Below are positions 1-64,000 of a stretch of DNA of 64,000 nucleotides, in pieces. The translations under genes and the position numbers were made by a program. The notes under the pieces are model-generated. The model did no database searches. It had not been told where the DNA came from and was given only the letters and a program-made list of their open reading frames with translations. This DNA is from an uncultured Eubacteriales bacterium (GTDB lineage: Bacteria; Bacillota; Clostridia; Oscillospirales; Oscillospiraceae). Location: NCBI GenBank assembly GCA_900317905.1, contig ONIN01000001.1:124001-188000 (forward strand). Reading direction: 5' to 3'. Position 1 is the first letter of the stretch; each line of letters starts with the position of its first letter.

Positions 1-1377
1 TTCGTCGAAGCAGAAATCGTTGAACTCCGTGACCATCTGGCCCTTGTAGACATGCTCATAGAGACCGCCGTTGTGATGAGATCCGTGATCCTGGCTGTAC
101 TCCTCGGCCAGAGCGGCAAAGGTGTCTTCAGTCTTGTCACTGGCTTCCCATTCGGCCTGAATGTCGGCCATGGTCTGCTCGGCAGCAGCCTTCTCCTCGT
201 CGGAGATCTCGCCATCCTCATCGGCGTCGGTGACCTGGATCAGGATGTGGCGCACGTCAACGGTGTTGTAATCGTTGGTGTCGCGGCCCTCAAACAGAAC
301 CACATAGTAGCCGGAGCCTTCTTCCTCAACGACACCGACGTCGCCGGCCTCGCGGGCATCATCAAAGGCCCAGTCGGCAAAGCCGTAGTAGCTCAGGTTG
401 GAGCCCTGGCTGTTTTCCACCACAGTGGGCTCAGCGGGGGTCGTCTCACCGGTGGGATTGCCATCTTCATCCACTGCGTCGGTGGGCTCACCCAGCTCGG
501 CAACAGCAGCGGCAAAGGTTTCGGCGTCCTTGGAAGCTTCGGCGATCTTGTCAGCGGTCTCCTTGGCAGCAGCCATGGTGGCCTCATTGACGGTTTCGGT
601 TTCGTGACCGTCGGCATCGGTGGTTTCTTTGGTTTCGGCGGCTACCAGATAGTAGCGCAGGCTGAAGAGGTCATACTCGTTGGCGTGAGCGGCATATTCT
701 TCTTTGATCTCGTCAGCGGTATAGGTGAAGCTTGCCTGCTTCTCCTGGGCGTAGTTGGAGGCCAGCATGCTCTTGGCCATCAGATTCCGGACCAGCGCTT
801 CGTTGGTGCCGCGGCCGTAAATGGCCTCCATGTATTTGGAAGCGGAGCTGTAGCCGGCACTCTTGGCGTACTCGGCGATGGAGGCGATCTGCTCGTCGAT
901 CTCTTCCATATCATCTTCGGAGAGAGTCATACCTTCGTCTTCCGCGGCTTTGCTGAGCGCGGTGATCTCGGTCATGGACTCCTTCGCCTCGTTCATGAAG
1001 TAATCCGCCCAGGTGTCGAACTCGTCGCTCATGGTATATTCCTGATCGTCCAGCGGCTTGCTGGTATCAAGACCGAAAGCACTGGCATAAGAACCATAGC
1101 TGCTGTAGAAGTTCTGGTAAGCCACGTTATAGAAATAGTTGACATCGGCCACACTGTAGGTCTCGTCGCCAATCTTCATGGCCTTCTGGTGATAAAAGAG
1201 GCTGGAGTTGCCCAGCAGAATAGCGGCGATCAGAACAATGACAGCAATGGTGCCGCTGATCCACTTGATGCGGCTCTTGCGGTCTTCCTGGGCCTTCTTC
1301 TGCGCTGCGACCTGGCGGCGCTCCGTACCCTCAGCACGCTGCTGGGAGCGGGTTTTCTTGTCTTGGGATGCACTCAT
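1..1377 (-). CDS. PrsA-like membrane-anchored peptidyl-prolyl isomerase (parvulin/PpiC family), C-terminus cut by window edge
   Basis: Reading leftward from the ATG at 1375-1377, the frame stays open for 459 codons to base 1, so the C-terminus lies outside the window. Residues 1-35 are charged and rich in Gln, Lys and Arg; one hydrophobic segment follows (about 38-56), giving a type II anchor with the rest outside the cell. A long acidic helical region (SurA_N-like) is followed by the parvulin start VRHILIQVTDADEDG near residue 385 and then a GGLYEHVYKGQM stretch, as in PpiC domains. It probably assists folding of exported proteins. A ribosome binding site (AGGTGAA) precedes the ATG and a consensus promoter lies 65 bases upstream. 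The acidic insertion rich in Thr, Glu and Pro between helical and isomerase parts is unusual in Bacillus PrsA. No lipobox is seen. Confidence 0.85.
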   Translation of the reverse strand, partial: MSASQDKKTRSQQRAEGTERRQVAAQKKAQEDRKSRIKWISGTIAVIVLIAAILLGNSSLFYHQKAMKIGDETYSVADVNYFYNVAYQNFYSSYGSYASAFGLDTSKPLDDQEYTMSDEFDTWADYFMNEAKESMTEITALSKAAEDEGMTLSEDDMEEIDEQIASIAEYAKSAGYSSASKYMEAIYGRGTNEALVRNLMAKSMLASNYAQEKQASFTYTADEIKEEYAAHANEYDLFSLRYYLVAAETKETTDADGHETETVNEATMAAAKETADKIAEASKDAETFAAAVAELGEPTDAVDEDGNPTGETTPAEPTVVENSQGSNLSYYGFADWAFDDAREAGDVGVVEEEGSGYYVVLFEGRDTNDYNTVDVRHILIQVTDADEDGEISDEEKAAAEQTMADIQAEWEASDKTEDTFAALAEEYSQDHGSHHNGGLYEHVYKGQMVTEFNDFCFDE

Positions 1378-1441
1378 AAGGGTTCACCTGTTTCTCTAAA
1401 ATGGATGCCTTTGTATCGGCATCTGCTGAAATAGCTTTAAT

Positions 1442-1470
1442 ATTATATAGGATACAGGGTGTTCTGTCAA
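1442..1470 (-). promoter_or_regulatory. Sigma-A promoter of the PrsA-like gene
   Basis: On the minus strand TTGACA (1465-1470) and TATAAT (1442-1447) are separated by exactly 17 bases. It points at the foldase gene starting at 1377, leaving a leader of roughly 55 bases. Confidence 0.85.
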
Positions 1471-1528
1471 CCACATGGATGGAAATATTCTGTGAATGAA
1501 AAGTCTGGAAATTGTGCATCTTCGCCAC

Positions 1529-1557
1529 TTGTGGAATGCTCCCAAATGGCGTATGAT
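1529..1557 (+). promoter_or_regulatory. Probable sigma-A promoter of the metallophosphoesterase gene
   Basis: TTGTGG (1529-1534), a 17-base spacer and TATGAT (1552-1557). The -35 is weak, the -10 good. Transcription would begin only about 14 bases before the ATG, leaving just room for the GAGAGGA ribosome binding site. Confidence 0.5.
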
Positions 1558-1577
1558 GACCGGGAGAGGAATTGCCC

Positions 1578-2432
1578 ATGAACGGAAACAGAAGAAAACC
1601 GAATACTCTTAAAATCACTTTGATTCTGGTGCTGGTGATCACTCTGGCGGTCATCGGCCTTTTCTATGACAGCGGCCACCGGATCGTGACCAACGAGGTG
1701 ACGATCGAAAGCGATACTCTGCCGGTGTCCTTCAATGGATTTCGTATCGTCGAGCTGACGGACCTGCACGGAGCGGAATTCGGGGAGAACAACGCAAAAC
1801 TCGTGGAAATAATCCGCAGCTGTAAGCCGGATCTGATCGCTCTGACCGGTGACTTTGTGGAGAATGTCGAGCAGATGCGGGTGACGCTGACACTGGCCGG
1901 AGCGCTCACGGAGATCGCGCCGGTCTATTACGTCACCGGCAACCACGAGTGGGCCTCCGGGCTGGCGGAGGAGCTGATGGCGGCACTGGAATCGGAGGGC
2001 GTCCGCTGTATGCGGAATCAGTATGAAGTTCTGGAGCGAAACGGCGACGCTCTGCTGCTGATCGGGGTGGAGGATCCCAACAGCTACGCGGACCTGGAGA
2101 CACCGGATCAGGTGGTCTCTCAGGCGCAGGCGGCGGATCCCGGACTCTGGACACTGCTGCTGGCCCACCGGAACTACTGGGTGGAGGTGTATCCGACCCT
2201 CCCGGTGGATCTGATCCTCTGCGGTCACAGCCACGGCGGCGTGGTGCGGCTGCCCTTCATCGGCGGCCTGATGAGCGAGGATCGAACCCTGTTTCCGGAT
2301 TATGACGCGGGGATCTACGACGGGGACCGCTATCAGATGTTCGTCTCCGTCGGCCTTGGACAGACCCGTTATTTCCCGCGGCTGCTGAACAACCCGGAGA
2401 TCGCCTGCGTCACCCTGAAAGCTGTCGACTGA
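1578..2432 (+). CDS. Membrane-anchored metallophosphoesterase (YkuE/YaeI-like)
   Basis: A 284-residue calcineurin-type phosphoesterase. After a basic N-terminus comes one membrane segment (about 13-30), so the catalytic domain faces outward. The metal-binding signatures are in order: the DLHG block in VELTDLHGAEF, LTGDFVEN, VTGNHEWA and, at the C-terminal end, LLAHRNY and CGHSHGG. Related proteins act on envelope substrates such as lipid A precursors or undecaprenyl-linked phosphates; the substrate here is unknown. The first block has DLHG where many relatives have DxH with a different fourth residue. The ATG at 1578 is preferred to the in-frame TTG at 1572, because GAGAGGA lies 7 bases before the ATG and almost touches the TTG. 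Confidence 0.88.
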   Translation: MNGNRRKPNTLKITLILVLVITLAVIGLFYDSGHRIVTNEVTIESDTLPVSFNGFRIVELTDLHGAEFGENNAKLVEIIRSCKPDLIALTGDFVENVEQMRVTLTLAGALTEIAPVYYVTGNHEWASGLAEELMAALESEGVRCMRNQYEVLERNGDALLLIGVEDPNSYADLETPDQVVSQAQAADPGLWTLLLAHRNYWVEVYPTLPVDLILCGHSHGGVVRLPFIGGLMSEDRTLFPDYDAGIYDGDRYQMFVSVGLGQTRYFPRLLNNPEIACVTLKAVD

Positions 2433-2502
2433 ATCCATGCAACTTTTTCCGATGCGCGGCATATACTGGTGTGTATATGCTGATTGCGGAGGGGTGAAGA
2501 AC

Positions 2503-2565
2503 ATGGGTACAGATTTAGACGATTGGATCTTCGGCTCTGAGACCTCGAGACCCAGCGATCGATAA
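2503..2565 (+). CDS. Possible 20-residue peptide gene
   Basis: An ATG at 2503 follows a very strong ribosome binding site (GGAGGGGTG at 2488-2496) by six bases and reads 20 codons to TAA. The product starts MGTDLDDWIFGS and ends RPSDR; it is acidic at the front, with one Trp and no membrane segment. The TAA is joined to a strong hairpin terminator, so the unit has the form of a complete small gene. No family is recognised. It may be translated from the upstream phosphoesterase transcript. The alternative is chance, though chance rarely supplies so good a Shine-Dalgarno sequence. Confidence 0.45.
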   Translation: MGTDLDDWIFGSETSRPSDR

Positions 2566-2597
2566 AAAAGAGTGCAGATTTTGTCTGCACTCTTTTT
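2565..2597. terminator. Bidirectional intrinsic terminator
   Basis: Perfect 14-bp stem (AAAAAGAGTGCAGA with its complement) and a 5-base loop, with A and T tracts at the two ends. It serves the small ORF on the plus strand and the ispD-trmO operon on the minus strand. Confidence 0.9.
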
Positions 2598-2601
2598 GTG
2601 T

Positions 2602-3267
2602 CTATTGGATTTCCAGTACGGTCAACAGCTTGTCATCCACCCGGAATTTGATCTCCATCCCCGCGAAGCTGAGTCCGTAGATCCGCTCCGGGTCGTTTTG
2701 ATATCTGGGTCTTGGATCCTGCTTCAACACTCCGAGCAGCGCGTCCCGCTTGTCTGTGGGAACCTTTTGAAGCAGTTCGTCAGAGACGACGACTTCCACC
2801 TCCGGCATGGCAGTAGTGGTGGTAAACCCGCCCACAGCGTCGGGATGGCAGTCGGCGTAGGGGATGTAGGGCTTGATGTCGTAGATCGGCGTTCCATCCA
2901 TCAGATCGGCGCCGGCCACCCGCAGCACCGGGCCCAGATCCGGATCCTCCTCTACGGAGAGCAGCTTCACACAGCTCAGACCGATGGGATTGGGTCTGAA
3001 CGGGGAGCGGGTGGCGAACACGCCCATGCGGACGTTTCCGCCCAGTCTGGGCGGCCGCACCGTGGGGCTCCAGGAATCCCGCTTCGCCTCGGAAAACTCC
3101 CAGATCAGCCAGATGTGGCTGAAATCCTCAAGACCCCGTACCGCGTCCATGACCCGAAACTCGGGCTCGAACACGATCCTTGCCTCCAGCTCCGGCACCA
3201 CGCCGCTCTGCCGGGGGATACCGAATTTCTCAGGGAAATCGCTTCGGATCCTTGCAACGGGCCTCAT
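2602..3267 (-). CDS. trmO: tRNA (N6-threonylcarbamoyladenosine37-N6)-methyltransferase TrmO (TsaA/YaeB family)
   Basis: A 221-residue protein of the TsaA/UPF0066 family, which uses S-adenosylmethionine to methylate t6A37 in tRNA-Thr. Family blocks are visible: MRPVARIRSDFPEKFGIPRQ at the N-terminus, LEDFSHIWLIWEF, the RPPRLGG and GVFATRSPFRPNPIGLS core that binds cofactor, and DGTPIYDIKPYIPYAD. The C-terminal extension ends in a strand-rich FRVDDKLLTVLEIQ, as in the bacterial two-domain form. Its ATG overlaps the nth stop, so it is translationally coupled as the last gene of the operon. No defect is seen. Confidence 0.92.
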   Translation of the reverse strand: MRPVARIRSDFPEKFGIPRQSGVVPELEARIVFEPEFRVMDAVRGLEDFSHIWLIWEFSEAKRDSWSPTVRPPRLGGNVRMGVFATRSPFRPNPIGLSCVKLLSVEEDPDLGPVLRVAGADLMDGTPIYDIKPYIPYADCHPDAVGGFTTTTAMPEVEVVVSDELLQKVPTDKRDALLGVLKQDPRPRYQNDPERIYGLSFAGMEIKFRVDDKLLTVLEIQ

Positions 3268-3905
3268 GCGCTTTCCCCCTCAAACTGCTGGCACAGATGC
3301 TTGACGCAGCAGCTTTCACAGTTGGGCTTTCTCGCGTCGCAGACCGCTCTTCCGTGGAGCACCAGCCGGTGGCAGAAATCGCTGCTCTTCTCCGGCGGGA
3401 GGATGGGCTGCAGCGCCCGCTCGATCTTCACCGGATCCTTCAAATTGTCCACCAGACCCATTCGGTTGGTCAGCCGGATGCAGTGGGTGTCCACCACGAT
3501 GGCGGGTTTGTGGTACACGTCGCCGAGAATCAGGTTGGCGGTCTTTCTGCCCACGCCGGGCAGCGCCACCAGTTTTTCCATGGTGTCCGGCACGATGCCA
3601 CCGTACTCCGCCAGCAGCACCTGGGCGCACTTGACGATGTCCCTTGCTTTGGAGCGGAAAAAGCCGCAGCTGTGGATGTACTGCTCCACCTCCTGCACGT
3701 CCGCCTCGGCAAAGGCCTGCAGGGAGGGGAAACGCTTATAGAGCGCTGGGGTCACCTGGTTCACCCGCTCGTCGGTGCACTGGGCCGCCAGCCGCACGGC
3801 GAACAGCAGCTCATAGGCCTTTTCATAGTCCAGAGTGCACTCCGCCAGCGGGTATTCCTGCTCCAGCAGCGCGATGATCTCGTTGATCTGTTCCTGTGTC
3901 CGCAT
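3264..3905 (-). CDS. nth: Endonuclease III (DNA glycosylase/AP lyase)
   Basis: 213 residues, the usual size. It removes oxidised pyrimidines and cleaves at the abasic site. The helix-hairpin-helix LPGVGRKTAN (about 115-124) carries the catalytic Lys, and VVDTHCIRLTNR (about 138-149) the catalytic Asp. The [4Fe-4S] cluster ligands follow the C-X6-C-X2-C-X5-C rule near the C-terminus, beginning at CDARKPNCESC. A ribosome binding site cannot be separated from the tail of ispF, 3 bases upstream. It lies between ispF and trmO in one minus-strand unit. Confidence 0.95.
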   Translation of the reverse strand: MRTQEQINEIIALLEQEYPLAECTLDYEKAYELLFAVRLAAQCTDERVNQVTPALYKRFPSLQAFAEADVQEVEQYIHSCGFFRSKARDIVKCAQVLLAEYGGIVPDTMEKLVALPGVGRKTANLILGDVYHKPAIVVDTHCIRLTNRMGLVDNLKDPVKIERALQPILPPEKSSDFCHRLVLHGRAVCDARKPNCESCCVKHLCQQFEGESA

Positions 3906-3908
3906 GGC

Positions 3909-4388
3909 TCATTCCCTCGATTCCAGCAGCACCACCGCGTGGGCGGCGATGCCCTCTTTTGCGCCGGTGAAGCCCAGTCCCTCTTCGGTGGTGGCTTTCA
4001 CGGAGATCTGATCCAGATCGCATTCCATGGCTTCCGCCAGATGCTTTCGCATATTCAGAATATGCGGCGCAAGCTTCGGTGCCTGGGCCAGAACCGTGAT
4101 GTCAGCGTTACCGAGCCGATAGCCCTCTGCGCGGATCCGCTTCATGACCTCTTTCAGGAGTCCGATGCTGTCCGCGCCCTCGTAAGCGGGATCGTTGTCT
4201 GGAAACAGATGCCCGATGTCACCCAGCGCCAGCGCCCCCAGCAGGGCGTCCATCAGGGCGTGGGTCAGCACATCCGCGTCCGAGTGACCCAGCAGGCCCA
4301 CGGTATGGGGGATCTCCACGCCGCCCAGAATCAGTTTCCGGCCCTCCACCAGCTTGTGGACGTCATAACCGTGTCCGATCCGCATCAT
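3909..4388 (-). CDS. ispF: 2-C-methyl-D-erythritol 2,4-cyclodiphosphate synthase
   Basis: 159 residues. It makes the cyclic diphosphate of the MEP isoprenoid pathway from the IspE product, releasing CMP. The N-terminal [11 protein letters not shown] supplies the Asp-X-His zinc ligands; [18 protein letters not shown], the IGHLFPDND loop and [12 protein letters not shown] near the end are standard. Two ATG codons follow each other (4388 and 4385); GGAGGCGG upstream suits either. Its start overlaps the ispD stop, so the two are coupled. IspD and IspF are fused in some bacteria; here they are separate. Confidence 0.95.
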
Positions 4389-5107
4389 TGTATCCGCCTC
4401 CTTAGAATCTCCTCCGCCAGCAGCACGTCCGGCGGGGTGGTGATCTTGATGTTCTCCTCGGAACCCTCCACCGCCTTGATTTTCATGCCCAGTGCCTCTA
4501 CGGCGGAGCAGTCGTCAGTGATGGGGAGCTTGTTTTTGATGGCCTCAGTCAGCGCCGCGCGGATCAGATCCGCCTGAAACACCTGGGGCGTCTGCACGGC
4601 GGCGAGGCTCTCTCTGGGCGGGGTGCTCACCAGGTATCCGTCCTCCAGCACCTTCACAGTATCCTTCAGCGGCAGGATGGGCACGGCGGCCTGATGCTGC
4701 TCCGCCATTTCATAGGTGGCCTGGATCAGATCCGGCGTGATCAGCGGCCTTGCGGCGTCGTGGATGCCGATGACCGTCGCTTTGCTGCTGACCGCCAGCA
4801 CACCGGCGAGGGAGGACTCTGCCCGGGTGGTGCCGCCCACGACCACCTTGCTCAGCTTGTGCAGACCCAGTTTCTCCCGCAGCGAGGCAAATTCCTCCAC
4901 ACGATCGGCACGGGTCACCAGCACGATTTCGTCGATACAGGCCGTGACCTGGAAGATCGTCAGCGTCCGCTCGATGACGGAAGCGCCGCCCACCTGCAGG
5001 GTCAGCTTGTCCTGTCCCAGTCTGGTGGAGGAGCCTGCCGCTACGATCACGGCGGCACGATAGGGCGCCTTGCCGAGCTTTTTCAGTATTTTTCGATACA
5101 ATGCCAT
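4385..5107 (-). CDS. ispD: 2-C-methyl-D-erythritol 4-phosphate cytidylyltransferase
   Basis: About 240 residues. It transfers CMP from CTP to MEP, the third MEP-pathway step. The nucleotide-binding [18 protein letters not shown] lies close to the N-terminus; [14 protein letters not shown], the PLKDTVK segment and [10 protein letters not shown] are conserved. The N-terminal [15 protein letters not shown] extension is basic. Start chosen at the ATG 5105-5107, because AAGGCGG ends 6 bases before it; the upstream TTG (5125) and ATG (5113) overlap the Shine-Dalgarno sequence. It is first in a four-gene minus-strand operon with a consensus promoter. Confidence 0.93.
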
Positions 5108-5136
5108 AAGCATCCGCCTTTCCAATGCATAGCACC

Positions 5137-5165
5137 ATTATACCCGCTCCGTCCGACGGGCGCAA
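5137..5165 (-). promoter_or_regulatory. Sigma-A promoter of the ispD-ispF-nth-trmO operon
   Basis: Minus-strand TTGCGC (5160-5165), a 17-base spacer and TATAAT (5137-5142), about 30 bases before the ispD ATG. Confidence 0.75.
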
Positions 5166-5186
5166 GAAATTTTCTGAAAAACAAAA

Positions 5187-5212
5187 GACGCGCCGAATCC
5201 CCTCGGCACGTC
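5187..5212 (-). terminator. Intrinsic terminator of the 5220-5870 gene
   Basis: Ten-base arms with one mismatch (GACGcGCCGA and TCGGCaCGTC); on the minus strand a TTTTGTTTTT tract follows. It separates this gene from the ispD promoter. Confidence 0.75.
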
Positions 5213-5219
5213 CAGAGAT

Positions 5220-5870
5220 TTATTCGAATACCTGATACAGGATCCCGGCCATCTGCATCTGTGCTTCTGCCTGCTGAATCAAAGACTGCTGAATTGCATG
5301 ATTTCTTTCCATTGCGTTTTTCAAGGCAAGTTTGCGTTCCGGATCCGGGATCTCATCCAGATTTAGCATCGCTCCGCGGATGCCGACCCGATCGGAGACC
5401 CAAGCCGTTCCCAGCTCCGGCAGCAGCAGGGCTTCCAGCTTCTCAGGATCCAAAAGGGATGGGCAGAGCTGCACCCGATGGCCCTTCTGCAACGCGTTCA
5501 GCGCCAGGGAACAGAGAAACGCGTTTCCCAATCCGCAGGCGTCTTCCAGAATGGTCAGGTTTTCAAATGGAAGGGGCTTTGTACTCAGCCCGTCTGTTGT
5601 CAAACTGCGAAGATAACCGATCTCTGCCCTGCCCGGGAGCGCCGTCTTCGGCAGCACCTTCGAAACCTTTTCGCCCAGTTTTCCTGCTTCGATCCGATCC
5701 TCGGGCAGCACCAATCCGGGTTCTCCGGCGGCGTCCACCAGCCCTGCTGCCTGCAAAAGGGCAGCGCTTCGTTTGGCAAACCACAGGATCCCTCTGCTGA
5801 TCTGCCATTCCGCCTCTGACCCAAATTTCAATGGCCCCGGCAGCGTCACCGGCCCATGAAACAGCTCCAT
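5220..5870 (-). CDS. Uncharacterised protein, possibly a degenerate P-loop ATPase domain
   Basis: 216 residues, no signal peptide and no membrane segment. I do not firmly recognise it. The segment from about 88 to 165 (YLRSLTTDGLSTKPLP, then LTILEDACGLGNAFL, then LLDPEKLEALLLPELGTAWV) resembles the layout of clostridial PRK06851-type ATPases, in which a G-X4-GK[ST] loop precedes a phrase like CPLDPDKLDHVIIPEL. The expected P-loop Lys and Ser/Thr are replaced (GLGNAF), so if the relation is real this copy should not hydrolyse ATP in the usual way. The N-terminal 80 residues look unrelated. It is monocistronic, with its own terminator, and divergent from the broken HAD gene. Confidence 0.7.
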   Translation of the reverse strand: MELFHGPVTLPGPLKFGSEAEWQISRGILWFAKRSAALLQAAGLVDAAGEPGLVLPEDRIEAGKLGEKVSKVLPKTALPGRAEIGYLRSLTTDGLSTKPLPFENLTILEDACGLGNAFLCSLALNALQKGHRVQLCPSLLDPEKLEALLLPELGTAWVSDRVGIRGAMLNLDEIPDPERKLALKNAMERNHAIQQSLIQQAEAQMQMAGILYQVFE

Positions 5871-5914
5871 ACCATCACCTCATTTCCCGCTATCCTATGC
5901 AGATCCATCCGGGT

Positions 5915-5943
5915 TTGACAATTCCCGCCGCTGCCCGTATAAT
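5915..5943 (+). promoter_or_regulatory. Consensus sigma-A promoter upstream of the broken HAD gene
   Basis: TTGACA (5915-5920), 17 bases, TATAAT (5938-5943). A perfect match that still drives a disrupted gene. Confidence 0.85.
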
Positions 5944-5961
5944 CAAGCCGAGGTGAGAAGG

Positions 5962-6607
5962 ATGGTAAAGCTGCTGCTGTTCGATTTTGATGGAACGCTG
6001 TTTGACACCGGGCTCGGCGTCACCAACTGCGTACGTTACGCGCTGGAAAAGCTCGGCGTCCATGAGACGAATGAAAACAATCTGAAAAAGTTCATCGGCC
6101 CGCCGCTGTACGATATGTTCCGGGAACTCTACGGTTTTGATGACGAGACCGCCAACCACGCTGTGGAACTCTACCGGGAGCGCTACCAGCCCATCGGGTT
6201 TCTGGAATGCACCCCCTACGAGGGGATGATCGATCTGGTGGATGCGGTGCGTGAGGCCGGGTTCCTGGCGTCTGTCTGCACCGGAAAGCCCACGCCCACC
6301 ACTATGAAGATCCTGGAGCACTACGATCTGGTGCACCATTTTGACTACATCCTAGGCAGCGAGTTTGACGGCACCCGCTCCCAGAAGCATGAGGTGGTCT
6401 CGGATGTGATGCAGCACTTCGGCCTTTCGGAGCATCCCGAACAGGTGCGGATGATCGGTGACCGGAAATACGACGTTCTTGGCCGGCGTCAAATGCATCG
6501 GCGTTCGCTTCGGCTTCCCGGAACCCGGATAGCTGGAGGCCGCCGGCGCGGAACATGTGGTCGACACCGTTTCTGAGCTGAAGGATTATCTGCTGAACTT
6601 AAACTGA
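5962..6607 (+). pseudogene. HAD-family phosphatase (Gph/PGMB-like), frameshifted and with an internal stop
   Basis: The N-terminal 170 codons encode a normal HAD hydrolase: nucleophile motif LLLFDFDGTLFDTG, motif II VCTGKP, a Lys block (SQKHEVV) and motif III MIGDRKYDV. At 6481-6484 the frame breaks. One base off, the reading resumes with AGVKCIGVRFGFPEPG, meets TAG at 6530, then continues LEAAGAEHVVDTVSELKDYL to TGA at 6605-6607. Relatives have about four more residues (as in VLGAKxxG) at the break, so a small out-of-frame deletion of about 11 bases is more likely than a one-base insertion. The TAG replaces what is usually a GAG. Promoter, ribosome binding site and terminator are intact, so the decay seems recent unless both changes are sequence errors. 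Confidence 0.85.
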
Positions 6608-6619
6608 TCCAAAACCGAA

Positions 6620-6652
6620 AAAAACTCCACCGGAATTTCCGGTGGAGTTTTT
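6620..6652. terminator. Bidirectional intrinsic terminator
   Basis: Stem ACTCCACCGG with its complement, extended by A and T runs on both sides, between the convergent HAD pseudogene and the subtilase gene. Confidence 0.9.
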
Positions 6653-6666
6653 CTATGTGTTTTTGC

Positions 6667-9600
6667 TTATTTCACGCTGAGATCGAAGTTCTTCAGCATG
6701 GAGGCGACCTCTGCGCGGGTAGCGAAGCCCAGCGGGTTCAGACGGCCGAGGTTGTCGCCGTTCATGACGCCGAGGCTGGTGGCCCAATGCATGGCGCCCT
6801 TGGCCCAGTCAGAGATCAGGCTGCTGTCCTGGAAGCTGGCAGTCTTGGCGCTGCCGGCATTCGCGCTCAGGCCCTTCCACTGGGCGAAGCGCTGGAGGAT
6901 CGCAGCCATCTGCTCTCTGGTAGCGGGATCGTTGGGACCGAAGGCTCCTTCCGGATAGCCGTTGACCAGACCGGCCTGCTCCGCCCACATGACGGGCGCG
7001 TAGTACCAGGCGCTGCTGGAGACGTCGGAGAAGCTGCCGGCGGGCGTGAACTCCGGCTTGCCGGCGATGTTGTAGAGGATCTGCGCGATCTGCGCACGGG
7101 TCACCAGGCTCTGGGGCTCGAAGGAGCTGGAATCCACGCCCTTCATGTAGCCCTTCTCGGTGACGTACTGGATCACGGAGTAGAACCAGGAGTTTTTCAG
7201 CACGTCCCGGAATCGCTCGATCAGGGAGGAAACAGCGGGCAGCTTCTCGTTGTCGGAGGTCTGCGCGTTGCTGAAGTAGGCGTCAGCCGCCCGGATGGCC
7301 TCGGGCACCTGGATCAGACCCCAGCCGTAGTAGGTGTCATAGCCCTTGTCGCCCAGATCCTTGCTGGACATCTTCAGAATCTCCAGAAAATCGGTCTTGT
7401 TCATGTCCGGATACTTTTCCTTCAGCAGGGCAGCCAGACCGGACACAAAGGGCGCTGCATAGGAGGAGCCGGCGCCGAGCTTGGCGATGTAGGGCACCTT
7501 GCAGCTGAGGCTGACGACGCCGAAGCCGGGGGCCACGACATCGATGGTCTCGTTGTGGTGGGAGAAGGAAGTGGTCTTCTGGGCGATGTTCACGAAGCCG
7601 ACGCCGATGGTCTCCTCGTAGCCGCCGGGATAGTGGATCGTCTCGGAGCCGTCGTTGCCGGTGGAGCAGACGATGATGACGCCCTTGGACTCGGCGTACT
7701 TAATAGCATTGTGCAGCGTCTCGGTGCCTCTGACGGAACCGATGCTGATGTTGATGACGTCGCAGTGGAATTCATCCACGGCCGCATAGATAGCCCGGGA
7801 ATTGATTCCGGTGTCAGATTTACCGTCGTTAGAAGTTTTCAGCGGAACGATGGTGACATTGGGAGCGACGCCCGCGATGCCCACGCCGTTGCCCTTGGTG
7901 GCGCCGATGATGCCGGCGATGAAGGTGCCGTGACCGTTGGTGTCATCGGTGTTTTCGGAGGCGTTCACCAGGTTCTTGCCGGGGAGCAGACGGCTGCTGT
8001 CGATGTCGCCGGTGTTCAGAGAGACGCCGGAGTCGATGATGCCCACACGGACGCCGCTGCCGGTGAGACCGGACTTCCAGCCCTCACGCATGCCGACCAT
8101 CTTCATATCCCACTGCAGGGGGGAGAAGGGGTCGAAGGAGAGCTTCTCGGCGTTCTGGGGCACCTGGCCCAGATTCACGTCGACGAGCTGCTGATCCAGC
8201 GGCAGACTGTCGTCAACGTTGAATTCCACTTCTGCGGGCTGCTCGGGCTGGGCAGCGTCGGTCTTAGTGAAGTGGGCGTCTGCGGCCTTGATGGCAGCGG
8301 GAGCGTCCAGCAGACCGTAGCCATAGGAGGTATCATAGCCATTGTCGCCCAGGTCCTTGGCGGAGTTCTTCAGGATCTCCATGAAGTCGGCCTGGTTCAT
8401 CTCCGGGTGGGCCTGCTTCAGCAGAGCCGCAACGCCGACAACGAAGGGAGCGGAGAAGCTGGTGCCGCTGCTGCGGTAGACGGTGAAGGGCAGGGTGCCG
8501 AGGCTGAGAACCTTCTCGCCGGGGGCGACCACGAATACGCTGTCGTTCTGGTTGGAGAACTCGCTGACCTTCATGTTCTTATCCACGGAGCCGACGGCAA
8601 TGACGTTGTTGTAGGCGCCGGGATAGTTGTAGGTGGCGTCGCCGTCGTTGCCGACGGTGCTGATGACGATGGCACCCTTGGAGATCGCGTAATCGATCGC
8701 CTGCTTCATTCTGGGCAGATCGGAGGTCATTCCGGAACTCAGATTGATAACATCACAGTGATACTGGTCCACCGCGGCGTAGATTCCGCTGATCACGGCG
8801 TCAGGCGTGGAGAACAGAGTGCCGAAGCACTTGATGGGAGCGAAAGTGACCTCCGGGGCCACACCGGCAATGCCGATGCCGTTGCCCTTGGTAGCGCCGA
8901 TGATGCCGGCGATGAAGGTGCCGTGCCCCTCAGTATCCATGACGGGAGAACCGAAGTTCAGCTTCACGGGGGAGAGGTTCACACCCTCGAGGATGCGGCT
9001 GCGGTCGATGTCCATGGTCAGGTTGGACAGGCCGGAGTCCACGATGCCGACGGTCACACCCTTACCGGTGAGACCGGAGTTCCATGCCTGCTCCATACCG
9101 ATCATCTTCATATCCCACTGGAGGGAGGAGAAGGCGTCGAAGGAGAGCTTCTGAGCATTGGTGCTGACTTCCTTCTCGGAAACCGCCTCATACTGATGGT
9201 CGATGGGCTTGCCGGCGTCCGTGTTCTGGGCCTCGGCGCTGAAATATTCGTCAGCCGCCTTGATGGCCTCGGGAGCCTGGAGCAGACCCCAGCCGGAGGC
9301 GGTGTCATAACCGGAGTCGCCCAGATCCTTGCTGGAAGCCTGGAGGATCTTCTGGAAGTCCGCGGCGGTCATCTCGGGGTGCGCCTGCTTCAGCAGAGCC
9401 GCAACGCCGGTGACAAAGGGGGCGGAGAAGCTGGTGCCGCTGCTGCGGTAGACCAGAAGCGGAGCGGGGCCAAGACTCAGGACCTTTTCGCCGGGCGCGA
9501 CAACGAAAACGCTGTCATTCTTGTTGGAGAAGCTGCAGACGTTGCTGTTCTTATCCACAGCGCCCACGCCGATGACCTCGGAGTAAGCCGCGGGATACTC

Positions 9601-10257
9601 CAGCTGTGCAGTACCGTCGTTGCCGATGGCAGCCACGATGATGACGCCCTTGCTGGTGGCGTACTGAACCGCCTCGCGCAGGGCAGCGTTGTCATAAGGC
9701 GTGCCCATGCTCATGTTGATGACGTTGGCGCCGTATTCATCAACGGCGACACGAATCGCCTCAGCCTCACGGCTCAGGGTCTTGATGGAGACAAACTGCA
9801 CGTCCGGCGCCACACCGGCGATGCCGATGCCGTTGCCTCTGGCAGCACCGATGATGCCGGCGATGAAGGTGCCGTGACCTTCCATGTCAACGACCGTGGA
9901 GCCGAAGAGACCGGAAGCGTCGCTGAGATTCTTGCCCTTCGTGATTCTGCCGGAGGGAATGTCAGCGGTGAGATTGGAGATACCGGAGTCGATGACGGCC
10001 ACGCGCACGCCCTTGCCGGTGAGACCGGAATCCCAGGCCTGCTGCATGCCGATCATCTTCATGTCCCACTGGAGGGACGAGAACGCGTCAAAGGACAGTT
10101 TTTCAGCGTTCATGGGAACTTCTGATTCCTTGACCTCCTCAAACTGAAAATCGATGGGGAGATCGTTTGCACTGGCCGCCGCGGCAGGGACGCCGAACAG
10201 CGGGATGGTCAGACACAGGATCATCACCAGAGCGAGAATCTTGCGGAATTTCTTCAT
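6667..10257 (-). CDS. Secreted triple-subtilase protein with S-layer homology repeats
   Basis: 1196 residues. A Sec signal peptide (1-29, ending AAAAS) is followed by three consecutive S8 peptidase domains, each opened by a conserved leader ending LQWDMKM(I/V)GM. Domain 1: Asp90 (VIDSG), His128 (GHGTF), Asn213 (IGNDG), Ser276 (SGTSFSAP). Domain 2: Asp407, His445, Asn537, Ser600. Domain 3: Asp742, His776, Asn868, Ser932 in GSSYAAP, where the usual Thr before the Ser is Ser. All three triads and oxyanion Asn residues look intact. Residues about 1016-1196 carry three SLH repeats, marked FRDV, FSDV and FQDS, each with a TRAQ/TREQ/TRAE motif, which tether proteins to cell wall polymers. No I9-type propeptide is visible. 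Start: ATG preceded by AAGGAGGAAAA. It is monocistronic with its own promoter. Role: probably cell-surface proteolysis; substrate unknown. Confidence 0.93.
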   Translation of the reverse strand: MKKFRKILALVMILCLTIPLFGVPAAAASANDLPIDFQFEEVKESEVPMNAEKLSFDAFSSLQWDMKMIGMQQAWDSGLTGKGVRVAVIDSGISNLTADIPSGRITKGKNLSDASGLFGSTVVDMEGHGTFIAGIIGAARGNGIGIAGVAPDVQFVSIKTLSREAEAIRVAVDEYGANVINMSMGTPYDNAALREAVQYATSKGVIIVAAIGNDGTAQLEYPAAYSEVIGVGAVDKNSNVCSFSNKNDSVFVVAPGEKVLSLGPAPLLVYRSSGTSFSAPFVTGVAALLKQAHPEMTAADFQKILQASSKDLGDSGYDTASGWGLLQAPEAIKAADEYFSAEAQNTDAGKPIDHQYEAVSEKEVSTNAQKLSFDAFSSLQWDMKMIGMEQAWNSGLTGKGVTVGIVDSGLSNLTMDIDRSRILEGVNLSPVKLNFGSPVMDTEGHGTFIAGIIGATKGNGIGIAGVAPEVTFAPIKCFGTLFSTPDAVISGIYAAVDQYHCDVINLSSGMTSDLPRMKQAIDYAISKGAIVISTVGNDGDATYNYPGAYNNVIAVGSVDKNMKVSEFSNQNDSVFVVAPGEKVLSLGTLPFTVYRSSGTSFSAPFVVGVAALLKQAHPEMNQADFMEILKNSAKDLGDNGYDTSYGYGLLDAPAAIKAADAHFTKTDAAQPEQPAEVEFNVDDSLPLDQQLVDVNLGQVPQNAEKLSFDPFSPLQWDMKMVGMREGWKSGLTGSGVRVGIIDSGVSLNTGDIDSSRLLPGKNLVNASENTDDTNGHGTFIAGIIGATKGNGVGIAGVAPNVTIVPLKTSNDGKSDTGINSRAIYAAVDEFHCDVINISIGSVRGTETLHNAIKYAESKGVIIVCSTGNDGSETIHYPGGYEETIGVGFVNIAQKTTSFSHHNETIDVVAPGFGVVSLSCKVPYIAKLGAGSSYAAPFVSGLAALLKEKYPDMNKTDFLEILKMSSKDLGDKGYDTYYGWGLIQVPEAIRAADAYFSNAQTSDNEKLPAVSSLIERFRDVLKNSWFYSVIQYVTEKGYMKGVDSSSFEPQSLVTRAQIAQILYNIAGKPEFTPAGSFSDVSSSAWYYAPVMWAEQAGLVNGYPEGAFGPNDPATREQMAAILQRFAQWKGLSANAGSAKTASFQDSSLISDWAKGAMHWATSLGVMNGDNLGRLNPLGFATRAEVASMLKNFDLSVK

Positions 10258-10320
10258 TGGCTTTTCCTCCTTGCTTCTTTTCCAAAATGTTACAAAACAG
10301 CATATTTGTCATTGATATAT

Positions 10321-10349
10321 ATTTTATCGGAACAGAATAAAACTGTCAA
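10321..10349 (-). promoter_or_regulatory. Sigma-A promoter of the triple-subtilase gene
   Basis: Minus-strand TTGACA (10344-10349), 17 bases, TAAAAT (10321-10326); the leader is about 60 bases, AT-rich, and ends in AAGGAGG. Confidence 0.85.
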
Positions 10350-10403
10350 TGAAGCAGAAATAAAATCGTGAAAACGCCGAATTAAATATAAACAGAAATT
10401 AAG

Positions 10404-10432
10404 AAATCCCCAGTGCGAAGCACCGGGGATTT
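10404..10432 (-). terminator. Terminator of the alpha-hydroxy-acid dehydrogenase gene
   Basis: AAATCCCC-GTGC hairpin closed by a GAA loop; on the minus strand it is followed by a T-rich stretch. It lies just after the stop at 10451. Confidence 0.7.
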
Positions 10433-10450
10433 CGAGTATTCTGATTGAAA

Positions 10451-11461
10451 TTATACGCGCACCATTTCGGGGGAGATGTCGCTGAGCTTTCTGGCGCCGC
10501 ACATGTACATGGCTTCTACCAGCTCCATGCGCAGCTTCTCCACATAGACCGCCACGCCCTCGGCGCCGCCGCCGAACCAGGCAACGGGGAAGGGACGGCA
10601 GATCATAATTGCGTCGGCGCCCATAGCCAGGGCCTTGAGCATATCGGAGCCGGAGCGAAGGCCGCCGTCCACGATGATCTTCGCGGAGCCGCCCACCGCT
10701 TTGACGATCTCCGGCAGCACCTCCGCCGTAGCGGGAGCACCGGGCAGCACACGGCCGCCGTGGTTGGAGACGATGATGCCGTCAGCGCCGCATGCCACCG
10801 CCTGTTCGGCGTTCTTCGCGGTCATGATGCCCTTGACGATCAGGGGCTTCTGAGAGGCCGCCTTAAATTCTTTCATTTCCTCCGGGGTCTTGGAGCCGAA
10901 CTTCAATCCCTTTCCGGTCCAGACCGAGAGCCCGGCACTGTCGGCCACCACACCCACGGCCATTGCAGAAGACTTGTTGATCTTCTCAATGTGTTTCAAG
11001 ATCACATCATTGGGGAAGGGGTTCAGAATCGGGATCACCGGCGCGCGGTAGTGCTCCATGCTGATGAGGCCGCCGGGGAGGGTCTGCGGCACCACGCCGT
11101 CGCCGAAGCAGTCGATAAAGCCGCACTTCGCCGCGGCCTCGATGACGCCGTCGTTGTATTCCAGGGTCACGTCGGTCTTGCTGTACTGGGTCAGCGAGCC
11201 GATGGGGCCGCTCAGCAGCGGCAGGTTCAGCTTCGCGCCGAAGAGCTCACAGCCGGTGTCCACCGATCCGTCAGGAGCGAACACGTCCATGTTCAGACCG
11301 ATTTTCTGCCACGCGCTCCAGTTTACGTTGGCGCCGTTGCCGGGGGCCTTGGAGCCGGGGCCGGGCATCAGATTGCCGCAGCCGAGACCGTTGCAGACCG
11401 GACATGCCTTGCAGTTGATGATGGATTTCTTTGCATTTTCCCGAACTTCTTCAAAGGTCAT
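10451..11461 (-). CDS. FMN-dependent alpha-hydroxy-acid dehydrogenase (lactate/glycolate oxidase family)
   Basis: 336 residues with the TIM-barrel FMN fold: GPIGSLTQYS near the FMN phosphate, LIVKGIMTAKNAEQAV with the FMN Lys, and the GIIVSNHGGRVL block with the catalytic His, then IIVDGGLRSGSDMLKALA. The first 35 residues carry CKACPVCNGLGCG (C-X2-C-X2-C-X4-C), which classical lactate oxidases lack and which could hold an Fe-S cluster; this replaces an oxygen-using role by electron transfer in an anaerobe (inference). Start set at the ATG 11459-11461, 8 bases after GAGG, not the upstream GTG at 11470. It is divergent from an aconitase-family hydratase with back-to-back promoters, so the two may share a hydroxy-acid pathway. 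Confidence 0.85.
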   Translation of the reverse strand: MTFEEVRENAKKSIINCKACPVCNGLGCGNLMPGPGSKAPGNGANVNWSAWQKIGLNMDVFAPDGSVDTGCELFGAKLNLPLLSGPIGSLTQYSKTDVTLEYNDGVIEAAAKCGFIDCFGDGVVPQTLPGGLISMEHYRAPVIPILNPFPNDVILKHIEKINKSSAMAVGVVADSAGLSVWTGKGLKFGSKTPEEMKEFKAASQKPLIVKGIMTAKNAEQAVACGADGIIVSNHGGRVLPGAPATAEVLPEIVKAVGGSAKIIVDGGLRSGSDMLKALAMGADAIMICRPFPVAWFGGGAEGVAVYVEKLRMELVEAMYMCGARKLSDISPEMVRV

Positions 11462-11493
11462 GGGTTCCACCTCATTTATATCTTTATATGTTC

Positions 11494-11522
11494 AATATAC
11501 CACAGCTTCCTGATCCTGACAA
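11494..11522 (-). promoter_or_regulatory. Promoter of the alpha-hydroxy-acid dehydrogenase gene
   Basis: Minus-strand TTGTCA (11517-11522), 17 bases, TATATT (11494-11499). Its -35 lies six bases from that of the divergent hydratase promoter. Confidence 0.8.
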
Positions 11523-11528
11523 GCACCA

Positions 11529-11557
11529 TTGACGCTTTTTAAAAATGCGCGTATAAT
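11529..11557 (+). promoter_or_regulatory. Promoter of the aconitase-family hydratase gene
   Basis: TTGACG (11529-11534), 17 bases, TATAAT (11552-11557); start codon 37 bases further on. Confidence 0.85.
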
Positions 11558-11593
11558 AATGATTCATGAAAATGAAATTGGAGGGATTTTCCA

Positions 11594-13864
11594 ATGGTAA
11601 AGCTCTACGACGGCGGTGTCTATCTGCTCAATGGCGAGACGCTGCTCCCCGAGGCGGAGGCTTTGGGCTATGAGAAATCCGAGGCCCGGAAGGGAACGAT
11701 CGCATATAGCATTCTGAAAGCGCACAACACCTCCGGCAGCATGGAGCAGCTGCGGCTGAAGTTTGACGCCATGGCCTCCCACGATATCACCTTCGTGGGC
11801 ATCATCCAGACGGCGAAGGCCTCCGGCATGGAGCGCTTCCCGCTGCCTTATGTGCTGACCAACTGCCACAACACCCTCTGCGCCGTGGGCGGCACCATCA
11901 ACGAGGACGACCATATGTTCGGACTCTCTGCCGCGCGGAAATACTGCGGCATCTATGTCCCGCCCCACATCGCGGTCATCCACCAGTACATGCGGGAAAT
12001 GCACGCCGGCTGCGGAAAGATGATCCTGGGCTCCGATTCCCACACCCGCTACGGCGCCCTCGGCACCATGGCGGTGGGCGAGGGCGGCGGCGAGCTGGTC
12101 AAGCAACTGCTGGAGGACACCTACGACGTGGCCTATCCCGGCGTGGTGGCGGTGTACCTTACCGGCAAGCCGAAGCCATGGGTTGGACCCCAGGACATTG
12201 CCCTTGCCATCATCGGTGCGGTGTTCCAGAACGGCTATGTGAAGAACAAGGTCATGGAGTTCGTGGGGCCGGGCGTGGCTTCCATGTCCACCGATTACCG
12301 CAACGGCGTGGACGTCATGACCACCGAGACCACCTGCCTCAGCTCCGTCTGGCGCACCGATGGGGACACCAAGGCCTATCTGGAGCAGCACGGCCGCGGC
12401 GAGGACTACAAGGAGCTGAATCCCGCGGATGTGGCCTATTACGACGGCTGCGTCTATGTGGATCTGAGCACCGTCAAGCCCATGATCGCCCTGCCGTTCC
12501 ACCCCTCCAACGTCTATGAGATCGACGAGCTGAACGCGAATTTGGAGGACATCCTCGCCTCCGTGGAAGCCGAGGCGAAGAAGGTGGCCGGCGGCCGGGC
12601 GGAATACACGCTTCTGGATAAGATCGAAAACGGTCATCTCAGAGTCCAGCAGGGCGTCATCGCGGGCTGTGCCGGAGGCAACTACACCAATGTGGTGCAG
12701 GCTGCAAACGCCCTTCGCGGCAAGAGCTGCGGCTATGGGGAATTCAGCCTCTCGGTCTATCCCTCCAGCCAGCCGGTGAATCTGGAGCTGACGAAAAACG
12801 GCGCTATTGCCGACTTGATCGAGGCCGGCGCCATCGTGCGCAGCGCCTTCTGCGGCCCCTGCTTTGGTGCCGGCGACACCCCCTGCAACAACGGGCTCTC
12901 CGTGCGGCACACCACCAGAAACTTCCCCAACCGGGAGGGCTCCAAGCCCGGCAATGCCCAGATGTCCGCCGTAGCCCTCATGGATGCCAGAAGCATCGCG
13001 GCCACCGCAGCCAATGGCGGCGTCCTCACCAGCGCGGAGACCCTGGACTGCTGGGACAGCATTCCGGAGTATCACTTCGACAAGGGCGTCTACGACCGCC
13101 GGGTCTATCAGGGCTTCGGCAAGGGTACCGGCGAGGATCTGATCTACGGCCCCAACATCAAGGACTGGCCCGCCATGAGCGCCCTGACGGAGAACATTCT
13201 CCTGAAGGTATGCTCCAAGATCCTGGATCCCGTCACCACCACCGACGAGCTGATCCCCTCAGGTGAGACCAGCTCCTTCCGCTCCAACCCGCTGGGTCTG
13301 GCGGAGTTCACCCTCAGCCGCCGGGATCCGGAGTACGTGGGCCGCAGCAAGACCGTGGACAAGCTGGAAAAGGCCCGCGCCGCAGGGGAGGATGTCCTCG
13401 CCGTGGAGCCGGAACTGAAAGAAGTATACGATGTGATCCGCTCTATCCCAGGACAGGAAGAGATTGATCCCGCCGAGACGGAGATCGGCTCCATGCTCTA
13501 CGCGGTGAAGCCTGGTGACGGTTCTGCCAGAGAGCAGGCGGCCAGCTGCCAGCGTGTCATCGGCGGCCTCGCGAACATCACGAAGGAGTACGCCACCAAG
13601 CGCTACCGCTCCAACGTTATGAACTGGGGCATGGTACCCTTCCAGATGGAAGCGGACCCGGACTTCGAAGTGGGGGACTACATTTTCGTCCCCGGCATCC
13701 GCTCGGCGCTGGACGGCGATCTGAAACACATCACCGCCTATCGGATCCGGGAAGGAAAGGCCGAACCGATGGAGCTCTACATCGCGGACATGACGCCCGA
13801 TGAGCGGAAAATCGTCAAAGCCGGCTGCCTGATCAACTACAACCGAGACCGCAAAAACGCATAA
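11594..13864 (+). CDS. Aconitase-family hydratase (YbhJ-like)
   Basis: 756 residues of the aconitase/3-isopropylmalate dehydratase superfamily. Conserved parts are [32 protein letters not shown] with the first cluster Cys, and [15 protein letters not shown] with two more, which together can hold a [4Fe-4S] cluster; [13 protein letters not shown] and the C-terminal swivel domain with [15 protein letters not shown] follow. The closest remembered group is the large hydratase type represented by E. coli YbhJ, whose substrate is not established. It starts at ATG after GGAGGG. Back-to-back promoters with an alpha-hydroxy-acid dehydrogenase suggest both work on hydroxy acids. A true TCA-cycle aconitase is less likely because the sequence order differs from AcnA. 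Confidence 0.85.
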
Positions 13865-13896
13865 AAAACCCGGTGTGCCGCGGCGCACCGGGTTTT
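13865..13896 (+). terminator. Terminator between hydratase and cupin genes
   Basis: Stem AAAACCCGGTG with CACCGGGTTTT enclosing a GC-rich loop, starting at the hydratase stop. The A and T ends allow use from both sides. Confidence 0.85.
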
Positions 13897-13906
13897 CTGT
13901 ATTGGG

Positions 13907-14260
13907 TCAGGAATAGAGGACGACCGCGAGCAGTTCGAGATTCTCGTCAGTATCGTTGATGACCTGATGCTCCTCACCGTCTTCGCAGAAGAGCACGTCA
14001 CCGGGAACGATGTCCACCAGCTCACCGTTCAGCAGATATTTTCCTTTGCCGGAGAGAATGTAGAATACCTCGCCGTCTCCGTTGTGGCGGTGGCGTCCGA
14101 TCTCGCATCCGGGTTTCAGCCGCATGATGGAGCACACGCGCCCTTTCTGGTACATCTCATCGGGGCCGTTGAGGATGTCGTATTTCTCCAGCTCGCCTGC
14201 GCCGCCCTGGAAGTGCTCCAGAATGATGGGCGTCTCGGGAAGTCTGCGCTTGAATGCCAT
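13907..14260 (-). CDS. Small cupin-domain protein
   Basis: 117 residues forming a single cupin barrel. Motif 1 is GCEIGRHRHNGDGEVFYILSG and motif 2 is PGDVLFCEDGEEHQVIN; the three His and one Glu metal ligands are present. It lacks any other domain, so it may be an isomerase-like enzyme or a sugar or metabolite binder. It is monocistronic and convergent with the hydratase. No promoter consensus was found upstream within 60 bases. Function unassigned. Confidence 0.85.
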   Translation of the reverse strand: MAFKRRLPETPIILEHFQGGAGELEKYDILNGPDEMYQKGRVCSIMRLKPGCEIGRHRHNGDGEVFYILSGKGKYLLNGELVDIVPGDVLFCEDGEEHQVINDTDENLELLAVVLYS

Positions 14261-14572
14261 TTAAATCGCTCCTTTTCACAGTTTTTGGTCTCTGGATCCA
14301 CGATAGCACAGGGACCGGGAAAATACAAGATTAAATATTTTTGTAAAAACTGTTTGAAACGGTGATAAAATGTAAAAATTTCATGTAATTATTCCATAAT
14401 TTGAAAGCCTATTATTTAGGCTTCCTGCCGAAAATAATCGAAATACTTCACATAAAATGATTAAATAATTATTAAATCATTGACATTTTTACGCCTCCAT
14501 GATATGATGCGATTGCTTGGGAAGCTCCCGGCATTTCTATAAGAAGGAAACTGCTCCGAAGGGAGAACGTTT
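14261..14572. other. 312-base intergenic region with hairpin and lipoprotein promoter
   Basis: AT-rich and free of convincing ORFs. It holds the upstream region of the cupin gene, a 7-bp hairpin at 14405-14423 (AAGCCTA and TAGGCTT) with no T tract, and the promoter at 14480-14508. Confidence 0.7.
14480..14508 (+). promoter_or_regulatory. Consensus sigma-A promoter of the lipoprotein gene
   Basis: TTGACA (14480-14485), 17 bases, TATGAT (14503-14508), followed by a leader of about 58 bases. Confidence 0.85.
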
Positions 14573-15058
14573 ATGAAATTGAATTATAAGTTTATCATTA
14601 CCACATTGTTTCTGCTCTGCACGCTGCTGATCGCCGGCTGCGGAAGCAACGCCGCCCCTGTGGAGAGCACACCGCCGGAGACCACCGCCGCTCCGTTTTC
14701 CGATTCCAACGTCACCTCCGGCATCCAGTCCGGCACGGACGTGGAGGCGCTGATCGGCACCTGGACGCTGGACAAGACGGTGAGCACCTCCGATCCCGAC
14801 GCAGCCCCTGTGGAGACCGAAGAAACCCGCGTTTACGTCTTCGCGGACAACGGCACCGGTTCCGTCACGGCCGCCGACACCGCTGTGAGCTTCGAATATG
14901 CCATGCAGGGGAACGTGCTGACCTTCGTCACCGATGCCGGGGCAGTGGAGATGTACCAGACCGCCTTCGATGAGGACGGCGCTCTGCTCCTGACCCGGAT
15001 CAACAACGACGGCACTCAGCAGGAACTGGTGGAATACTTCGTCCACCCCGAGGAATAA
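14573..15058 (+). CDS. Secreted lipoprotein of unknown function
   Basis: 161 residues. The signal peptide ends in the lipobox LIAGC with Cys at about 22, so the protein is lipid-anchored outside the cell. A Ser/Thr/Pro linker leads to a small domain beginning LIGTWTLDKTV and running through YVFADNGTGSV to FEYAMQGNVLTFVTD; the phrase GTW...G.GSV...F.Y...GN.L resembles lipocalin-like repeats of Clostridia lipoproteins (inference). Ribosome binding site GAAGGGAG. It has its own promoter and terminator. Confidence 0.8.
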   Translation: MKLNYKFIITTLFLLCTLLIAGCGSNAAPVESTPPETTAAPFSDSNVTSGIQSGTDVEALIGTWTLDKTVSTSDPDAAPVETEETRVYVFADNGTGSVTAADTAVSFEYAMQGNVLTFVTDAGAVEMYQTAFDEDGALLLTRINNDGTQQELVEYFVHPEE

Positions 15059-15073
15059 TTCACAAATGATTTT

Positions 15074-15105
15074 CAGGCAGCTCAGGTTTGAGCTGCCTGT
15101 TTTTT
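15074..15105 (+). terminator. Intrinsic terminator of the lipoprotein gene
   Basis: Perfect 11-bp stem CAGGCAGCTCA with complement, 4-base loop, then a run of six T. Confidence 0.93.
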
Positions 15106-15127
15106 GTTGAAACTTTTCTGAGAACGC

Positions 15128-15156
15128 TTGAATTGCGGAGCAATGCGTTGTATAAT
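15128..15156 (+). promoter_or_regulatory. Promoter of the sirtuin-tagA unit
   Basis: TTGAAT (15128-15133), 17 bases, TATAAT (15151-15156). Confidence 0.8.
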
Positions 15157-15193
15157 GTATTAATTCAATCAACACTGAAAGGAGCGGTGCAGC

Positions 15194-15910
15194 ATGTCCG
15201 ATCCGGTATTGGAATTGAAGAAGCTTGTGGAGGAGAGCGACAACATCGTTTTCTTCGGCGGCGCCGGCGTCTCCACGGAGAGTGGGATCCCGGATTTCCG
15301 CAGTGTGGACGGGCTTTACAATCAGCAGTATAAATACCCGCCTGAGACGATCCTGAGCCATTCCTTTTTTGTGGCCCATCCGGATGAGTACTATGACTTC
15401 CACCGCGCCAAGCTGGTTGCGCCGGAGGCTAAGCCAAATCGTGCCCATCTGCGTCTGGCGGAGCTGGAGGCCGAGGGAAAGCTGAAAGCCGTCATCACCC
15501 AGAACATCGACGGTCTCCACCAGGCAGCCGGCAGCAAGAACGTTCTGGAGCTCCATGGCAGCATCCACCGCTGTTACTGCATGCAGTGCGGCAGACCCTA
15601 CCCCGCCGACCGGATGAATCTGGGCACCGGGATCCCGAGATGCGACTGCGGCGGCATCATCCGCCCGGACATCGTCCTCTATGAAGAGGCGCTGGACGAG
15701 GAAGTCCTTGCCAAGTCCATCCACTATATCCGCAACGCCGATATGATGATCGTCGGCGGCACCTCGCTGGCGGTCTATCCCGCGGCGGGCCTGCTGAATT
15801 ATTATCGGGGGAATAAACTGGTGCTGGTGAACCGCAGCGCCACGCCCTATGACAGTGCGGCCAATCTGATCATCCATGAGAAGATCGGCGACGTGTTCTC
15901 CCGGATTTGA
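15194..15910 (+). CDS. NAD-dependent protein deacylase (sirtuin, CobB/Sir2)
   Basis: 238 residues, a class U/M-type bacterial sirtuin. The NAD-binding FFGGAGVSTESGIPDFRS, ITQNIDGLHQAAG, the catalytic His in LELHGSIHR, four zinc Cys (CYCMQC and CDC) and IVGGTSLAVYPAAGL are present. It removes acyl groups from Lys using NAD. The zinc loop is compact, with C-X2-C followed by a C-X-C pair. Ribosome binding site AAAGGAG. It is followed after 7 bases by the glycosyltransferase gene and probably shares its transcript, although no functional link between the two is known. Confidence 0.93.
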   Translation: MSDPVLELKKLVEESDNIVFFGGAGVSTESGIPDFRSVDGLYNQQYKYPPETILSHSFFVAHPDEYYDFHRAKLVAPEAKPNRAHLRLAELEAEGKLKAVITQNIDGLHQAAGSKNVLELHGSIHRCYCMQCGRPYPADRMNLGTGIPRCDCGGIIRPDIVLYEEALDEEVLAKSIHYIRNADMMIVGGTSLAVYPAAGLLNYYRGNKLVLVNRSATPYDSAANLIIHEKIGDVFSRI

Positions 15911-15917
15911 GGTATCC

Positions 15918-16643
15918 ATGAGAATTGATGTAATGGGTGTGGGATTTGACAGTCTCACACTGAAGGAAGCCGTCACCGAGGCGCTGCGCCTGATCTCCGA
16001 GCATCGGAGCGCCTATGTGGTGACGCCGAACCCGGAGATCGTCATGATGTGCCGGGCGGACGAGAATGTAATGGACGCGGTGCAGAAGGCGGATCTGGTT
16101 CTGCCGGACGGCATTGGCGTGGTCTATGGCGCGAAGATCCTGGGAACGCCCCTGAAGCAGAAAGTTCCCGGCATCGACTTCGTGCAGGCGCTGATGGAGG
16201 AGCTCTCCCAAACCAGCGGCCGTGTGTTTCTGATGGGCTCCAAGCCTGGCGTGGCGGAGATGGCGGCGGAAACCCTCCGCAATCGCTATCCCGGCCTCAT
16301 CATATGCGGCACGCAGGACGGTTATTTCAAGGATGACGCTCCGGTGATCGCTGCCATCAACGAAGCGAAGCCGGATCTGCTGTTTGTCTGTCTCGGCGCG
16401 CCGAAGCAGGAGCTCTGGATGCAGCGAAACGCTTTGAAGCTGAATGTGGGCATCATGGCCGGACTCGGCGGCAGCCTGGACGTCTTTGCCGGAACGGTGA
16501 AGCGGGCGCCGAAGCTCTTTCAGAAGCTGGGACTGGAATGGTTCTACCGCCTGATCAAAGAGCCCTGGCGCATCGGCCGCATGATGCAGCTGCCGAAGTT
16601 CCTCTTTGCCACCATCCGAGAGCGCTTCCGCAGAAAGAAGTAA
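15918..16643 (+). CDS. tagA: WecG/TagA/CpsF-family glycosyltransferase
   Basis: 241 residues. This family (GT26) adds a sugar, usually N-acetylmannosamine, to undecaprenyl-diphosphate-GlcNAc and so starts wall teichoic acid or capsule linkage units. Markers are VTPNPEIVMMC, the DLVLPDGIGVVYGAKIL block with the catalytic Asp, VPGIDFVQAL, LMGSKPGVAE and FVCLGAPKQELWM. The C-terminal tail FLFATIRERFRRKK is basic and may hold it at the membrane. Start: ATG after TGAGGT. Downstream is a minus-strand terminator. Confidence 0.9.
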   Translation: MRIDVMGVGFDSLTLKEAVTEALRLISEHRSAYVVTPNPEIVMMCRADENVMDAVQKADLVLPDGIGVVYGAKILGTPLKQKVPGIDFVQALMEELSQTSGRVFLMGSKPGVAEMAAETLRNRYPGLIICGTQDGYFKDDAPVIAAINEAKPDLLFVCLGAPKQELWMQRNALKLNVGIMAGLGGSLDVFAGTVKRAPKLFQKLGLEWFYRLIKEPWRIGRMMQLPKFLFATIRERFRRKK

Positions 16644-16670
16644 CCAGAACATTTTTCGGTCTTCAACGTC

Positions 16671-16699
16671 AAAAAAACGGGGTCTCCGAAGAGACCCCG
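16671..16699 (-). terminator. Intrinsic terminator of the Cys-rich peptide gene
   Basis: 9-bp perfect stem CGGGGTCTC closed by a UUCG-type tetraloop on the minus strand, followed there by seven T. It is also 30 bases after tagA. Confidence 0.9.
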
Positions 16700-16720
16700 C
16701 CCGGTACGCCCGTTCTGACG

Positions 16721-16861
16721 TCAGCAGCAGCCGTCGTTGCAGCCACAGCCATTGTTGCAGCCGCAGCCGCCGTTGTTGCCGACACAGCCGAACAGAATGA
16801 TCAGGATGAGAATGATCCAGAGTGCGCTGTAGCAGCTGCCATTGTTATTGTTGCAGAACAT
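16721..16861 (-). CDS. Cys- and Asn-rich small membrane protein
   Basis: 46 residues. An Asn-rich start (MFCNNNNGSC) precedes a hydrophobic segment (about 13-27) and a tail made of GC, CN and CC repeats ending NDGCC; nine of the 46 residues are Cys. AGAAAGGATC sits before the ATG at 16859-16861; the longer frame upstream lacks a ribosome binding site. Similar short proteins occur in Clostridia, sometimes labelled high-cysteine or chorion-like; their role is unknown, and metal binding or spore association are guesses. A dedicated terminator supports a real gene. Confidence 0.75.
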   Translation of the reverse strand: MFCNNNNGSCYSALWIILILIILFGCVGNNGGCGCNNGCGCNDGCC

Positions 16862-16981
16862 TGGTTTGATCCTTTCTCCGTGCCGGTTCTTTGCTTCCTG
16901 GCTGCCCTGCACGGATGAACGCAGCCGATGATTCTCTGCGGCCGGAGCGGGCCCTGCTCCCGCCGACGCACCATCCTATGC

Positions 16982-16998
16982 CGTCCCGATTTGGGACG
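16982..16998 (+). other. Small hairpin in the mltG leader
   Basis: CGTCCC and GGGACG flank a 5-base loop, ending 14 bases before the AGGAGG of mltG. It has no T tract, so it may only shape the leader. Confidence 0.4.
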
Positions 16999-17024
16999 TT
17001 ACCACCACCTCAGGAGGACAACGC

Positions 17025-18503
17025 ATGTCTGACCCCATCAACAAACGTTACGACGAATCCGCAGCGGAGGCGAACCGCGCCCTGCGTCAGGCTGCCCAGC
17101 AGCAGCGTTCCGCGCAGCAGCAGGCCGCCCAGCGTCAGCGGGCCGCCGCGAAGCAGGAGGCCGTGCCCCAGAGTGCGGAGCCTGCCGCACCCGCAGCGAG
17201 ACCGGCACAGCCGGTTCAGAATGCCGCAAGAACGGTGAATTCTGCCCAGCAGCAGGCCGCTCAGCGGGCCGCAGCTGCCAGAAGCGTGCGGCAGTCCGCA
17301 CCTGCCCGCCAACCGGTCTCTGCCGCCCAGCGGTTCTACGCCGCGGAAGTGGAGGAGCCGGAATACGAGGACGATGCGCCCATTCGCAAACGCCGCGACG
17401 GACAAAGCGGCTGTCTCGGCGGCGTGATCTATTTTGCTTTTGTGCTGAGTGTCAGCATCATTCTGGCCTGCATCGGCTGGCTGGCGGCCTCCGACGTGCT
17501 GGCTCTGAACAAAGAGCCCATCGAAGCCACCATCACTTTGGAAAAGGACATCTTCTCTGAAAAAGTCGTCACCGTGGAAAACGAGAACGGCAGCGAGGAG
17601 CGGGAAACCGTCCGCTGCGTGGATCTGGATACGTTGGCAGATCAGCTCAAGACCGCCGGCATCATCCAGTATAAGAGTCTTTTCAAGCTCTACTGCAACT
17701 TCTCCCACGCAGATCGGCAGATCGACCCCGGCACCTATGAGCTGAATACAAATTACGACTATCGCGCGCTGGTCAAGAAGATGCAGATCGGCTCCGGCGC
17801 CATGGTCACCACCAAGGTCACCATCCCCGAGGGCTATAACATGAAGCAGATCTTCCAGAAGCTGGAGGAAGAAAACGTCTGCTCCTACGACGACCTGATG
17901 GAGGCCGCCGCCAACTATAAGTATAACTACTCCTTCCTGGATGAGAACGCCATCGGCGATCCCACCAGACTGGAGGGCTTCCTGTTCCCGGATACCTACG
18001 AATTCTATCAGGGCATGCAGGCCTCCAGCGCCATCAACAAGTTCCTGGTGAACTTCCACAATCGCCTCACCGAGGAGACCATCGACCTGGCAGCGGAGCG
18101 GGGACTCAGCCTGCAGGACGTGGTCAACATCGCCTCCATGATCGAGAAGGAAGCCGCCAACGACGATGAGCGCACTGTGATCGCATCGGTCATCTACAAC
18201 CGTATGCGGCGCGACATGCCGCTGCAGGTGGACTCCACCATCATGTATGTGCTGGAGGAACACGGCGACACCCTCACCGTGGAAGACACGAAGATCGACA
18301 GCCCCTACAACACCTACCAGCATACGGGCCTGCCGCCCACGCCCATTGCGAACCCGGGCGCCGCGTCCATCACCGCCGCGGTGAAACCGGCAAACACCAA
18401 CTATGTTTACTACGCCCTGGACGCCGAGAGCGGTACGCACCAGTTCTTCACCAGCTACAGCGAGTTCTCTGCCTTCGTGGCGAGACAGTCTTACTCCAAC
18501 TAA
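17025..18503 (+). CDS. mltG: Endolytic murein transglycosylase MltG (YceG-like)
   Basis: 492 residues, longer than the usual 340 because of a 130-residue cytoplasmic head rich in Ala, Gln and Arg. One membrane segment follows (about 131-153, after KRRDGQSGCLGG). The outer part has a LysM-like region and the catalytic domain: LEGFLFPDTYEFYQG, VNIASMIEKEAANDDERTVI with the catalytic Glu, VDSTIMYVL and SPYNTYQHTGLPPTPIANPG. It cuts nascent glycan strands and sets their length. Start: ATG after AGGAGGAC. The next gene begins 2 bases after the stop. Confidence 0.93.
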   Translation: MSDPINKRYDESAAEANRALRQAAQQQRSAQQQAAQRQRAAAKQEAVPQSAEPAAPAARPAQPVQNAARTVNSAQQQAAQRAAAARSVRQSAPARQPVSAAQRFYAAEVEEPEYEDDAPIRKRRDGQSGCLGGVIYFAFVLSVSIILACIGWLAASDVLALNKEPIEATITLEKDIFSEKVVTVENENGSEERETVRCVDLDTLADQLKTAGIIQYKSLFKLYCNFSHADRQIDPGTYELNTNYDYRALVKKMQIGSGAMVTTKVTIPEGYNMKQIFQKLEEENVCSYDDLMEAAANYKYNYSFLDENAIGDPTRLEGFLFPDTYEFYQGMQASSAINKFLVNFHNRLTEETIDLAAERGLSLQDVVNIASMIEKEAANDDERTVIASVIYNRMRRDMPLQVDSTIMYVLEEHGDTLTVEDTKIDSPYNTYQHTGLPPTPIANPGAASITAAVKPANTNYVYYALDAESGTHQFFTSYSEFSAFVARQSYSN

Positions 18504-18505
18504 GT

Positions 18506-19717
18506 ATGATTCAGGATCCTAAGAAAATGGAACATCTGCCGGAGCTTCTGGCTCCGGCAGGGGATATGGAGCGTCTGAAAATGGCGCTCCATTTTGGTGC
18601 TGATGCAGTTTACCTTGCGGGGGAGCAGTTTGGCATGCGGGCCTTCGCCGGTAATTTTACGGATGACAACCTCCGTGAGGCGGTGCAGCTGGCCCACGCC
18701 CATGGCGCCCAGGTACACGTGACCTGCAACACCCTGCCGCGAGACGATGAACTTGCGGCGCTCCCGGACTTTCTGGAGCTTTTGGAGGACGCCGGCGCCG
18801 ATGCGGTGATCGCTGCGGACTTCGGCGTCATGCAGATGGTGAAGCGCTACGCGCCCCATGTGGCCCTCCATGTGAGCACCCAGTTCGGTGTGGTGAATTC
18901 CGCATCCGCCAACGCGCTCTACGAGCTGGGAGCAAAGCGGGTAGTGTTGGCTAGAGAGCTCCATTTGGATGAGATCGCGGCAATTCGCGCCAAAACACCT
19001 GCCGATCTGGAACTGGAGGCCTTCGTCCACGGCGCCATGTGCGTGTCTTTCTCCGGACGGTGCCTGCTTTCCAACTATCTCACTGGGAGAGACGCCAACC
19101 GCGGCCGCTGCGCTCAGCCCTGCCGCTGGGAATATGGTCTGGTGGAAAAGCAGCGTCCCGGCGAGGTCTACGACATCGTGGAGGACGGCGGCACCTTCGT
19201 CTTTAACTCCAGAGACATGCGCATGATCGAGCATCTGCCGGAGCTCCTGGACGCCGGGATCTCCAGTCTGAAAATCGAAGGACGGATGAAGAGCGCCTAT
19301 TATGTGGGCGCCGTCACCAACGCTTATCGTCATGCCGTCGACGACGTGAAGCAGGGGAGGGCCCCTGATCCCGTCTGGGTCCGGGAGACCGAGCAGATCA
19401 GCCACCGGCCTTACAGCACCGGGTTCTACTTCGGTGAGCCGGGACAGTATACGTCGGAATCCGCCTATTTCTCCGGCGCGGAGTTCTGCGCCGTGGTGGA
19501 GGAAGGCGGTATGCTCACCCAACGGAATCGATTCTTCGCAGGGGAGATCCTGGAGCTGGTCACCAGAGACCATCCGCCGATCCGCTTCGTGGCGGAGGAT
19601 ATGAAAAACGAGGAAGGGGAGCCCATCGACAGCGTACCCCATCCCATGCAGCGGTTCTCCATGCCGCTCCCGATCCCTGCGGAGCCCCTCTCCCTGATTC
19701 GAAAACCCAAAGAATGA
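18506..19717 (+). CDS. U32-family peptidase-like protein (tRNA hydroxylation type)
   Basis: 403 residues. U32 proteins were named as collagenases, but bacterial members such as TrhP/YegQ and RlhA take part in hydroxylating tRNA U34 or rRNA. LLAPAGDMERLKMALHFGADAVY starts the domain; ELEAFVHGAMCVSFSGRC, the NRGRCAQPCRW cluster with Cys ligands, and LKIEGRMKSAYYVGAVTNAYR complete the signature, and a beta C-terminal domain follows. The size and order match the TrhP/YegQ class better than RlhA. It follows mltG by 2 bases, a pairing often seen in Clostridia. Confidence 0.88.
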   Translation: MIQDPKKMEHLPELLAPAGDMERLKMALHFGADAVYLAGEQFGMRAFAGNFTDDNLREAVQLAHAHGAQVHVTCNTLPRDDELAALPDFLELLEDAGADAVIAADFGVMQMVKRYAPHVALHVSTQFGVVNSASANALYELGAKRVVLARELHLDEIAAIRAKTPADLELEAFVHGAMCVSFSGRCLLSNYLTGRDANRGRCAQPCRWEYGLVEKQRPGEVYDIVEDGGTFVFNSRDMRMIEHLPELLDAGISSLKIEGRMKSAYYVGAVTNAYRHAVDDVKQGRAPDPVWVRETEQISHRPYSTGFYFGEPGQYTSESAYFSGAEFCAVVEEGGMLTQRNRFFAGEILELVTRDHPPIRFVAEDMKNEEGEPIDSVPHPMQRFSMPLPIPAEPLSLIRKPKE

Positions 19718-19749
19718 AAAGACCGGAGGAACGCCTCCGGCCTTTTCAT
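19714..19749. terminator. Bidirectional terminator between U32 and CotF-like genes
   Basis: 16-base arms with a single mismatch, including CCGGAGG and CCTCCGG, and A/T runs on either side. It overlaps both stop codons. Confidence 0.9.
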
Positions 19750-20213
19750 TAGCTGTACATGTGATTGACTTTCATATAGTCGTAGATCATCTTTCCGTGA
19801 TCCTGTTCCTCACCCTGAATGTGGCCCAGCACCTTGCGGGTCTGCTCATCCTGAAATTCGAAAATGCAGGTGTTGTAGACTGCGGATGCGTGCTTCTCGG
19901 TGCCGAGGGCGTCGGTGCAGAGATAGCAGTCGTTTTTCTTGTCCGGGGTCTCGGCGGTGCCGTAGGTCTGGGTGAAGGTAGGCAGTGGCTGGGCGCCGCC
20001 TGCGGGAGGCTGGGGAACATTTCCGTTTTCAATCTGGGTCAGGGTGTCCAGATGCTGCTGCTCGATCTGCGCGATCCGGGCGAACAGTCCCTTCAGCTGT
20101 CCATCCACCGCGGACGCCGCGCCCTTGGAGTACTTCTCGATGCACAGCTGCTCCTGGCCCTTCATTTCCTTGAGCAGAGTCTGTTCCTTCTGGGTAAGTT
20201 GCGTGTTCATCAT
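19749..20213 (-). CDS. Spore coat protein, CotF-like
   Basis: 154 residues. A ferritin-like helical protein: helix 1 LTQKEQTLLKEMKGQEQLC, helix 2 LKGLFARIAQIEQQHLDTL, a Pro-rich loop, and helices TDALGTEKHASAVYN and VLGHIQGEEQDHGKMIYDYM. This is the CotF/DUF pattern, found in coats of Bacillus and Clostridia. One Cys pair (CYLC) lies in the middle. Start chosen at the ATG 20211-20213 after GAGGTG; a second ATG follows directly, and the frame's earlier GTG is part of the Shine-Dalgarno sequence. It is monocistronic; no clear sporulation sigma site was recognised upstream. Confidence 0.82.
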   Translation of the reverse strand: MMNTQLTQKEQTLLKEMKGQEQLCIEKYSKGAASAVDGQLKGLFARIAQIEQQHLDTLTQIENGNVPQPPAGGAQPLPTFTQTYGTAETPDKKNDCYLCTDALGTEKHASAVYNTCIFEFQDEQTRKVLGHIQGEEQDHGKMIYDYMKVNHMYS

Positions 20214-20294
20214 AATCACCTCATGGAAAGGTTGCCCGGATGCACCTGCTTTTAACCCCTTTTGGATTAATTTTTATTTGAATTAAAAATTTGC

Positions 20295-20323
20295 TTGACA
20301 AACGCTTCATAAAATGGTATATT
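20295..20323 (+). promoter_or_regulatory. Strong promoter of the tRNA cluster
   Basis: TTGACA (20295-20300), 17 bases, TATATT (20318-20323), about 35 bases before the first tRNA. Confidence 0.88.
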
Positions 20324-20357
20324 CGATAAGCTGAATTGTCGGAAGGACAACCATTGT

Positions 20358-20431
20358 GCGGGTGTAGTTCAATGGTAGAACACCAGCCTTCCAAGCTGGA
20401 TACGTGGGTTCGATTCCCATCACCCGCTCCA
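20358..20431 (+). tRNA. tRNA-Gly (anticodon TCC)
   Basis: Cloverleaf folds: acceptor GCGGGTG with CACCCGC, anticodon arm CCAGC-CTTCCAA-GCTGG, T arm with GTTCGATTC, encoded CCA. Confidence 0.96.
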
Positions 20432-20460
20432 GCACAGCAGCTGAATGCAGTTGCATATAT

Positions 20461-20537
<77 letters not shown>

Positions 20538-20548
20538 TTCTTGGATTT

Positions 20549-20625
20549 GGTGGGTATAGCTCAGTTGGCAGAGCACCGGATTGTGGTTCCGGGTGCCGAG
20601 GGTTCGAGCCCCTTTACCCACCCCA
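20549..20625 (+). tRNA. tRNA-His (anticodon GTG)
   Basis: Acceptor starts with the extra G at position -1 facing C73, as expected for tRNA-His; anticodon loop TTGTGGT; encoded CCA. Confidence 0.96.
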
Positions 20626-20629
20626 CACA

Positions 20630-20665
20630 GAAGGGATTGGGAGTAATCCCAGTCCCTTCAATTTT
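20630..20665 (+). terminator. Terminator-like hairpin between tRNA-His and tRNA-Gln
   Basis: 13-base arms with one mismatch (GAAGGGAtTGGGA and complement), GTAA loop, then AATTTTA. The T tract is short, so read-through into tRNA-Gln is likely. Confidence 0.55.
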
Positions 20666-20675
20666 ACGTGCGCGG

Positions 20676-20749
20676 TGGGACGTAGTGTAACGGTAACACA
20701 CCAGACTTTGACTCTGATATTGTGGGTTCGAGTCCCGCCGTCCCAGCCA
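20676..20749 (+). tRNA. tRNA-Gln (anticodon TTG)
   Basis: Acceptor TGGGACG with CGTCCCA, anticodon loop CTTTGAC, T loop TTCGAGT, encoded CCA. Confidence 0.95.
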
Positions 20750-20824
20750 CGGCGTCGGGGCAAGCTTTGTATCCTTCGCTTCCTCGCAGGCTCGAAAGCT
20801 CACTCACGACGCTGCCTCTCCTTT

Positions 20825-20853
20825 CCAAAACAAAAGGCAAGCTTTTGTTTTGG
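20825..20853. repeat. Perfect 12-bp inverted repeat between tRNA-Gln and tRNA-Lys
   Basis: CCAAAACAAAAG, a 5-base loop and CTTTTGTTTTGG. No T tract follows, and the tRNA-Lys gene begins 16 bases later. It lies in a 120-base spacer that shows no ORF or promoter; a GGCAAGCTTT motif occurs both early in this spacer and within the repeat. Confidence 0.85.
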
Positions 20854-20869
20854 GTTTATAGAACCGTAT

Positions 20870-20945
20870 GCCCCAGTAGCTCAGCAGGCAGAGCACCTGC
20901 CTTTTAAGCAGGGTGTCCGGGGTTCGAATCCCCGCTGGAGCACCA
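20870..20945 (+). tRNA. tRNA-Lys (anticodon TTT)
   Basis: Anticodon loop CTTTTAA, T arm CGGGG-TTCGAAT-CCCCG, encoded CCA. The acceptor GCCCCAG pairs with CTGGAGC except for a C-A mismatch at position 3-70. Confidence 0.93.
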
Positions 20946-20982
20946 AAAAGAACAGTCACCAACAGGTGACTGTTCTTTTTTT
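20945..20982 (+). terminator. Terminator of the tRNA cluster
   Basis: 16-bp perfect stem including GAACAGTCACC, AACA loop, seven T. Confidence 0.95.
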
Positions 20983-21003
20983 GCTGTTTGACAACCGTGT
21001 TTT

Positions 21004-21032
21004 TTGACGATGAAGACAGGATGTGCTATAGT
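21004..21032 (+). promoter_or_regulatory. Promoter of the mmcQ-exonuclease-MATE unit
   Basis: TTGACG (21004-21009), 17 bases, TATAGT (21027-21032), 35 bases before the ATG at 21067. Confidence 0.75.
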
Positions 21033-21066
21033 GTTTAATATTGATTTTTTACTGCGATGGAGTGAA

Positions 21067-21468
21067 ATGATGCGGGAGCGATTGTTTGCGTATGCAAAAA
21101 AGAAATACCATGCCGAACCGGAATACCTTTGGAGTCGTTATCCAGAATACGCGATTCTTCGGCATTCAGATAATCGGAAGTGGTTCGGACTTGTGATGAA
21201 TGTGAGTCAGAGGAAGCTTGGCTTGGATGGCGAGAGCGTTGTGGATATCCTCAATGTCAAACTGAACGATCCGCTGCTAGTCGATCTTCTCATCCAGGAA
21301 TCAGGTTTTTTCCGGGGATACCACATTAGCCGCGGAAACTGGATTTCGATCCTGCTGGACGGGTCTGTTCCCTTTGAAGAGGTCTGCAGATGGCTGGATG
21401 AGAGCTTTCAGACCACGTCTTCCAGGAAAGGGATCCGGCAGAAAAACCAAAAGAAATTGGAGTCTTAA
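21067..21468 (+). CDS. MmcQ/YjbR-family DNA-binding-like protein
   Basis: 133 residues. The CyaY-like fold family is recognised by LFAYAKKKYHAEPEYLW at the N-terminus, YAILRHSDNRKWFGLVMNV in the middle and a C-terminal FFRGYHISRGNWISILLDG with VCRWLDESF. The molecular role of the family is not established. The earlier in-frame start at 21004 lies inside the promoter; the ATG at 21067 follows GGAGTG. The exonuclease gene starts 4 bases after the stop. The sequence is lower in GC than its neighbours. Confidence 0.85.
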   Translation: MMRERLFAYAKKKYHAEPEYLWSRYPEYAILRHSDNRKWFGLVMNVSQRKLGLDGESVVDILNVKLNDPLLVDLLIQESGFFRGYHISRGNWISILLDGSVPFEEVCRWLDESFQTTSSRKGIRQKNQKKLES

Positions 21469-21472
21469 CAGC

Positions 21473-22009
21473 ATGTACAGATATATCGTTTTTGATGTGG
21501 AAACACCCAACCGGTATAACAACCGCATGAGTGCAATCGGGATCTCTGTGGTTGAAGACGGACGGATCACCGAGGAATACTTCTCGTATGTGAACCCGGA
21601 AGCTGTTTTTGATTATTTCAATATCCAATTGACTGGCATCAGCGAGAAGACAGTCGCCGATGCCCCCGCTTTTCCCGATTTGTGGGCAGAGATCGAACCA
21701 ATCTTTTCATCCGGGATTCTCGTCGCCCACAATGCAGTGTTTGATTTGGGCGTATTGAAAAAGTGTCTGCAGGATTATGGCATCCCATGGAAGGAATCTG
21801 TTCGCTATTGCTGCACAGCAAGAATGGGACGCGTTCTGCTCCCTGAAATGAGGCACCGGCTCAATGATCTGTGTGATTACTATGGCATAGCGCTGGATCA
21901 TCACAAAGCCGACAGCGACAGCCATGCCTGTGCGGAGATCCTGCTGCGATACTTCCACTCAGGGGCGGACGAACGGAAGTTTATCCGAACATACAAAATG
22001 GGGAAATAG
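21473..22009 (+). CDS. DEDDh 3'-5' exonuclease (DNA polymerase III epsilon-like)
   Basis: 178 residues consisting of the exonuclease domain alone. Exo I is IVFDVETP with Asp and Glu, exo II is VAHNAVFDLGVL, and exo III is HKADSDSHACAEIL, giving the DEDDh set. Free-standing proteins of this type trim DNA or small RNA ends; polymerase proofreading is unlikely because PolC carries its own exonuclease in Firmicutes. It is in the middle of a three-gene unit, with MmcQ before and MATE after. Confidence 0.88.
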   Translation: MYRYIVFDVETPNRYNNRMSAIGISVVEDGRITEEYFSYVNPEAVFDYFNIQLTGISEKTVADAPAFPDLWAEIEPIFSSGILVAHNAVFDLGVLKKCLQDYGIPWKESVRYCCTARMGRVLLPEMRHRLNDLCDYYGIALDHHKADSDSHACAEILLRYFHSGADERKFIRTYKMGK

Positions 22010-22028
22010 GTTAAGAGCTGGAAGGATT

Positions 22029-23402
22029 ATGCAGCAAAAGAACAACCTGACGCAATATGAAAAAATGACCCGCACGCCGATTCCCCGGCTGGTATTGAGA
22101 CTGGCCGTTCCGGCTGTGATCTCGATGCTGGTCACAAATATCTATAATCTGGTCGACACGGCCTTCGTGGGACGTCTGGGCACCAGTGCCAGCGGCGCGG
22201 TTGGCATTGTGTTTGGCTTCATGTCGATCATCCAGGCCTTCGGATTCATGTTTGGCCAGGGTGCGGGCAGCATACTCTCCAGGGCACTGGGGAGAAAAGA
22301 TAAAGAGAGCGCCTCTCTTCATGCCTCTGTCGGTTTTTTCTTATCGTTTTTGTGTGGTGCGCTTATCTGTGTGCTCGGTTTTGCATTCCTGGATGGCATC
22401 GTCTTTGGCCTCGGCAGCACCGGGACCATCGCCCCTTACGCAAAGATCTACATTTCTTATATCCTGATCTCAGCACCGTTTATGTGCTCCTGCCTGACCC
22501 TCAACAATCTTCTGCGCTACGAGGGAAAGGCATTCCTTGGAATGATCGGTCTAATGTCCGGTGCAATACTGAATATGGTGGGAGATCCGATTCTCATGTT
22601 CGGGCTGAACATGGGGATCGCGGGCGCAGGCTTGTCCACGGCGCTCAGTCAGATCATCAGCTGGGGCATTCTGGTATGGATGTTTCTCTCCGGAAAAACC
22701 GAGTCAGCGCTCCGGGTTCGTTATGCAGCCCAGGCTACGCCGGGGATTGCAGGCAACATTGCTGCCACCGGATTCCCAAGTCTGCTCAGGCAGATCCTCA
22801 ACAGCATTACCACTGTGCTGTTAAACACGCAGTGTGCGGTGTACGGAGATGCAGCCGTGGCGGCAATGAGCATCGTTTCAAGGATCATCTTCTTTGCGTT
22901 CTCCGTCGCGCTGGGTGTCGGGCAGGGATTTCAGCCAGTTTCCGCCTTTAGCTATGGCGCTGGAAAGTATTCCCGCCTGCGTCAGGGTTTTCGTTTTGCC
23001 TGCCTGGCAGCAGAAGCGTTCATTATCGTCAGCTGTACGCTTTTGATTGTATTCTCCGGCGACCTGATCGGACTGTTTCGGGACGATCTGGAAGTCATCG
23101 CGATCGGCACAAGGGCCCTTCGTCTGCAGGCCCTTGCGACCATGGTTCTGCCTCCGTGCATGATGGTCGAAATGCTGTTCCAGAGCACCGGGCGGAGACT
23201 TGGCGCGAGCCTGCTCTCGGCACTGCGGAGCGGATTGTTCTTTATCCCTGCGCTGCTGATCCTTTCCGGGATCCGGGGTCTTGCGGGAATCCAGGAGGCA
23301 CAGCCGGTGTCTCTGCTGCTCTCTGTGCCGCTGTTTGCAGTTTTTGCAATTCGGTTTTTCCGAACGCTTCCGAAAGAGGATGCACCTGCGGACCTGGAGT
23401 AA
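22029..23402 (+). CDS. MATE-family multidrug/Na+ antiporter
   Basis: 457 residues with about 12 membrane helices in two homologous halves. The family block LRLAVPAVISMLVTNIYNLVDT and FVGRLGTSASGAVGI opens the first half; LLRQILNSITTVLLN and FQPVSAFSYGAGKYSRLRQG mark the second. It exports cationic drugs or metabolites by ion exchange; the substrate cannot be read from sequence. ATG follows GGAAGGATT closely. It ends in its own terminator. Confidence 0.92.
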   Translation: MQQKNNLTQYEKMTRTPIPRLVLRLAVPAVISMLVTNIYNLVDTAFVGRLGTSASGAVGIVFGFMSIIQAFGFMFGQGAGSILSRALGRKDKESASLHASVGFFLSFLCGALICVLGFAFLDGIVFGLGSTGTIAPYAKIYISYILISAPFMCSCLTLNNLLRYEGKAFLGMIGLMSGAILNMVGDPILMFGLNMGIAGAGLSTALSQIISWGILVWMFLSGKTESALRVRYAAQATPGIAGNIAATGFPSLLRQILNSITTVLLNTQCAVYGDAAVAAMSIVSRIIFFAFSVALGVGQGFQPVSAFSYGAGKYSRLRQGFRFACLAAEAFIIVSCTLLIVFSGDLIGLFRDDLEVIAIGTRALRLQALATMVLPPCMMVEMLFQSTGRRLGASLLSALRSGLFFIPALLILSGIRGLAGIQEAQPVSLLLSVPLFAVFAIRFFRTLPKEDAPADLE

Positions 23403-23429
23403 CGCAGCTGCAGAAGCTTTTGAAGTGAA

Positions 23430-23460
23430 AATCCCCCACATATTTGTGGGGGATTATTTT
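23430..23460. terminator. Bidirectional terminator between MATE and macrodomain genes
   Basis: Perfect 11-bp stem AATCCCCCACA with complement and TATT loop, flanked by A and T runs; it overlaps the macrodomain stop. Confidence 0.9.
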
Positions 23461-24524
23461 GCGCCGAGAAGCGGTTGATCATATTGGTATAGAGTTTCGT
23501 TGATCACCATGACGTCAAACTGGTGCTGCCGGATGAAATACTCAACGATCACGTCCATCATCAGCGAATGGGAGAGACTCATCCCCGCCTTGTTCAGCAG
23601 GGACCGGGTTCCCTCCAGATCAAGCTCCAGTGCAACGGCAAGGGCCAGGGCAGTGGACTTGCTGGGCTTATAATGGTTGTTGCTTCGAAGCTTGGAAAAG
23701 ACCTGCTTGGAAATGTTGGCGCGCTTATAGCACTGTGCGTCCGTCATCCCGCGTTCATCCACCAGCCGGAGGACGGCATCGGAAAAACTCTCATCCATGG
23801 CGCGCAGCTGATCCGCAAGGGAGGCGGCCGGCGCCTGAGAGTAGGAGGCTGTCGGCATTGGCGGCGGGGAGGGTCTGTGGAAGGGCCTCGGCAATTTCGC
23901 CGCTTTTGTCCGGGCGTCCTCCCGTGCTGTTGGCAGGTTGTTTGCAAATGCGTCCTCGTGCTCCTCGCAGTTGTTTTTCGCCTGGGGGCGCATCCCAATG
24001 GAAAAACGCTCGTTCAGAAAACGATCTACGCCCGAAGCCGTCTGCGGGTCAATCCGGTATAGCTTCCGGTCATAGACGACCAGCGTGATCTCCATCTCGT
24101 GGCGCTGGAGGAACCGGCGGATTTCATCCACCGCGATGCTCAGCGCTTCCTCCTTCGGAAAGCCGCAGGTGCCTGCCGCGATCAGCGGAAAGGCCACGGA
24201 CTGAAAATCGTTCTCCGCCGCAATGCGCAGCGCGCTCTGATAGCAGTTGGAGAGGATTAGCCGCTCGTCGTGCTTTCCGTCCACCCAGACCGGGCCCGCG
24301 GTGTGGATGACCCATTTCGCCGGCAGATCATATCCCTTGGTGAGTGCGGATTGGCCCCAGCTCAGTGCGGGCAGTTTGTCGCAGACCTCGTGGAGCTTCG
24401 GGCCCGCCGCACGATGAATGGCGCGGTCTGCACCGCCGCCTCCGCTGTAAGCCGCATCCGTCGGGTTCACGATGGCGTCGCAGATTTGCCGGGTAATGTC
24501 ACCGCTGATAATATGAAATGGCAT
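23454..24524 (-). CDS. Macrodomain protein with C-terminal HTH-like domain
   Basis: 356 residues. Residues 1-165 form an ADP-ribose-binding macrodomain: ISGDITRQICDAIVNPTD, the loop SGGGGADRAIHRAAGPKL, WVIHTAGPVW and FPLIAAGTCGFPKEEAL. NPTD replaces the common NAAN, as in a clostridial subclass. After a Pro- and Ala-rich linker (about 190-235), residues 245-345 form an all-helical, XRE-like domain: DERGMTDAQCYKRANISKQV, KLRSNNHYKPSKSTALAL and LEGTRSLLNKAGMSLSHS. It may read or reverse ADP-ribosylation and bind DNA or a partner. Start at ATG 24522-24524 after AAGGAG; the longer frame covers the promoter. It is divergent from a VWA protein gene. Confidence 0.85.
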   Translation of the reverse strand: MPFHIISGDITRQICDAIVNPTDAAYSGGGGADRAIHRAAGPKLHEVCDKLPALSWGQSALTKGYDLPAKWVIHTAGPVWVDGKHDERLILSNCYQSALRIAAENDFQSVAFPLIAAGTCGFPKEEALSIAVDEIRRFLQRHEMEITLVVYDRKLYRIDPQTASGVDRFLNERFSIGMRPQAKNNCEEHEDAFANNLPTAREDARTKAAKLPRPFHRPSPPPMPTASYSQAPAASLADQLRAMDESFSDAVLRLVDERGMTDAQCYKRANISKQVFSKLRSNNHYKPSKSTALALAVALELDLEGTRSLLNKAGMSLSHSLMMDVIVEYFIRQHQFDVMVINETLYQYDQPLLGAK

Positions 24525-24552
24525 GGCTGCGCTCCTTTCTGTGCTTTGTCTT

Positions 24553-24581
24553 ATCATAACTTCACCCTTTGCAGATGTCAA
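24553..24581 (-). promoter_or_regulatory. Consensus promoter of the macrodomain gene
   Basis: Minus-strand TTGACA (24576-24581), 17 bases, TATGAT (24553-24558). Confidence 0.85.
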
Positions 24582-24670
24582 GAAAGGGCGAAAAGGTCTC
24601 TTGCGAAGCGACCTGTTCCGATATTTTGAATGCTAAGATAAAGCCAGAAATCATGAAGGAGGTACTTACC

Positions 24671-25339
24671 ATGACAAACAAGATCAAGCGCAACGACACC
24701 ACCGAGCTGGTATTCATCCTGGACCGCAGCGGTTCCATGTGCGGCTTGGTGTCCGACACCATCGGCGGTTTTAACGCCATGCTGGACAAGCAGAAGGCGG
24801 AGCCTGGCACCTGCTATGTTACCACAGTGCTGTTCGACCATGAGATGACTACACTGCACGATCGGCTTCCCATTGCGGAGGTGCCCCTGCTGACGGAGCG
24901 AGACTATACGCCGCGGGGCAGCACTGCTCTCGTAGACGCAGTTGGACACACGATCCGCCACATCGCCCGCATCCACCGATACGCCAGACCGGAGGATGTG
25001 CCGACCAAGACGCTCTTCGTCATCACCACAGACGGCATGGAGAACGCCAGTCACCGCTATACCGCCGATCGGGTGCGGAAAATGGTGCAGCATGAGCAGG
25101 AGAAATACGGCTGGGAGTTTCTGTTCCTTGGTGCGAATCTGGATGCGGTGGAAACTGCCTCCCGCATCGGTATCCGCGCTGACCGCGCTGCCAACTACAA
25201 CGCGGATGGCATGGGCACAGGCGTTCTGTACGAAAGCGTATCCAAAGCGGTTTCCCAGGTGCGTGCCTGCGCCCCGCTCGGCGCCAGTTGGCGGGAGGAC
25301 GTTGACGCGGATTATGCCGTGCGTGGCAAGAAAAAGTAA
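24671..25339 (+). CDS. von Willebrand factor A domain protein (TerY-like)
   Basis: 222 residues, one VWA domain filling the protein. The metal-ion adhesion site is complete: DRSGSM near residue 17, the Thr in TPRGSTALVDAVG, and ITTDGMENAS. No signal peptide or membrane segment, so it is cytoplasmic, as in TerY-type proteins linked to tellurium, stress or phage resistance. ATG lies 8 bases after AAGGAGGT; the longer frame upstream (24569) has no ribosome binding site. The gene is divergent from the macrodomain-HTH gene, and I recall this pairing in other gut Clostridia (not verified). Confidence 0.88.
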   Translation: MTNKIKRNDTTELVFILDRSGSMCGLVSDTIGGFNAMLDKQKAEPGTCYVTTVLFDHEMTTLHDRLPIAEVPLLTERDYTPRGSTALVDAVGHTIRHIARIHRYARPEDVPTKTLFVITTDGMENASHRYTADRVRKMVQHEQEKYGWEFLFLGANLDAVETASRIGIRADRAANYNADGMGTGVLYESVSKAVSQVRACAPLGASWREDVDADYAVRGKKK

Positions 25340-25351
25340 TTCCATAATCCT

Positions 25352-25398
25352 GCCCCGGAGCGGTTTTACTGCTCCGGGGCATCGTTTTGTTATTTTAT
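25352..25398 (+). terminator. Terminator of the VWA gene
   Basis: 10-bp stem GCCCCGGAGC with complement, 9-base loop, T-rich tail. Confidence 0.88.
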
Positions 25399-25494
25399 TT
25401 GTCAATCATTTTTAAATACACATGGCATATCAAATAATCGTGTGCTATAATATTCAAAAATCTATTTGTCTGAATCAATTGCGGAGTATGCGAC

Positions 25495-26007
25495 ATGAAG
25501 GGAAAGAAGATTATCATCATCGGCTGTCCTGGCGCCGGGAAAAGCACCTTTGCCAGGAAGCTGCGGGATCTGACCGGATTGCCGGTTTTCTATCTGGATA
25601 TGCTTTTTCACAATCCGGACAGGACTACGGTCGGCCGCGAGGAATTTGATAAAAGGCTCTATGTGATTCTAAAAAAGCAGGAATGGATCATTGACGGCAA
25701 CTATTTGAGAACTCTGGCGCTCCGTTTCGAGACCTGTACGGATGTTTTCTTTTTTGATATTCCCGTGGAGCAGTGTCTTGCAAATGCGGCCGCGCGCGTC
25801 GGCCAAATTCGTGAAGACCTGCCTTGGGTGGAATCGGAGTTTGATGAAGATTTTCGACAGTATATTCTTGATTTTCCCAGGGATCAACTGCCAAAGATCT
25901 ATGAATTGATTGGGCAGTACCACAGCTCACGCAGCATCACAGTTTTCCGCTCAAGAGACGAAGCGGATGCATGGCTTTCCTGTTTACAGCATCAATTAAC
26001 AAAATGA
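25495..26007 (+). CDS. P-loop kinase-like protein (adenylate kinase / FlaR topology-modulation type)
   Basis: 170 residues. Walker A is IIIIGCPGAGKSTFARKL near the start; FYLDMLFHNPDRTT, WIIDGNY and the lid-like RVGQIREDLPWVE follow, as in the small kinases sometimes called DNA topology modulation protein FlaR. The substrate is unknown. A TATAAT at 25446-25451, with a weak TGGCAT 17 bases earlier, probably drives it; ATG follows GCGGAG at poor spacing. The lipoprotein gene starts 15 bases after the stop. GC content falls below that of the core genes. Confidence 0.85.
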   Translation: MKGKKIIIIGCPGAGKSTFARKLRDLTGLPVFYLDMLFHNPDRTTVGREEFDKRLYVILKKQEWIIDGNYLRTLALRFETCTDVFFFDIPVEQCLANAAARVGQIREDLPWVESEFDEDFRQYILDFPRDQLPKIYELIGQYHSSRSITVFRSRDEADAWLSCLQHQLTK

Positions 26008-26022
26008 ATTGAGGGAGAAAAG

Positions 26023-26880
26023 ATGATTCGAAATGCCATCCTGATCATAGCACTGGCGCTGGTTCTCTGTGGCTGTTCCGGAAGCAGATCCGGCAGCGGA
26101 ATGGAATATGAACTGCAATCGGTTCACAGAGTCAACGGCAGACAGGGTGTCTGCGTGGAAGGGGACTACTACTGGGTCAGCGGCTCCACGACCCTGACGA
26201 AGTACGACCGCGATTGGAATGTAGTTGCGGAGAATACAGATCCCTTCAAGGGCTATGATTTGGAAGTCAACCACATCGGTGACATTGACGTCTATCAAAA
26301 CGAGCTCTATCTGGGCGTGGAGTACTTCATGGACGGCGAGGGGAAGAACATCCAGGTTGCTGTCTATGACGGCGATACGCTGGAGTTGAAGCGGGTCTTC
26401 CCGTTCCGCGCGGACACCGGACAGCTGGAGTGCAGCGGCATCGCGGTGGATCCCGATTCGCAAACGGTCTATATGTCCTCGTGGATCGATGACGAATCCA
26501 GCAGCTATCTGTACATGTATGACCTTTCGACGGGCGATTACAAAGGGAAACTCCGGATGGATCCGGTGCCCGCCTGGCTGCAGGGCGTTGCGTACTATGA
26601 CGGAAATCTGTACGTGACCAGCGATGACGGCGACGCGGATGACGACGCGCCGGATCACATGTATCGCGTGGATGCCAATACCGGCGCCGTGGTTCTGGAG
26701 AAGACCTTTGACGATGTGACCCGTCAGGGTGAGATCGAAGGCCTGACCTTCGATGCCGAGAGAGGGGAATTTCTCCTTCTGTACAATCGCGGCGCTCGAA
26801 TCATTGCCGGCATGCCGAGCGGGTTCTATGACGGATATGATGAGGAGATCCACGAGGTGTTTGTCTATCGCATGACCTGA
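26023..26880 (+). CDS. Lipoprotein with beta-propeller-like repeats
   Basis: 285 residues. Signal peptide with lipobox VLCGC (Cys at about 17). The mature part repeats blade-like units: SVHRVNGRQGVCVEGDYYWV, VYQNELYLGVEYFMDG, SGIAVDPDSQTVYMSSW, LQGVAYYDGNLYVTSDDG and IEGLTFDAERGEFLLLY. Repetition of this kind occurs in NHL- and SMP-30-type propellers. It is acidic, with a DGDADDDAPD stretch. No catalytic residues stand out, so it may bind a ligand at the surface. Ribosome binding site GAGGGAG. Confidence 0.82.
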   Translation: MIRNAILIIALALVLCGCSGSRSGSGMEYELQSVHRVNGRQGVCVEGDYYWVSGSTTLTKYDRDWNVVAENTDPFKGYDLEVNHIGDIDVYQNELYLGVEYFMDGEGKNIQVAVYDGDTLELKRVFPFRADTGQLECSGIAVDPDSQTVYMSSWIDDESSSYLYMYDLSTGDYKGKLRMDPVPAWLQGVAYYDGNLYVTSDDGDADDDAPDHMYRVDANTGAVVLEKTFDDVTRQGEIEGLTFDAERGEFLLLYNRGARIIAGMPSGFYDGYDEEIHEVFVYRMT

Positions 26881-26899
26881 GAATACCACTATAACGCTT

Positions 26900-26937
26900 A
26901 AATCCCACACTTTGTCTGCACAGAGCGTGGGATTTTT
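26900..26937. terminator. Terminator between lipoprotein and WYL genes
   Basis: Stem AAATCCCAC with GTGGGATTT, 18-base loop, T run; convergent genes on both sides. Confidence 0.8.
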
Positions 26938-26940
26938 ATG

Positions 26941-27936
26941 TTATTGCGTTTGATACTGCTTTGTCAGGCGCTCCGCTTCCTCGCGCATCTGCTGTACCAC
27001 GTCATCCGGGGCGGTGATGCGGACGCCTTCGCCCAGGGCAAAGATCCAGCCAAGGAAATGGCGGCTGGGCACCACGGTCACCTGGGCGGTGAAGCGATCT
27101 TGTCCCAGCGGGCTCACGGTGATGTCTCTTCCGAAGCGATCAATAATCGTGCCCACCATGGCGTTTTCGCCTTCGATGGTCACGGTGCGCTCCTCGCCGC
27201 CGAACATACCGAAGATGCTTTTGGAGTATTTGGCGGTATCGAAATCCTGAAAGGCCTGCCGTCCTTCGCGTTTATCATCCGCCACAGAGAGCTTCAGCAT
27301 CTTGTCCACCCGGTAGTGCTTGATGATCTGGTCGGCAGCATCATAGCCCACCAGATAGTAGTATTCATCGTCCCACATGAGACTCCAGGGGCTGACCTGA
27401 TACCAGGCGCCGCCGTGCCGCAGCTCCGGTTCTTTCGTAACATTCCAGTTGAAGTACTGGAACCGAACCTGCCGGTTGGAGCCGATGGCCTCGTGGAGCT
27501 GGTCGACGGTGTAGTAAATGCTTTCGTTCATGCTCTTCACGCGACCGGAGATCAGCACCTGACGGTGGAGGTGGGTGGCGTCGTATTTGCTGACGAGCCC
27601 TTCCAGCTTCTTGATCAAATCTCTGGATTTGTTCACCGAAATGAATTTCGCGCTCTGCACTGAGTCCACCAACAGCTTCAGTTCCGGCAACTGGAATTCC
27701 CGGTCACCGATGTGGTAATACACATTCCGCTCCCGCCGCTCTGAAATGATATCATAGCCGTAGTCCTTCAGCGCCTGCAGATCGGTGTACAGTGTCTTGC
27801 GCTCCACGATCACCTGATACTCTTTCAGCCGTTCGATGATTTCCTCCTGGGTCAGCGCGTGGCTGTCATCGGTCTCCCGTGACAGGATCTGCGCCAGATA
27901 CAGCATTTTCAGCTTCTGATTCTCTCCCTTTGCCAT
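26941..27936 (-). CDS. WYL-domain transcriptional regulator (YafY type)
   Basis: 331 residues. An N-terminal winged helix (KLKMLYLAQILSRE to LTQEEIIERLKEY and RKTLYTDLQALKDYGYDI) is followed by the WYL domain (about 135-210: VRFQYFNWNVTKEPE, WYQVSPWSLMWDDEYYYLVGYD) and a WCX extension. WYL proteins sense nucleotides or nucleic acids and control stress, defence and transport genes. Start at ATG 27934-27936 after GGAGGT; the frame's upstream ATG at 28014 lies in the palindrome. It is divergent from two 45-codon genes, which it may control through the palindrome at 28005. Confidence 0.92.
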   Translation of the reverse strand: MAKGENQKLKMLYLAQILSRETDDSHALTQEEIIERLKEYQVIVERKTLYTDLQALKDYGYDIISERRERNVYYHIGDREFQLPELKLLVDSVQSAKFISVNKSRDLIKKLEGLVSKYDATHLHRQVLISGRVKSMNESIYYTVDQLHEAIGSNRQVRFQYFNWNVTKEPELRHGGAWYQVSPWSLMWDDEYYYLVGYDAADQIIKHYRVDKMLKLSVADDKREGRQAFQDFDTAKYSKSIFGMFGGEERTVTIEGENAMVGTIIDRFGRDITVSPLGQDRFTAQVTVVPSRHFLGWIFALGEGVRITAPDDVVQQMREEAERLTKQYQTQ

Positions 27937-28004
27937 GATAGACCTCCAATTCATTTTTATCATTTTACCACGATCTTCTGCATAAAGAAAGACAAAAAGA
28001 AGTT

Positions 28005-28028
28005 CCGAGTACAATTTTTTGTACTCGG
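28005..28028. promoter_or_regulatory. Perfect palindrome, candidate operator at the WYL/small-protein divergent promoter
   Basis: CCGAGTAC and GTACTCGG, separated by AATTTTTT. TATAAT of the plus-strand promoter begins 6 bases downstream at 28035, so the palindrome covers the -35 position, which has no consensus of its own. Confidence 0.6.
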
Positions 28029-28034
28029 TTTTTG

Positions 28035-28040
28035 TATAAT
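28035..28040 (+). promoter_or_regulatory. -10 element of the small-protein unit
   Basis: TATAAT with the extended TG one base upstream (TTGTATAAT). No -35 match at 16-18 bases; the palindrome sits there. Confidence 0.6.
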
Positions 28041-28074
28041 GGAGACATCAGAACCGGAAAAGGAGGCCAGCGAA

Positions 28075-28212
28075 ATGCAGAAGCAGGAACCGGATGTGGA
28101 AAAAATCATGGGAGAGATCTCCGAAAAGCTGAAGAAGCTTGACGGAGACCCGGAGTGGAAGCAGAAAATCTCCAACATAGTACGTCGGATCATACTGGAA
28201 TACACCGCCTGA
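28075..28212 (+). CDS. Small acidic helical protein 1 (45 residues)
   Basis: ATG at 28075 follows AGGAGG closely and reads 45 codons to TGA. The product is soluble and helical by composition, with IMGEISEKLKKLDGD in the middle and IVRRIILEYTA at the end; no Cys. No family is recognised. It is followed 20 bases later by a second gene of the same length. Sharing promoter and divergent orientation with the WYL regulator suggests joint control. Confidence 0.65.
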   Translation: MQKQEPDVEKIMGEISEKLKKLDGDPEWKQKISNIVRRIILEYTA

Positions 28213-28232
28213 ACAGAGAAAGGAAGGTCATC

Positions 28233-28370
28233 ATGGAGAGAAAAAACGATCAGAAAACCGAACGGCTCCTGCAGGAGCTTTCCGAGAAAATGGACGCCCT
28301 CTACGAAGAACAGACCTGCCGTATGGGTGTCATCCAGTCGGTGCAGATGCTACTGGAGCGGACTGCGTAA
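28233..28370 (+). CDS. Small helical protein 2 (45 residues)
   Basis: ATG at 28233 after AAAGGAAGG; 45 codons. Charged start MERKNDQKTERLL, then LQELSEKMDALYEEQ with heptad spacing suited to coiled-coil pairing, and VIQSVQMLLERTA at the end; one Cys. The ELSEKMDAL phrase resembles EISEKLKKL of protein 1, so the two may be distant paralogues or partners. The unit ends in a UUCG-capped terminator 20 bases downstream. Function unknown. Confidence 0.65.
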   Translation: MERKNDQKTERLLQELSEKMDALYEEQTCRMGVIQSVQMLLERTA

Positions 28371-28391
28371 AACGGAGGATTTCATAGAGAA

Positions 28392-28426
28392 AGCCCCTCT
28401 GACTTCGGTCAAAGGGGCTGGTTTTT
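28392..28426. terminator. UUCG-loop terminator
   Basis: Stem AGCCCCT-TGAC with one mismatch, TTCG loop, GGTTTTT tail; between the convergent small-protein unit and asnA. Confidence 0.88.
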
Positions 28427-28437
28427 ATGATTTTGGA

Positions 28438-29451
28438 TTACAGCAGCTTGATCCCGGCGTTCTTGCAGGTCTCCAGCGTCTCGGCGTCCCAGACGGAGGA
28501 CTGCACCTCACCGATGTGGGCCTTGCCAAGCAGCAGCATGGAAAGACGGCTTTGGCCGATGCCGCCGCCGATGGTCTGGGGCAGCTCACCGTTCAGGAGC
28601 ATCTTGTGATAGGTGCGCTCCCGGCGGTCATCGCAGCCGGAGAGGGTCAGCTGTTTGTCAAGAGTCTCGGGATCGACTCGGATGCCCATGGAGGAGAGCT
28701 CGAAAGCGCAGCCCAGCAGGTCATCCCAGTAGAGCAGATCGCCGTTCAGATTCCAGTCATCGTAGTCGGGGGAGCGTCCGTCGTGCTTCTGTCCGGACTT
28801 CATGGCGCCGCCGATGCCGATCAGGAACACGGTGGGGTGTTCTTTCAAAATGGCATTTTCCCGCTCCTTGGGCGTTTTCTCCGGCCAACGATCCTCCAGC
28901 TCCTGGGCGGTGATGAAGGTGACCGTAGAACTCAGCTCCGGCAGCTGCTGCAGCTGCGGATAAATGGCTCTGAGGGTGCGCTGGGTCTCGGAGACCGCGG
29001 CTGCGATGTCCATAACGGTGCTCTTGAGATAATCCAGGTTCCGGTCTTTCATCTCGATGACCTTCTCCCAGTCCCACTGATCCACGTAGACCGAGTGGAG
29101 GTTGTCCAGCACATCCTCGTCCCGGCGAATGGCGTTCATGTCGGTATAAAGACCCTTCCCGGGGTAGAAATCATAGAGATGCAGGGCCATGCGCTTCCAC
29201 TTTGCCAGAGACTGCACCACCTGGGCATCCCGGCCGATGTTGGGAATATCGAAGGAAACCGGCCGCTCATAGCCGTTCAGATTGTCGTTCAGACCTGTGC
29301 GCTCCTCCACAAACAGCGGCGCGGAGACACGATAGAGATTCAGATTGGCGGCCAGCTGGTCTTCAAACAGACGCTTTAACAGGCCGATGGCTTTCTGGGT
29401 GTCATAGGTGTTCAGGAGGCTCCGGTAGCCCGCAGGGACAATGGTGTTCAT
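28438..29451 (-). CDS. asnA: Aspartate-ammonia ligase (ammonia-dependent asparagine synthetase)
   Basis: 337 residues, the usual size. It makes Asn from Asp, ammonia and ATP and is built like a class II tRNA synthetase. Family blocks are seen: QKAIGLLKRLFEDQLAANLN, VSAPLFVEERTGLNDNLNG, HSVYVDQWDWEKVI, GRSPDYDDWNLNGDLLYW and LPQTIGGGIGQSRLSMLLL. Its start overlaps the stop of the DUF4364 gene (ATGA), so it is coupled to it. Confidence 0.96.
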   Translation of the reverse strand: MNTIVPAGYRSLLNTYDTQKAIGLLKRLFEDQLAANLNLYRVSAPLFVEERTGLNDNLNGYERPVSFDIPNIGRDAQVVQSLAKWKRMALHLYDFYPGKGLYTDMNAIRRDEDVLDNLHSVYVDQWDWEKVIEMKDRNLDYLKSTVMDIAAAVSETQRTLRAIYPQLQQLPELSSTVTFITAQELEDRWPEKTPKERENAILKEHPTVFLIGIGGAMKSGQKHDGRSPDYDDWNLNGDLLYWDDLLGCAFELSSMGIRVDPETLDKQLTLSGCDDRRERTYHKMLLNGELPQTIGGGIGQSRLSMLLLGKAHIGEVQSSVWDAETLETCKNAGIKLL

Positions 29452-29981
29452 TTGGATTCCTCGCTTTCAGTCAGGATGCCGACGATCTTGTGATAAATGG
29501 ATTCTGCGTCGGCGCGGAAGGTGTTCTCCATGGTACCCGCAGCCTGTTCATTGGCAGCCAGGAGCCGCAGCTCCAGAATCGGGCTGACGCCGTCAGAGAC
29601 CGAGAGATGCACGGTGCACAATCCGTCATCATCCAAACTGTGCTCGGCGGTGATCAGAGCCGCTCTGCGCATCTGCGCTGCCAGCGGAGCGGTCAGCTTC
29701 AGCGCCTTGGTGCGGACGGAGTAGGGAATGCTGCTGCCCACGGCCTCCACATTCTGACGGCCGAGATCCGTGATCTGATACTTCCGATCCTGCTCCGTGA
29801 TCTGGCCGCTCTCGGTGAGCTCCGCCAGACAGTCGGAGTAGTCGAAATAGCCGATGCCGTCATCGCAGAAAACCAGCTCCGACAGCTTCAGCTCATCCAC
29901 CGGGGCCGGGAGCTCGTTGAGCACAAACAGAATCAGGATTTTGATATCCAGTTTTTCGTGGATAAAACCGAATCGTTCCAT
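29448..29981 (-). CDS. DUF4364 winged-helix protein
   Basis: 177 residues. The N-terminus MERFGFIHEKLDIKILILFVL, LKLSELVFCDDGIGYFDYSD and LTESGQITEQDRKYQITDLG form a winged-helix fold typical of the DUF4364 family of Clostridia. The rest is an alpha/beta domain ending in a charged tail. A regulatory role, perhaps of asnA or amino acid metabolism, is an inference from fold and operon position. It has its own consensus promoter. Confidence 0.85.
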   Translation of the reverse strand: MERFGFIHEKLDIKILILFVLNELPAPVDELKLSELVFCDDGIGYFDYSDCLAELTESGQITEQDRKYQITDLGRQNVEAVGSSIPYSVRTKALKLTAPLAAQMRRAALITAEHSLDDDGLCTVHLSVSDGVSPILELRLLAANEQAAGTMENTFRADAESIYHKIVGILTESEESK

Positions 29982-30010
29982 GGTGATTCCTCACTTTAAT
30001 ACGATGTATC

Positions 30011-30039
30011 ATTATAGCGCATCCAGCGCCCAACGTCAA
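30011..30039 (-). promoter_or_regulatory. Promoter of the DUF4364-asnA unit
   Basis: Minus-strand TTGACG (30034-30039), 17 bases, TATAAT (30011-30016). Confidence 0.85.
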
Positions 30040-30138
30040 CCGATGCTGCCGGTTTTTTCCAAGAAAACTGCACATTTGCGCCGCATCCGCATAGACTGTA
30101 GGGAAGCGTGCTTCAAATCTTCCGAGGGAGGTCATTTT

Positions 30139-30924
30139 ATGCCAGACAGAATCGTACCCGGCCCGGTGGAGGCCGACGCCGCCATTCGGGAAGCGGTCTG
30201 TGCGCACACGAGAAAGGTATTCGACGGCTGCCGTGATAAGGACTGCGTGGAGGATCTTCGCCTGTATCCCACGCTGTCCTCTCAGGCGCTGATCGATACC
30301 GCCTTCAGTCTTCGTCCGAGAACGGCGGATCTGCTTTATGCCCAAGTTGATGTTCAGGAGATCACCTTCAACCGTGGATATTACACCGTGGATGTGACTT
30401 ATTTCTACCGGATCCAGGGTGAGACTTATCCGGGCGGGGAAACGGTCACCGGGCTTTCCGTATTCAATAAGCGGGTGATGCTCTTCGGCAGCGAGGCCAG
30501 CGCCAAGGTCTTCACTTCCTCGGATACGGAGCGAATCGTGGACGCCGGATTGCCCATCGGCGTGGTGGAGGCGGTGGATCCCATCAATCTGCACATGAAG
30601 GTGGTAGAAAACGAGCCGCCCTCCGAGGAACGGGCCGAGGTGCAGATCCCGGACTGGATCCTGGAGACCTTCGGAGAGGAACTGGTGATGACCGACCAGC
30701 CCAGAAATGTCTACGTGACTGTGGGACAGTTTTCCATCATCCGGCTGGAACGGGATACCCAGCTGCTGCTCCCGGCCTACGATTACTGTGTCCCGGAGAA
30801 GGAATGCGAGGCCACCACGGAGGACGATCCCTGTGCCATGTTCAGCCGGATCGAGTTCCCCATGGATGAGTTTTTCCCGCCGGACACCGTCGTGGAGGAA
30901 GAAAACTACCGCAGCCTTCGATAA
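30139..30924 (+). CDS. Conserved clostridial hypothetical protein, possibly sporulation-related
   Basis: 261 residues, without signal peptide or membrane segment. The start RIVPGPVEADAAIREAVC with HTRKVFDGCRDKDCVEDLR, the middle GLSVFNKRVMLFGSEA and the end QFSIIRLERDTQLLLPAYDY, CVPEKECE and FPMDEFFPPD are familiar from an uncharacterised family spread in spore-forming Clostridia (from memory). ATG follows GGGAGGT. A CATAGACT lies at 30090-30097, a possible -10 for a mother-cell sigma factor, but the -35 is poor. The spoIIIA operon follows after a terminator. Coat or cortex association is a guess. Confidence 0.8.
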   Translation: MPDRIVPGPVEADAAIREAVCAHTRKVFDGCRDKDCVEDLRLYPTLSSQALIDTAFSLRPRTADLLYAQVDVQEITFNRGYYTVDVTYFYRIQGETYPGGETVTGLSVFNKRVMLFGSEASAKVFTSSDTERIVDAGLPIGVVEAVDPINLHMKVVENEPPSEERAEVQIPDWILETFGEELVMTDQPRNVYVTVGQFSIIRLERDTQLLLPAYDYCVPEKECEATTEDDPCAMFSRIEFPMDEFFPPDTVVEEENYRSLR

Positions 30925-30927
30925 TCG

Positions 30928-30957
30928 AAAGCACCGCCGGGGAAGGCGGTGCTTTTT
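30928..30957 (+). terminator. Intrinsic terminator
   Basis: Perfect 11-bp stem AAAGCACCGCC with complement, 6-base loop, T tract, closing the 30139 gene. Confidence 0.92.
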
Positions 30958-31026
30958 CCTGTGGACAGGTTCTAAACCGGCTGCCGGTTCCATATGCTGT
31001 TGCGAACCAATGAGGGAGGCGGGCCA

Positions 31027-31884
31027 GTGAAACTGCCAAATGAACTGATGAATATCCTGCCGCCGGAGCTGCTGCCTGCGCTGCAGACGGCAAAGATTGA
31101 TCATCCGGAGGAGATGCGGCTTCGCATCAACCGGAGGCTCACCGTGGTGTCAGCGAAGCAGACGGTAACGCTGGACAGCCCGGAGATCACGGCGCAGCAT
31201 CTGGACCATCTTCTGGAGCGCGCCTCCGGCTGCTCCGTTCATGTGTGTGGAGAGTTGCTGCGGCAGGGATATCTGCACACGGCATCCGGCTGTCGGATCG
31301 GCTTTTGCGGCACCGTGGCCGGGGATGGTACGGTTCTGCGCGCATTGACCTCTGCCAATATCCGCATTCCGCACGCGATCCCCGACTGTGCCAGGGGGAT
31401 TGCGGATCAGATGCTCCGGGAAGGCGTGGAGAATCTGCTGATCCTGTCTCCGCCCGGCTGCGGCAAGACTACGCTGCTGCGGGATCTGATACGTCTGCTT
31501 TCTGCGTCGGGCTTTCGAATCTCGGTTGCGGACGAGCGGGGAGAGGTGGCAGGGCAGAGCGGCAGAAAACCCGGCTTCGATCTGGGTCCGAACACTGACG
31601 TGATGACCGGCGGCAGCAAGGCGGAAACCGCCATGATGCTGCTGCGCTCCATGAATCCACAGATCCTCGCCTTTGATGAGATCACTTCGCCCCGGGATCT
31701 GGCGGTGATCCGGCAGGCGGTCGGCTGCGGCGTCACGCTTCTGGCTACTGCGCACGCAGAGAGCAGAGCTCTGATGAAAAGCCGCCCTCTCTATCGGGAA
31801 CTGTTGAATAGTCATATCTTCCGCAAGGCGCTCTGGATTCGACTGGAACAGGGCGAGCGATGCTATGAAATGGAGCGGCTGTGA
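31027..31884 (+). CDS. spoIIIAA: Stage III sporulation protein AA (secretion-type ATPase)
   Basis: 285 residues. A RecA-like ATPase related to type II/IV secretion motors; it powers the SpoIIIA-SpoIIQ channel between mother cell and forespore. Walker A is LSPPGCGKTTLLRDLI, and ILAFDEITSPRDLAVI is Walker B. HVCGELLRQGYLHTASGCRIG lies in the N-terminal domain. GTG at 31027 is chosen, 9 bases after GGGAGG. CATATGCT at 30991-30998 could be a sigma-E -10, with a weak -35 (GTTCTAAA) 14 bases before. It is the first gene of the eight-gene operon; its stop overlaps the next ATG. Confidence 0.95.
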   Translation: MKLPNELMNILPPELLPALQTAKIDHPEEMRLRINRRLTVVSAKQTVTLDSPEITAQHLDHLLERASGCSVHVCGELLRQGYLHTASGCRIGFCGTVAGDGTVLRALTSANIRIPHAIPDCARGIADQMLREGVENLLILSPPGCGKTTLLRDLIRLLSASGFRISVADERGEVAGQSGRKPGFDLGPNTDVMTGGSKAETAMMLLRSMNPQILAFDEITSPRDLAVIRQAVGCGVTLLATAHAESRALMKSRPLYRELLNSHIFRKALWIRLEQGERCYEMERL

Positions 31885-32381
31885 TGCTGCGATTGTTGGG
31901 CGGCGTGCTGCTGCTGGCATCAGCTTTCTGGCTTGGGAGACATGCCTCCTTGCGGCTCCGTCAGAGACCGAGGCAGCTGCGGAGCCTGATCGACGCACTG
32001 GAGATCCTGCACGCGGACATTTCTGCGCTGACACCATTGTCAGAGGCGATGCTCCGTGCCAGTGGCGTGAAAGGCTGCGGTGGAGCGTTTCTGAAACGGA
32101 TCGCGTGCAGACTGGAACAGGAAAACCGGATGCTGGATGAAATCTGGGCTGAGGAATTACAGAGTATGCCCCTCCGGTTACAGGAGCGGGAAAGCCTGTC
32201 TGTTTTGGGAGCGCACCTTGGAAAGTATGACACTGCCACCCAGCTGCGGGCGCTGGAGCGGTGCATTTGTGACTTGAAACGATGGGAACAGGAAGCGACG
32301 GAGAAAACCAGAGCGGAGGCAGGACTGTGGCTTCGACTGATTGGAGTAGCCGGTGTGCTGCTTCTGATCGTGCTCTGGTGA
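31884..32381 (+). CDS. spoIIIAB: Stage III sporulation protein AB
   Basis: 165 residues, related to GspF-type platform proteins. An N-terminal membrane segment (LLGGVLLLASAFWLG), then LRQRPRQLRSLIDALEILHADIS and CDLKRWEQEATEK, and a second segment at the C-terminus (LWLRLIGVAGVLLLIVLW). It belongs to the mother-cell side of the SpoIIIA channel. The ATG overlaps the spoIIIAA stop as TGATG, so the two are coupled. Confidence 0.93.
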   Translation: MLRLLGGVLLLASAFWLGRHASLRLRQRPRQLRSLIDALEILHADISALTPLSEAMLRASGVKGCGGAFLKRIACRLEQENRMLDEIWAEELQSMPLRLQERESLSVLGAHLGKYDTATQLRALERCICDLKRWEQEATEKTRAEAGLWLRLIGVAGVLLLIVLW

Positions 32382-32392
32382 GAGGAGGAACC

Positions 32393-32587
32393 ATGGAAGT
32401 TGATCTGATTTTCCGCATTGCGGCGGTGGGGATCCTGGTCGCTGTGCTGAATTTACTGCTCAGTCGTGCTGGCAGGGACGAACAGGCCCTCATGACCACG
32501 CTGGCGGGGCTTGTGGTGGTGCTGGTGCTGGTGATCCAGAAAATCAGCGACCTCTTCGGCCTGATCAAGAGCCTCTTTTCCTTCTGA
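32393..32587 (+). CDS. spoIIIAC: Stage III sporulation protein AC
   Basis: 64 residues with two membrane helices: FRIAAVGILVAVLNLLL, then the loop SRAGRDEQALMTTLAG, and LVVVLVLVIQKISDLF. This size and the loop are typical. Ribosome binding site GAGGAGG. A membrane part of the channel, close kin of AD. Confidence 0.95.
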   Translation: MEVDLIFRIAAVGILVAVLNLLLSRAGRDEQALMTTLAGLVVVLVLVIQKISDLFGLIKSLFSF

Positions 32588-32590
32588 TGC

Positions 32591-32977
32591 ATGGAGCTCG
32601 TTTTGAAGGCGATCCTGCTGGCTTTGACCGCGGGACTTGCTGCCTCCGCACTGCAAAAGTCCGCTCCGGTATTTCCGCTGGTTTTGGGGCTGACCGCTTG
32701 TGCTACGATTCTGCTGCTGACCGTGGAACTGACCTCTCCGATTATTTCGTTTTTTCACCGGGCGGGAGAGGTCATACCGCTCTCCGGCATTTACCTGACG
32801 CCCATGTGGAAGTGTCTCGCAATCGGTGTCCTGGAACGGATCGGAACCGCTCTCTGCAAAGATGCCGGACAAGCTTCCGCCGCAGAGGCCATTCGACTGG
32901 CGGCTACCACGGCTGCACTGTATGCTACCCTCCCGTTGCTGGAGGAGTTTCTTTCGCTGTTGGAAAAGCTGCTCTGA
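32591..32977 (+). CDS. spoIIIAD: Stage III sporulation protein AD
   Basis: 128 residues, four membrane helices by hydrophobicity. LKAILLALTAGLAASALQK, FPLVLGLTACATILLLTVEL, and the last part LAATTAALYATLPLLEEFLSL match the family, in which AD is an enlarged AC. It begins 3 bases after AC and its stop overlaps the AE start. Confidence 0.93.
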   Translation: MELVLKAILLALTAGLAASALQKSAPVFPLVLGLTACATILLLTVELTSPIISFFHRAGEVIPLSGIYLTPMWKCLAIGVLERIGTALCKDAGQASAAEAIRLAATTAALYATLPLLEEFLSLLEKLL

Positions 32978-34050
32978 TGCTTTTGTTGTTCTTTTGTATC
33001 GTTCTTGTTTTCTCCGTTTCGGCACACGCGGTGGGGCTGCAGCCGGAGGACTTCGGCGCGGATCAGGTGGCGGCAGCGCTGCCGGATGCCGCTGTAGATG
33101 CCTTTGGAACCCTTTCGGTTTCCGAAGCCGCCGATCTGCCCGCCAGATTGGAGCAGCTCTGGGCGTTCCTTACCGGGCAGGGACAGGATGTGTTCTTTTC
33201 TGCGATGCGAAGTGCCGGAGCGATCCTGCTGATCACATTCCTCACTGCATTGTGCGGTGTGTTCACGGCATCCAAATGGGTTTCTCTCTGTGGCATGATC
33301 TCTCTTTCTGTCCTGAGCCTGGAGCATGTGAGCTCCTGCCTGCGGGTGGGATTGGAGGCGTTGGAGCAGCTGAACAGCTTTTCCATGGTGTTGCTGCCGT
33401 GTTTGAGCACTGCGTCCTTCGTCAGCGGCGCTGTGACCTCGGCCGGTGTGAAGTATGGCGCATCCATGCTGTTTTTCGATGGGATCATCGGGGTGATGCT
33501 GAAATTTGCAGTTCCGATCCTGTACGGATATCTGGCAGTGATGCTCTCCGCAAGAATGACGGACAATCCTATGCTCCAAAGCATGACCAATCTTCTTCGT
33601 CAGGGCATGAAATGGGTGCTGATTTTGATCTCCGTATGTTTTACGCTGTATCTCTCCATCACCGGGCTGCTGGCCTCCACTGCGGACGCCGCAGCCGCCA
33701 AGACTGCGAAAACAGTGCTGTCCTCGGCGCTCCCGGTGGTGGGCAGCATTTTGTCAGACGCCTCGGCAGCTTTGTTGGGCGGGGCCGCCATGGTGCGAAA
33801 CGGCGTCGGCGTGATCGGTTTATTGGCGGTTCTGGCGCTGTGTGTGACGCCTTATCTGACGCTTGGAGTGCACTATCTTCTCTATCGTGCCGCCGCGATC
33901 CTGGCGCAGTCCTATTGCGGAAAGTCCGCAGGAAGCGTGCTGGACGGCTTTGGAGATGTGTTCGCGTTTCTGCTGGGCATGGTTGGCACGGCGTCGCTGA
34001 TCCTGTTCGTTTCGGTGATCTCCATGATGAAGGCGGTTGGGGTTGGATGA
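32977..34050 (+). CDS. spoIIIAE: Stage III sporulation protein AE
   Basis: 357 residues. A signal-peptide-like start (LLLFFCIVLVFSVSAHAV) precedes a short outer domain and six to seven membrane helices, including TFLTALCGVFTASKWVSLCG and FAFLLGMVGTASLILFVSV. The conserved phrase ATFVSGAVTSAG (here ASFVSGAVTSAG) and NPMLQSMTNLLRQGMKW are typical. It is the largest membrane protein of the channel. TGATG overlap with AD. Some frames here extend upstream but the ATG at 32977 is the natural start. Confidence 0.93.
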   Translation: MLLLFFCIVLVFSVSAHAVGLQPEDFGADQVAAALPDAAVDAFGTLSVSEAADLPARLEQLWAFLTGQGQDVFFSAMRSAGAILLITFLTALCGVFTASKWVSLCGMISLSVLSLEHVSSCLRVGLEALEQLNSFSMVLLPCLSTASFVSGAVTSAGVKYGASMLFFDGIIGVMLKFAVPILYGYLAVMLSARMTDNPMLQSMTNLLRQGMKWVLILISVCFTLYLSITGLLASTADAAAAKTAKTVLSSALPVVGSILSDASAALLGGAAMVRNGVGVIGLLAVLALCVTPYLTLGVHYLLYRAAAILAQSYCGKSAGSVLDGFGDVFAFLLGMVGTASLILFVSVISMMKAVGVG

Positions 34051-34532
34051 GAGCGTTTTTGTTATCCGTGATCGGCATTGCGCTGATGGAGCTGCTGCTG
34101 TCTGCCTGCGTTGGAAGCGAATCCATGAAAAGCATGGTCCATCTTCTGTGCGGCACCGCCATGGCGGTGTTGGTGCTGAGCAGGATGATTGGATTCGATT
34201 ACGCCAGCTACGCGGCGGCAATCAACAGAACGAACGGGTCTCAGCTTTGGAGTGCCGAGTTCGCGGCAGAAAGCGGCCAGCAGCTGAATCGGCGGCTCAT
34301 AGAAGACCGCTGTCGCGCATATATTCTGGACAAGGCGGCAGGGATGGATGTTTTGCTTTCCGATGCCGCTGTTACCCTTGTCTGGAGTACGGACGGGTAC
34401 TGGTATCCCACGGCTGCGACGCTGGTTTCTGCTGCTGGACAGGGGAGGAGCGAGGCGTTGGAGCGAATGCTGGAGAGCGACTTCGGCATCCCGCCGGATC
34501 AGGTTGAATGGAGGGAGGCGGACAGCGATTAA
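34047..34532 (+). CDS. spoIIIAF: Stage III sporulation protein AF
   Basis: 161 residues. Two membrane segments in the first 55 residues (FLLSVIGIALMELLLSACV and MVHLLCGTAMAVLVLSRMI), then a soluble ring-forming domain with a long helix (LNRRLIEDRCRAYILDKA) and strand VLLSDAAVTLVWSTDGYWYP. Overlaps AE by ATGA. The family varies strongly; the position between AE and AG is the firmest support. Confidence 0.88.
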   Translation: MRAFLLSVIGIALMELLLSACVGSESMKSMVHLLCGTAMAVLVLSRMIGFDYASYAAAINRTNGSQLWSAEFAAESGQQLNRRLIEDRCRAYILDKAAGMDVLLSDAAVTLVWSTDGYWYPTAATLVSAAGQGRSEALERMLESDFGIPPDQVEWREADSD

Positions 34533-34995
34533 AATCGAATGGAAGCATTGGCTGGAACGGATGAAATCCTATCGTTATCCGCTTCTGATCCTGCTGGCGG
34601 GGCTGCTTCTTCTCCTGACTCCCGGGAAACAAAAGACAGTGGCGGAACCGGAAGCCGTGCCGGAATGCTCAGCAGAATCGGAGCAGCAGCGGCTGGAGAA
34701 GATTTTGGAGCAGATCGACGGCGTGGGCGCGGCATCGGTGCTGCTGTCCTATCGAACCTCAGCGGAGACGGAATACCTCTCGGATGATGACGGCACTGTG
34801 ATCCTCTCTGCCGGCAGCGGCACGCAGACGGCTGTGGTTCGTCGGACGATCCAGCCAGCATTTCAGGGGGCGGTTGTCGTCTGCAGCGGCGGTGGAGACG
34901 CTGCGGTAAAGCTTCGTGTTGTAGAAGCGGTGTCAAAATTCACTGGTCTGGGTGCGGGAGCAATCTCCGTGTTCCCGCTGAAGACCGGAAACTGA
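34528..34995 (+). CDS. spoIIIAG: Stage III sporulation protein AG, probably with a non-canonical start
   Basis: About 155 residues. A membrane segment (YPLLILLAGLLLLLTPG) is followed by the ring domain LEKILEQIDGVGAASVLLSY and a C-terminal GAVVVCSGGGDAAVKLRVVEAV with ISVFPLK, matching SpoIIIAG, which forms the large periplasm-like ring. The strong GGAGGGAGGCGG (34510-34521) has no ATG, GTG or TTG at good distance downstream: the only well-placed codon in frame is ATT at 34528, overlapping the AF stop. The next ATG (34561) lies 40 bases further, with a poor site. I report from ATT; if wrong, the start is 34561. Confidence 0.88.
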   Translation: MKIEWKHWLERMKSYRYPLLILLAGLLLLLTPGKQKTVAEPEAVPECSAESEQQRLEKILEQIDGVGAASVLLSYRTSAETEYLSDDDGTVILSAGSGTQTAVVRRTIQPAFQGAVVVCSGGGDAAVKLRVVEAVSKFTGLGAGAISVFPLKTGN

Positions 34996-35011
34996 TTTGG
35001 AGGGATGGAAC

Positions 35012-35551
35012 TTGAAACAGCATTGGAAGCGCAATCTCACGATCCTGACGGTGGTGCTCTTCGTGGCGGCGGCGGTCTATTTCAACTGGTCTTATAACAA
35101 CCGCTTCGGCACGGCGGACACGGAGCGGGTTCTGGCAGAGGACGAGGCAATGGCAGAGGCTATGGCGCAGGAGACGGCGGCACCGGTATCAGACTATTTC
35201 TCTGAGGCCAGACTCACCCGCCAGCAGACCCGGGACGAGGCCATGCGCCTTCTGGAAAACGCCGTGGAGGCCGACGGTGCCAGCCAGGAGACCATCGACA
35301 GCGTCATGACCGCCATCTCCGCCATGGCCCAGGAATCTGTGACGGAAACCCAGATTGAAAACATCCTGCTTTCGAAAGGATACGCCGACTGCGTGGCTAC
35401 CGTCACGGCAGAGGGGGTATCCGTCGCGGTTCCGGCACCGGAGGAGGGACTCACCGCTGAACAGGTGGCAGCCATCACTGACGCCGTCACCGCTGACACG
35501 GAATATACTGCCAGTCAGCTGAAGGTGGTGGAGGTCAAAACTGTGAATTGA
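35012..35551 (+). CDS. spoIIIAH: Stage III sporulation protein AH
   Basis: 179 residues. SpoIIIAH crosses the mother-cell membrane once (LTILTVVLFVAAAVYFNWSY) and joins forespore SpoIIQ in the intermembrane space. A Glu/Ala-rich linker is followed by SEARLTRQQTRDEAMRLLEN, the YscJ-like ring domain with IENILLSKGYADCVATV and ITDAVTADTEYTASQLKVV. Start: TTG at 35012, seven bases after GGAGGG; the earlier TTG at 34997 is at the Shine-Dalgarno sequence itself. It is the last spoIIIA gene. Confidence 0.93.
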   Translation: MKQHWKRNLTILTVVLFVAAAVYFNWSYNNRFGTADTERVLAEDEAMAEAMAQETAAPVSDYFSEARLTRQQTRDEAMRLLENAVEADGASQETIDSVMTAISAMAQESVTETQIENILLSKGYADCVATVTAEGVSVAVPAPEEGLTAEQVAAITDAVTADTEYTASQLKVVEVKTVN

Positions 35552-35632
35552 CACGGTTTTTTGAATTTTAGGCTTTCTTTTTCTCGCCTCCTGTGGTAAA
35601 CTATACGGAGTAAATTTACAGGAGGAATCCAT

Positions 35633-35995
35633 ATGCCTGAGAATTATATTACCGCCCAGGACGAAAAGGGCACCATTCATATTTCCGAGGACGTAGTGCT
35701 GTCCATGGTGAAATCCGCCATCGCGGAGGTGGACGGTGTTGCGGGTCTTGCCACCAGCGCCGGCAGCGAGCTTGCCGATCTGCTGGGCATCAAGTCTGCC
35801 ACCAAGGGCATCAAAGTCCAGATCATCGACGGGGTCCTGAACATCGACACCATCATCACCGTGCGCTACGGCTGCAATACCGTCGCCGTGGCCGAAGCCG
35901 TGCAGAATGCCGTCTCTGCAGCCGTGAAGGATATGACCGGCATGGGCAAGCCCGTTGTGAACGTCCACATTTCCGGTGTGGCTTTCGAAAAATAA
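35633..35995 (+). CDS. Asp23/Gls24 envelope-stress family protein (YqhY-like)
   Basis: 120 residues, the usual size. GTIHISEDVVLSMVKSAIAEVDGVAGL, then IDGVLNIDTIITVRYGCNTVAVAEAVQNAV and VVNVHISGVAF are signature elements. In B. subtilis yqhY lies between accC and nusB; here it lies directly before nusB, which supports the assignment, though accB and accC are absent. A role in fatty acid synthesis control is proposed for YqhY. Ribosome binding site CAGGAGG. Confidence 0.92.
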   Translation: MPENYITAQDEKGTIHISEDVVLSMVKSAIAEVDGVAGLATSAGSELADLLGIKSATKGIKVQIIDGVLNIDTIITVRYGCNTVAVAEAVQNAVSAAVKDMTGMGKPVVNVHISGVAFEK

Positions 35996-36005
35996 GGAGC
36001 AGCGA

Positions 36006-36455
36006 ATGACTAGACGAGCAGCACGAGAGATCGCCGTTCAGCTCTGCTTTGGAGCACTCTTCACCGACGCCGCGCCGGAATCGGCTGTATCGGATCTGTT
36101 TGATCCGGAGTATTTCTCCACCCTGTCGGCAGAGAATGAATTCTTCGATCAGAAGCCCGATGAACAGCAGCGGGCGTATATTCTCCAGCTGGTTTCTCTG
36201 GTGCGTGAGCACCGGGAGGAGCTGGACGAGGCGATCCGGAAATATGCCAAGGGCTGGAAGCTGGAGCGCATCTCCCGCATTGCGGCGACGGTGCTCCGCT
36301 GTGCCATGGCGGAGATCCTCTATATGGACGACATTCCCAGCGCGGTCACCATCAACGAGGCCGTGGAGCTGGCAAAGGGCTATGAAGAGCCGGAGACCGT
36401 TGCCTTCATCAACGGCATCCTCGGCAGCTTTGTGCGGGGAGACGCGGTCGAATGA
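36006..36455 (+). CDS. nusB: Transcription antitermination factor NusB
   Basis: 149 residues, fully helical. RRAAREIAVQLCFGALF at the N-terminus, AIRKYAKGWKLERISRIAATVLRCA, and the C-terminal AVTINEAVELAKGYEEPETVAFINGIL are conserved. With NusE it binds boxA RNA in rRNA antitermination. Start: ATG 36006 after AGGAG, not the in-frame upstream start. It overlaps xseA by ATGA. Confidence 0.95.
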   Translation: MTRRAAREIAVQLCFGALFTDAAPESAVSDLFDPEYFSTLSAENEFFDQKPDEQQRAYILQLVSLVREHREELDEAIRKYAKGWKLERISRIAATVLRCAMAEILYMDDIPSAVTINEAVELAKGYEEPETVAFINGILGSFVRGDAVE

Positions 36456-37654
36456 ACCCGACCGTCCTCACCGTCAGCCAGCTGAATGCACACATCAAGC
36501 AACTCCTCGACGGCGATCCGCTGTTGGGGAGCGTTGCTGTACGCGGAGAATTATCGAATTATAAGATCTATCCCTCGGGCCACCACTATTTTACCCTGAA
36601 AGACGCCGAGTGCAGCGTCCGCTGCGTTATGTTCAAGGGAAATGCCAGCCGTCTTAGATTTCGGCCGGAGAGCGGCATGGGCGTCACCGCAGTGGGCAGC
36701 GTCAGCGTCTATCCCAGAGACGGCGCCTACCAGCTCTACTGCAACACGCTGATCCCCACCGGTGTGGGTGATCTGCAGATGGCCTATGAGCAGCTCAAGG
36801 AGCAGCTTCAGAAGGAAGGGCTTTTTGATCCGTCCCACAAGAAGCCACTGCCCCAGATGCCGAAGCGGATCGCGGTGATCACATCCTCTGCCGGTGCCGC
36901 CGTTCGGGACATCATCCGCGTCCTCGGTAAGCGCTGGCCCATGAGCGAAGTGGTACTTCTTCCGGTGCGGGTGCAGGGGGTGGAGGCTCCGGCGGAGATC
37001 GTCGGCGCCATCCGCTATGCCAACCGCTGGAAGGTGGGCGACCTGATCATCACCGGTCGCGGCGGCGGCTCCATGGAGGATCTCTGGGCATTCAACGATG
37101 AGCGCGTAGCAAGAGCAATTTACGAATCTGAGCTGCCGGTGATCTCTGCCGTGGGGCACGAGCCGGATGTAACGATCTCCGATTTTGTGGCGGACTTAAG
37201 GGCTGCGACTCCGTCCAACGCGGCGGAGCTGGCGGTGCCCGATCAAAACGATGTGCGGGACATGCTGGGCGCCACGGAGATTCGACTCTCTCAGGCCATG
37301 CAGCGGCAGACCCGCGAGCGAAGGGCGAAGCTGCAGGATCTCGCCGGCCGAAAGGTGCTCTCCAGCCCGACGGCCTATCTGGATTTGAAACGCATGGAGC
37401 TGGATCACAGAACCGCAAGATTGACCGCTGCGGAGGATCGCTGGCTTTCGGCGCGCAGGCAGCAGTTTGCCGGAATGGCAGCAGCGCTGGACGCCATGAG
37501 CCCGCTGAAGGTGCTTGCCCGCGGATATACCATGGCGTCAAAGCCCGACGGGAAGCTGGTTCGGTCGATTCACGATGCGAAACCCGGCGATGCATTACAA
37601 TTACGATTATCCGACGGTACGCTTCCTTGTATCGTGCAGGAAGGAGCAGAATAA
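36452..37654 (+). CDS. xseA: Exodeoxyribonuclease VII large subunit
   Basis: 400 residues. The N-terminal OB fold (VRGELSNYKIYPSGHHYFTLKD) binds single-stranded DNA; the catalytic domain contains IAVITSSAGAAVRDIIRVL, VQGVEAPAEIVGAI, LIITGRGGGSMEDLWAFNDE and ISAVGHEPDVTISDFVADLR. A long helical region and the ending VLARGYTMASKPDG follow. It degrades single-stranded DNA with XseB, whose gene begins directly after the stop. Confidence 0.96.
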   Translation: MNPTVLTVSQLNAHIKQLLDGDPLLGSVAVRGELSNYKIYPSGHHYFTLKDAECSVRCVMFKGNASRLRFRPESGMGVTAVGSVSVYPRDGAYQLYCNTLIPTGVGDLQMAYEQLKEQLQKEGLFDPSHKKPLPQMPKRIAVITSSAGAAVRDIIRVLGKRWPMSEVVLLPVRVQGVEAPAEIVGAIRYANRWKVGDLIITGRGGGSMEDLWAFNDERVARAIYESELPVISAVGHEPDVTISDFVADLRAATPSNAAELAVPDQNDVRDMLGATEIRLSQAMQRQTRERRAKLQDLAGRKVLSSPTAYLDLKRMELDHRTARLTAAEDRWLSARRQQFAGMAAALDAMSPLKVLARGYTMASKPDGKLVRSIHDAKPGDALQLRLSDGTLPCIVQEGAE

Positions 37655-37891
37655 ATGGCACAAAAGAAACTGAGCTTCGAACAGGCCATGGAGCGGCTGG
37701 ATGAGATCGTCCGGCAGCTGGAGCACGGCGATGTGCCGCTGGATGCTTCTCTGGCATTGTTTGAAGAGGGATCGAAGCTGATCGCCCAGTGCAGCAAGCA
37801 GCTGGATGAGGCGGAGCAGAAGGTCGTCATGCTGAAAAAGGGCCCTGACGGCGCACCGCAGGAGCTGCCCTTTGATACGGAGGAACGCTGA
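37655..37891 (+). CDS. xseB: Exodeoxyribonuclease VII small subunit
   Basis: 78 residues, two helices. LSFEQAMERLDEIVRQLEHG and LDASLALFEEGSKLIAQC with LDEAEQKV are the family pattern. It starts on the base after the xseA stop and overlaps ispA. Confidence 0.95.
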   Translation: MAQKKLSFEQAMERLDEIVRQLEHGDVPLDASLALFEEGSKLIAQCSKQLDEAEQKVVMLKKGPDGAPQELPFDTEER

Positions 37892-38769
37892 TGGATTTTC
37901 AGAAGGAATATAATCAGAAAAAGACCATGGTGGACGCTGCGCTGGAGCGGTATTTCAACGATCCGGCAAAGCCCTATGCCAGACTGACGGAATCCATGCA
38001 CTACAGCCTCACCGCCGGCGGCAAGCGTCTGCGCCCGGTCCTGGTGCTCTCGTTCTGCGAGGCCTGCGGAGGGGACGTGGAAGCCGCCCTTCCCGTGGCC
38101 TGCGCCCTGGAAATGGTGCATACCTATTCACTGATCCACGACGATCTGCCCTGTATGGACAACGACGATCTTCGAAGAGGCAAGCCCACGAACCATGTGA
38201 TCTATGGTGAGTGCACTGCAACTCTCGCCGGTGATGCACTCCAGGCAGAGGCCTTCCGTACCATTCTGGAAAGCAAACTTCCGGTTGCAGCAAAAGCTGA
38301 GTGCGCCAGACTGCTGGCCGAGGCTGCCGGAATCGACGGCATCTGCGGCGGACAGCAGCTGGATATGGAAGGGGACGGCAAGCAGCTGACCCGTGAGCAG
38401 CTGATCGATATCCATACCCGGAAAACCGCCGCCATGATCCGGGCTGCCTGCCTTATGGGCATCGCCTGCGGAAATGGCAGCGATCGGCAGATCAACGCCG
38501 CTGAGACTTACGCTCAGGCTGTTGGTCTCGCGTTCCAGATCCGGGATGATATGCTGGATGTCATCAGCACCGATGCGGAGCTTGGTAAGCCCATCGGTTC
38601 TGACGCCCAGGAGGGGAAAACCACCTTCATGTCGCTGCTGGGACAAGCTGCCTGCGAGCAGGAGATCCACGATCTGACGGAACAGGCGGTTCAGGCAGTT
38701 GCGGCCGATTTCTCAAACGCCGCATTCCTGCAGGCTTTGGCCCGCTCGCTGGAAACCCGCAGAAACTGA
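37891..38769 (+). CDS. ispA: Polyprenyl (farnesyl/geranylgeranyl) diphosphate synthase
   Basis: 292 residues. The first Asp-rich motif is LIHDDLPCMDNDDLRRGKPT and the second is IRDDMLDVIS; GGKRLRPVLVLSFCEA binds the diphosphate of isopentenyl diphosphate and KTAAMIRAACLMG is conserved. It builds C15 or C20 prenyl chains for quinones, undecaprenyl carriers and the like. It sits next to dxs, the first MEP-pathway gene, as in other Firmicutes. Confidence 0.95.
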   Translation: MDFQKEYNQKKTMVDAALERYFNDPAKPYARLTESMHYSLTAGGKRLRPVLVLSFCEACGGDVEAALPVACALEMVHTYSLIHDDLPCMDNDDLRRGKPTNHVIYGECTATLAGDALQAEAFRTILESKLPVAAKAECARLLAEAAGIDGICGGQQLDMEGDGKQLTREQLIDIHTRKTAAMIRAACLMGIACGNGSDRQINAAETYAQAVGLAFQIRDDMLDVISTDAELGKPIGSDAQEGKTTFMSLLGQAACEQEIHDLTEQAVQAVAADFSNAAFLQALARSLETRRN

Positions 38770-38800
38770 TTTCATAATAACGTTAGAATTTAATCAACGG

Positions 38801-38840
38801 AAAAAGCGCCGACTTCTCTTGTAAAGTCCGGCGCTTTTTG
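38801..38840 (+). terminator. Terminator between ispA and dxs
   Basis: AAAAAGCGCCG stem extended by a mismatched inner part, loop, and a T tract. It suggests that dxs has its own start point; a clear promoter was not found. Confidence 0.85.
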
Positions 38841-38890
38841 TTATAGTATATACTGTATAAATATCAATAATTTTCAAGAGGGATATTCCA

Positions 38891-40738
38891 TTGAATCTAT
38901 TAGATCGAATTCATTCACCTGCGGATGTGAAAGCGCTGCCGGAGCAGCAGATTCCCCAGCTATGTCGGGAGCTGCGGGCCTTCCTTGTAGAGAACGTCTC
39001 CAAGACCGGCGGGCACCTTGCTTCCAACCTGGGTGTGGTGGAGCTCACCGTTGCCATTCACAGGGTTTATGATACTTCCATAGACCGCCTGCTTTTCGAC
39101 GTGGGCCATCAGAGCTATATTCACAAGATTCTGACCGGCAGGAAAGATCAGTTTTCCACCCTGCGGCAGTATGGCGGCATTGCAGGTTTCCCGAAGCCGA
39201 AGGAGAGCATCCATGACGCCTTTGTAGCGGGGCATTCCTCCACGTCGATTTCCGCGGCGCTGGGTATGGCCCATGCCCGCTCCATTAGCGGAGAGAACTA
39301 TGACGTTCTCGCCGTGATCGGGGACGGCGCCCTCACCGGCGGTCTGGCCTATGAGGGTCTCTGCAATGCCGGCCAGAGCGGCGAGCCTCTGGTGATCATC
39401 CTGAATGACAACGGCATGTCCATTCATAAAAATGTCGGCGGTATGGCTACGCTACTGTCCAAGCAGCGGGTCAAGCCAGGCTATCTGCGCTTCAAGCAGT
39501 TTTACCGGGATACCATCGGCAAGGTCACGCCGCTGTATAACGCCCTGCACGCTGTGAAGGAAAACGTGAAGGATTCTGTTCTGCCGGACAACATGTTCGA
39601 CGACATGGGCTTCTACTATATCGGGCCGGTGGACGGCCACGATGAGCCGGAGCTGGAGCGGATCCTCCGCTGGGCCAAGGACATCCGACAGCCGGTGCTG
39701 CTGCATGTGGTTACCCAGAAGGGCCATGGAGTCAGCTATACCGAGCGGGAGCCGGAGAAGTTCCACGGAGTCGGCCCCTTCGATCCGAAAACCGGTGCGC
39801 TGCCGCCGGCAAAGCCCTGCTTTTCCGATGCCGCCAGCCGGACGCTGCTGAATCTGGCCGAGGATCATCCGGGGTTGGTGACCATCACCGCCGCTATGGC
39901 CAGCGGTACCGGTCTGGAGGAATTTGCAAAGCGTTATCCGGAGCGGTTCTTCGATGTGGGCATTGCGGAAGAACACGCGGTCACCATGGCTTCTGCCATG
40001 GCGAAGCAGGGACTGACGCCGGTGTTTGCGGTTTACTCCAGCTTCCTGCAGCGGGCATATGACATGCTGATCCACGATACCTCGCTGCAGAATCTCCATG
40101 TGGTGTTCTGCGTGGACCGCGCCGGCATCGTCGGAAACGACGGCGATACCCATAACGGCTGCTTTGACATTGCTTATCTGGGCTCCGTCCCGGGCATGAC
40201 CATTTTGGCCCCTGCCAACTTTGCGGAGCTGGAGATCATGCTGCGGCGTGCGGTTGCAGAGCTGACCGGTCCTGTAGCGGTGCGCTATCCCAGAGGCGGC
40301 GAAGGCGCCTATCAGGAGGCCCATGGGGAGTCTGCGGTTTGCCTGCGGGAGGGTACTGACCTTACTGTTGTCTCCTATGGCATCAACATCAACGATGCCC
40401 TGGAAGGCGCGGAAAAGCTGGATTCTGAGGGAATCTCCGCCGAGGTGTTCAAGCTTGGAATGATCCATCCTTTGGACGCGCAGCCGATTTTGGATTCCTT
40501 GAAGAAAACCGGACGCCTTCTGGTATTGGAAGAAACCTGCCGCAGCGGCTGTGTGGGTGAGTCGCTCCTTGCCCAGGCGGAGCTGAATGGCATCTGCCTT
40601 GATAATATGAAATTGTTGAATCTGGACACCGGCATCGTTCCCCACGGGGATGTCAAGACGCTGCGCCGGGTCTGTGGACTGGACGCGGACGCGGTTGTGC
40701 GTGCCGCCCGGGAGATGCTGAAGGAGCAGAAAGCTTGA
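38891..40738 (+). CDS. dxs: 1-deoxy-D-xylulose-5-phosphate synthase
   Basis: 615 residues. It condenses pyruvate and glyceraldehyde 3-phosphate with thiamine diphosphate, opening the MEP pathway. TGGHLASNLGVVELTVAIH, the FDVGHQSYIHKILTGR segment, AVIGDGALTGGLAYEGL with the thiamine diphosphate GDG motif, IILNDNGMSIHKNVGG, DVGIAEEHAVTMASAMA with the catalytic Glu and DRAGIVGNDGDTHNG are all present. Start: TTG at 38891, after AGAGGG. Its stop overlaps tlyA. Confidence 0.96.
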   Translation: MNLLDRIHSPADVKALPEQQIPQLCRELRAFLVENVSKTGGHLASNLGVVELTVAIHRVYDTSIDRLLFDVGHQSYIHKILTGRKDQFSTLRQYGGIAGFPKPKESIHDAFVAGHSSTSISAALGMAHARSISGENYDVLAVIGDGALTGGLAYEGLCNAGQSGEPLVIILNDNGMSIHKNVGGMATLLSKQRVKPGYLRFKQFYRDTIGKVTPLYNALHAVKENVKDSVLPDNMFDDMGFYYIGPVDGHDEPELERILRWAKDIRQPVLLHVVTQKGHGVSYTEREPEKFHGVGPFDPKTGALPPAKPCFSDAASRTLLNLAEDHPGLVTITAAMASGTGLEEFAKRYPERFFDVGIAEEHAVTMASAMAKQGLTPVFAVYSSFLQRAYDMLIHDTSLQNLHVVFCVDRAGIVGNDGDTHNGCFDIAYLGSVPGMTILAPANFAELEIMLRRAVAELTGPVAVRYPRGGEGAYQEAHGESAVCLREGTDLTVVSYGININDALEGAEKLDSEGISAEVFKLGMIHPLDAQPILDSLKKTGRLLVLEETCRSGCVGESLLAQAELNGICLDNMKLLNLDTGIVPHGDVKTLRRVCGLDADAVVRAAREMLKEQKA

Positions 40739-41538
40739 AAAAAGTAAGATTGGATCAGCTGGTGTTCGATCTCGGTCTAACCGAGAGCCGGGAGCGGGCC
40801 AAAACCACCATCATGGCGGGTCTGGTCTATGTAGACGGCCAGAAGGTAGATAAACCCGGCACCCAGGTTGCACCGGATGCCGGTGTGGAAGTGCGCGGCA
40901 ACGCGCTGCCCTATGTGAGCCGCGGCGGATTCAAACTGGAAAAGGCCCTGCAGGTTTTCCCGGTGGACGTGACTGGGCTGCACTGCATCGACTGCGGTGC
41001 CTCCACCGGCGGATTTACCGATGTGCTGCTGCAAAACGGCGCGGAAAAGGTCTACGCCGTGGATGTGGGCTACGGACAGCTGGCATGGAGCCTTCGCAAC
41101 GATCCGAGAGTGATCTCCATGGAGCGCACCAACGTTCGGTACCTGACGCCGGAGCAGATCCCGGAGCCACTGGATCTGGCGGTAATGGATTTGTCCTTTA
41201 TTTCACTGAGGCTGATTCTCCCGGCGGTCTATCCGCTTTTGAAGGACGATGCGGCGGTGGTGTGTCTCATCAAGCCGCAGTTTGAAGCCGGCAGGGAAGA
41301 GGTCGGCAAAAAGGGCGTGGTGCGGGATCCCCAGGTGCATCTCCATGTGCTGGAACGATTTCTGGAGTTTGTGCCGGAGATTGGATTCTCCGTTCAGGGT
41401 CTTGATTTCTCGCCCATTCGCGGGCCGGAGGGGAACATCGAGTATCTCGGCTATCTCCGAAAGGGAACCTATCCCGCTTTGGACTTTGATCTTGACGCCA
41501 TCGTGGCGCAGTCGCATAACAGTCTGAATCACAGGTGA
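40735..41538 (+). CDS. tlyA: TlyA-family rRNA methyltransferase (S4 plus FtsJ domains)
   Basis: 267 residues. N-terminal S4 RNA-binding domain (VRLDQLVFDLGLTESRERAK), then an SAM-dependent methyltransferase with CIDCGASTGGFTDVLLQNGA as motif I, VYAVDVGYGQLAW, and VMDLSFISL. Members 2'-O-methylate rRNA; haemolysin naming is historical. TTG start overlapping dxs (4 bases). Downstream nadK starts six bases after the stop. Confidence 0.94.
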   Translation: MKKVRLDQLVFDLGLTESRERAKTTIMAGLVYVDGQKVDKPGTQVAPDAGVEVRGNALPYVSRGGFKLEKALQVFPVDVTGLHCIDCGASTGGFTDVLLQNGAEKVYAVDVGYGQLAWSLRNDPRVISMERTNVRYLTPEQIPEPLDLAVMDLSFISLRLILPAVYPLLKDDAAVVCLIKPQFEAGREEVGKKGVVRDPQVHLHVLERFLEFVPEIGFSVQGLDFSPIRGPEGNIEYLGYLRKGTYPALDFDLDAIVAQSHNSLNHR

Positions 41539-41543
41539 TGATT

Positions 41544-42410
41544 ATGAACAACCATATCGTCCTGGCCGCCAATCTGTTTCGGGATGAGAATTATCAGCAC
41601 GCGAAATCGATCTATGCGCTTCTGACGAGCGCGGGTTATGAGGTGTTGCTCTCCCCGGTGTTCCTGCCCTGCTGGGAAGCAGAGCTTCTGGCAGGGATCA
41701 AGTGCACTCCGCTGGAGGAAGCGGTGCAGGGAGCGAGCTTGGTGGTCGTCCTCGGCGGCGACGGCACGATCCTGTACGCCGCCGGCGTGGTACGGGGGAA
41801 GGAGCTTCCCATCGTCGGCATCAACCTCGGCAGCAAGGGCTTCCTGGCCGGTTTGGAGGAAGACGAGACCGAGCAGCTTCTGGCCATCGCCTCCGGCAAA
41901 CGGAACATCAGCCGAAGAATGATGCTGGATGTGTCGCTGCATCGAAACGGGAAGGTCGTGTTTGAGCAGTGTGTACTGAACGACGTCGTCATTCACGGCG
42001 CCCGGGTGGACTGCATCGGCATTCTGGCGAAGTGTGACGGCGTCCCGGTGACGGACTTTTCTGGTGACGGCATCATTGTATCGACTCCCACAGGCTCCAC
42101 GGCCTACTCCATGTCCGCCGGCGGCCCGCTGGTGGAGCCGGACAATGAGAACATCATCCTCACGCCGATCTGCGCCCACAGCATGACGGGGCGATCTTTT
42201 GTGCTGCTGCCCAGCCGTACCGTCACCATCGAGCCGGAGCGGATCCATGACCGCCCCGCGGTTTTGGTGGCCGATGGGGGAGAGCCGGTCTCTCTCATGG
42301 GCGGTGACTGCGTTATGATCAAAAAATCCGATTCCGTGACCTTACTGGCAGAAACCGGCGCAAAGAGCTTTTACGACCGTGCCTATGAAAAACTCACGGG
42401 CAGATATTAA
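41544..42410 (+). CDS. nadK: NAD kinase
   Basis: 288 residues. It phosphorylates NAD to NADP. VVVLGGDGTILYAAG carries the GGDG motif, NLGSKGFLAGLEEDE, the CVLNDVVIHG segment, and DGIIVSTPTGSTAYSMSAGGPLV are conserved. Start: ATG at 41544, AGGTGA 5 bases before; the frame's earlier GTG and ATG overlap this site and the tlyA stop. Confidence 0.95.
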   Translation: MNNHIVLAANLFRDENYQHAKSIYALLTSAGYEVLLSPVFLPCWEAELLAGIKCTPLEEAVQGASLVVVLGGDGTILYAAGVVRGKELPIVGINLGSKGFLAGLEEDETEQLLAIASGKRNISRRMMLDVSLHRNGKVVFEQCVLNDVVIHGARVDCIGILAKCDGVPVTDFSGDGIIVSTPTGSTAYSMSAGGPLVEPDNENIILTPICAHSMTGRSFVLLPSRTVTIEPERIHDRPAVLVADGGEPVSLMGGDCVMIKKSDSVTLLAETGAKSFYDRAYEKLTGRY

Positions 42411-42428
42411 GAAGAAGAGGAAACGAGA

Positions 42429-42878
42429 ATGAAATCCAACCGACAGAATCTCATCTTGTCCCTGATCTCCAAACAGGAAATTGAAACCCAGAATCAGCTT
42501 CTGGAGGCCCTCCAGAACTGCGGCGTCAAGACCACCCAGGCCACACTGTCCCGGGATATTAAGGAACTGCACCTGATCAAAACCCTTTCCGCTGACGGGA
42601 AGTATCGGTATGCAACCCCCACCAGCGAGGAGCAGCCGCGGTATGATGACCGCCTTCGGAAGATCTTCCGGGAGAGCGTCACCTCCTACGCGGCGGCCCA
42701 GAATCTCGTCGTGCTGAAAACTCTGCCGGGATTGGCATCCGGTGCCGCCTCCACCTTGGACGGTATGGATTATCCGGATCTGGTAGGCACTCTGGCGGGG
42801 GATGACACGGTGCTGCTGGTGATGCAGAACAATGTTGCCGCTGAGGCCCTTTGTGAAGAAATTGAGAAAATGCTTTAA
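42429..42878 (+). CDS. argR: Arginine repressor ArgR/AhrC
   Basis: 149 residues. N-terminal winged helix (ILSLISKQEIETQNQLLEAL, then VKTTQATLSRDIKELHLIK) and a C-terminal hexamerisation/Arg-binding domain (LVVLKTLPGLASGAASTLD, LVGTLAGDDTVLLVM). It represses Arg synthesis genes in many Firmicutes; here it is in the recN operon, the standard location. Confidence 0.95.
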   Translation: MKSNRQNLILSLISKQEIETQNQLLEALQNCGVKTTQATLSRDIKELHLIKTLSADGKYRYATPTSEEQPRYDDRLRKIFRESVTSYAAAQNLVVLKTLPGLASGAASTLDGMDYPDLVGTLAGDDTVLLVMQNNVAAEALCEEIEKML

Positions 42879-42905
42879 TGGAAAACCTTGTGGAGGTGAA
42901 CCGGC

Positions 42906-44594
42906 ATGCTCCGGGAACTGCACATTGAAAATATTGCCGTCATCGAACGGGCGGACGTGACCCTGGGAGAGGGGCTGAATGTCCTGACCGGCGAGACCGG
43001 TGCGGGCAAATCCATTCTGGTGGACTCCCTGCACGCGGTGCTGGGCGCCAGAGCGTCGAGAGAGCTGGTGCGCACCGGGGCGGAGAAGGCCGTGGTCTGC
43101 GCCACCTTCGATCCGGAAGCGGCCATGGACTGGTGCGCCGAGAATGAGATCGACGTGGAGGACGAGCTGATCCTCCGGCGTCAGATCACATCCGACGGCA
43201 AGACCTCCTGTCGGGTCTGCGGCGTACCGGTCACTACGGCGCAGCTGCGGGAGCTGGGGGCACTGCTTCTGGATATCCACGGTCAGAACGACGGTCAGCA
43301 GCTTCTGGACGAGCGGCAGCACCAGCGGTATCTGGATGCCTTCGGCGTCTCCGACGAAGTGATCGATGCCTACCGGACGGCCTATCAAAAGTATCAGGAG
43401 CTGTTGCACGAGCAGCAGACCCTTCAGAATCTGGAGAGCGAAAAGGAACTGCTTTCCGACAGCCTCCGTCATCAGATCGAAGAATTGACCAACGCCGAGC
43501 TGCGATTGGGGGAGGAGGACGAGCTCACCGCCAAGCGGGATATGCTTCGAAATTTCGAAAAGCTCTCCGAGGCGGTGGAAACGGCCTATGCCCTCCTGGA
43601 GGGGAACGATGACAGCGCCATTTCCTTTGCCGCCGATGCGGAATCCGCCGCCATCCGTGCCGCGGGCTACGCGCCGGAGCTGGCCTCTGTCCCCACCGCC
43701 ATTCACGAGGCTGTGTTCTCCATGCAGGACGCGGCGGAAACTCTGCGGGACTTCCGGGACGGAATGGATTTTTCCGATGAGGAATACGACCGGATCGAGA
43801 GTCGGCTTTCCGCCCTGCGCCGCCTGGAGCGGAAGTATCACACGGACGAGGAAGGCCTCATTCAGAAGCTGGAGGATGCCAAAAAGCGTTTGGATCAGCT
43901 GGAATACGCCGACGACCGGCTCCGGAAGCTGGACCGGCTTTTAGAGGAACAGGAAAATGTTGTTCGGCAGGCCGGTGAGGCGCTGACGGACGCCAGACGG
44001 GAAGCTTCCGGAAAGCTGGAGCAGCAGGTGGTTGCCGAGCTTCGGGAGCTTGCTATGCCGGCAGTCCGCTTCCAGGTGGAGCTTGCGCCTGTGGGCGGAA
44101 ACCCGGGATTCGGCAGCAGCGGCATGGACAACGTGCGGTTTCTGCTCTCCGCCAACGCGGGAGAGGCGCCGGGACGCATAAGCCGCATCGCCTCTGGCGG
44201 CGAGCTTTCACGTATTATGCTGGCATTGAAGAATGTCTTTGCAAGGAGGGACAAGGTACCCTCCATGGTCTTCGACGAGGTGGACACCGGCGTATCCGGC
44301 ATCGCGGCCCAGCGGGTAGGGGAGAAGCTGGCGAAGCTTTCCGCCTCCAAGCAGGTCATCTGCATTACCCATCTTCCGCAGATCGCCGCCATGGCGGATC
44401 ACCATTATTTGATTGAGAAATCTGTCTCCGCAGATAAGACGCGCACCACGGTGCAGCCGCTGGATCGTGCCGGCTGCCGCAGAGAGATCGCGCGTCTCCA
44501 CGGAGGAGAGAATATTACCGAACTGACCCTGGCCAGCGCGGAGGAACAGCTCGCCTCGGCCGCGGCCTACAAAGCATCCATGCAGGAGGTTTGA
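42906..44594 (+). CDS. recN: DNA repair protein RecN
   Basis: 562 residues, SMC-like. Walker A is LTGETGAGKSILVDSLHAVL, near residue 30; two coiled-coil segments (about 155-200 and 270-365) flank a central part; the C-terminal signature is ISRIASGGELSRIMLALKNVF and Walker B VFDEVDTGVSGIAAQ, then VICITHLPQIAAMAD. It acts at double-strand breaks. Ribosome binding site GGAGGTG. Downstream gene starts 3 bases later. Confidence 0.96.
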   Translation: MLRELHIENIAVIERADVTLGEGLNVLTGETGAGKSILVDSLHAVLGARASRELVRTGAEKAVVCATFDPEAAMDWCAENEIDVEDELILRRQITSDGKTSCRVCGVPVTTAQLRELGALLLDIHGQNDGQQLLDERQHQRYLDAFGVSDEVIDAYRTAYQKYQELLHEQQTLQNLESEKELLSDSLRHQIEELTNAELRLGEEDELTAKRDMLRNFEKLSEAVETAYALLEGNDDSAISFAADAESAAIRAAGYAPELASVPTAIHEAVFSMQDAAETLRDFRDGMDFSDEEYDRIESRLSALRRLERKYHTDEEGLIQKLEDAKKRLDQLEYADDRLRKLDRLLEEQENVVRQAGEALTDARREASGKLEQQVVAELRELAMPAVRFQVELAPVGGNPGFGSSGMDNVRFLLSANAGEAPGRISRIASGGELSRIMLALKNVFARRDKVPSMVFDEVDTGVSGIAAQRVGEKLAKLSASKQVICITHLPQIAAMADHHYLIEKSVSADKTRTTVQPLDRAGCRREIARLHGGENITELTLASAEEQLASAAAYKASMQEV

Positions 44595-44596
44595 TT

Positions 44597-44965
44597 ATGA
44601 GCAACGTCAAAGAACAATCCGTCTCATTTCATAAAAGCGGTCTGAACTGTGCCCAGAGCGTTCTGCTTTCTCTAGAGGAGTACACCCATCTGGATCCCGA
44701 AACTGCGAAGAACATCTCCGAGGGCTTCGGCGGCGGCGTCCGCTGCGGCGAGATCTGCGGAAGCGTCTCCGGCGCGGTGATGGCACTGGGCATGGCCGGA
44801 GAGCATCCCACGGCTCCGCTGTCTATCGAGATGACCAATGCATTTAAAGAGGAATTCGGCTGCATCCGCTGTCAGGAGCTGCTGGAGAAGTTCGGCGGCA
44901 AGGGCCGCTGCAACGACCTGATCCAGTTCGCCGCTGAAACCGCGGAAAAAATGCTGACCAAATAA
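44597..44965 (+). CDS. C_GCAxxG_C_C family redox-type protein
   Basis: 122 residues. Cys pattern LNCAQSVLLSLEEY, VRCGEICGSVSGAVMALGM and FGCIRCQELL plus CNDLI match the family named for C-GCAxxG-C-C, whose members are small proteins with likely redox or metal roles. The usual GCAxxG appears as ICGSVSG. ATG 44597 follows GGAGGTTTGATT; the frame's TTG at 44591 belongs to the spacer. It may share the recN transcript. Confidence 0.88.
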   Translation: MSNVKEQSVSFHKSGLNCAQSVLLSLEEYTHLDPETAKNISEGFGGGVRCGEICGSVSGAVMALGMAGEHPTAPLSIEMTNAFKEEFGCIRCQELLEKFGGKGRCNDLIQFAAETAEKMLTK

Positions 44966-45000
44966 AAAACCTTCTCTGCAATTTGCAGAGAAGGTGATTT
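44966..45000. terminator. Bidirectional terminator
   Basis: Perfect 12-bp stem ACCTTCTCTGCA with complement; on the minus strand a TTTTTTATTTGG tail, so it serves mainly ybaK. Confidence 0.88.
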
Positions 45001-45012
45001 GGAAACATGGCC

Positions 45013-45492
45013 TTACGCTTCGGTCTCCGGGAGCTTGCAGACGTCGATCCACTCGATGGCTTTGGAGTACTCGAAAAGCTCTTCCAGATTCAGCTCAATG
45101 GCGCTGGAGGGGCTGCCCACAGCGGGGAAGACCGTGACGAAGCGCTTCAGGGAATCGTCCAGATAGACCGGGATGCCCTCCTTGCAGCCGAAGGGGCAGA
45201 CGCCGCCCACCGGATGGCCCACCAGCTCCAGAACCTCATCGGCGCTGAGCATTTTGGCTTTCATGTGGAACTTGTCCTTAAACTTGCGGTTGTCGATGCG
45301 GGCGTCACCGGCTGCGAGAATCAGCATGCAGCCCTCGGAGGTCTTAAAGGACAGGGTCTTCGCGATGCGTGCACCCTCAACGCCCAGCGCTTGGGCTGCC
45401 AGGTCGACGGTGGCGCTGGAGACGGTGAATTCTTGCACCCGATCCTCCAGACCCAGGGCGCGAAAATAAGCTCTTCCGGCTTCAATAGACAT
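45013..45492 (-). CDS. YbaK/EbsC-like aminoacyl-tRNA deacylase
   Basis: 159 residues. The trans-editing fold that clears mischarged tRNA (for example Cys- or Ala-tRNA-Pro). VDLAAQALGVEGARIAKTLSF, LILAAGDARIDNRKFK, the KMLSADEVLELVGHPVGGV segment with GHPVGGVCPFG and PVYLDDSLKRF are characteristic. Start: ATG 45490-45492 after CGGAGA; the longer frame runs through the promoter. Confidence 0.92.
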   Translation of the reverse strand: MSIEAGRAYFRALGLEDRVQEFTVSSATVDLAAQALGVEGARIAKTLSFKTSEGCMLILAAGDARIDNRKFKDKFHMKAKMLSADEVLELVGHPVGGVCPFGCKEGIPVYLDDSLKRFVTVFPAVGSPSSAIELNLEELFEYSKAIEWIDVCKLPETEA

Positions 45493-45538
45493 GTTTTTAT
45501 CTCCGTTTCTTTTGGCTGACTGCCATTTATACCCTGCT

Positions 45539-45567
45539 ATCATACTCGTTTTGTAGGATTGCGTCAA
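45539..45567 (-). promoter_or_regulatory. Promoter of the YbaK-like gene
   Basis: Minus-strand TTGACG (45562-45567), 17 bases, TATGAT (45539-45544). Confidence 0.85.
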
Positions 45568-45638
45568 GTCAAAAAGCACACAATTTTCTGCTGGAGTCCG
45601 TTTGTTTTTCAGGATTCCTCCAAACTTTTCAGTGCAAG

Positions 45639-45667
45639 TTGCGTTTGCGCCTTATTTGCATTATAAT
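45639..45667 (+). promoter_or_regulatory. Promoter of the rpe-recR unit
   Basis: TTGCGT (45639-45644), 17 bases, TATAAT (45662-45667); 29 bases to the rpe ATG. Confidence 0.8.
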
Positions 45668-45696
45668 AATTCAGTTTTTGATTGGAGGATCACAGC

Positions 45697-46350
45697 ATGA
45701 TCAAGGTTGCACCGTCCATTTTATCCGCTGATTTCTTTTCCCTCGGCAAGGATATCGACGAGGCCCACGCCGGCGGGGGAGACTATCTCCATGTCGATGT
45801 GATGGATGGCATTTTCGTGCCGAACATTTCCTACGGGCTTCCTGTTGTAGAGTCGGTTCGGAAACACACGGAAATGTTTTTGGACGTACATCTGATGATC
45901 ACAAAGCCTCACCGCTATGTGGAACGGTTCTGCGACGCGGGGGCGGATCTGGTGAGCTTCCATGTGGAGGCCGACGAGCCTCAGGATATTTTCCCCGCCA
46001 TTGAAGCAGTTCACGCCAAGGGGAAGAAGGTCGGCATCGCCTTGAAGCCGAAGACCCCGGCGGAAGTGCTGTTTCCCTATCTTCCGCTTATTGACCTGGC
46101 GCTGGTCATGACCGTGGAGCCTGGCTTCGGCGGGCAGAAGTTCATGGCGGACATGCTGCCGAAGATCCGCGCTTTGCACGCTGAGATCGAGCGTCTGCAG
46201 CTGGATTGTGAGCTGGAGGTGGACGGCGGCATCGACCGCAATACTTCTCCGCTGGTGACGGAGGCCGGTGCCAACGTGTTGGTGGCAGGCAGCGCCGTAT
46301 TCAGGGAATCCGACCGCGCGGCGGCAATTGCGGCGATTCGAAATATTTAA
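45697..46350 (+). CDS. rpe: Ribulose-phosphate 3-epimerase
   Basis: 217 residues, TIM barrel. It interconverts ribulose 5-phosphate and xylulose 5-phosphate. APSILSADFFSLGKDI, YLHVDVMDGIFVPNIS, LDVHLMITKPHRYV, and VMTVEPGFGGQKFM with EVDGGIDRNT carry the metal and catalytic residues. ATG 45697 after GGAGGAT. The recR gene follows by 24 bases. Confidence 0.96.
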   Translation: MIKVAPSILSADFFSLGKDIDEAHAGGGDYLHVDVMDGIFVPNISYGLPVVESVRKHTEMFLDVHLMITKPHRYVERFCDAGADLVSFHVEADEPQDIFPAIEAVHAKGKKVGIALKPKTPAEVLFPYLPLIDLALVMTVEPGFGGQKFMADMLPKIRALHAEIERLQLDCELEVDGGIDRNTSPLVTEAGANVLVAGSAVFRESDRAAAIAAIRNI

Positions 46351-46374
46351 TTCTTCAAAGGCAGGTAACTTTCT

Positions 46375-46974
46375 ATGTCCGGTTTCCCCAGCAGCCTTGA
46401 TAATTTGATCGACCGTTTTGCCTCTCTGCCCGGCGTCGGGCGGAAGAGCGCCCAGCGGCTGGCTTTTCATGTCCTCTCTCTGCCGGATGAGGAGGCCTTT
46501 GCCTTTGCCGACGCCATCTCTCAGGCGAAGCGGAGCATCCACCGCTGCCCGGTGTGCCAGAATCTCACCGACGACGAGCAGTGCAGCATCTGTACCTCCG
46601 CCAAGCGGGACCAGAGCACGATCTGCGTTGTGGCCCAGCCTCGGGATGTGCTTTCTTTTGAGCGAAGCCGGGAGTATAATGGTGTTTACCACGTTCTGCA
46701 CGGCGTGCTTTCGCCTATGAACCACGTGGGGCCGGATGATATCTGCATCAAGGAACTGGTCACCAGAGTGTCCAATGGCGGTGTTTCCGAGGTGATTATG
46801 GCCACGAATCCGGACACCGAGGGCGACACCACGGCCATGTATCTTTCCCGTCTTTTAAAACCCTTCGAGGTGAAGGTGACCCGCCTGGCCTACGGCATCC
46901 CGGTGGGCTCCAATCTGGAATTTACGGACGAGGCGACGCTGACCCGCGCGCTCTCGGGCCGAATCGAAATGTAA
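46375..46974 (+). CDS. recR: Recombination mediator RecR
   Basis: 199 residues. Helix-hairpin-helix FASLPGVGRKSAQRLAFHVL, the zinc finger CPVCQNLTDDEQCSIC, and the Toprim core ICVVAQPRDVLSFERS with IMATNPDTEGDTTAMYL and ARGIPVGSNLEF-like LAYGIPVGSNLEFTD. It loads RecA in gap repair with RecO. Its TAA is the first part of the inverted repeat upstream of the RNase J gene. Confidence 0.95.
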   Translation: MSGFPSSLDNLIDRFASLPGVGRKSAQRLAFHVLSLPDEEAFAFADAISQAKRSIHRCPVCQNLTDDEQCSICTSAKRDQSTICVVAQPRDVLSFERSREYNGVYHVLHGVLSPMNHVGPDDICIKELVTRVSNGGVSEVIMATNPDTEGDTTAMYLSRLLKPFEVKVTRLAYGIPVGSNLEFTDEATLTRALSGRIEM

Positions 46975-47034
46975 CGTTTATTATTGTAGGGATCGGTGTA
47001 TGCTTGCCTGTGACGAAACGTTACTTACCGATCC
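46972..47034 (+). promoter_or_regulatory. Two interleaved inverted repeats (possible pseudoknot) before the RNase J gene
   Basis: Arm A TAACGTTT (46972-46979) pairs with AAACGTTA (47016-47023); arm B GGATCGGT (46990-46997) pairs with ACCGATCC (47027-47034). Order A-B-A'-B' is that of a pseudoknot. The ribosome binding site AAGGAG follows about 15 bases after. No intrinsic terminator and no clear promoter were found here, so the leader could belong to a recR-rnjA transcript. Confidence 0.5.
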
Positions 47035-47060
47035 GAATATATTGTTGAAAAGGAGTTTTT

Positions 47061-48719
47061 ATGGCATCTAAACTGAAAATTATCCCCTTAGGCGGCTTGG
47101 GTGAAATCGGAAAAAACCTGACCGTCTATGAGTACGGCAAAGATATTTTCCTGGTGGACTGCGGCATGGGTTTTCCCGATCAGGATCTCTACGGCGTGGA
47201 CATGGTCATCCCGGATATCAGCTATCTGCGGGCCAACCGGGACCGCATCCGCGGCATGGTCATTACCCACGGCCACGAGGATCACATCGGCGCCATCCCC
47301 TATGTCCTGAAGGAAATTGACATCCCGATTTATACCACGACTTTGACAGCTGCGCTCATCGAGCTGAAGCTGGAGGAGCACGACCTTCTTTATAACACGC
47401 AGATCTTCACCAAACAGCCCGGCGACCACTTCCATCTGGGCTGCTTCGAGATCGAGTTCATCCATGTGAACCACTCCATCGCTGACGCCGTGGCCCTGGC
47501 CATCAAGACCCCCATCGGCACGGTGATCCAGACCGGCGACTTCAAAATCGACCTGACCCCCATTCAGGGCGGCGTCATCGATCTGGCTCGGTTGGGGCAG
47601 CTGGGCAACGAAGGCGTTCTGGCGCTGCTGTCCGACTCCACCAACGTGGAGAAGCCCGGTTACTCCATGTCCGAGAGCCGGGTAGGGGACGGTTTCGACG
47701 CGCTGTTTAAAAACTGCGACAAGCGCATCATCGTCACCACCTTTGCTTCCAACGTCCACAGGATGCAGCAGATCATCAATGTGGCCGCGAAGTACGGCCG
47801 CAAGGTTGGCATCACCGGCCGCAGCATGGAAAACGTTATGCGTGTTGCCACGGAGCTGGGCTATGTGGATCTGCCGGAAGACATCATGGTGGACATGACC
47901 CGCATCAACAGTCTGCCAAAGAACAAGGCGGTCATCATCTGCACCGGCAGTCAGGGTGAGACCATGTCGGCCCTGCACCGAATCGCGTTTTCCGAGCACA
48001 AGCAGGTCTCCGTCAACGCCGGCGACCGGGTCATCATTTCTGCCTCCGCCATCCCCGGGAATGAGAACATGATCAGCAAGGTCATCGACGGCCTGTTCCA
48101 GAAGGGCGCCGAGGTCATCTATGACCGCGGCACGCCGCTGCACGTCTCCGGTCACGCCTGCCAGGAAGAGCTGAAGATGATGCTGGCCCTGACCAAGCCC
48201 CAGTATTTTATGCCGGTTCACGGCGAATACCGGATGCTCTGCAAGCACGCGGAACTGGGCAAGCTCATGGGTGTGGATCCAAAGAATGTCATCATCGCTG
48301 AAAATGGCAACGTGATCGAGTTCAGCAAGCGCGGCGTCAAGCGCGGCGAGCCGGTGCCCGCCGGTGCTGTCTATATCGACGGCAAGGGTGTGGGCGACGT
48401 TGGAAGCGCGGTGCTGCGTGACCGTCGGCATCTGGCAGAGGACGGCATCGTCATGGCAATTGTGACTCTTTCCGCCGACACCGGAGAGGTGATCGCCGAT
48501 CCGGAGATCATCACCCGCGGCTTTGTCTATGTGAAGGAAGCGGAGGATCTCATGCTGGAGCTGCGCCGCGTGGTCAACGAGAGCCTGGAGAGCTGCGAGC
48601 ACCACCGCATCCGCGAGTGGTCGGCAATTAAGGCGAGAATCAAATCCAATCTCTCCGGCTATCTGTATAAAACCACCCGCCGCAGTCCCATGATCCTGCC
48701 GGTCATTATCGAGGTGTGA
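47061..48719 (+). CDS. rnjA: Ribonuclease J
   Basis: 552 residues, the usual size. Metallo-beta-lactamase plus beta-CASP fold. VITHGHEDHIGAIPYVL is the metal motif, VNHSIADAVALAI and IQTGDFKID are further ligands, ITGRSMENVMRVA and IICTGSQGETMSALHRIAF lie in the beta-CASP part, and MPVHGEYRML is near the end. It is both a 5'-3' exonuclease and an endonuclease in RNA turnover. Downstream genes follow within 4 and 24 bases. Confidence 0.96.
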   Translation: MASKLKIIPLGGLGEIGKNLTVYEYGKDIFLVDCGMGFPDQDLYGVDMVIPDISYLRANRDRIRGMVITHGHEDHIGAIPYVLKEIDIPIYTTTLTAALIELKLEEHDLLYNTQIFTKQPGDHFHLGCFEIEFIHVNHSIADAVALAIKTPIGTVIQTGDFKIDLTPIQGGVIDLARLGQLGNEGVLALLSDSTNVEKPGYSMSESRVGDGFDALFKNCDKRIIVTTFASNVHRMQQIINVAAKYGRKVGITGRSMENVMRVATELGYVDLPEDIMVDMTRINSLPKNKAVIICTGSQGETMSALHRIAFSEHKQVSVNAGDRVIISASAIPGNENMISKVIDGLFQKGAEVIYDRGTPLHVSGHACQEELKMMLALTKPQYFMPVHGEYRMLCKHAELGKLMGVDPKNVIIAENGNVIEFSKRGVKRGEPVPAGAVYIDGKGVGDVGSAVLRDRRHLAEDGIVMAIVTLSADTGEVIADPEIITRGFVYVKEAEDLMLELRRVVNESLESCEHHRIREWSAIKARIKSNLSGYLYKTTRRSPMILPVIIEV

Positions 48720-48722
48720 TCT

Positions 48723-49055
48723 ATGAACATTCAGATCTGGGGCCGCTCCAAGTGCTTTGACACCAAAAAGGCCGAGCGCTGGTTCAAGGAGCGACGCATC
48801 AAATATCAGTACACGGACCTGCTGCGCTACGGCATCAGCAAGCGGGAGCTGCAGAGTGTGAAAAACGCCGTGGGACTGGAGAGCCTTTTCGATCCCAAGG
48901 CGGAGGATTTTGCGTTGCTGCAGTACCTCGCTTATGACGAGGACAAGCTGGAGAAGCTTCTGGAGCAGCCGGAGCTGCTGCGCACGCCCATTGTGCGAAA
49001 CGGAAAACAGGCCACTGTCGGCTACTGCCCGGAGATCTGGAAGTCCTGGGAATAA
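48723..49055 (+). CDS. ArsC/Spx-family protein
   Basis: 110 residues. A thioredoxin-like ArsC fold: IQIWGRSKCFDTKKAERWFKER, YTDLLRYGISKRELQSVKN, LLRTPIVRNGKQATVGYCPEIW. Only the first Cys of the usual active site is present (SKCFDT), so arsenate reduction is doubtful; Spx-type or an uncharacterised thiol-transfer function is as likely. It follows rnjA by 3 bases and probably is cotranscribed. Confidence 0.88.
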   Translation: MNIQIWGRSKCFDTKKAERWFKERRIKYQYTDLLRYGISKRELQSVKNAVGLESLFDPKAEDFALLQYLAYDEDKLEKLLEQPELLRTPIVRNGKQATVGYCPEIWKSWE

Positions 49056-49078
49056 AGATTTGAAAGGTTGGAACCTCT

Positions 49079-50929
49079 ATGCGCGAACCCTCTGAGCAGA
49101 ATCGCGGCAAGGTATTCGGTGTTCTTCGCTGGATCGGCCTGGCGTTGATTTCGCTCTTTGTGCTGGTATTTCTGCTGCTGTTTGCCACAGAACGCTGGCT
49201 GTTTAAAACCTGGTCTCTGCTGGATCTGGACGAGATCATTTATCACATTTCCTCCTCTGTGGAGGGGACCAATCCGGAGATGGTCTCGAATTACATCTGG
49301 CACTTCGGCATCTATGTTCTGCTGGCATTTGTGCTGTTTTGGGTCTCGGTGATTCTCACGCGAAAGCATCGGTTCCTCCAGCGCGTTCTGGTCTGCCTCT
49401 GGGTCGCCGGTGCACTGGGCTTCGGGAATGCCGCTTTGATCGAAGCCAACACCAAGGTGGATCTGGCAGACTTCCTGCTGGAGCTGAGCAGCGGCCGCGA
49501 GGATTCCGGCGACTTTTACTTCGATCAATACGTGGATCCTAAGGACGTGGAGATCACTTTCCCGGAGGAGAAGCGGAATCTCATCTACATCTATCTGGAA
49601 TCCATGGAGATGACCTATGCGGACGAAAAAAGCGGCGGTGCTTTTCCGGATAATCTGATCCCTGAACTGACAGCGCTTTCTCAGAAAAATGAGGATTTTT
49701 CCGGCAGCAGCAAGCTCTTAAATGGCGCGGTTCCCGTGCGCGGCACGACCTGGACCATGGGCGCGATGTTCGGACAAACAAGTGGATTGCCATTGAAGCT
49801 GCCGATTTCCAGCAATGGCGTTAAGTATCAGGTAGACTCGAACTTCTTCCCCATGCTGACCTCCCTGGGAGATCTGCTAGATGCCGAGGGCTATCATCAG
49901 GTCATGATGTTCGGCTCTGACGCGGTTTTCGCCGGAAGAGAAGCCTACTTCACCATGCATGGCAACTATGATATGTTCGATTATAAATATGCCAAGGCCA
50001 CGGGCCTGATCCCGCAGGACTACTTTGTGTTCTGGGGCTTTGAAGATCTGAAGCTCTTTGAATTTGCCAAGACAGAGCTGACCAAACTGGCGGCGGAGGA
50101 CGAGCCCTTCAACCTGACCCTCCTGACAGTGGACACCCACTTTGAGGATGGCTACATTTGTAAGGAATGCGGAAACCAGTTCTCCGATCAGTACGCCAAC
50201 GTCATGGCCTGCTCCAGCAAGCAGGTTGCAGCCTTTGTGGAGTGGATCCAGGAGCAGGATTTCTATGACAACACTACGGTCATCGTCTGCGGTGACCATC
50301 TGACCATGGACACGGATTTCTGTGCCGATGTTCCAAAGGACTACCAGCGGCGGACGGTTACAGCTTTTATCAACAGCGCCGTGAAGCCCATGGATGCCAA
50401 GCGTACCCGGAGCTATACCACGCTGGACATGTTCCCGTCCACACTGGCTTCTCTGGGCGCGACGATCAAGGGCAACCGTCTGGGCCTCGGGACGAACCTC
50501 TTCTCCGTAAAGGATACTCTCCTGGAGCAGTACGGGTATGAGGAGCTGGATCGTCGTCTGCACAACAGCTCGGACTTTATGAACCAGTTCATGAATGTCC
50601 ACATTACCGAGGACTTTATGCAGCAGGTGGCGGACAAAGCGGCTTTGAGCTATCGGGTGGAGAATAACGGCAAGCTCACCTTTGTGGTGGACAATTCCTA
50701 TATTCTCAACTCTGACAGTATCAAGAAAGCGGAGCTCCAGCTCACCGATGCAGCAGGGAAGACCACCACCATCAACATGACCGTTTATCAGCCGGAGAAC
50801 GATCCAAACATCTTCTCTTGCTACGCAAAGACAGATCTGACCGAAAACGACATCCACGGAATGAAGGCGGAGGCGTTCTTCACCGTCGAGGGATTCGAAC
50901 ACTACTCCGTCGCAACTGCGGAATATTAA
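49079..50929 (+). CDS. LtaS-like membrane sulfatase / phosphoglycerol transferase
   Basis: 616 residues. Three membrane segments in the first 130 residues (fewer than the five of LtaS), then an extracellular alkaline-phosphatase-type domain: NLIYIYLESMEMTYADEK, then VRGTTWTMGAMFGQTSGLPL, VMMFGSDAVFAGREAYF, LTVDTHFEDGYIC with His and Asp ligands, and VIVCGDHLTMD with the GDH metal site. A C-terminal domain of about 130 residues is added. It may add glycerol phosphate to lipid or polysaccharide. Whether it makes true lipoteichoic acid is open. ATG after GAAAGG. Confidence 0.88.
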   Translation: MREPSEQNRGKVFGVLRWIGLALISLFVLVFLLLFATERWLFKTWSLLDLDEIIYHISSSVEGTNPEMVSNYIWHFGIYVLLAFVLFWVSVILTRKHRFLQRVLVCLWVAGALGFGNAALIEANTKVDLADFLLELSSGREDSGDFYFDQYVDPKDVEITFPEEKRNLIYIYLESMEMTYADEKSGGAFPDNLIPELTALSQKNEDFSGSSKLLNGAVPVRGTTWTMGAMFGQTSGLPLKLPISSNGVKYQVDSNFFPMLTSLGDLLDAEGYHQVMMFGSDAVFAGREAYFTMHGNYDMFDYKYAKATGLIPQDYFVFWGFEDLKLFEFAKTELTKLAAEDEPFNLTLLTVDTHFEDGYICKECGNQFSDQYANVMACSSKQVAAFVEWIQEQDFYDNTTVIVCGDHLTMDTDFCADVPKDYQRRTVTAFINSAVKPMDAKRTRSYTTLDMFPSTLASLGATIKGNRLGLGTNLFSVKDTLLEQYGYEELDRRLHNSSDFMNQFMNVHITEDFMQQVADKAALSYRVENNGKLTFVVDNSYILNSDSIKKAELQLTDAAGKTTTINMTVYQPENDPNIFSCYAKTDLTENDIHGMKAEAFFTVEGFEHYSVATAEY

Positions 50930-50941
50930 AGGAGGATCCTT

Positions 50942-51355
50942 ATGGCACTCGATCGTTTCTTGCAGGCACAGGCCAGAAGCTATGACACTGCCCTTCGGGA
51001 GATCCAGAGCGGGTACAAGCGCAGCCACTGGATGTGGTACATCTTCCCGCAGATCCAGGGCCTTGGCTTCAGCTCCACTGCCCAGTATTACGCCATCGCA
51101 GATCTACAGGAGGCAAAGGACTATCTGGCAGAGCCGACTCTGAGAGCGCGGCTGCTGGAGATCTCCAACGCGCTGCTGGCGCTGGATTCCCACGATCCAT
51201 CCGCCATTTTCGGCTGGCCGGACGACATGAAGCTGCGCTCCTGCATGACGCTTTTTGCCGAGGCGGAACCGGAGTGCACGGTTTTTTCCGACGTGCTGAA
51301 ACAGTATTTCGGCGGCGTAAAGGATGATAGGACCCTGAAAATCCTTTATGGTTAA
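50942..51355 (+). CDS. DUF1810 protein
   Basis: 137 residues. The family marks LDRFLQAQARSYDTALREI, SHWMWYIFPQIQGLGFS, YYAIADLQEAKDYL, and IFGWPDDMKLRSCMTLF are clear. A small all-helical protein; its role is unknown, though a link with ADP-ribose or NAD chemistry has been suggested for related folds (recollection, weak). It follows the sulfatase by 12 bases with GGAGGAT. Confidence 0.9.
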   Translation: MALDRFLQAQARSYDTALREIQSGYKRSHWMWYIFPQIQGLGFSSTAQYYAIADLQEAKDYLAEPTLRARLLEISNALLALDSHDPSAIFGWPDDMKLRSCMTLFAEAEPECTVFSDVLKQYFGGVKDDRTLKILYG

Positions 51356-51363
51356 AAAAGTGC

Positions 51364-51392
51364 TTGCATTCCGAGAAAAAGTGTGATATAGT
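51364..51392 (+). promoter_or_regulatory. Promoter of secG
   Basis: TTGCAT (51364-51369), 17 bases, TATAGT (51387-51392). Confidence 0.78.
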
Positions 51393-51442
51393 ACTCACGT
51401 TATGTAAAATTGTACCCCTAGGGGAAAGGATGAAATAGAATC

Positions 51443-51685
51443 ATGTCTGCTCTTCAAATCGTATTAGCCGTTCTTCAGGTTCTCTCCGGTCTGGCCGTGA
51501 CCGCCATCGTTCTGATGCAGTCCGGTAAGAGCTCCGGCCTTTCCGGCGTCATCGCCGGCGGTGCCGAGACCTTCATGTCCAAGGGCAAGGCCAAGACCCT
51601 GGATGCCAAGCTGGCGAAGATGACCAAGTGGTTCGGTCTGGCCTTCGTGCTGCTGACCCTGGTTCTGACGGTTCTGATGCATTGA
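51443..51685 (+). CDS. secG: Protein translocase subunit SecG
   Basis: 80 residues, two membrane helices. VLAVLQVLSGLAVTAIVLMQSGKSSGL and GLAFVLLTLVLTVLM, with the loop GVIAGGAETFMSKGKAK, are standard. Part of the SecYEG channel. It has its own promoter and a terminator. Ribosome binding site GGGGAAAGGATG. Confidence 0.95.
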   Translation: MSALQIVLAVLQVLSGLAVTAIVLMQSGKSSGLSGVIAGGAETFMSKGKAKTLDAKLAKMTKWFGLAFVLLTLVLTVLMH

Positions 51686-51697
51686 TCTTTGATCCAA

Positions 51698-51730
51698 TAC
51701 GCGGCTAAGCGACTGCTTAGCCGCGTTTTT
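51698..51730 (+). terminator. Terminator of secG
   Basis: Perfect stem ACGCGGCTAAGC, GACT loop, T tract. Confidence 0.93.
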
Positions 51731-51737
51731 GCGTCTG

Positions 51738-51766
51738 TTGCGAAGATGCGAAAAATGTGGTAGAAT
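51738..51766 (+). promoter_or_regulatory. Promoter of ruvC-ruvA-ruvB
   Basis: TTGCGA (51738-51743), 17 bases, TAGAAT (51761-51766). Confidence 0.7.
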
Positions 51767-51794
51767 AGTACCAGATTTTACTGGAGTGAAGAGA

Positions 51795-52310
51795 ATGCGA
51801 ATTTTAGGAATCGACCCCGGCATCGGAACGGTGGGCTTTGCGGTTCTGGATGCCGATCGCGGCCAGCAAAAGCTGGTGGGCTGCGGCGTCATTACCACCC
51901 CGCCGAGAACCCAGCTCTCCAGCCGTCTGGATCAGATCTACCGGGATCTACAGGAGCTGATCACGCAGTTCTGCCCGGATGTGATGGCCATTGAGGAGCT
52001 GTTCTTCAATACGAATATCACCACCGGTATCGCCGTTGCTCACGGCCGCGGCGTGATTCTGCTGGCGGGCTATCAGGCGGGACTGCCGATCTATGAATAT
52101 ACGCCGCTTCAGGTGAAGCAGGCGGTGGTTGGCTATGGCCGCGCGGAAAAGCGGCAGGTCATGGATATGGTCAAGCGGCTGCTGCATCTGCAGGCTGCTC
52201 CGAAGCCTGACGACGCCGCTGACGCGGTGGCCATCGCGCTCTGCCACGCCAGAAGCGCCACGTCTTTGATTCAAAAGGAAATGAGGTTTGACCCATGCTC
52301 TACCACGTAG
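51795..52310 (+). CDS. ruvC: Holliday junction resolvase RuvC
   Basis: 171 residues. ILGIDPGIGTVGFAVLD has the first Asp, MAIEELFFNTNITTGIAVAHG the Glu, and PKPDDAADAVAIALCHA the final Asp pair. It cuts Holliday junctions symmetrically. Start: ATG 51795 after TGGAGTGAAGAG; the frame's earlier start lies before the promoter. Overlaps ruvA by 16 bases. Confidence 0.95.
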   Translation: MRILGIDPGIGTVGFAVLDADRGQQKLVGCGVITTPPRTQLSSRLDQIYRDLQELITQFCPDVMAIEELFFNTNITTGIAVAHGRGVILLAGYQAGLPIYEYTPLQVKQAVVGYGRAEKRQVMDMVKRLLHLQAAPKPDDAADAVAIALCHARSATSLIQKEMRFDPCSTT

Positions 52311-52903
52311 AAGGTACCGTTACCGATATCGATGTGAATCTGGTGGTGATCGACTGCCATGGCATCGGCTTTGCGCTGAATGCCAGCATGAATACCATCG
52401 CCTCCGTGACCAAGGGGAACACCGCCAAGCTCTATATCTGCGAATCTGTCAGAGAGGACGCCTACGAGCTCTTCGGTTTCGCTTCGAAAGAGGAAAAGCG
52501 CTGCTTCGAGATGCTGATTTCCATCTCCGGCGTCGGTCCCAAGGCGGCCATCGCCATTCTTTCCACCTGCACACCCAGTGCGCTGGCCATGGCGGTGCTG
52601 AACGATGACGTAAAGACCCTGACTATGGCGCCAGGCATCGGAAAGAAGATCGCCCAGCGTATTGTTCTGGAGTTGAAGGACAAACTGGCTAAGGAACAGG
52701 CGGGCATGGATTTCGGAACCCCCGCCGCCGCAGTGGCGCTTCCCACTTTGGAAGACAACTCTGCCCGCTCCGACGCCATTTCTGCCTTGATGGTGCTGGG
52801 CTACAACATGCCGGAAATCAACCGCGCTTTGCAGAAACTCAACACCGAGGGCATGGACGCCGAACAGATCATCAAGTCCGTGCTTCGCGCCATGATGCAG
52901 TGA
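52295..52903 (+). CDS. ruvA: Holliday junction DNA helicase subunit RuvA
   Basis: 202 residues, three domains: OB fold ([19 protein letters not shown]), two HhH motifs ([13 protein letters not shown] and [16 protein letters not shown]) and a C-terminal UBA-like domain ([20 protein letters not shown]) that contacts RuvB. It overlaps ruvC. Confidence 0.96.
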
Positions 52904-52916
52904 GAGGAGGGGACCC

Positions 52917-53957
52917 ATGAGTATCAGCTTTTCCGAAGAGGCCCAGGAACCCATTGTGACCTCCACTACCATACTTCCGGAGGACATCACCGAGGGGTCG
53001 CTCCGTCCGCGGTATCTGCGGGATTATACCGGCCAGGAGAAGGCCAAGGACAATCTGCAGGTCTTCATCGACGCTGCCAGACTGCGCAACGAGCCGCTGG
53101 ACCACGTGCTGCTCTACGGCCCTCCCGGTCTGGGCAAGACTACTATGGCGGCTGTCATCGCCAACGAGATGGGCGTCAATATGCGCATCACCTCCGGTCC
53201 TACCATCGAGAAGGCCGGCGATCTGGCAGCGTTGCTGACCAATCTGCAGGAAAATGACATCCTCTTCGTGGACGAGATCCACCGTCTGAATCGTGCGGTG
53301 GAGGAGATCCTCTATCCCGCCATGGAGGACTACGCCATTGACATCATCATCGGCAAAGGCCCTTCTGCCAATTCTGTCCGGCTGGACCTGCCGCACTTCA
53401 CGCTGATCGGTGCCACCACCCGCGCCGGACAGCTCAGCGCGCCGCTGCGTGACCGTTTCGGTGTGAATCTGCGGCTGGAGCTGTATTCTCCGGAAGAACT
53501 ACAGCGGATCGTCACCCGCAGCGCCGACATTCTGGGTATCGAGATCGAGCCCTCCGGTGCCTATGAGATCGCCTCCCGCTCCAGAGGCACGCCGCGTATC
53601 GCCAACCGGATGCTGAAGCGTGTCCGTGACTATGCCCAGGTGCGCGCCGACGGCGTGATCACCAAGGAGGTTGCCAACGACGCGCTGCTGCGTCTGGAGG
53701 TGGATCAGTTGGGTCTGGACGCCACCGATCGGCGGATGCTGCGCAGCATCATCGAGTTTTACAACGGCGGCCCCGTGGGTCTGGATACCCTCGCCGCCAC
53801 CATCGGGGAAGAGGCAGTCACTCTGGAGGACGTCTATGAACCTTATCTACTGCAGCAGGGGTTTCTGACCCGTACGCCCAGAGGACGCTGCGTTACCAAA
53901 CGTGCTTACGAGCATCTGGGACTGGAGTATTTGGGCCAGCAGCAGTTGGAAATTTAA
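52917..53957 (+). CDS. ruvB: Holliday junction branch migration ATPase RuvB
   Basis: 346 residues. [21 protein letters not shown], Walker A in [20 protein letters not shown], Walker [17 protein letters not shown], sensor [18 protein letters not shown], and the C-terminal wing [18 protein letters not shown]. Hexameric motor of branch migration. Ribosome binding site GAGGAGG. Confidence 0.97.
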
Positions 53958-54003
53958 CAAAGTAAAAAGATTTTTAAGAATCGTTTCGAATTATAAAATA
54001 TTT

Positions 54004-54032
54004 CTTGACTTTTTATTAATTTTTGTTATACT
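54004..54032 (+). promoter_or_regulatory. Promoter of the SigH-like sigma factor gene
   Basis: TTGACT (54004-54009), 17 bases, TATACT (54027-54032), in a very AT-rich stretch. Confidence 0.85.
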
Positions 54033-54066
54033 GATATGCGTATAAGTTTTTGAATTCAGAGTGCTT

Positions 54067-54687
54067 ATGACAGATTACACATCTTATTCCGATCAGGAGC
54101 TGGTGCTCCGGGTCAAATCCGGCGACCGGGAAGCGGAAGAGACGCTCTTGTCCCGGTATAGCCGCCTTGTGCGCATCTGCGCCCGCCCGCTGTTTTTGGC
54201 GGGGGGTGACAGTGAGGATTTGATTCAAGAGGGATTGATGGGACTTCTGTCGGCCACGCGGGAGTATGACACCGCATCCAAGGTTCCTTTCAAAGCTTAT
54301 GCAGAGCTGTGCATCCGAAATCGCTTGTATAGCGCCGTGAAGTCAGCAGCACGTCTCAAGCATCTGCCGCTTAACAGCGGCGTTCCCCTGGATGAGATCC
54401 TCACCGATGAATCCTTGCCGCAGTCGGCCGGTTTTTCCGAGTCGGGACGACGGATCACGGAAGAGCAGGTCCTGGCCAAAGAGGGCGAGAAGGAGCTGCG
54501 TTCCGCGATTACCAGGTATCTATCAGCCTTTGAACAGCAGGTTTTGGAGCTGTATCTCTCCGGTCTTTCCTATGCAGAAATGGCGCAGCAGACCGGGAAG
54601 GGTGAAAAATCCATCGACAACGCTGTTCAGCGGATCCGCCGCAAGCTGGCGCGGCTTACCAATCTCGGCGATTTCAGCGAGAGCTGA
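54067..54687 (+). CDS. Sigma-70-family RNA polymerase sigma factor, SigH-like
   Basis: 206 residues. Region 2 reads LVLRVKSGDREAEETLLSRY, SRLVRICARPLF, DSEDLIQEGLMGLLSATREYD and FKAYAELCIRNRLYSAVKSA; region 4 is ITRYLSAFEQQVLELYLSGLSYAEMA with KSIDNAVQRIRRKLAR. The order and the RLKHLPLN phrase recall SigH, the early sporulation factor. ATG 54067 is used, with a weak AGAGTG; GTG at 54061 is possible. It has a strong promoter. Confidence 0.88.
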   Translation: MTDYTSYSDQELVLRVKSGDREAEETLLSRYSRLVRICARPLFLAGGDSEDLIQEGLMGLLSATREYDTASKVPFKAYAELCIRNRLYSAVKSAARLKHLPLNSGVPLDEILTDESLPQSAGFSESGRRITEEQVLAKEGEKELRSAITRYLSAFEQQVLELYLSGLSYAEMAQQTGKGEKSIDNAVQRIRRKLARLTNLGDFSES

Positions 54688-54736
54688 ACGCAAATATTCA
54701 GCCGAAAGGCAAGTTTTTCAAAAGAGAGGATTCAAA

Positions 54737-55015
54737 ATGTTCGAAGACAAGACTCTGAAGTGCAAAGAATGTGGCGCGGAATTCGTGTTCACCGCCGGTG
54801 AGCAGGAGTTTTATGCCGAGCGCGGCTTCCAGAACGAGCCCCAGCGCTGCAAGCCCTGCCGTGACGCCCGCAAGAACGCTGCCCGTGGTCCCCGTGAGTT
54901 TTTCACCGCGACCTGCGCTGCCTGCGGCGGCGAGGCAAAGGTTCCGTTCGAGCCTAAGACCGACCGTCCGGTCTACTGCAGCGAGTGCTTCGCCAAGATG
55001 AGAGGCCAGGCATAA
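54737..55015 (+). CDS. Zinc-ribbon protein
   Basis: 92 residues with two Cys-based ribbons: LKCKECGAEFVFTAGEQEFY with RCKPCRDARK, and ATCAACGGEAKVPFEPK with VYCSECFAKMR. The first half is the zinc-binding ribbon found at many locations in Clostridia (probable zinc-binding domain), often before stress or translation genes. ATG after GAGAGGA. Function unknown; RNA or protein binding is probable. Confidence 0.85.
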   Translation: MFEDKTLKCKECGAEFVFTAGEQEFYAERGFQNEPQRCKPCRDARKNAARGPREFFTATCAACGGEAKVPFEPKTDRPVYCSECFAKMRGQA

Positions 55016-55038
55016 TCTGATTTACGGACAATCGGAAT

Positions 55039-55071
55039 AAAATGATAGGAGCATTTTGTTCCTATCATTTT
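55039..55071 (+). terminator. Intrinsic terminator of the zinc-ribbon gene
   Basis: Perfect 12-bp stem AAAATGATAGGA, 9-base loop, T end. Confidence 0.82.
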
Positions 55072-55107
55072 CAATCACTTATCCCCGGGCGAAGGGAGGT
55101 TTGACCC

Positions 55108-55311
55108 ATGTTGGAAATCACGAGAGATACCATGCTGTCTGAGATTCTGGAGTATGCTCCGGAAGCGATGCCGGTGTTCCAGAATATCGGAATGCACTGC
55201 CTTGGCTGCGCCCTGGCCAGTGAGGAGACTCTGGAGCAGGCGTGCTTTGCCCACGGTGTGGATCCGGATGCTTTCATCGAAGAGCTGAGCGATTATCTGG
55301 AGAACCTCTAA
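55108..55311 (+). CDS. DUF1858 disulfide-type protein
   Basis: 67 residues. ITRDTMLSEILEYAPEAMPVF and MHCLGCALASEETLEQACFAHG, with a C-X2-C pair, match DUF1858, a domain seen with ScdA-type and redox proteins. ATG after GGGAGGT. It has a terminator after it. A role in Fe-S repair or redox sensing is inference. Confidence 0.9.
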   Translation: MLEITRDTMLSEILEYAPEAMPVFQNIGMHCLGCALASEETLEQACFAHGVDPDAFIEELSDYLENL

Positions 55312-55326
55312 TCAAACCAACATTCC

Positions 55327-55353
55327 AAAAAGCCGGCTCGTCCGGCTTTTTTT
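55327..55353 (+). terminator. Intrinsic terminator of the DUF1858 gene
   Basis: AAAAAGCCGG, CTCGT loop, CCGGCTTTTT and extra T. Confidence 0.93.
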
Positions 55354-55368
55354 CGTATATGATAGATT

Positions 55369-56052
55369 ATGATTCAATTATCAAAACGATTAAATATGGT
55401 GGCGGAGCTGGTGCCGAAGTCGAAGATCGCTGCTGACGTGGGCACCGATCATGGTTATCTCGCCGTCTGGCTGCTGCAGAGCGGCAGGGCAGAGCGGGTA
55501 TTGGCAACGGATATCCACGAAGGGCCCTTGAACCGCGCCAAGCAGACTGCTGTGGAATACGGTCTCGAGTCAGAAATTGAGACGCAACTCTGTGACGGAC
55601 TGCAGTTTCCCGGTGCGGAACAGGCGGAGTCTGTTATCATCGCCGGTATGGGCGGGGAGACCATGATCTCCATTCTTTCAGCCGCCCCCTGGACGAAGCA
55701 GGGGAGGACGCTGGTTCTCCAGCCCCAGAGCAAGCGGCCGGAGCTGGAACAATGGCTTCATGAAAACGGTTACACGTTGACCGATGCAAAACTCTGTCTC
55801 GACGCGGGAAAGCTATATCTGGCCTTCGTGGTTCGGGGAATATCCTCTGGGAAACCGCAGACCGCGGAGGGGTTATTGCTTCGAAATCGGGATCCGCTGC
55901 TTCCGGAATTCCTCTCTCTGGAGGTGCAGAAAATCGAGTATGCCCTCAAGGGAATGGAGCAGGCGGAACGGGATTTGACAGCCATTCGAGCGCAGCTTTC
56001 GGCACGTTTGGATCAGCTGCACAGCTTTCAAAAGGAGGTTTCTCAATGGTGA
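55369..56052 (+). CDS. trmK: tRNA (adenine22-N1)-methyltransferase TrmK
   Basis: 227 residues. Class I SAM domain: IAADVGTDHGYLAVWLLQSG is motif I, VLATDIHEGPLNRAKQTA motif II, and VIIAGMGGETMISIL with PQSKRPELEQWLHENG near the catalytic part; a C-terminal coiled coil follows. Start: ATG at 55369, with no clear Shine-Dalgarno sequence, so it may be leaderless-like or translated from the end of the terminator region. Overlaps the next gene by 7 bases, a pairing standard in Firmicutes. Confidence 0.94.
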   Translation: MIQLSKRLNMVAELVPKSKIAADVGTDHGYLAVWLLQSGRAERVLATDIHEGPLNRAKQTAVEYGLESEIETQLCDGLQFPGAEQAESVIIAGMGGETMISILSAAPWTKQGRTLVLQPQSKRPELEQWLHENGYTLTDAKLCLDAGKLYLAFVVRGISSGKPQTAEGLLLRNRDPLLPEFLSLEVQKIEYALKGMEQAERDLTAIRAQLSARLDQLHSFQKEVSQW

Positions 56053-56843
56053 CGGTACAGGACATTTATGCTTATCTGAATCAGCTGGCGCCGGTATCTT
56101 ATCAGATGGATTTTGACAATTCCGGCTTTCTGGTGGGGGATCGCAGCGCGGAAGTCAGCAAAGTACTGCTGACCTTGGACATCACCGACGCGGTGATCGA
56201 GGAAGCGGCGAAGCTGGGGGCGGAACTGATCGTTTCCCACCATCCGCTGCTGTTCCACCCGTTGAAGCACGTCTGGGCGGAGGATGTGATCGGCCGTAAG
56301 GTGATCGCGCTTGCCCGGCATGGCATCGCTGCCATCTGCATGCATACCAATCTGGACATTGCGGACGGCGGTGTGAACGACGCGCTGATGGAAAAGCTGG
56401 ACGCGAGAGTTACCGGACTTCTGGAGCCCGCCGGAACCGACGAAAACGGCAATCCTCTGGGCTGCGGCCGTGTGGGAAAATTGGAATCCGAAATGTCACT
56501 TCCGGATTTTCTGGCCTTTGCGGCAGATCGGCTTGCGGTCAGCGGTATCCGCTATTGCGACGGCGGTCGTCCGGTGAAGCACCTGGCGGTCTGCGGCGGC
56601 TCCGGCGGCAGTATGCTGGAGCTGGCTTATGAGAAGGGCTGTGATACGCTCCTGACCGCGGACGTGAAGTACGACCGTTTTCTGGCAGCGAAAGACCTCG
56701 GCATGAATCTGATCGATGCGGATCACTTCTGCACAGAGAATGTTGTGATCCCGGCGCTGCAGGAAAAGCTCAGTGATGCGTTTCCGAATGTGGAATTTCG
56801 GATCAGCAGTCTGCAACAGACCGCCCAATTCTATACACCTTAA
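56046..56843 (+). CDS. Nif3-like dinuclear metal-centre protein (YqfO type)
   Basis: 265 residues, short form without the central CutA-like insertion of B. subtilis YqfO. MDFDNSGFLVGDRSAEVSKVLLTLDIT, LIVSHHPLLFHP with the two His, MHTNLDIADGGVNDALM, and the C-terminal LLTADVKYDRFLAAKDL with IDADHFCTE. Conserved widely; the substrate is not established, GTP cyclohydrolase-type activity has been reported for relatives. It overlaps trmK. Confidence 0.94.
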   Translation: MVTVQDIYAYLNQLAPVSYQMDFDNSGFLVGDRSAEVSKVLLTLDITDAVIEEAAKLGAELIVSHHPLLFHPLKHVWAEDVIGRKVIALARHGIAAICMHTNLDIADGGVNDALMEKLDARVTGLLEPAGTDENGNPLGCGRVGKLESEMSLPDFLAFAADRLAVSGIRYCDGGRPVKHLAVCGGSGGSMLELAYEKGCDTLLTADVKYDRFLAAKDLGMNLIDADHFCTENVVIPALQEKLSDAFPNVEFRISSLQQTAQFYTP

Positions 56844-56845
56844 AC

Positions 56846-56878
56846 TACGGACGCCCTGTGCGTCCGTATTCATATTTT
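56846..56878 (+). terminator. Terminator-like hairpin after the Nif3 gene
   Basis: 9-bp stem TACGGACGC with complement and CCTGT loop, T-rich tail. The tail overlaps the -35 of the spoIVA promoter. Confidence 0.75.
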
Positions 56879-56898
56879 TGCCCGGTTTCACATAGGGT
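56869..56898 (+). promoter_or_regulatory. Probable sigma-E promoter of spoIVA
   Basis: TTCATATT (56869-56876), 14 bases, CATAGGGT (56891-56898), fitting the sigma-E pattern (-35 near ATATT, -10 CATA). In Bacillus spoIVA is transcribed by sigma-E, so the reading fits. Confidence 0.65.
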
Positions 56899-56930
56899 GC
56901 TCATAACGAGAGTGAAAGCGAGGCAAAGCT

Positions 56931-58409
56931 ATGGACCAGGTTTCGATCTATGAGGACATCGCCCTCCGCACGGGCGGCAACATTTATCTCGGCGTGGTGG
57001 GCCCGGTGCGGACGGGCAAGTCCACCTTCATCAAACGGTTCATGGAAACGCTGGTGCTCCCCAATGTGGAGAGCGATTACACCAGAGAGCGGGCCAGAGA
57101 CGAGCTGCCCCAAAGCGGCTCCGGTCGGACGATCATGACGGCAGAGCCGAAATTCGTTCCGGAGGAGGCGGTTTCTGTCCGCCTGACGGAGGGCGTACAG
57201 GCATCTGTGCGCCTCATCGACAGTGTGGGTTATATGGTTCCCGGCGCGGCAGGCCAGTTCGACGAATCCGGTGAACGCATGGTCTCTACACCCTGGTTTG
57301 ACCATGAGGTCACCATGCGGGAGGCGGCAGAGCTGGGTACCCGAAAGGTCATCACCGACCACTCCACCATCGGCATCGTTATCACCACCGATGGCAGCAT
57401 TACCGACATCCCGCGAAGCGATTATCTGGACGCGGAGCGCCGGGTGATCGAGGAACTGAAAACCCTGAACAAGCCCTTCCTGCTGCTGCTCAACTCTGCG
57501 CACCCGGAGACGGAGGAGACGCGCACACTCGCGGAATCGCTGGGTGAGGAATACGACGCGGTCTGTCTTCCAATTAACTGCAAAACCCTGACAGAAGGGG
57601 AGATCGCTTCCATTCTGCAGTCGGTGCTGCTGGAATTTTCGGTGACGGAAATCGGCTTCCGCTTACCCGGATGGCTGGAAACGCTGCCCTCGGAAAATGA
57701 GACGAAGCAGAGAATCATTGCCCTGCTCTCTGTGCGTGCAGAGCAGATCCAGCGGCTCCGGGATGCCCGGCAGGGAGGAGACATTTTTTTCGAACCGGAA
57801 CTGCTGGACAGTGCAATGCTGACCCAGATGGAGGTCTCGTCCGGCAAGGTGGTCTATACTCTGAACAGCCCCAGAAGCCTGTACTATGAGACCATCAGTC
57901 GCGCCTGCGGTCTGGAGCTGCATAACGACAGAGAATTGATTGATTTTCTTACGGAAATGCGCACCGTTCGAGACGACTACGATCAGATCCGGGATGCCCT
58001 GACTTCCGTGCGGGAAACTGGATATGGTGTCGTTCTTCCGAGAGCGGATCAGCTTAGATTGGAGGAGCCGGAGATCGTCAAACAGGGCGGAAAATACGGC
58101 GTCCGTCTGAAAGCCAGCGCCAGCTCCATCCATATGCTTCGGGCCAATGTGGTCACGGAGGTCAGCCCGGAGCTGGGTGGAGACGACGCTTCCGGAGAGA
58201 TCCTCGGTTTCCTGCTTCAGGGATTCAACGGCGACGTGCAGCAGCTGTGGGATTCCAACATTTTCGGAAGACCCCTGTCGGAGCTAGCCCAGGAGGGACT
58301 GGAGGAAAAGATCCGCTCCATGCCGCCCAAGGCCGCCGGGAAGCTCCAGGAAACCATCCAGAAAATCATCAACGACGGCGGCGGGACACTTTTGTGCATC
58401 ATTCTATAA
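56931..58409 (+). CDS. spoIVA: Stage IV sporulation protein A, coat-basement ATPase
   Basis: 492 residues, full length. SpoIVA binds and hydrolyses ATP and polymerises on the forespore surface as base of the coat. IYLGVVGPVRTGKSTFIKRFME holds Walker A, LIDSVGYMVPGAAG is the switch region, DHSTIGIVITTDGSI and LLNSAHPETEETRTLAESL follow. The C-terminal end SMPPKAAGKLQETIQKIIND and GGGTLLCIIL is typical. ATG after AAAGCGAGG; single gene with a probable sigma-E promoter. Confidence 0.97.
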   Translation: MDQVSIYEDIALRTGGNIYLGVVGPVRTGKSTFIKRFMETLVLPNVESDYTRERARDELPQSGSGRTIMTAEPKFVPEEAVSVRLTEGVQASVRLIDSVGYMVPGAAGQFDESGERMVSTPWFDHEVTMREAAELGTRKVITDHSTIGIVITTDGSITDIPRSDYLDAERRVIEELKTLNKPFLLLLNSAHPETEETRTLAESLGEEYDAVCLPINCKTLTEGEIASILQSVLLEFSVTEIGFRLPGWLETLPSENETKQRIIALLSVRAEQIQRLRDARQGGDIFFEPELLDSAMLTQMEVSSGKVVYTLNSPRSLYYETISRACGLELHNDRELIDFLTEMRTVRDDYDQIRDALTSVRETGYGVVLPRADQLRLEEPEIVKQGGKYGVRLKASASSIHMLRANVVTEVSPELGGDDASGEILGFLLQGFNGDVQQLWDSNIFGRPLSELAQEGLEEKIRSMPPKAAGKLQETIQKIINDGGGTLLCIIL

Positions 58410-58448
58410 AATTCCAAAAACAGTGAGAAAATATTGTCAGCTTGCAAA

Positions 58449-58477
58449 TTGCATATTATTCATAACTGCGATATAAT
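58449..58477 (+). promoter_or_regulatory. Promoter of the aminotransferase gene
   Basis: TTGCAT (58449-58454), 17 bases, TATAAT (58472-58477). Confidence 0.8.
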
Positions 58478-58530
58478 TTTCCAATGGGAGCACAAGTCCC
58501 TTACACCTGATAACGAAAGGAAGCATTTCC

Positions 58531-59736
58531 ATGAAACCCATTTCCAAGATCGCCGCCAACGTCAGCCCTTCGGCCACTCTGGCTGTGAACGCGCTGGCCA
58601 AGAAGCTCAAAGCCGATGGTCTCGATGTGATCAGCTTCGGCACCGGCGAACCGGATTTTGATACGCCCGACGCCATCCGCTTTGCGGGCATCAAGGCCAT
58701 CAGCGATGGGCAGACCCGCTATACTCCTGCAGCCGGTACCATTTCTCTGCGAAAGGCTGTCTGCCAGCGCGTAAAGGCGGACTACGATCTGGATTATGAT
58801 TACACCCAGGCGGTCATCGCCAGCGGTGCCAAGCACAGCGTTTATATCACGCTGGCGACTCTTGTGGATCCCGGCGACGAGGTCATTGTGCCCGCGCCCT
58901 ACTGGGTCAGCTATATTGAGATGGTCCGTCTGGTGGGCGGCGTCCCTGTGGTCGTCACCGCCGGCGAGGATCAGGGCTTCAAGATCACCGCTGCTCAACT
59001 GGAGTCTGCTGTCTCTGATAAGACCAAGGCCGTCATGCTCAACAACCCCTCCAACCCCACCGGCGCGATCTACAGCAAAGAGGAGCTGCAGGCGCTGGCG
59101 GAGGTCTGCGTGAAGCACGATCTTTACATCATCGCCGATGAGATCTACGACAAGCTGATTTATGACGGTGCCAGCTTCACCAGCATCGCCACTCTGGGCG
59201 AGGATGTGAAGGCACACACGATTCTGATCAACGGCGTCTCCAAGACCTATGCCATGACCGGCTGGCGCGTAGGCTACATGCTGGCCCCCGTCGAAGTCGC
59301 AAAGGCCATGGGCAGCTATATGAGTCACTCCACCGGCGCTCCCGGCACCATGTGCCAGGCCGCTGCGGAAGCCGCTTTGCTGGGTTCCCAGGACGAGGTG
59401 GAGAAAATGCGTCAGCAGTTCGAGGCCCGCCGTGACTATCTGGTCAAGCGGATGAACGCCATGGACGGAGTCAGCTGCCTGAAGCCCAACGGCGCTTTCT
59501 ACGTGATGATGAATCTGGAGAAGCTCATCGGCAAGTCCATTGACGGCCAGATCATCACCGATGCCGACGCCTTTGCCAAGCTGTTCCTGGAGAAGAGCCT
59601 GGTGGCCACGGTCTCCTGCACCAGCTTCGGCATTCCGAACTTCGTCCGCTGGAGCTATGCCAACTCTATGGAGAACATCGAAAAGGCCATGGATCGCCTG
59701 GAAGCCTTCCTCCAGAAGGTCAACGAGCAGAACTGA
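58531..59736 (+). CDS. Pyridoxal-phosphate aspartate-type aminotransferase (class I)
   Basis: 401 residues. FGTGEPDFDTPDAIRFAG, YTPAAGTISLRKAV, VPAPYWVSYIEMVRLVGGVP, MLNNPSNPTGAIYSKEEL, IADEIYDKLIYDG, and INGVSKTYAMTGWRVGYML with the cofactor Lys; NFVRWSYANSMENIEKAM ends the domain. The type is AspC-Ib, which transfers amino groups between Asp and Glu/oxoglutarate. Ribosome binding site AAAGGAAG. Its terminator follows. Confidence 0.93.
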   Translation: MKPISKIAANVSPSATLAVNALAKKLKADGLDVISFGTGEPDFDTPDAIRFAGIKAISDGQTRYTPAAGTISLRKAVCQRVKADYDLDYDYTQAVIASGAKHSVYITLATLVDPGDEVIVPAPYWVSYIEMVRLVGGVPVVVTAGEDQGFKITAAQLESAVSDKTKAVMLNNPSNPTGAIYSKEELQALAEVCVKHDLYIIADEIYDKLIYDGASFTSIATLGEDVKAHTILINGVSKTYAMTGWRVGYMLAPVEVAKAMGSYMSHSTGAPGTMCQAAAEAALLGSQDEVEKMRQQFEARRDYLVKRMNAMDGVSCLKPNGAFYVMMNLEKLIGKSIDGQIITDADAFAKLFLEKSLVATVSCTSFGIPNFVRWSYANSMENIEKAMDRLEAFLQKVNEQN

Positions 59737-59751
59737 ATCCAATCAGAACAG

Positions 59752-59787
59752 AAAAATCGCACCGCTCAATCTGAGCGGTGCGATTTT
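59752..59787. terminator. Bidirectional terminator after the aminotransferase
   Basis: 16-bp perfect stem AAAATCGCACCGCTCA, ATC loop. It overlaps the stop of the glycosylase gene on the minus strand. Confidence 0.93.
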
Positions 59788-60277
59788 AATACTCTGTTAT
59801 GATTCTCCAGGCGTCGAGCAGCTTATCCAGCGACCAGGCTGCGTTGGCCGGGCTGGTGGAGGGTAAACAGATAGCCTCTCTTTGAATCGTCGGCTGCGTA
59901 TATTTCTGATAATGCTTGTAAGCGGTCTTCCCGTTGACGAATATCTGCCGGATATCAGCGGTCTCCAGGATCGGACGCAGATCGTTTACCACCACGTCGG
60001 AAATGCTGCTGTCGGAGGCACCGGTGATAGTGCAGGACTGAATCACATCCCAGGCGGCAATGTGGTTTCGGACCAGCAGCGCGTGCTTTTCCTCTACGGT
60101 CGCAGGTACATCCTCCTGATACAATGCCGCCACAACCTTCCAGAAGCGGTTTTGCGGGTGCCCGTAGAAATAGCCGCTCTCTCTGGATTTCGGAGAGGGG
60201 AAGCTGCCAAGGATCAGGATCCTGGAGTTTGTTTCATAAGTCGGTTGGATCGGATGTATCAAAGCTTTACGCTCCAT
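59786..60277 (-). CDS. DNA-deoxyinosine (hypoxanthine) glycosylase, uracil-DNA glycosylase superfamily
   Basis: 163 residues. ILILGSFPSPKSRESGYFYG with HPQNRFWKVVAAL and LPSTSPANAAWSLDKLL are those of UDG family 6 (HDG), which removes hypoxanthine from deaminated DNA. VNDLRPIL and IFVNGKTAYKHY lie between. It keeps the His-Pro-Gln-Asn block; the uracil-specific Asn/His pair of other families is not expected. It is the last gene of a minus-strand group. Confidence 0.9.
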   Translation of the reverse strand: MERKALIHPIQPTYETNSRILILGSFPSPKSRESGYFYGHPQNRFWKVVAALYQEDVPATVEEKHALLVRNHIAAWDVIQSCTITGASDSSISDVVVNDLRPILETADIRQIFVNGKTAYKHYQKYTQPTIQREAICLPSTSPANAAWSLDKLLDAWRIITEY

Positions 60278-60323
60278 GGAATCCTCCTGTTTCAGGCAAA
60301 GACATTTGGCTGTGATTCTGGCC

Positions 60324-60554
60324 TCATTCTTCCTCTGCGTCGCTCCGGGAAAATGCCTCTACACGTTCCGGTGGCATTTCGGTTTCCTGCGCATCCAGGA
60401 ACGCCTGGTACTCCTCCGTAAAGCGGCTGTCCGGCGGCTGGATTTCGGCAGGGTCAAATTCGATGGGCGTTACCGCGGCATCCTCAGTTGGCTGCACGGG
60501 TTCCGTTTCTGCGGTTTTCTTCTTTCTGAACCGAAAAAAATCGAATAATTTCAC
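60324..60554 (-). CDS. Short acidic hypothetical protein
   Basis: 76 residues. A basic, aromatic start (MKLFDFFRFRKKK) precedes an acidic Pro- and Glu-rich tail (PIEFDPAEIQPPDSRFTEEY). No family recognised. GTG at 60552-60554 is chosen, 8 bases after AAGGAG; the frame's earlier GTG (60563) overlaps that site. The N-terminus could touch membrane or nucleic acid (inference). Confidence 0.65.
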   Translation of the reverse strand: MKLFDFFRFRKKKTAETEPVQPTEDAAVTPIEFDPAEIQPPDSRFTEEYQAFLDAQETEMPPERVEAFSRSDAEEE

Positions 60555-60587
60555 AGTCTCCACTCCTTCCGAAAAACAGGCATCCTA

Positions 60588-61106
60588 TCAAATCAGATTT
60601 GCAAATGTGCCGGAGAGGGAGGCCAGATAGGTCATCTGCACCGTCTCTGCCGGGATGGTGATGTCCCCGATGGTCAAATCTCTGGTGGCGCAGCCGTCGG
60701 CGATCAGATCCACCGAATAGCCGTGATCCATGGCCGAACGCACGGTGGTGTCCACGCACATGTGGGTCATCATGCCGCAGACGATCAGCTTTACTACACC
60801 GAGGGATTTCAGATATGCGTCCAGCTCCGTATTCAAAAAGCTGTTGGGTGCATATTTCACGATGATCTTGTCCTGCGGCATGGGCGCGATCCGGGGAGAG
60901 ATCTCCGCACCATTCGTTCCGGGACGAAAGAAGGAGTCCTCCGGGCCGTTGAAATGCTGCATATAGATGATCGGACGGCCGACAATGCGGCTGTCAATGA
61001 TCCATTTCCGGATCACAGCCTCGGCCTCCAACGCCCGATGCTGAGGATTCGCTCCGCCGGGGAAGTAGTCGTTTTGCACATCAATGATCAAAAGGGCTTC
61101 TTTCAT
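60588..61106 (-). CDS. Isochorismatase-family cysteine hydrolase
   Basis: 172 residues. ALLIIDVQNDYFPGGANP with the catalytic Asp, KIIVKYAPNSFLNTELDAYL with Lys, and LIVCGMMTHMCVDTTVRSAMD with the Cys complete the triad. YSVDLIADGCATRDL follows. The family includes nicotinamidases and N-carbamoyl hydrolases; substrate unknown here. Ribosome binding site AAAGGAG. Confidence 0.93.
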   Translation of the reverse strand: MKEALLIIDVQNDYFPGGANPQHRALEAEAVIRKWIIDSRIVGRPIIYMQHFNGPEDSFFRPGTNGAEISPRIAPMPQDKIIVKYAPNSFLNTELDAYLKSLGVVKLIVCGMMTHMCVDTTVRSAMDHGYSVDLIADGCATRDLTIGDITIPAETVQMTYLASLSGTFANLI

Positions 61107-61128
61107 TGCAGAGACTCCTTTCGTAATG

Positions 61129-61734
61129 TCAGCGCAAGCGGAACAAAATCAGACCGCCTCGTTTTTTGTGGCCGGTATCCCAGAGAGCGCGGAAATCCAG
61201 CCATTTGAATTTGCTGTAAGTCACGGCTTTGATCCTGAGAAATCCATCGTCGTCCAGGTCGTAGCCGTTCAACAAAAACCAATGCCAGACGTAATCATCA
61301 AACGCTTTGTTTTGATGATTCAGAATCAAAGTGGGGATCGGGTATCCTTCGTCGATCTGGCGGATCAGAGCGTTTGCGGCAGTTTCATAGGGCTCGCTGC
61401 CGTCCAGCATATCCATGGAGATCCGCGTCTCCCCGCGGTCTTTCAGATACTGGGCGTATCCGTCTACGAAAATGTCCAGCCGATCGATCCCGGACATTCT
61501 GGGGGAGAGGTAGGGCCGCATGATGTAAGCAAAATCAATGTAATCCTGCTTCGTCAAATGCGCGGCATCCTCCGGAGCAATGCCTGTGATTCCCTTATGC
61601 AGCGCGAAATAGATGCTGCTGTCGCAGGCGGTCTCCGCGCCGCAGCCGCCAATCCGCATCATGAACGTGGGAAACCAGTCCTGATTCCCGCCGTAGGAAT
61701 CGCCGATATTAAAATGTGGGAGTTCTTTTTTCAT
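61129..61734 (-). CDS. Hypothetical protein, possibly papain-like (C39-type) fold
   Basis: 201 residues, no signal peptide. RIGGCGAETACDSSIYFAL has a Cys followed by a helix as in C39-like peptidases; DDYVWHWFLLNGYDLDDDG near the end supplies a His and Asp; an earlier LILNHQNKAFDDYVWHW holds another His. The start DSYGGNQDWFPTFMM gives a Gln that could form the oxyanion hole. This fits a peptidase-type active site, but no family is certain. It overlaps the stop of the methyltransferase gene by ATGA and lies 22 bases before the isochorismatase. Confidence 0.65.
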   Translation of the reverse strand: MKKELPHFNIGDSYGGNQDWFPTFMMRIGGCGAETACDSSIYFALHKGITGIAPEDAAHLTKQDYIDFAYIMRPYLSPRMSGIDRLDIFVDGYAQYLKDRGETRISMDMLDGSEPYETAANALIRQIDEGYPIPTLILNHQNKAFDDYVWHWFLLNGYDLDDDGFLRIKAVTYSKFKWLDFRALWDTGHKKRGGLILFRLR

Positions 61735-63092
61735 GGTGCCTTTCTGACAAGCTGAATCGCGGTCTCTATATGGTGGGAATGAGGGAACATATCCACGCCG
61801 ACGCCCTGAACAGGGGAGTAACCGTCTTCGTTCAGACGCTTCAAATCACGCGCGAGGGTGCCGGGATCACAGGAGACGTAGACGATGCGATCCGGGTTCA
61901 TGGATGCAATGGTATGGAGCGCTTCTTCGGAGAGCCCTTTTCTCGGCGGATCCACTACGATGCAGTCGGGGTGGATACCTGCTTCCGCGAAGGATTTCGC
62001 AGCCGCTCCGGCGTCGGCGCAGAGGAACTCCGCATTGGTGACGCCGTTCCTTTCTGCATTGGCTTTGGCGTTCTCAATGGCCTCCGGGACGATCTCCGCG
62101 CCGATGACGCGCCCGGCCCTTTTCGCAAGACAGAGACTGATGGTGCCGGCGCCGCAGTAGAGATCCAGTACCGTATCGGCAGGGGAGTGGACAGCGTATT
62201 CCACGGCCTTTTCATACAGCCGCTCCGCCTGTGCAGGATTCACCTGATAAAAGGCCTGAGGCGCGATCTCGAAACTGAGGCCGCAGAGCGTGTCGGTCAT
62301 CTCGGCCTTACCCCAGAGGGTGTAGAAATCTCCGGTGAGCACTACGTTGCCCTTCTGCTTGTTGACGCAGAGGACGATGCCGGTGAGCGCCGGGCATTTT
62401 TCCCGAATAAAAGCGACCAGATTCTCGGTCTGGGCACCAAATCCTCTGGCAGTGACAATGGTCAAAACTGCATCGGAGGTGTGCTTTGCTGTTCGGGTGA
62501 AAATGTGCCGCACGGTGCCTTTTCCGGTCTGTTCATCGTAGGGGAGAACACCATGGACGTTCATCCAATCACACACCGCGTCCGCCGCCTGATCGGAAAG
62601 TTCCGTCTGCAGCAAACAGCGATCCACCGGGGTCAATTCATGGGTTCCGGCACGGAAAAAGCCCTTGCAGACCTTGCCGTCCACCAGGCCAACAGCGTAG
62701 ATCGCTTTGTTCCGATAGTGCTCTGTTTCAGCGGCCCCGAGAATCTCGGAGATCTGAAACTCCAGTCCGCCGATATGCCGCAGGGCATCATTGATTCTGC
62801 CAAGCTTCATCTGCTGCTCCGCTTCGTAGTTCATATGCAGCAGCGCGCAGCCGCCGCATTTCCGATAGACAGGGCAGGGCGGCTCCTGCCTCGATGGAGA
62901 GCCAGCAAGACAGCGCTCAGCCTTACCGTAGACAGCTGAGCGCGTGACTTTTAAGATACGAACTTCCCAGATCTCACCGACGATGGTATGCTTCACGAAA
63001 ACGGCGCGTCCCTCGATGCGGCAGACGCCCACGCCCTCGGAGGTGTAACCGGTGATCTCGGCGGTGTGGAGCTGGTTTTTCTTGAGTTCCAT
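61731..63092 (-). CDS. 23S rRNA (uracil-5-)-methyltransferase, RlmD/RumA-like
   Basis: 453 residues. A TRAM domain (HTAEITGYTSEGVGVCRIEG), four Cys of a [4Fe-4S] site (CPVYRKCGGCALLH plus an earlier Cys), then QVNPAQAERLYEKAVEYA, LDLYCGAGTISLCLAKRA (SAM), VVDPPRKGLSEEAL and YVSCDPGTLARDL with the catalytic Cys. In Firmicutes a single such enzyme (RlmCD) can methylate U747 and U1939. TGATG overlap with the ABC-F gene. Confidence 0.94.
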   Translation of the reverse strand: MELKKNQLHTAEITGYTSEGVGVCRIEGRAVFVKHTIVGEIWEVRILKVTRSAVYGKAERCLAGSPSRQEPPCPVYRKCGGCALLHMNYEAEQQMKLGRINDALRHIGGLEFQISEILGAAETEHYRNKAIYAVGLVDGKVCKGFFRAGTHELTPVDRCLLQTELSDQAADAVCDWMNVHGVLPYDEQTGKGTVRHIFTRTAKHTSDAVLTIVTARGFGAQTENLVAFIREKCPALTGIVLCVNKQKGNVVLTGDFYTLWGKAEMTDTLCGLSFEIAPQAFYQVNPAQAERLYEKAVEYAVHSPADTVLDLYCGAGTISLCLAKRAGRVIGAEIVPEAIENAKANAERNGVTNAEFLCADAGAAAKSFAEAGIHPDCIVVDPPRKGLSEEALHTIASMNPDRIVYVSCDPGTLARDLKRLNEDGYSPVQGVGVDMFPHSHHIETAIQLVRKAP

Positions 63093-64000
63093 CAGGCTTC
63101 GTTCTGGCCCTCAGCGATGTGCATATACTCGTCATAGGTGCACATCCGGTCGATGCAGCCGTCAGGGGTGATCTCAATGATCCGGTTGGCCACCGTCTGG
63201 GTCAGCTGGTGGTCATGGCTGGTAAAGATGATGTTATAGGGGAAGGCGGACATGCCGTTGTTCAGCGCGGCGATGCTTTCCAGATCCAGATGGTTGGTGG
63301 GCTGGTCGAACACCAGGAAGTTGGCGCCGCTGAGCATCATCTTGGAGATCATGCAGCGCACCTTCTCACCGCCGGACAGCACCTTGACCTGTTTGTAGAC
63401 GTCGTCGCCACTAAACAGCATCCGTCCCAGGAAGGTGCGCAGATAGCTCTCACGTTTATCCACGGAGAACTGGCGCATCCAGTCGATCAGATCATATTCA
63501 CAGCCATCGAAATAGCTGCTGTGATCAACCGGGAAGTAGGCCTGGGTGGTGCTGACGCCCCATTTCACCGTGCCCTCATCGGGCTCCTCGTCGCCCATGA
63601 GGATCTTAAACAACATGGTCACGGCGCGCTCGTCCTTGCCGATGATGGCGATCTTGTCCTCCTTGCCGACGATGAAGCTGACCTTGTTCAGAAGCTTCTC
63701 GCCGTCCACGGTCTTGGAAATCTCTGTGACGAAGAGACGATCCTTGCCGGGCTCCCGATCGGCCTTGAATCCGACCCAGGGATAGCGGCGGCTGGAGGCG
63801 GGCATCTCTTCCACAGTCAGCTTGTCCAGCAGCTTCCGGCGGCTGGTGGCCTGACGGGACTTGGACTTGTTGGCGGAGAACCGGCGGATGAAATTCTGCA
63901 GTTCTTCGATCTTCTGTTCCGCCCGCTTGTTCTGGTCTTTGATCAGCTTCTGCATCAGCTGGCTGGAGTCGTACCAGAAATCGTAGTTGCCCACGTACAT
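63092..64000 (-). CDS. ABC-F ATPase, YkpA/YbiT-like, N-terminal half outside the window
   Basis: The 302 codons present comprise the linker (starting at YVGNYDFWYDSSQLM) and the second ABC domain; the Met at 63998-64000 is internal. Signature LSGGEKVRCMISKMML and FDQPTNHLDLES are seen. Walker A is replaced by IIGKDERAVTMLFKIL, and the Walker B Glu is Gln (VFDQP). I remember YkpA-like members with a similarly changed second P-loop. ABC-F proteins act on the ribosome. It probably heads the operon with RlmD. Confidence 0.9.
   Translation of the reverse strand: MYVGNYDFWYDSSQLMQKLIKDQNKRAEQKIEELQNFIRRFSANKSKSRQATSRRKLLDKLTVEEMPASSRRYPWVGFKADREPGKDRLFVTEISKTVDGEKLLNKVSFIVGKEDKIAIIGKDERAVTMLFKILMGDEEPDEGTVKWGVSTTQAYFPVDHSSYFDGCEYDLIDWMRQFSVDKRESYLRTFLGRMLFSGDDVYKQVKVLSGGEKVRCMISKMMLSGANFLVFDQPTNHLDLESIAALNNGMSAFPYNIIFTSHDHQLTQTVANRIIEITPDGCIDRMCTYDEYMHIAEGQNEA

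Follow-up and report, generated by a model that had tools for sequence, protein, structure and literature searches.

A secreted SLH protein with three subtilisin-like domains on one chain, and a probably corresponding set of separate proteases in its genus

The gene and its domains

The window analysed here is a stretch of 64,000 nucleotides from a gut bacterium. An open reading frame with an ATG start (6667..10257, minus strand) encodes a protein of 1196 residues, P0001, and a full-length chain of approximately 125 kDa was estimated from this length. All features given below lie on the minus strand. The N-terminus is hydrophobic and signal-like when read by eye, with the signal peptide at about residues 1-28 (10174..10257). 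The chain then comprises three units, each with a leader and an S8 domain. In unit 1, the leader was placed by sequence alignment at residues 33-70 (10048..10161), and the S8 domain (9286..10017) carries D90, H128, N213 and S276. Sequence comparison placed the leaders of units 2 and 3 at residues 350-387 (9097..9210) and 685-722 (8092..8205). Domain 2 (8314..9066) carries D407, H445, N537 and S600; domain 3 (7318..8061) carries D742, H776, N868 and S932. Taken by increasing position, the S8 matches are 744, 753 and 732 nt long. Three SLH repeats were found at about residues 1010-1190 (6688..7230; three PF00395 stretches, outer borders approximate).

Pfam placed three PF00082 stretches on the protein, which scored 480.5 bits in all (cut-off 21.8), and three of PF00395 at one end of the chain (121.3 bits). 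The sequence-only reading of the locus as one secreted SLH protein with three S8 domains was thereby borne out, and all 12 catalytic residues that it had named (Asp, His, Asn and Ser in each domain) were found correct when checked letter by letter.

The same reading had each unit begin with the same 38-residue leader. The leaders are homologous but not identical, with 29/38 residues shared between units 1 and 2, 25/38 between units 1 and 3, and 22/38 between units 2 and 3. Their last 16 or so residues overlap the N-terminus of the catalytic domain itself, which aligns from residue 3 of mature subtilisins, and the pre-catalytic region has shrunk to about 20-25 residues per unit. No Pfam I9 propeptide was found in P0001 at E<=1. 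This is a weak test, because I9 was likewise unmatched at E<=5 in three relatives that have one S8 domain and a longer region ahead of it. The LIP[YF] motif was absent from P0001 and from all 26 proteins of the comparison set (five fused proteins, P0001 included, 14 array S8 proteases, five SLH-only proteins and two outgroups).

Independent copy and rarity

An ortholog of equal length and 93% identity (L028) was found in an independent assembly, G006, where it sits on a 57 kb contig of a rumen MAG with similar neighbours on both sides. The source genome of the window is only 79.6% complete and in 38 contigs, and an assembly error that joined or collapsed separate genes had been named as a way in which the three-domain form could be false. 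The independent copy makes such joining very unlikely, rules out an artefactual origin of the three-domain form and leaves this explanation a negligible probability. Two-domain forms, described below, were found on short contigs (7-10 kb), and there is less certainty about them than about the three-domain form.

The triple-S8 architecture was rare in the samples searched. Complete listings were obtained for 394 genomes of the order (25 with a match) and 291 genomes of the class (70 with a match), and in both the window's own genome was the only one with more than one match in a single frame; the other known carriers of the fused form were not drawn in these samples. Triple-S8 SLH proteins, whose commonness had been named as a result that would refute the sequence-only reading, were thus not seen to be common in these samples. 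In a class-wide PF00082 search, at least 186 of 391 genomes matched. Its listed matches reached down to E 1.4e-52 and ended before the window's own domains, so they carry little information on tandem forms. Family-wide, PF00082 matches were listed down to about 2e-39. In a viral scan, 8 loci matched at 27-35% identity.

No report was found in the literature searched on proteins with two subtilisin domains or with three S8 domains. The survey table of PMC2605481, as far as the portion used here extends, holds no architecture with two S8 domains; it does contain a single-domain S8-SLH architecture, Subt-PA-DUF1034-(Big_2)2-(SLH)2.

Separate arrays in the genus and the origin of the three domains

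Five of the ten genomes of the genus contain an array (L034-L038) consisting of a gene for a secreted SLH-only protein, then genes for three secreted proteases with one S8 domain each, a1, a2 and a3. In the G008 array, which reaches a contig end, a3 was not seen. Five fused proteins were found, of which three are two-domain forms that lack domain 1, and in three genomes a fused form and the array occur together. Neither the three-gene set of the relatives nor the two-domain forms had been noticed in the sequence-only reading. The array resembles P0001 in its S8 group, its three members and the SLH protein encoded alongside; it differs in that its proteases are separate, secreted and without an SLH match.

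In the tree, domain 3 grouped with a3 (support 99/97) and, more weakly, domain 1 with a1 (92/91). Domain 1 and a1 also have a 7-residue gap in common, and the rows of domains 2 and 3, a2 and a3 are without it. A clade of domain 2 and a2 was not recovered, yet was not rejected (p-AU 0.194). From these groupings we infer a one-to-one correspondence of the fused and array sets, which is supported for domain 3, weaker for domain 1 and conjectural for domain 2. The tree tests rejected a recent origin of domain 1 by copying of the first array gene of G006/G007 (p-AU 1.2e-65). The SLH part of P0001 was 31-36% identical to the SLH-only protein over the longest match in the five arrays, and 44% identical to another SLH protein (L035:88-2274). 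This distance from the SLH-only protein argues against an origin of the fused gene by mere joining of the four array genes.

Long identical DNA stretches had been reported between domains 1 and 2 and attributed to recent duplication; if one domain had been duplicated in place, the protein would have gained only additional copies of an existing activity. The two are indeed the closest pair (62.9% amino acid identity vs 52.9% and 53.1% for the other pairs), and an older clade of the two was not rejected (p-AU 0.122). Their DNA is only 67.4% identical over 978 nt, however, with a longest identical in-register run of 32 nt, and neither the stretches nor their recent origin held up. A recent-duplication clade was rejected (p-AU 0.0173; 0.027 with G007 added). 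The tree of the three domains, which had been proposed as a check, also rejected a single clade of the fused domains (p-AU 0.0175). By these tree tests, the fused domains stem neither from recent duplication nor from a single origin, both being rejected at the 5% level, and we give recent in-place duplication very little credence. Relatives encode the matching three as separate neighbouring genes, so the triple-S8 protein resembles an older set of enzymes in an uncommon single-chain form rather than one enzyme newly copied.

A conserved amphipathic C-terminal segment ends all 12 of the complete array proteases. Within the genus, 13 strong matches to it were found, comprising these 12 proteases and one 34-aa frame in G006, with two weak matches besides. 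A signal widespread in the family was not supported, since 250 genomes yielded a single weak match (E 5e-4). The segment may be an unrecognised docking signal. It is conceivable, though unlikely, that three complementary subtilisins form a surface protease machine in this genus and that it is assembled in two ways: without covalent links in the array, where the segment would dock on a partner, possibly the adjoining SLH-only protein, and covalently in P0001.

Proposed function and known systems

The catalytic Asp, His, Asn and Ser were kept in 26/26 units of the group and in 2/2 outgroups in the alignment. Omega between G000 and G006 was 0.152, 0.077 and 0.123 for domains 1, 2 and 3, and purifying selection therefore acts on each of the three S8 domains (omega 0.08-0.15). 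Domain 1 has the highest value of the three and is also the one missing from three of the five fused proteins. E220, N544 and H875 in domains 1, 2 and 3 are presumably the equivalents of BPN' 166, having been placed by alignment and by BPN' numbering; in domain 1, this residue is E in G000 vs Q in G006. According to the part of PMC3378952 drawn on here, this position lies at the base of S1 and its residue is important for which substrates are preferred.

P0001 is best read as a secreted, SLH-anchored surface protease with three different, probably all active, S8 domains on one chain, the covalent counterpart of the three-protease set of its relatives (probability about 0.6). The SLH repeats would probably tether the chain to the cell wall, and the three active sites, which differ in their S1-pocket residues, would probably cleave different bonds in an external or cell-surface protein. 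On this reading, each domain would be active, and the three active sites would be non-redundant, each with a specificity of its own. A nutritional or surface-trimming role may be supposed; none of the named neighbouring genes hints at a substrate.

The protein may instead be a polyprotein precursor, whose domains cut the linkers between them and then work independently, domain 3 alone staying on the SLH anchor. This is possible, at rather lower odds, and accords with the matching set of separate secreted proteins in relatives. It also has parallels in the parts of PMC6636752 and PMC1435904 used here: interdomain processing of C. difficile CspBA frees CspB and CspA, and processing of human polyserase-1 can give three independent units, but the domains of polyserase-2 and -3 stay on one chain. 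A self-cleaved P0001 would be more a mature form of the anchored three-domain protease than its opposite. That at least one domain is non-catalytic and serves as a spacer or regulator is improbable. The absence of domain 1 from the three two-domain relatives fits such a role, as do C. difficile CspA and CspC, which lack catalytic residues (same extract of PMC6636752), and certain inactive polyserase domains (same extract of PMC1435904); the intact catalytic letters in all units and an omega far below 1 in each domain oppose it. More improbable again is a processing protease of the mycosin or Csp type that is dedicated to a single cognate partner. With the NCBIfam mycosin model TIGR03921 (cut-off 278.75), the whole protein reached 608.3 bits, a total drawn from three stretches together; the only Csp model to appear, NF040808 (non-triad CspC), scored 20.1 bits against 675, and ESX and spore genes are absent among the named neighbours.

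Under the preferred reading of an anchored protease with three sites, sister species still have the unfused set, and three genomes have it alongside a fused form, which makes the gain from joining proteases on one chain a question that can be asked directly. Candidate gains are shared anchoring, processive cutting and mutual activation. The practical weight of the finding is modest.

Among known systems, single-domain S8-SLH proteins are likewise secreted and join an S8 catalytic domain to SLH repeats. An example is L062 in G012 (580 aa), which ranked first in the order search once the window's own genome is set aside; it differs from P0001 in having a single S8 domain and a longer stretch before it (Pfam S8 start at residue 126 vs 81). 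Among solved structures, the best sequence match is annotated as an intracellular serine protease, a group represented here by 7y6m and 2x8j. In intracellular subtilisins, a short pro-segment replaces the prodomain (PMC6220982, in the section cited), which is a further likeness; these enzymes are cytoplasmic and carry the LIPY/F motif, whereas P0001 has a signal peptide by eye and no LIP[YF]. Subtilisin-like proteins of the CspBA type are single in most Clostridia and fused in one lineage, as stated in the portion of PMC6636752 used, and the C. difficile fusion is thus a likeness. CspBA is a spore protein with two domains, of which only CspB is catalytic, and a prodomain; P0001 has three domains, all with catalytic residues, plus SLH repeats. 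The Csp jelly-roll insertion of about 130 aa in S8 described there was not found in P0001, where His-to-Ser spacing is 148, 155 and 156 residues in domains 1, 2 and 3.

Human polyserases 1-3 belong to protease family S1. They also carry several serine-protease domains per secreted or anchored chain (PMC1435904, in part), but as animal proteins of an unrelated family with some inactive domains they offer an analogy only. If all three of its domains are active, P0001 would be a bacterial counterpart of these animal polyserases in another protease family.

Anatomy and integrity of the fused gene

The fused S8-SLH gene (window 6667-10257, minus strand) is an open reading frame of 1196 aa with a plain N-terminal signal peptide, as judged by eye. 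Pfam placed three Peptidase_S8 and three SLH stretches on its product (P0001), in agreement with the sequence-only reading of three S8 domains and SLH on one chain. The catalytic Asp, His and Ser and the oxyanion Asn which that reading had named in each domain (D1, D2 and D3) were all correct (12 of 12). An antisense open frame (window 6655-10125, plus strand; 1156 aa, 1152 aa within the gene) is taken as a by-product of codon usage, since it is shorter in four relatives (585, 423, 640 and 790 aa), the sense frame is intact in each of these, and G+C at third codon positions of the fused gene is 0.83. Summed over three stretches, the whole-protein score passed the cut-off of the NCBIfam mycosin model, so the gene may be labelled a mycosin by automatic annotation.

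False joining during assembly, raised earlier as a possible source of the three-domain form, is ruled out by a counterpart in G006, another genome of the genus (contig CADCQK010000259.1, rumen MAG RUG14881). This gene has the same length (3591 nt), and its protein is 93% identical across residues 1-1196. Both genes lie between IspD and an FMN-dependent-dehydrogenase-like gene; these neighbours were named in the window genome (G000) and matched by eye on N-terminal letters in G006. dN/dS between the two genes was 0.152 for D1, 0.077 for D2 and 0.123 for D3; each domain evolves under purifying selection.

We put the probability that the product is an anchored protein with three active, non-redundant sites at roughly 0.6. 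The most likely role is the breakdown or trimming of protein at the cell surface in an organism with many SLH proteins; every genus genome gave many SLH matches among the matches listed. None of the named genes around the fused locus indicates a substrate.

Five fused forms were found, with three S8 domains in two (G000, G006) and two in three, the latter less certain and on contigs of 7-10 kb. The two-domain forms comprise an 881-aa frame in G007 (L029) and an 895-aa protein in G008 (L030), both with SLH, and an 854-aa protein in RUG258 (L031:5926-8487). The RUG258 protein has no SLH match; choline-binding-type repeats replace SLH as its anchor module. Domain order in the two-domain forms is D2-like then D3-like. 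The leader of the first G007 unit is identical to the D1 leader at 0.81 of 72 nt versus 0.60 to the D2 leader, whereas the body is nearer to D2 (0.90 of 774 nt) than to D1 (0.71 of 753 nt). Such a mosaic would be expected from domain loss or gain between leader and body.

The separate array locus and the history of the domains

An array locus was found in five of the ten genus genomes (L034 in G006, L035 in G007, L036 in G003, L037 in G002 and L038 in G008). It comprises an SLH-only secreted protein followed by codirectional single-S8 secreted proteases (a1, a2 and a3). G002, G003, G006 and G007 each have three S8 genes, of which the last one in G006 is cut off by the contig end; the G008 contig stops within its second S8 gene. 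This gives 14 S8 genes, 12 of them complete. Spacing between them is 23-38 bp at the two loci measured (G003, G006). The G006 a1 start (L034:2000-2045) is uncertain and unlike the other four, with the first ATG inside the signal, possibly through an assembly error or frameshift. An SLH protein encoded downstream of the G007 array (L035:88-2274, minus strand) carries a carbohydrate-binding domain of the Cthe_2159 type.

Fused and array forms occur together in three of ten genomes (G006, G007, G008), the fused form alone in one (G000), the array alone in two (G002, G003) and neither in four (G001, G004, G005, G009), as scored from SLH matches among the matches listed. Absences are soft because genome completeness is 57-97%.

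The unit tree (26 units) resolved D1, D2, D3, a1, a2 and a3, groups named after the first tree was seen; a version with two outgroups (28) drew a program warning of long branches meeting. D3 grouped with a3 (support 99/97). D1 grouped with a1 at 92/91, under the starred level, and the two share a 7-residue gap. D2 with a2 was not recovered, nor was it rejected (p-AU 0.194). A recent duplication of domains 1 and 2, proposed in the sequence-only reading, was rejected (p-AU 0.0173; 0.027 after adding G007), as was a single clade of the three fused domains (p-AU 0.0175), while a D1+D2 clade was not (p-AU 0.122); these p-values are modest. We read the domains as old paralogues that would predate the split of fused and array forms. 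The fused SLH part is no closer to the SLH-only proteins of the five arrays (31-36% identity, longest match) than to another SLH protein (44%); the fused gene is thus no simple joining of the array's four genes.

S1-pocket residues, leaders and the C-terminal segment

At the position that, from the alignment and the numbering of mature subtilisin BPN', we take to be equivalent to residue 166, the window protein has E220 (D1), N544 (D2) and H875 (D3). Across fused proteins D2 has N in 5/5 and D3 has H in 5/5; the D1 residue is E in G000, Q in G006. The arrays have N in a1 (5/5), L (3/5) or V (2/5) in a2, and H (3/4) or Y (1/4) in a3. BPN' residue 166 forms part of the S1 floor, where a Gly-to-Asp change shifts BPN' preference to P1 Lys (PMC3378952); with these distinct residues, the three domains likely prefer different substrates.

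The claim of one 38-residue leader at each domain held as to a homologous stretch at each unit, but only 22-29 of the 38 residues are identical pairwise. The final part of each leader overlaps the N-terminus of the catalytic domain proper, leaving about 20-25 residues per unit; a1 proteins have zero residues between signal and core. The match to the S8 profile begins at residue 126 of L062 (a single-S8 SLH relative), 58 of G003 a1 and 81 of the window protein, a comparison of lengths alone, as Pfam gives no I9 domain in any of the three. The short leader segment may represent a shrunken propeptide.

The 12 complete array proteases share a conserved C-terminal segment with eleven invariant positions. 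Its helical hydrophobic moment was high in 4/4 tested, with shuffles equally high in 0.9-2.1%. The profile gave 13 strong matches in the genus, namely these 12 proteases and, at another place in G006, a frame of 34 aa that may be the end lacking from the a3 gene of that genome; two additional matches were weak. One weak match was obtained in 250 family genomes, a sample whose hits include no array-bearing genome, such genomes evidently not having been drawn. As a guess, the amphipathic segment might serve in docking or membrane binding.

Occurrence of multi-S8 proteins

The unit profile matched 25 of 394 genomes in the order sample (E<=1e-60) and 70 of 291 in the class sample (E<=1e-50), all of them listed. 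More than one match per frame was found in G000 only, in samples into which other known carriers of multi-S8 forms were not drawn. Tandem proteins may be missed because at most 5 or 7 candidates were scored per genome. PF00082 matched 132 of 300 family genomes; among the matches listed, more than one per frame occurred only in G000 (three) and G007 (two). A whole-protein scan of genome contigs confirmed six relatives from 31 candidate stretches, with three S8 domains in one, two in three and one in two.

The literature search returned, among the titles listed, no paper to the point on two or three S8 domains per chain, a weak absence given that subscription papers lie mostly outside its reach. 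The architecture table in a survey of serine proteases of prokaryotes, published in 2008, includes S8 with SLH and shows no repeated S8 (PMC2605481). Three adjacent S8 genes in separate frames (382, 390 and 390 aa) were observed in a genome of another family of the class (G858:C1:180686-185083); in the reading used by the search, two of these matches cross stop codons. Repeated-S8 architectures are present in Pfam in other proteins.
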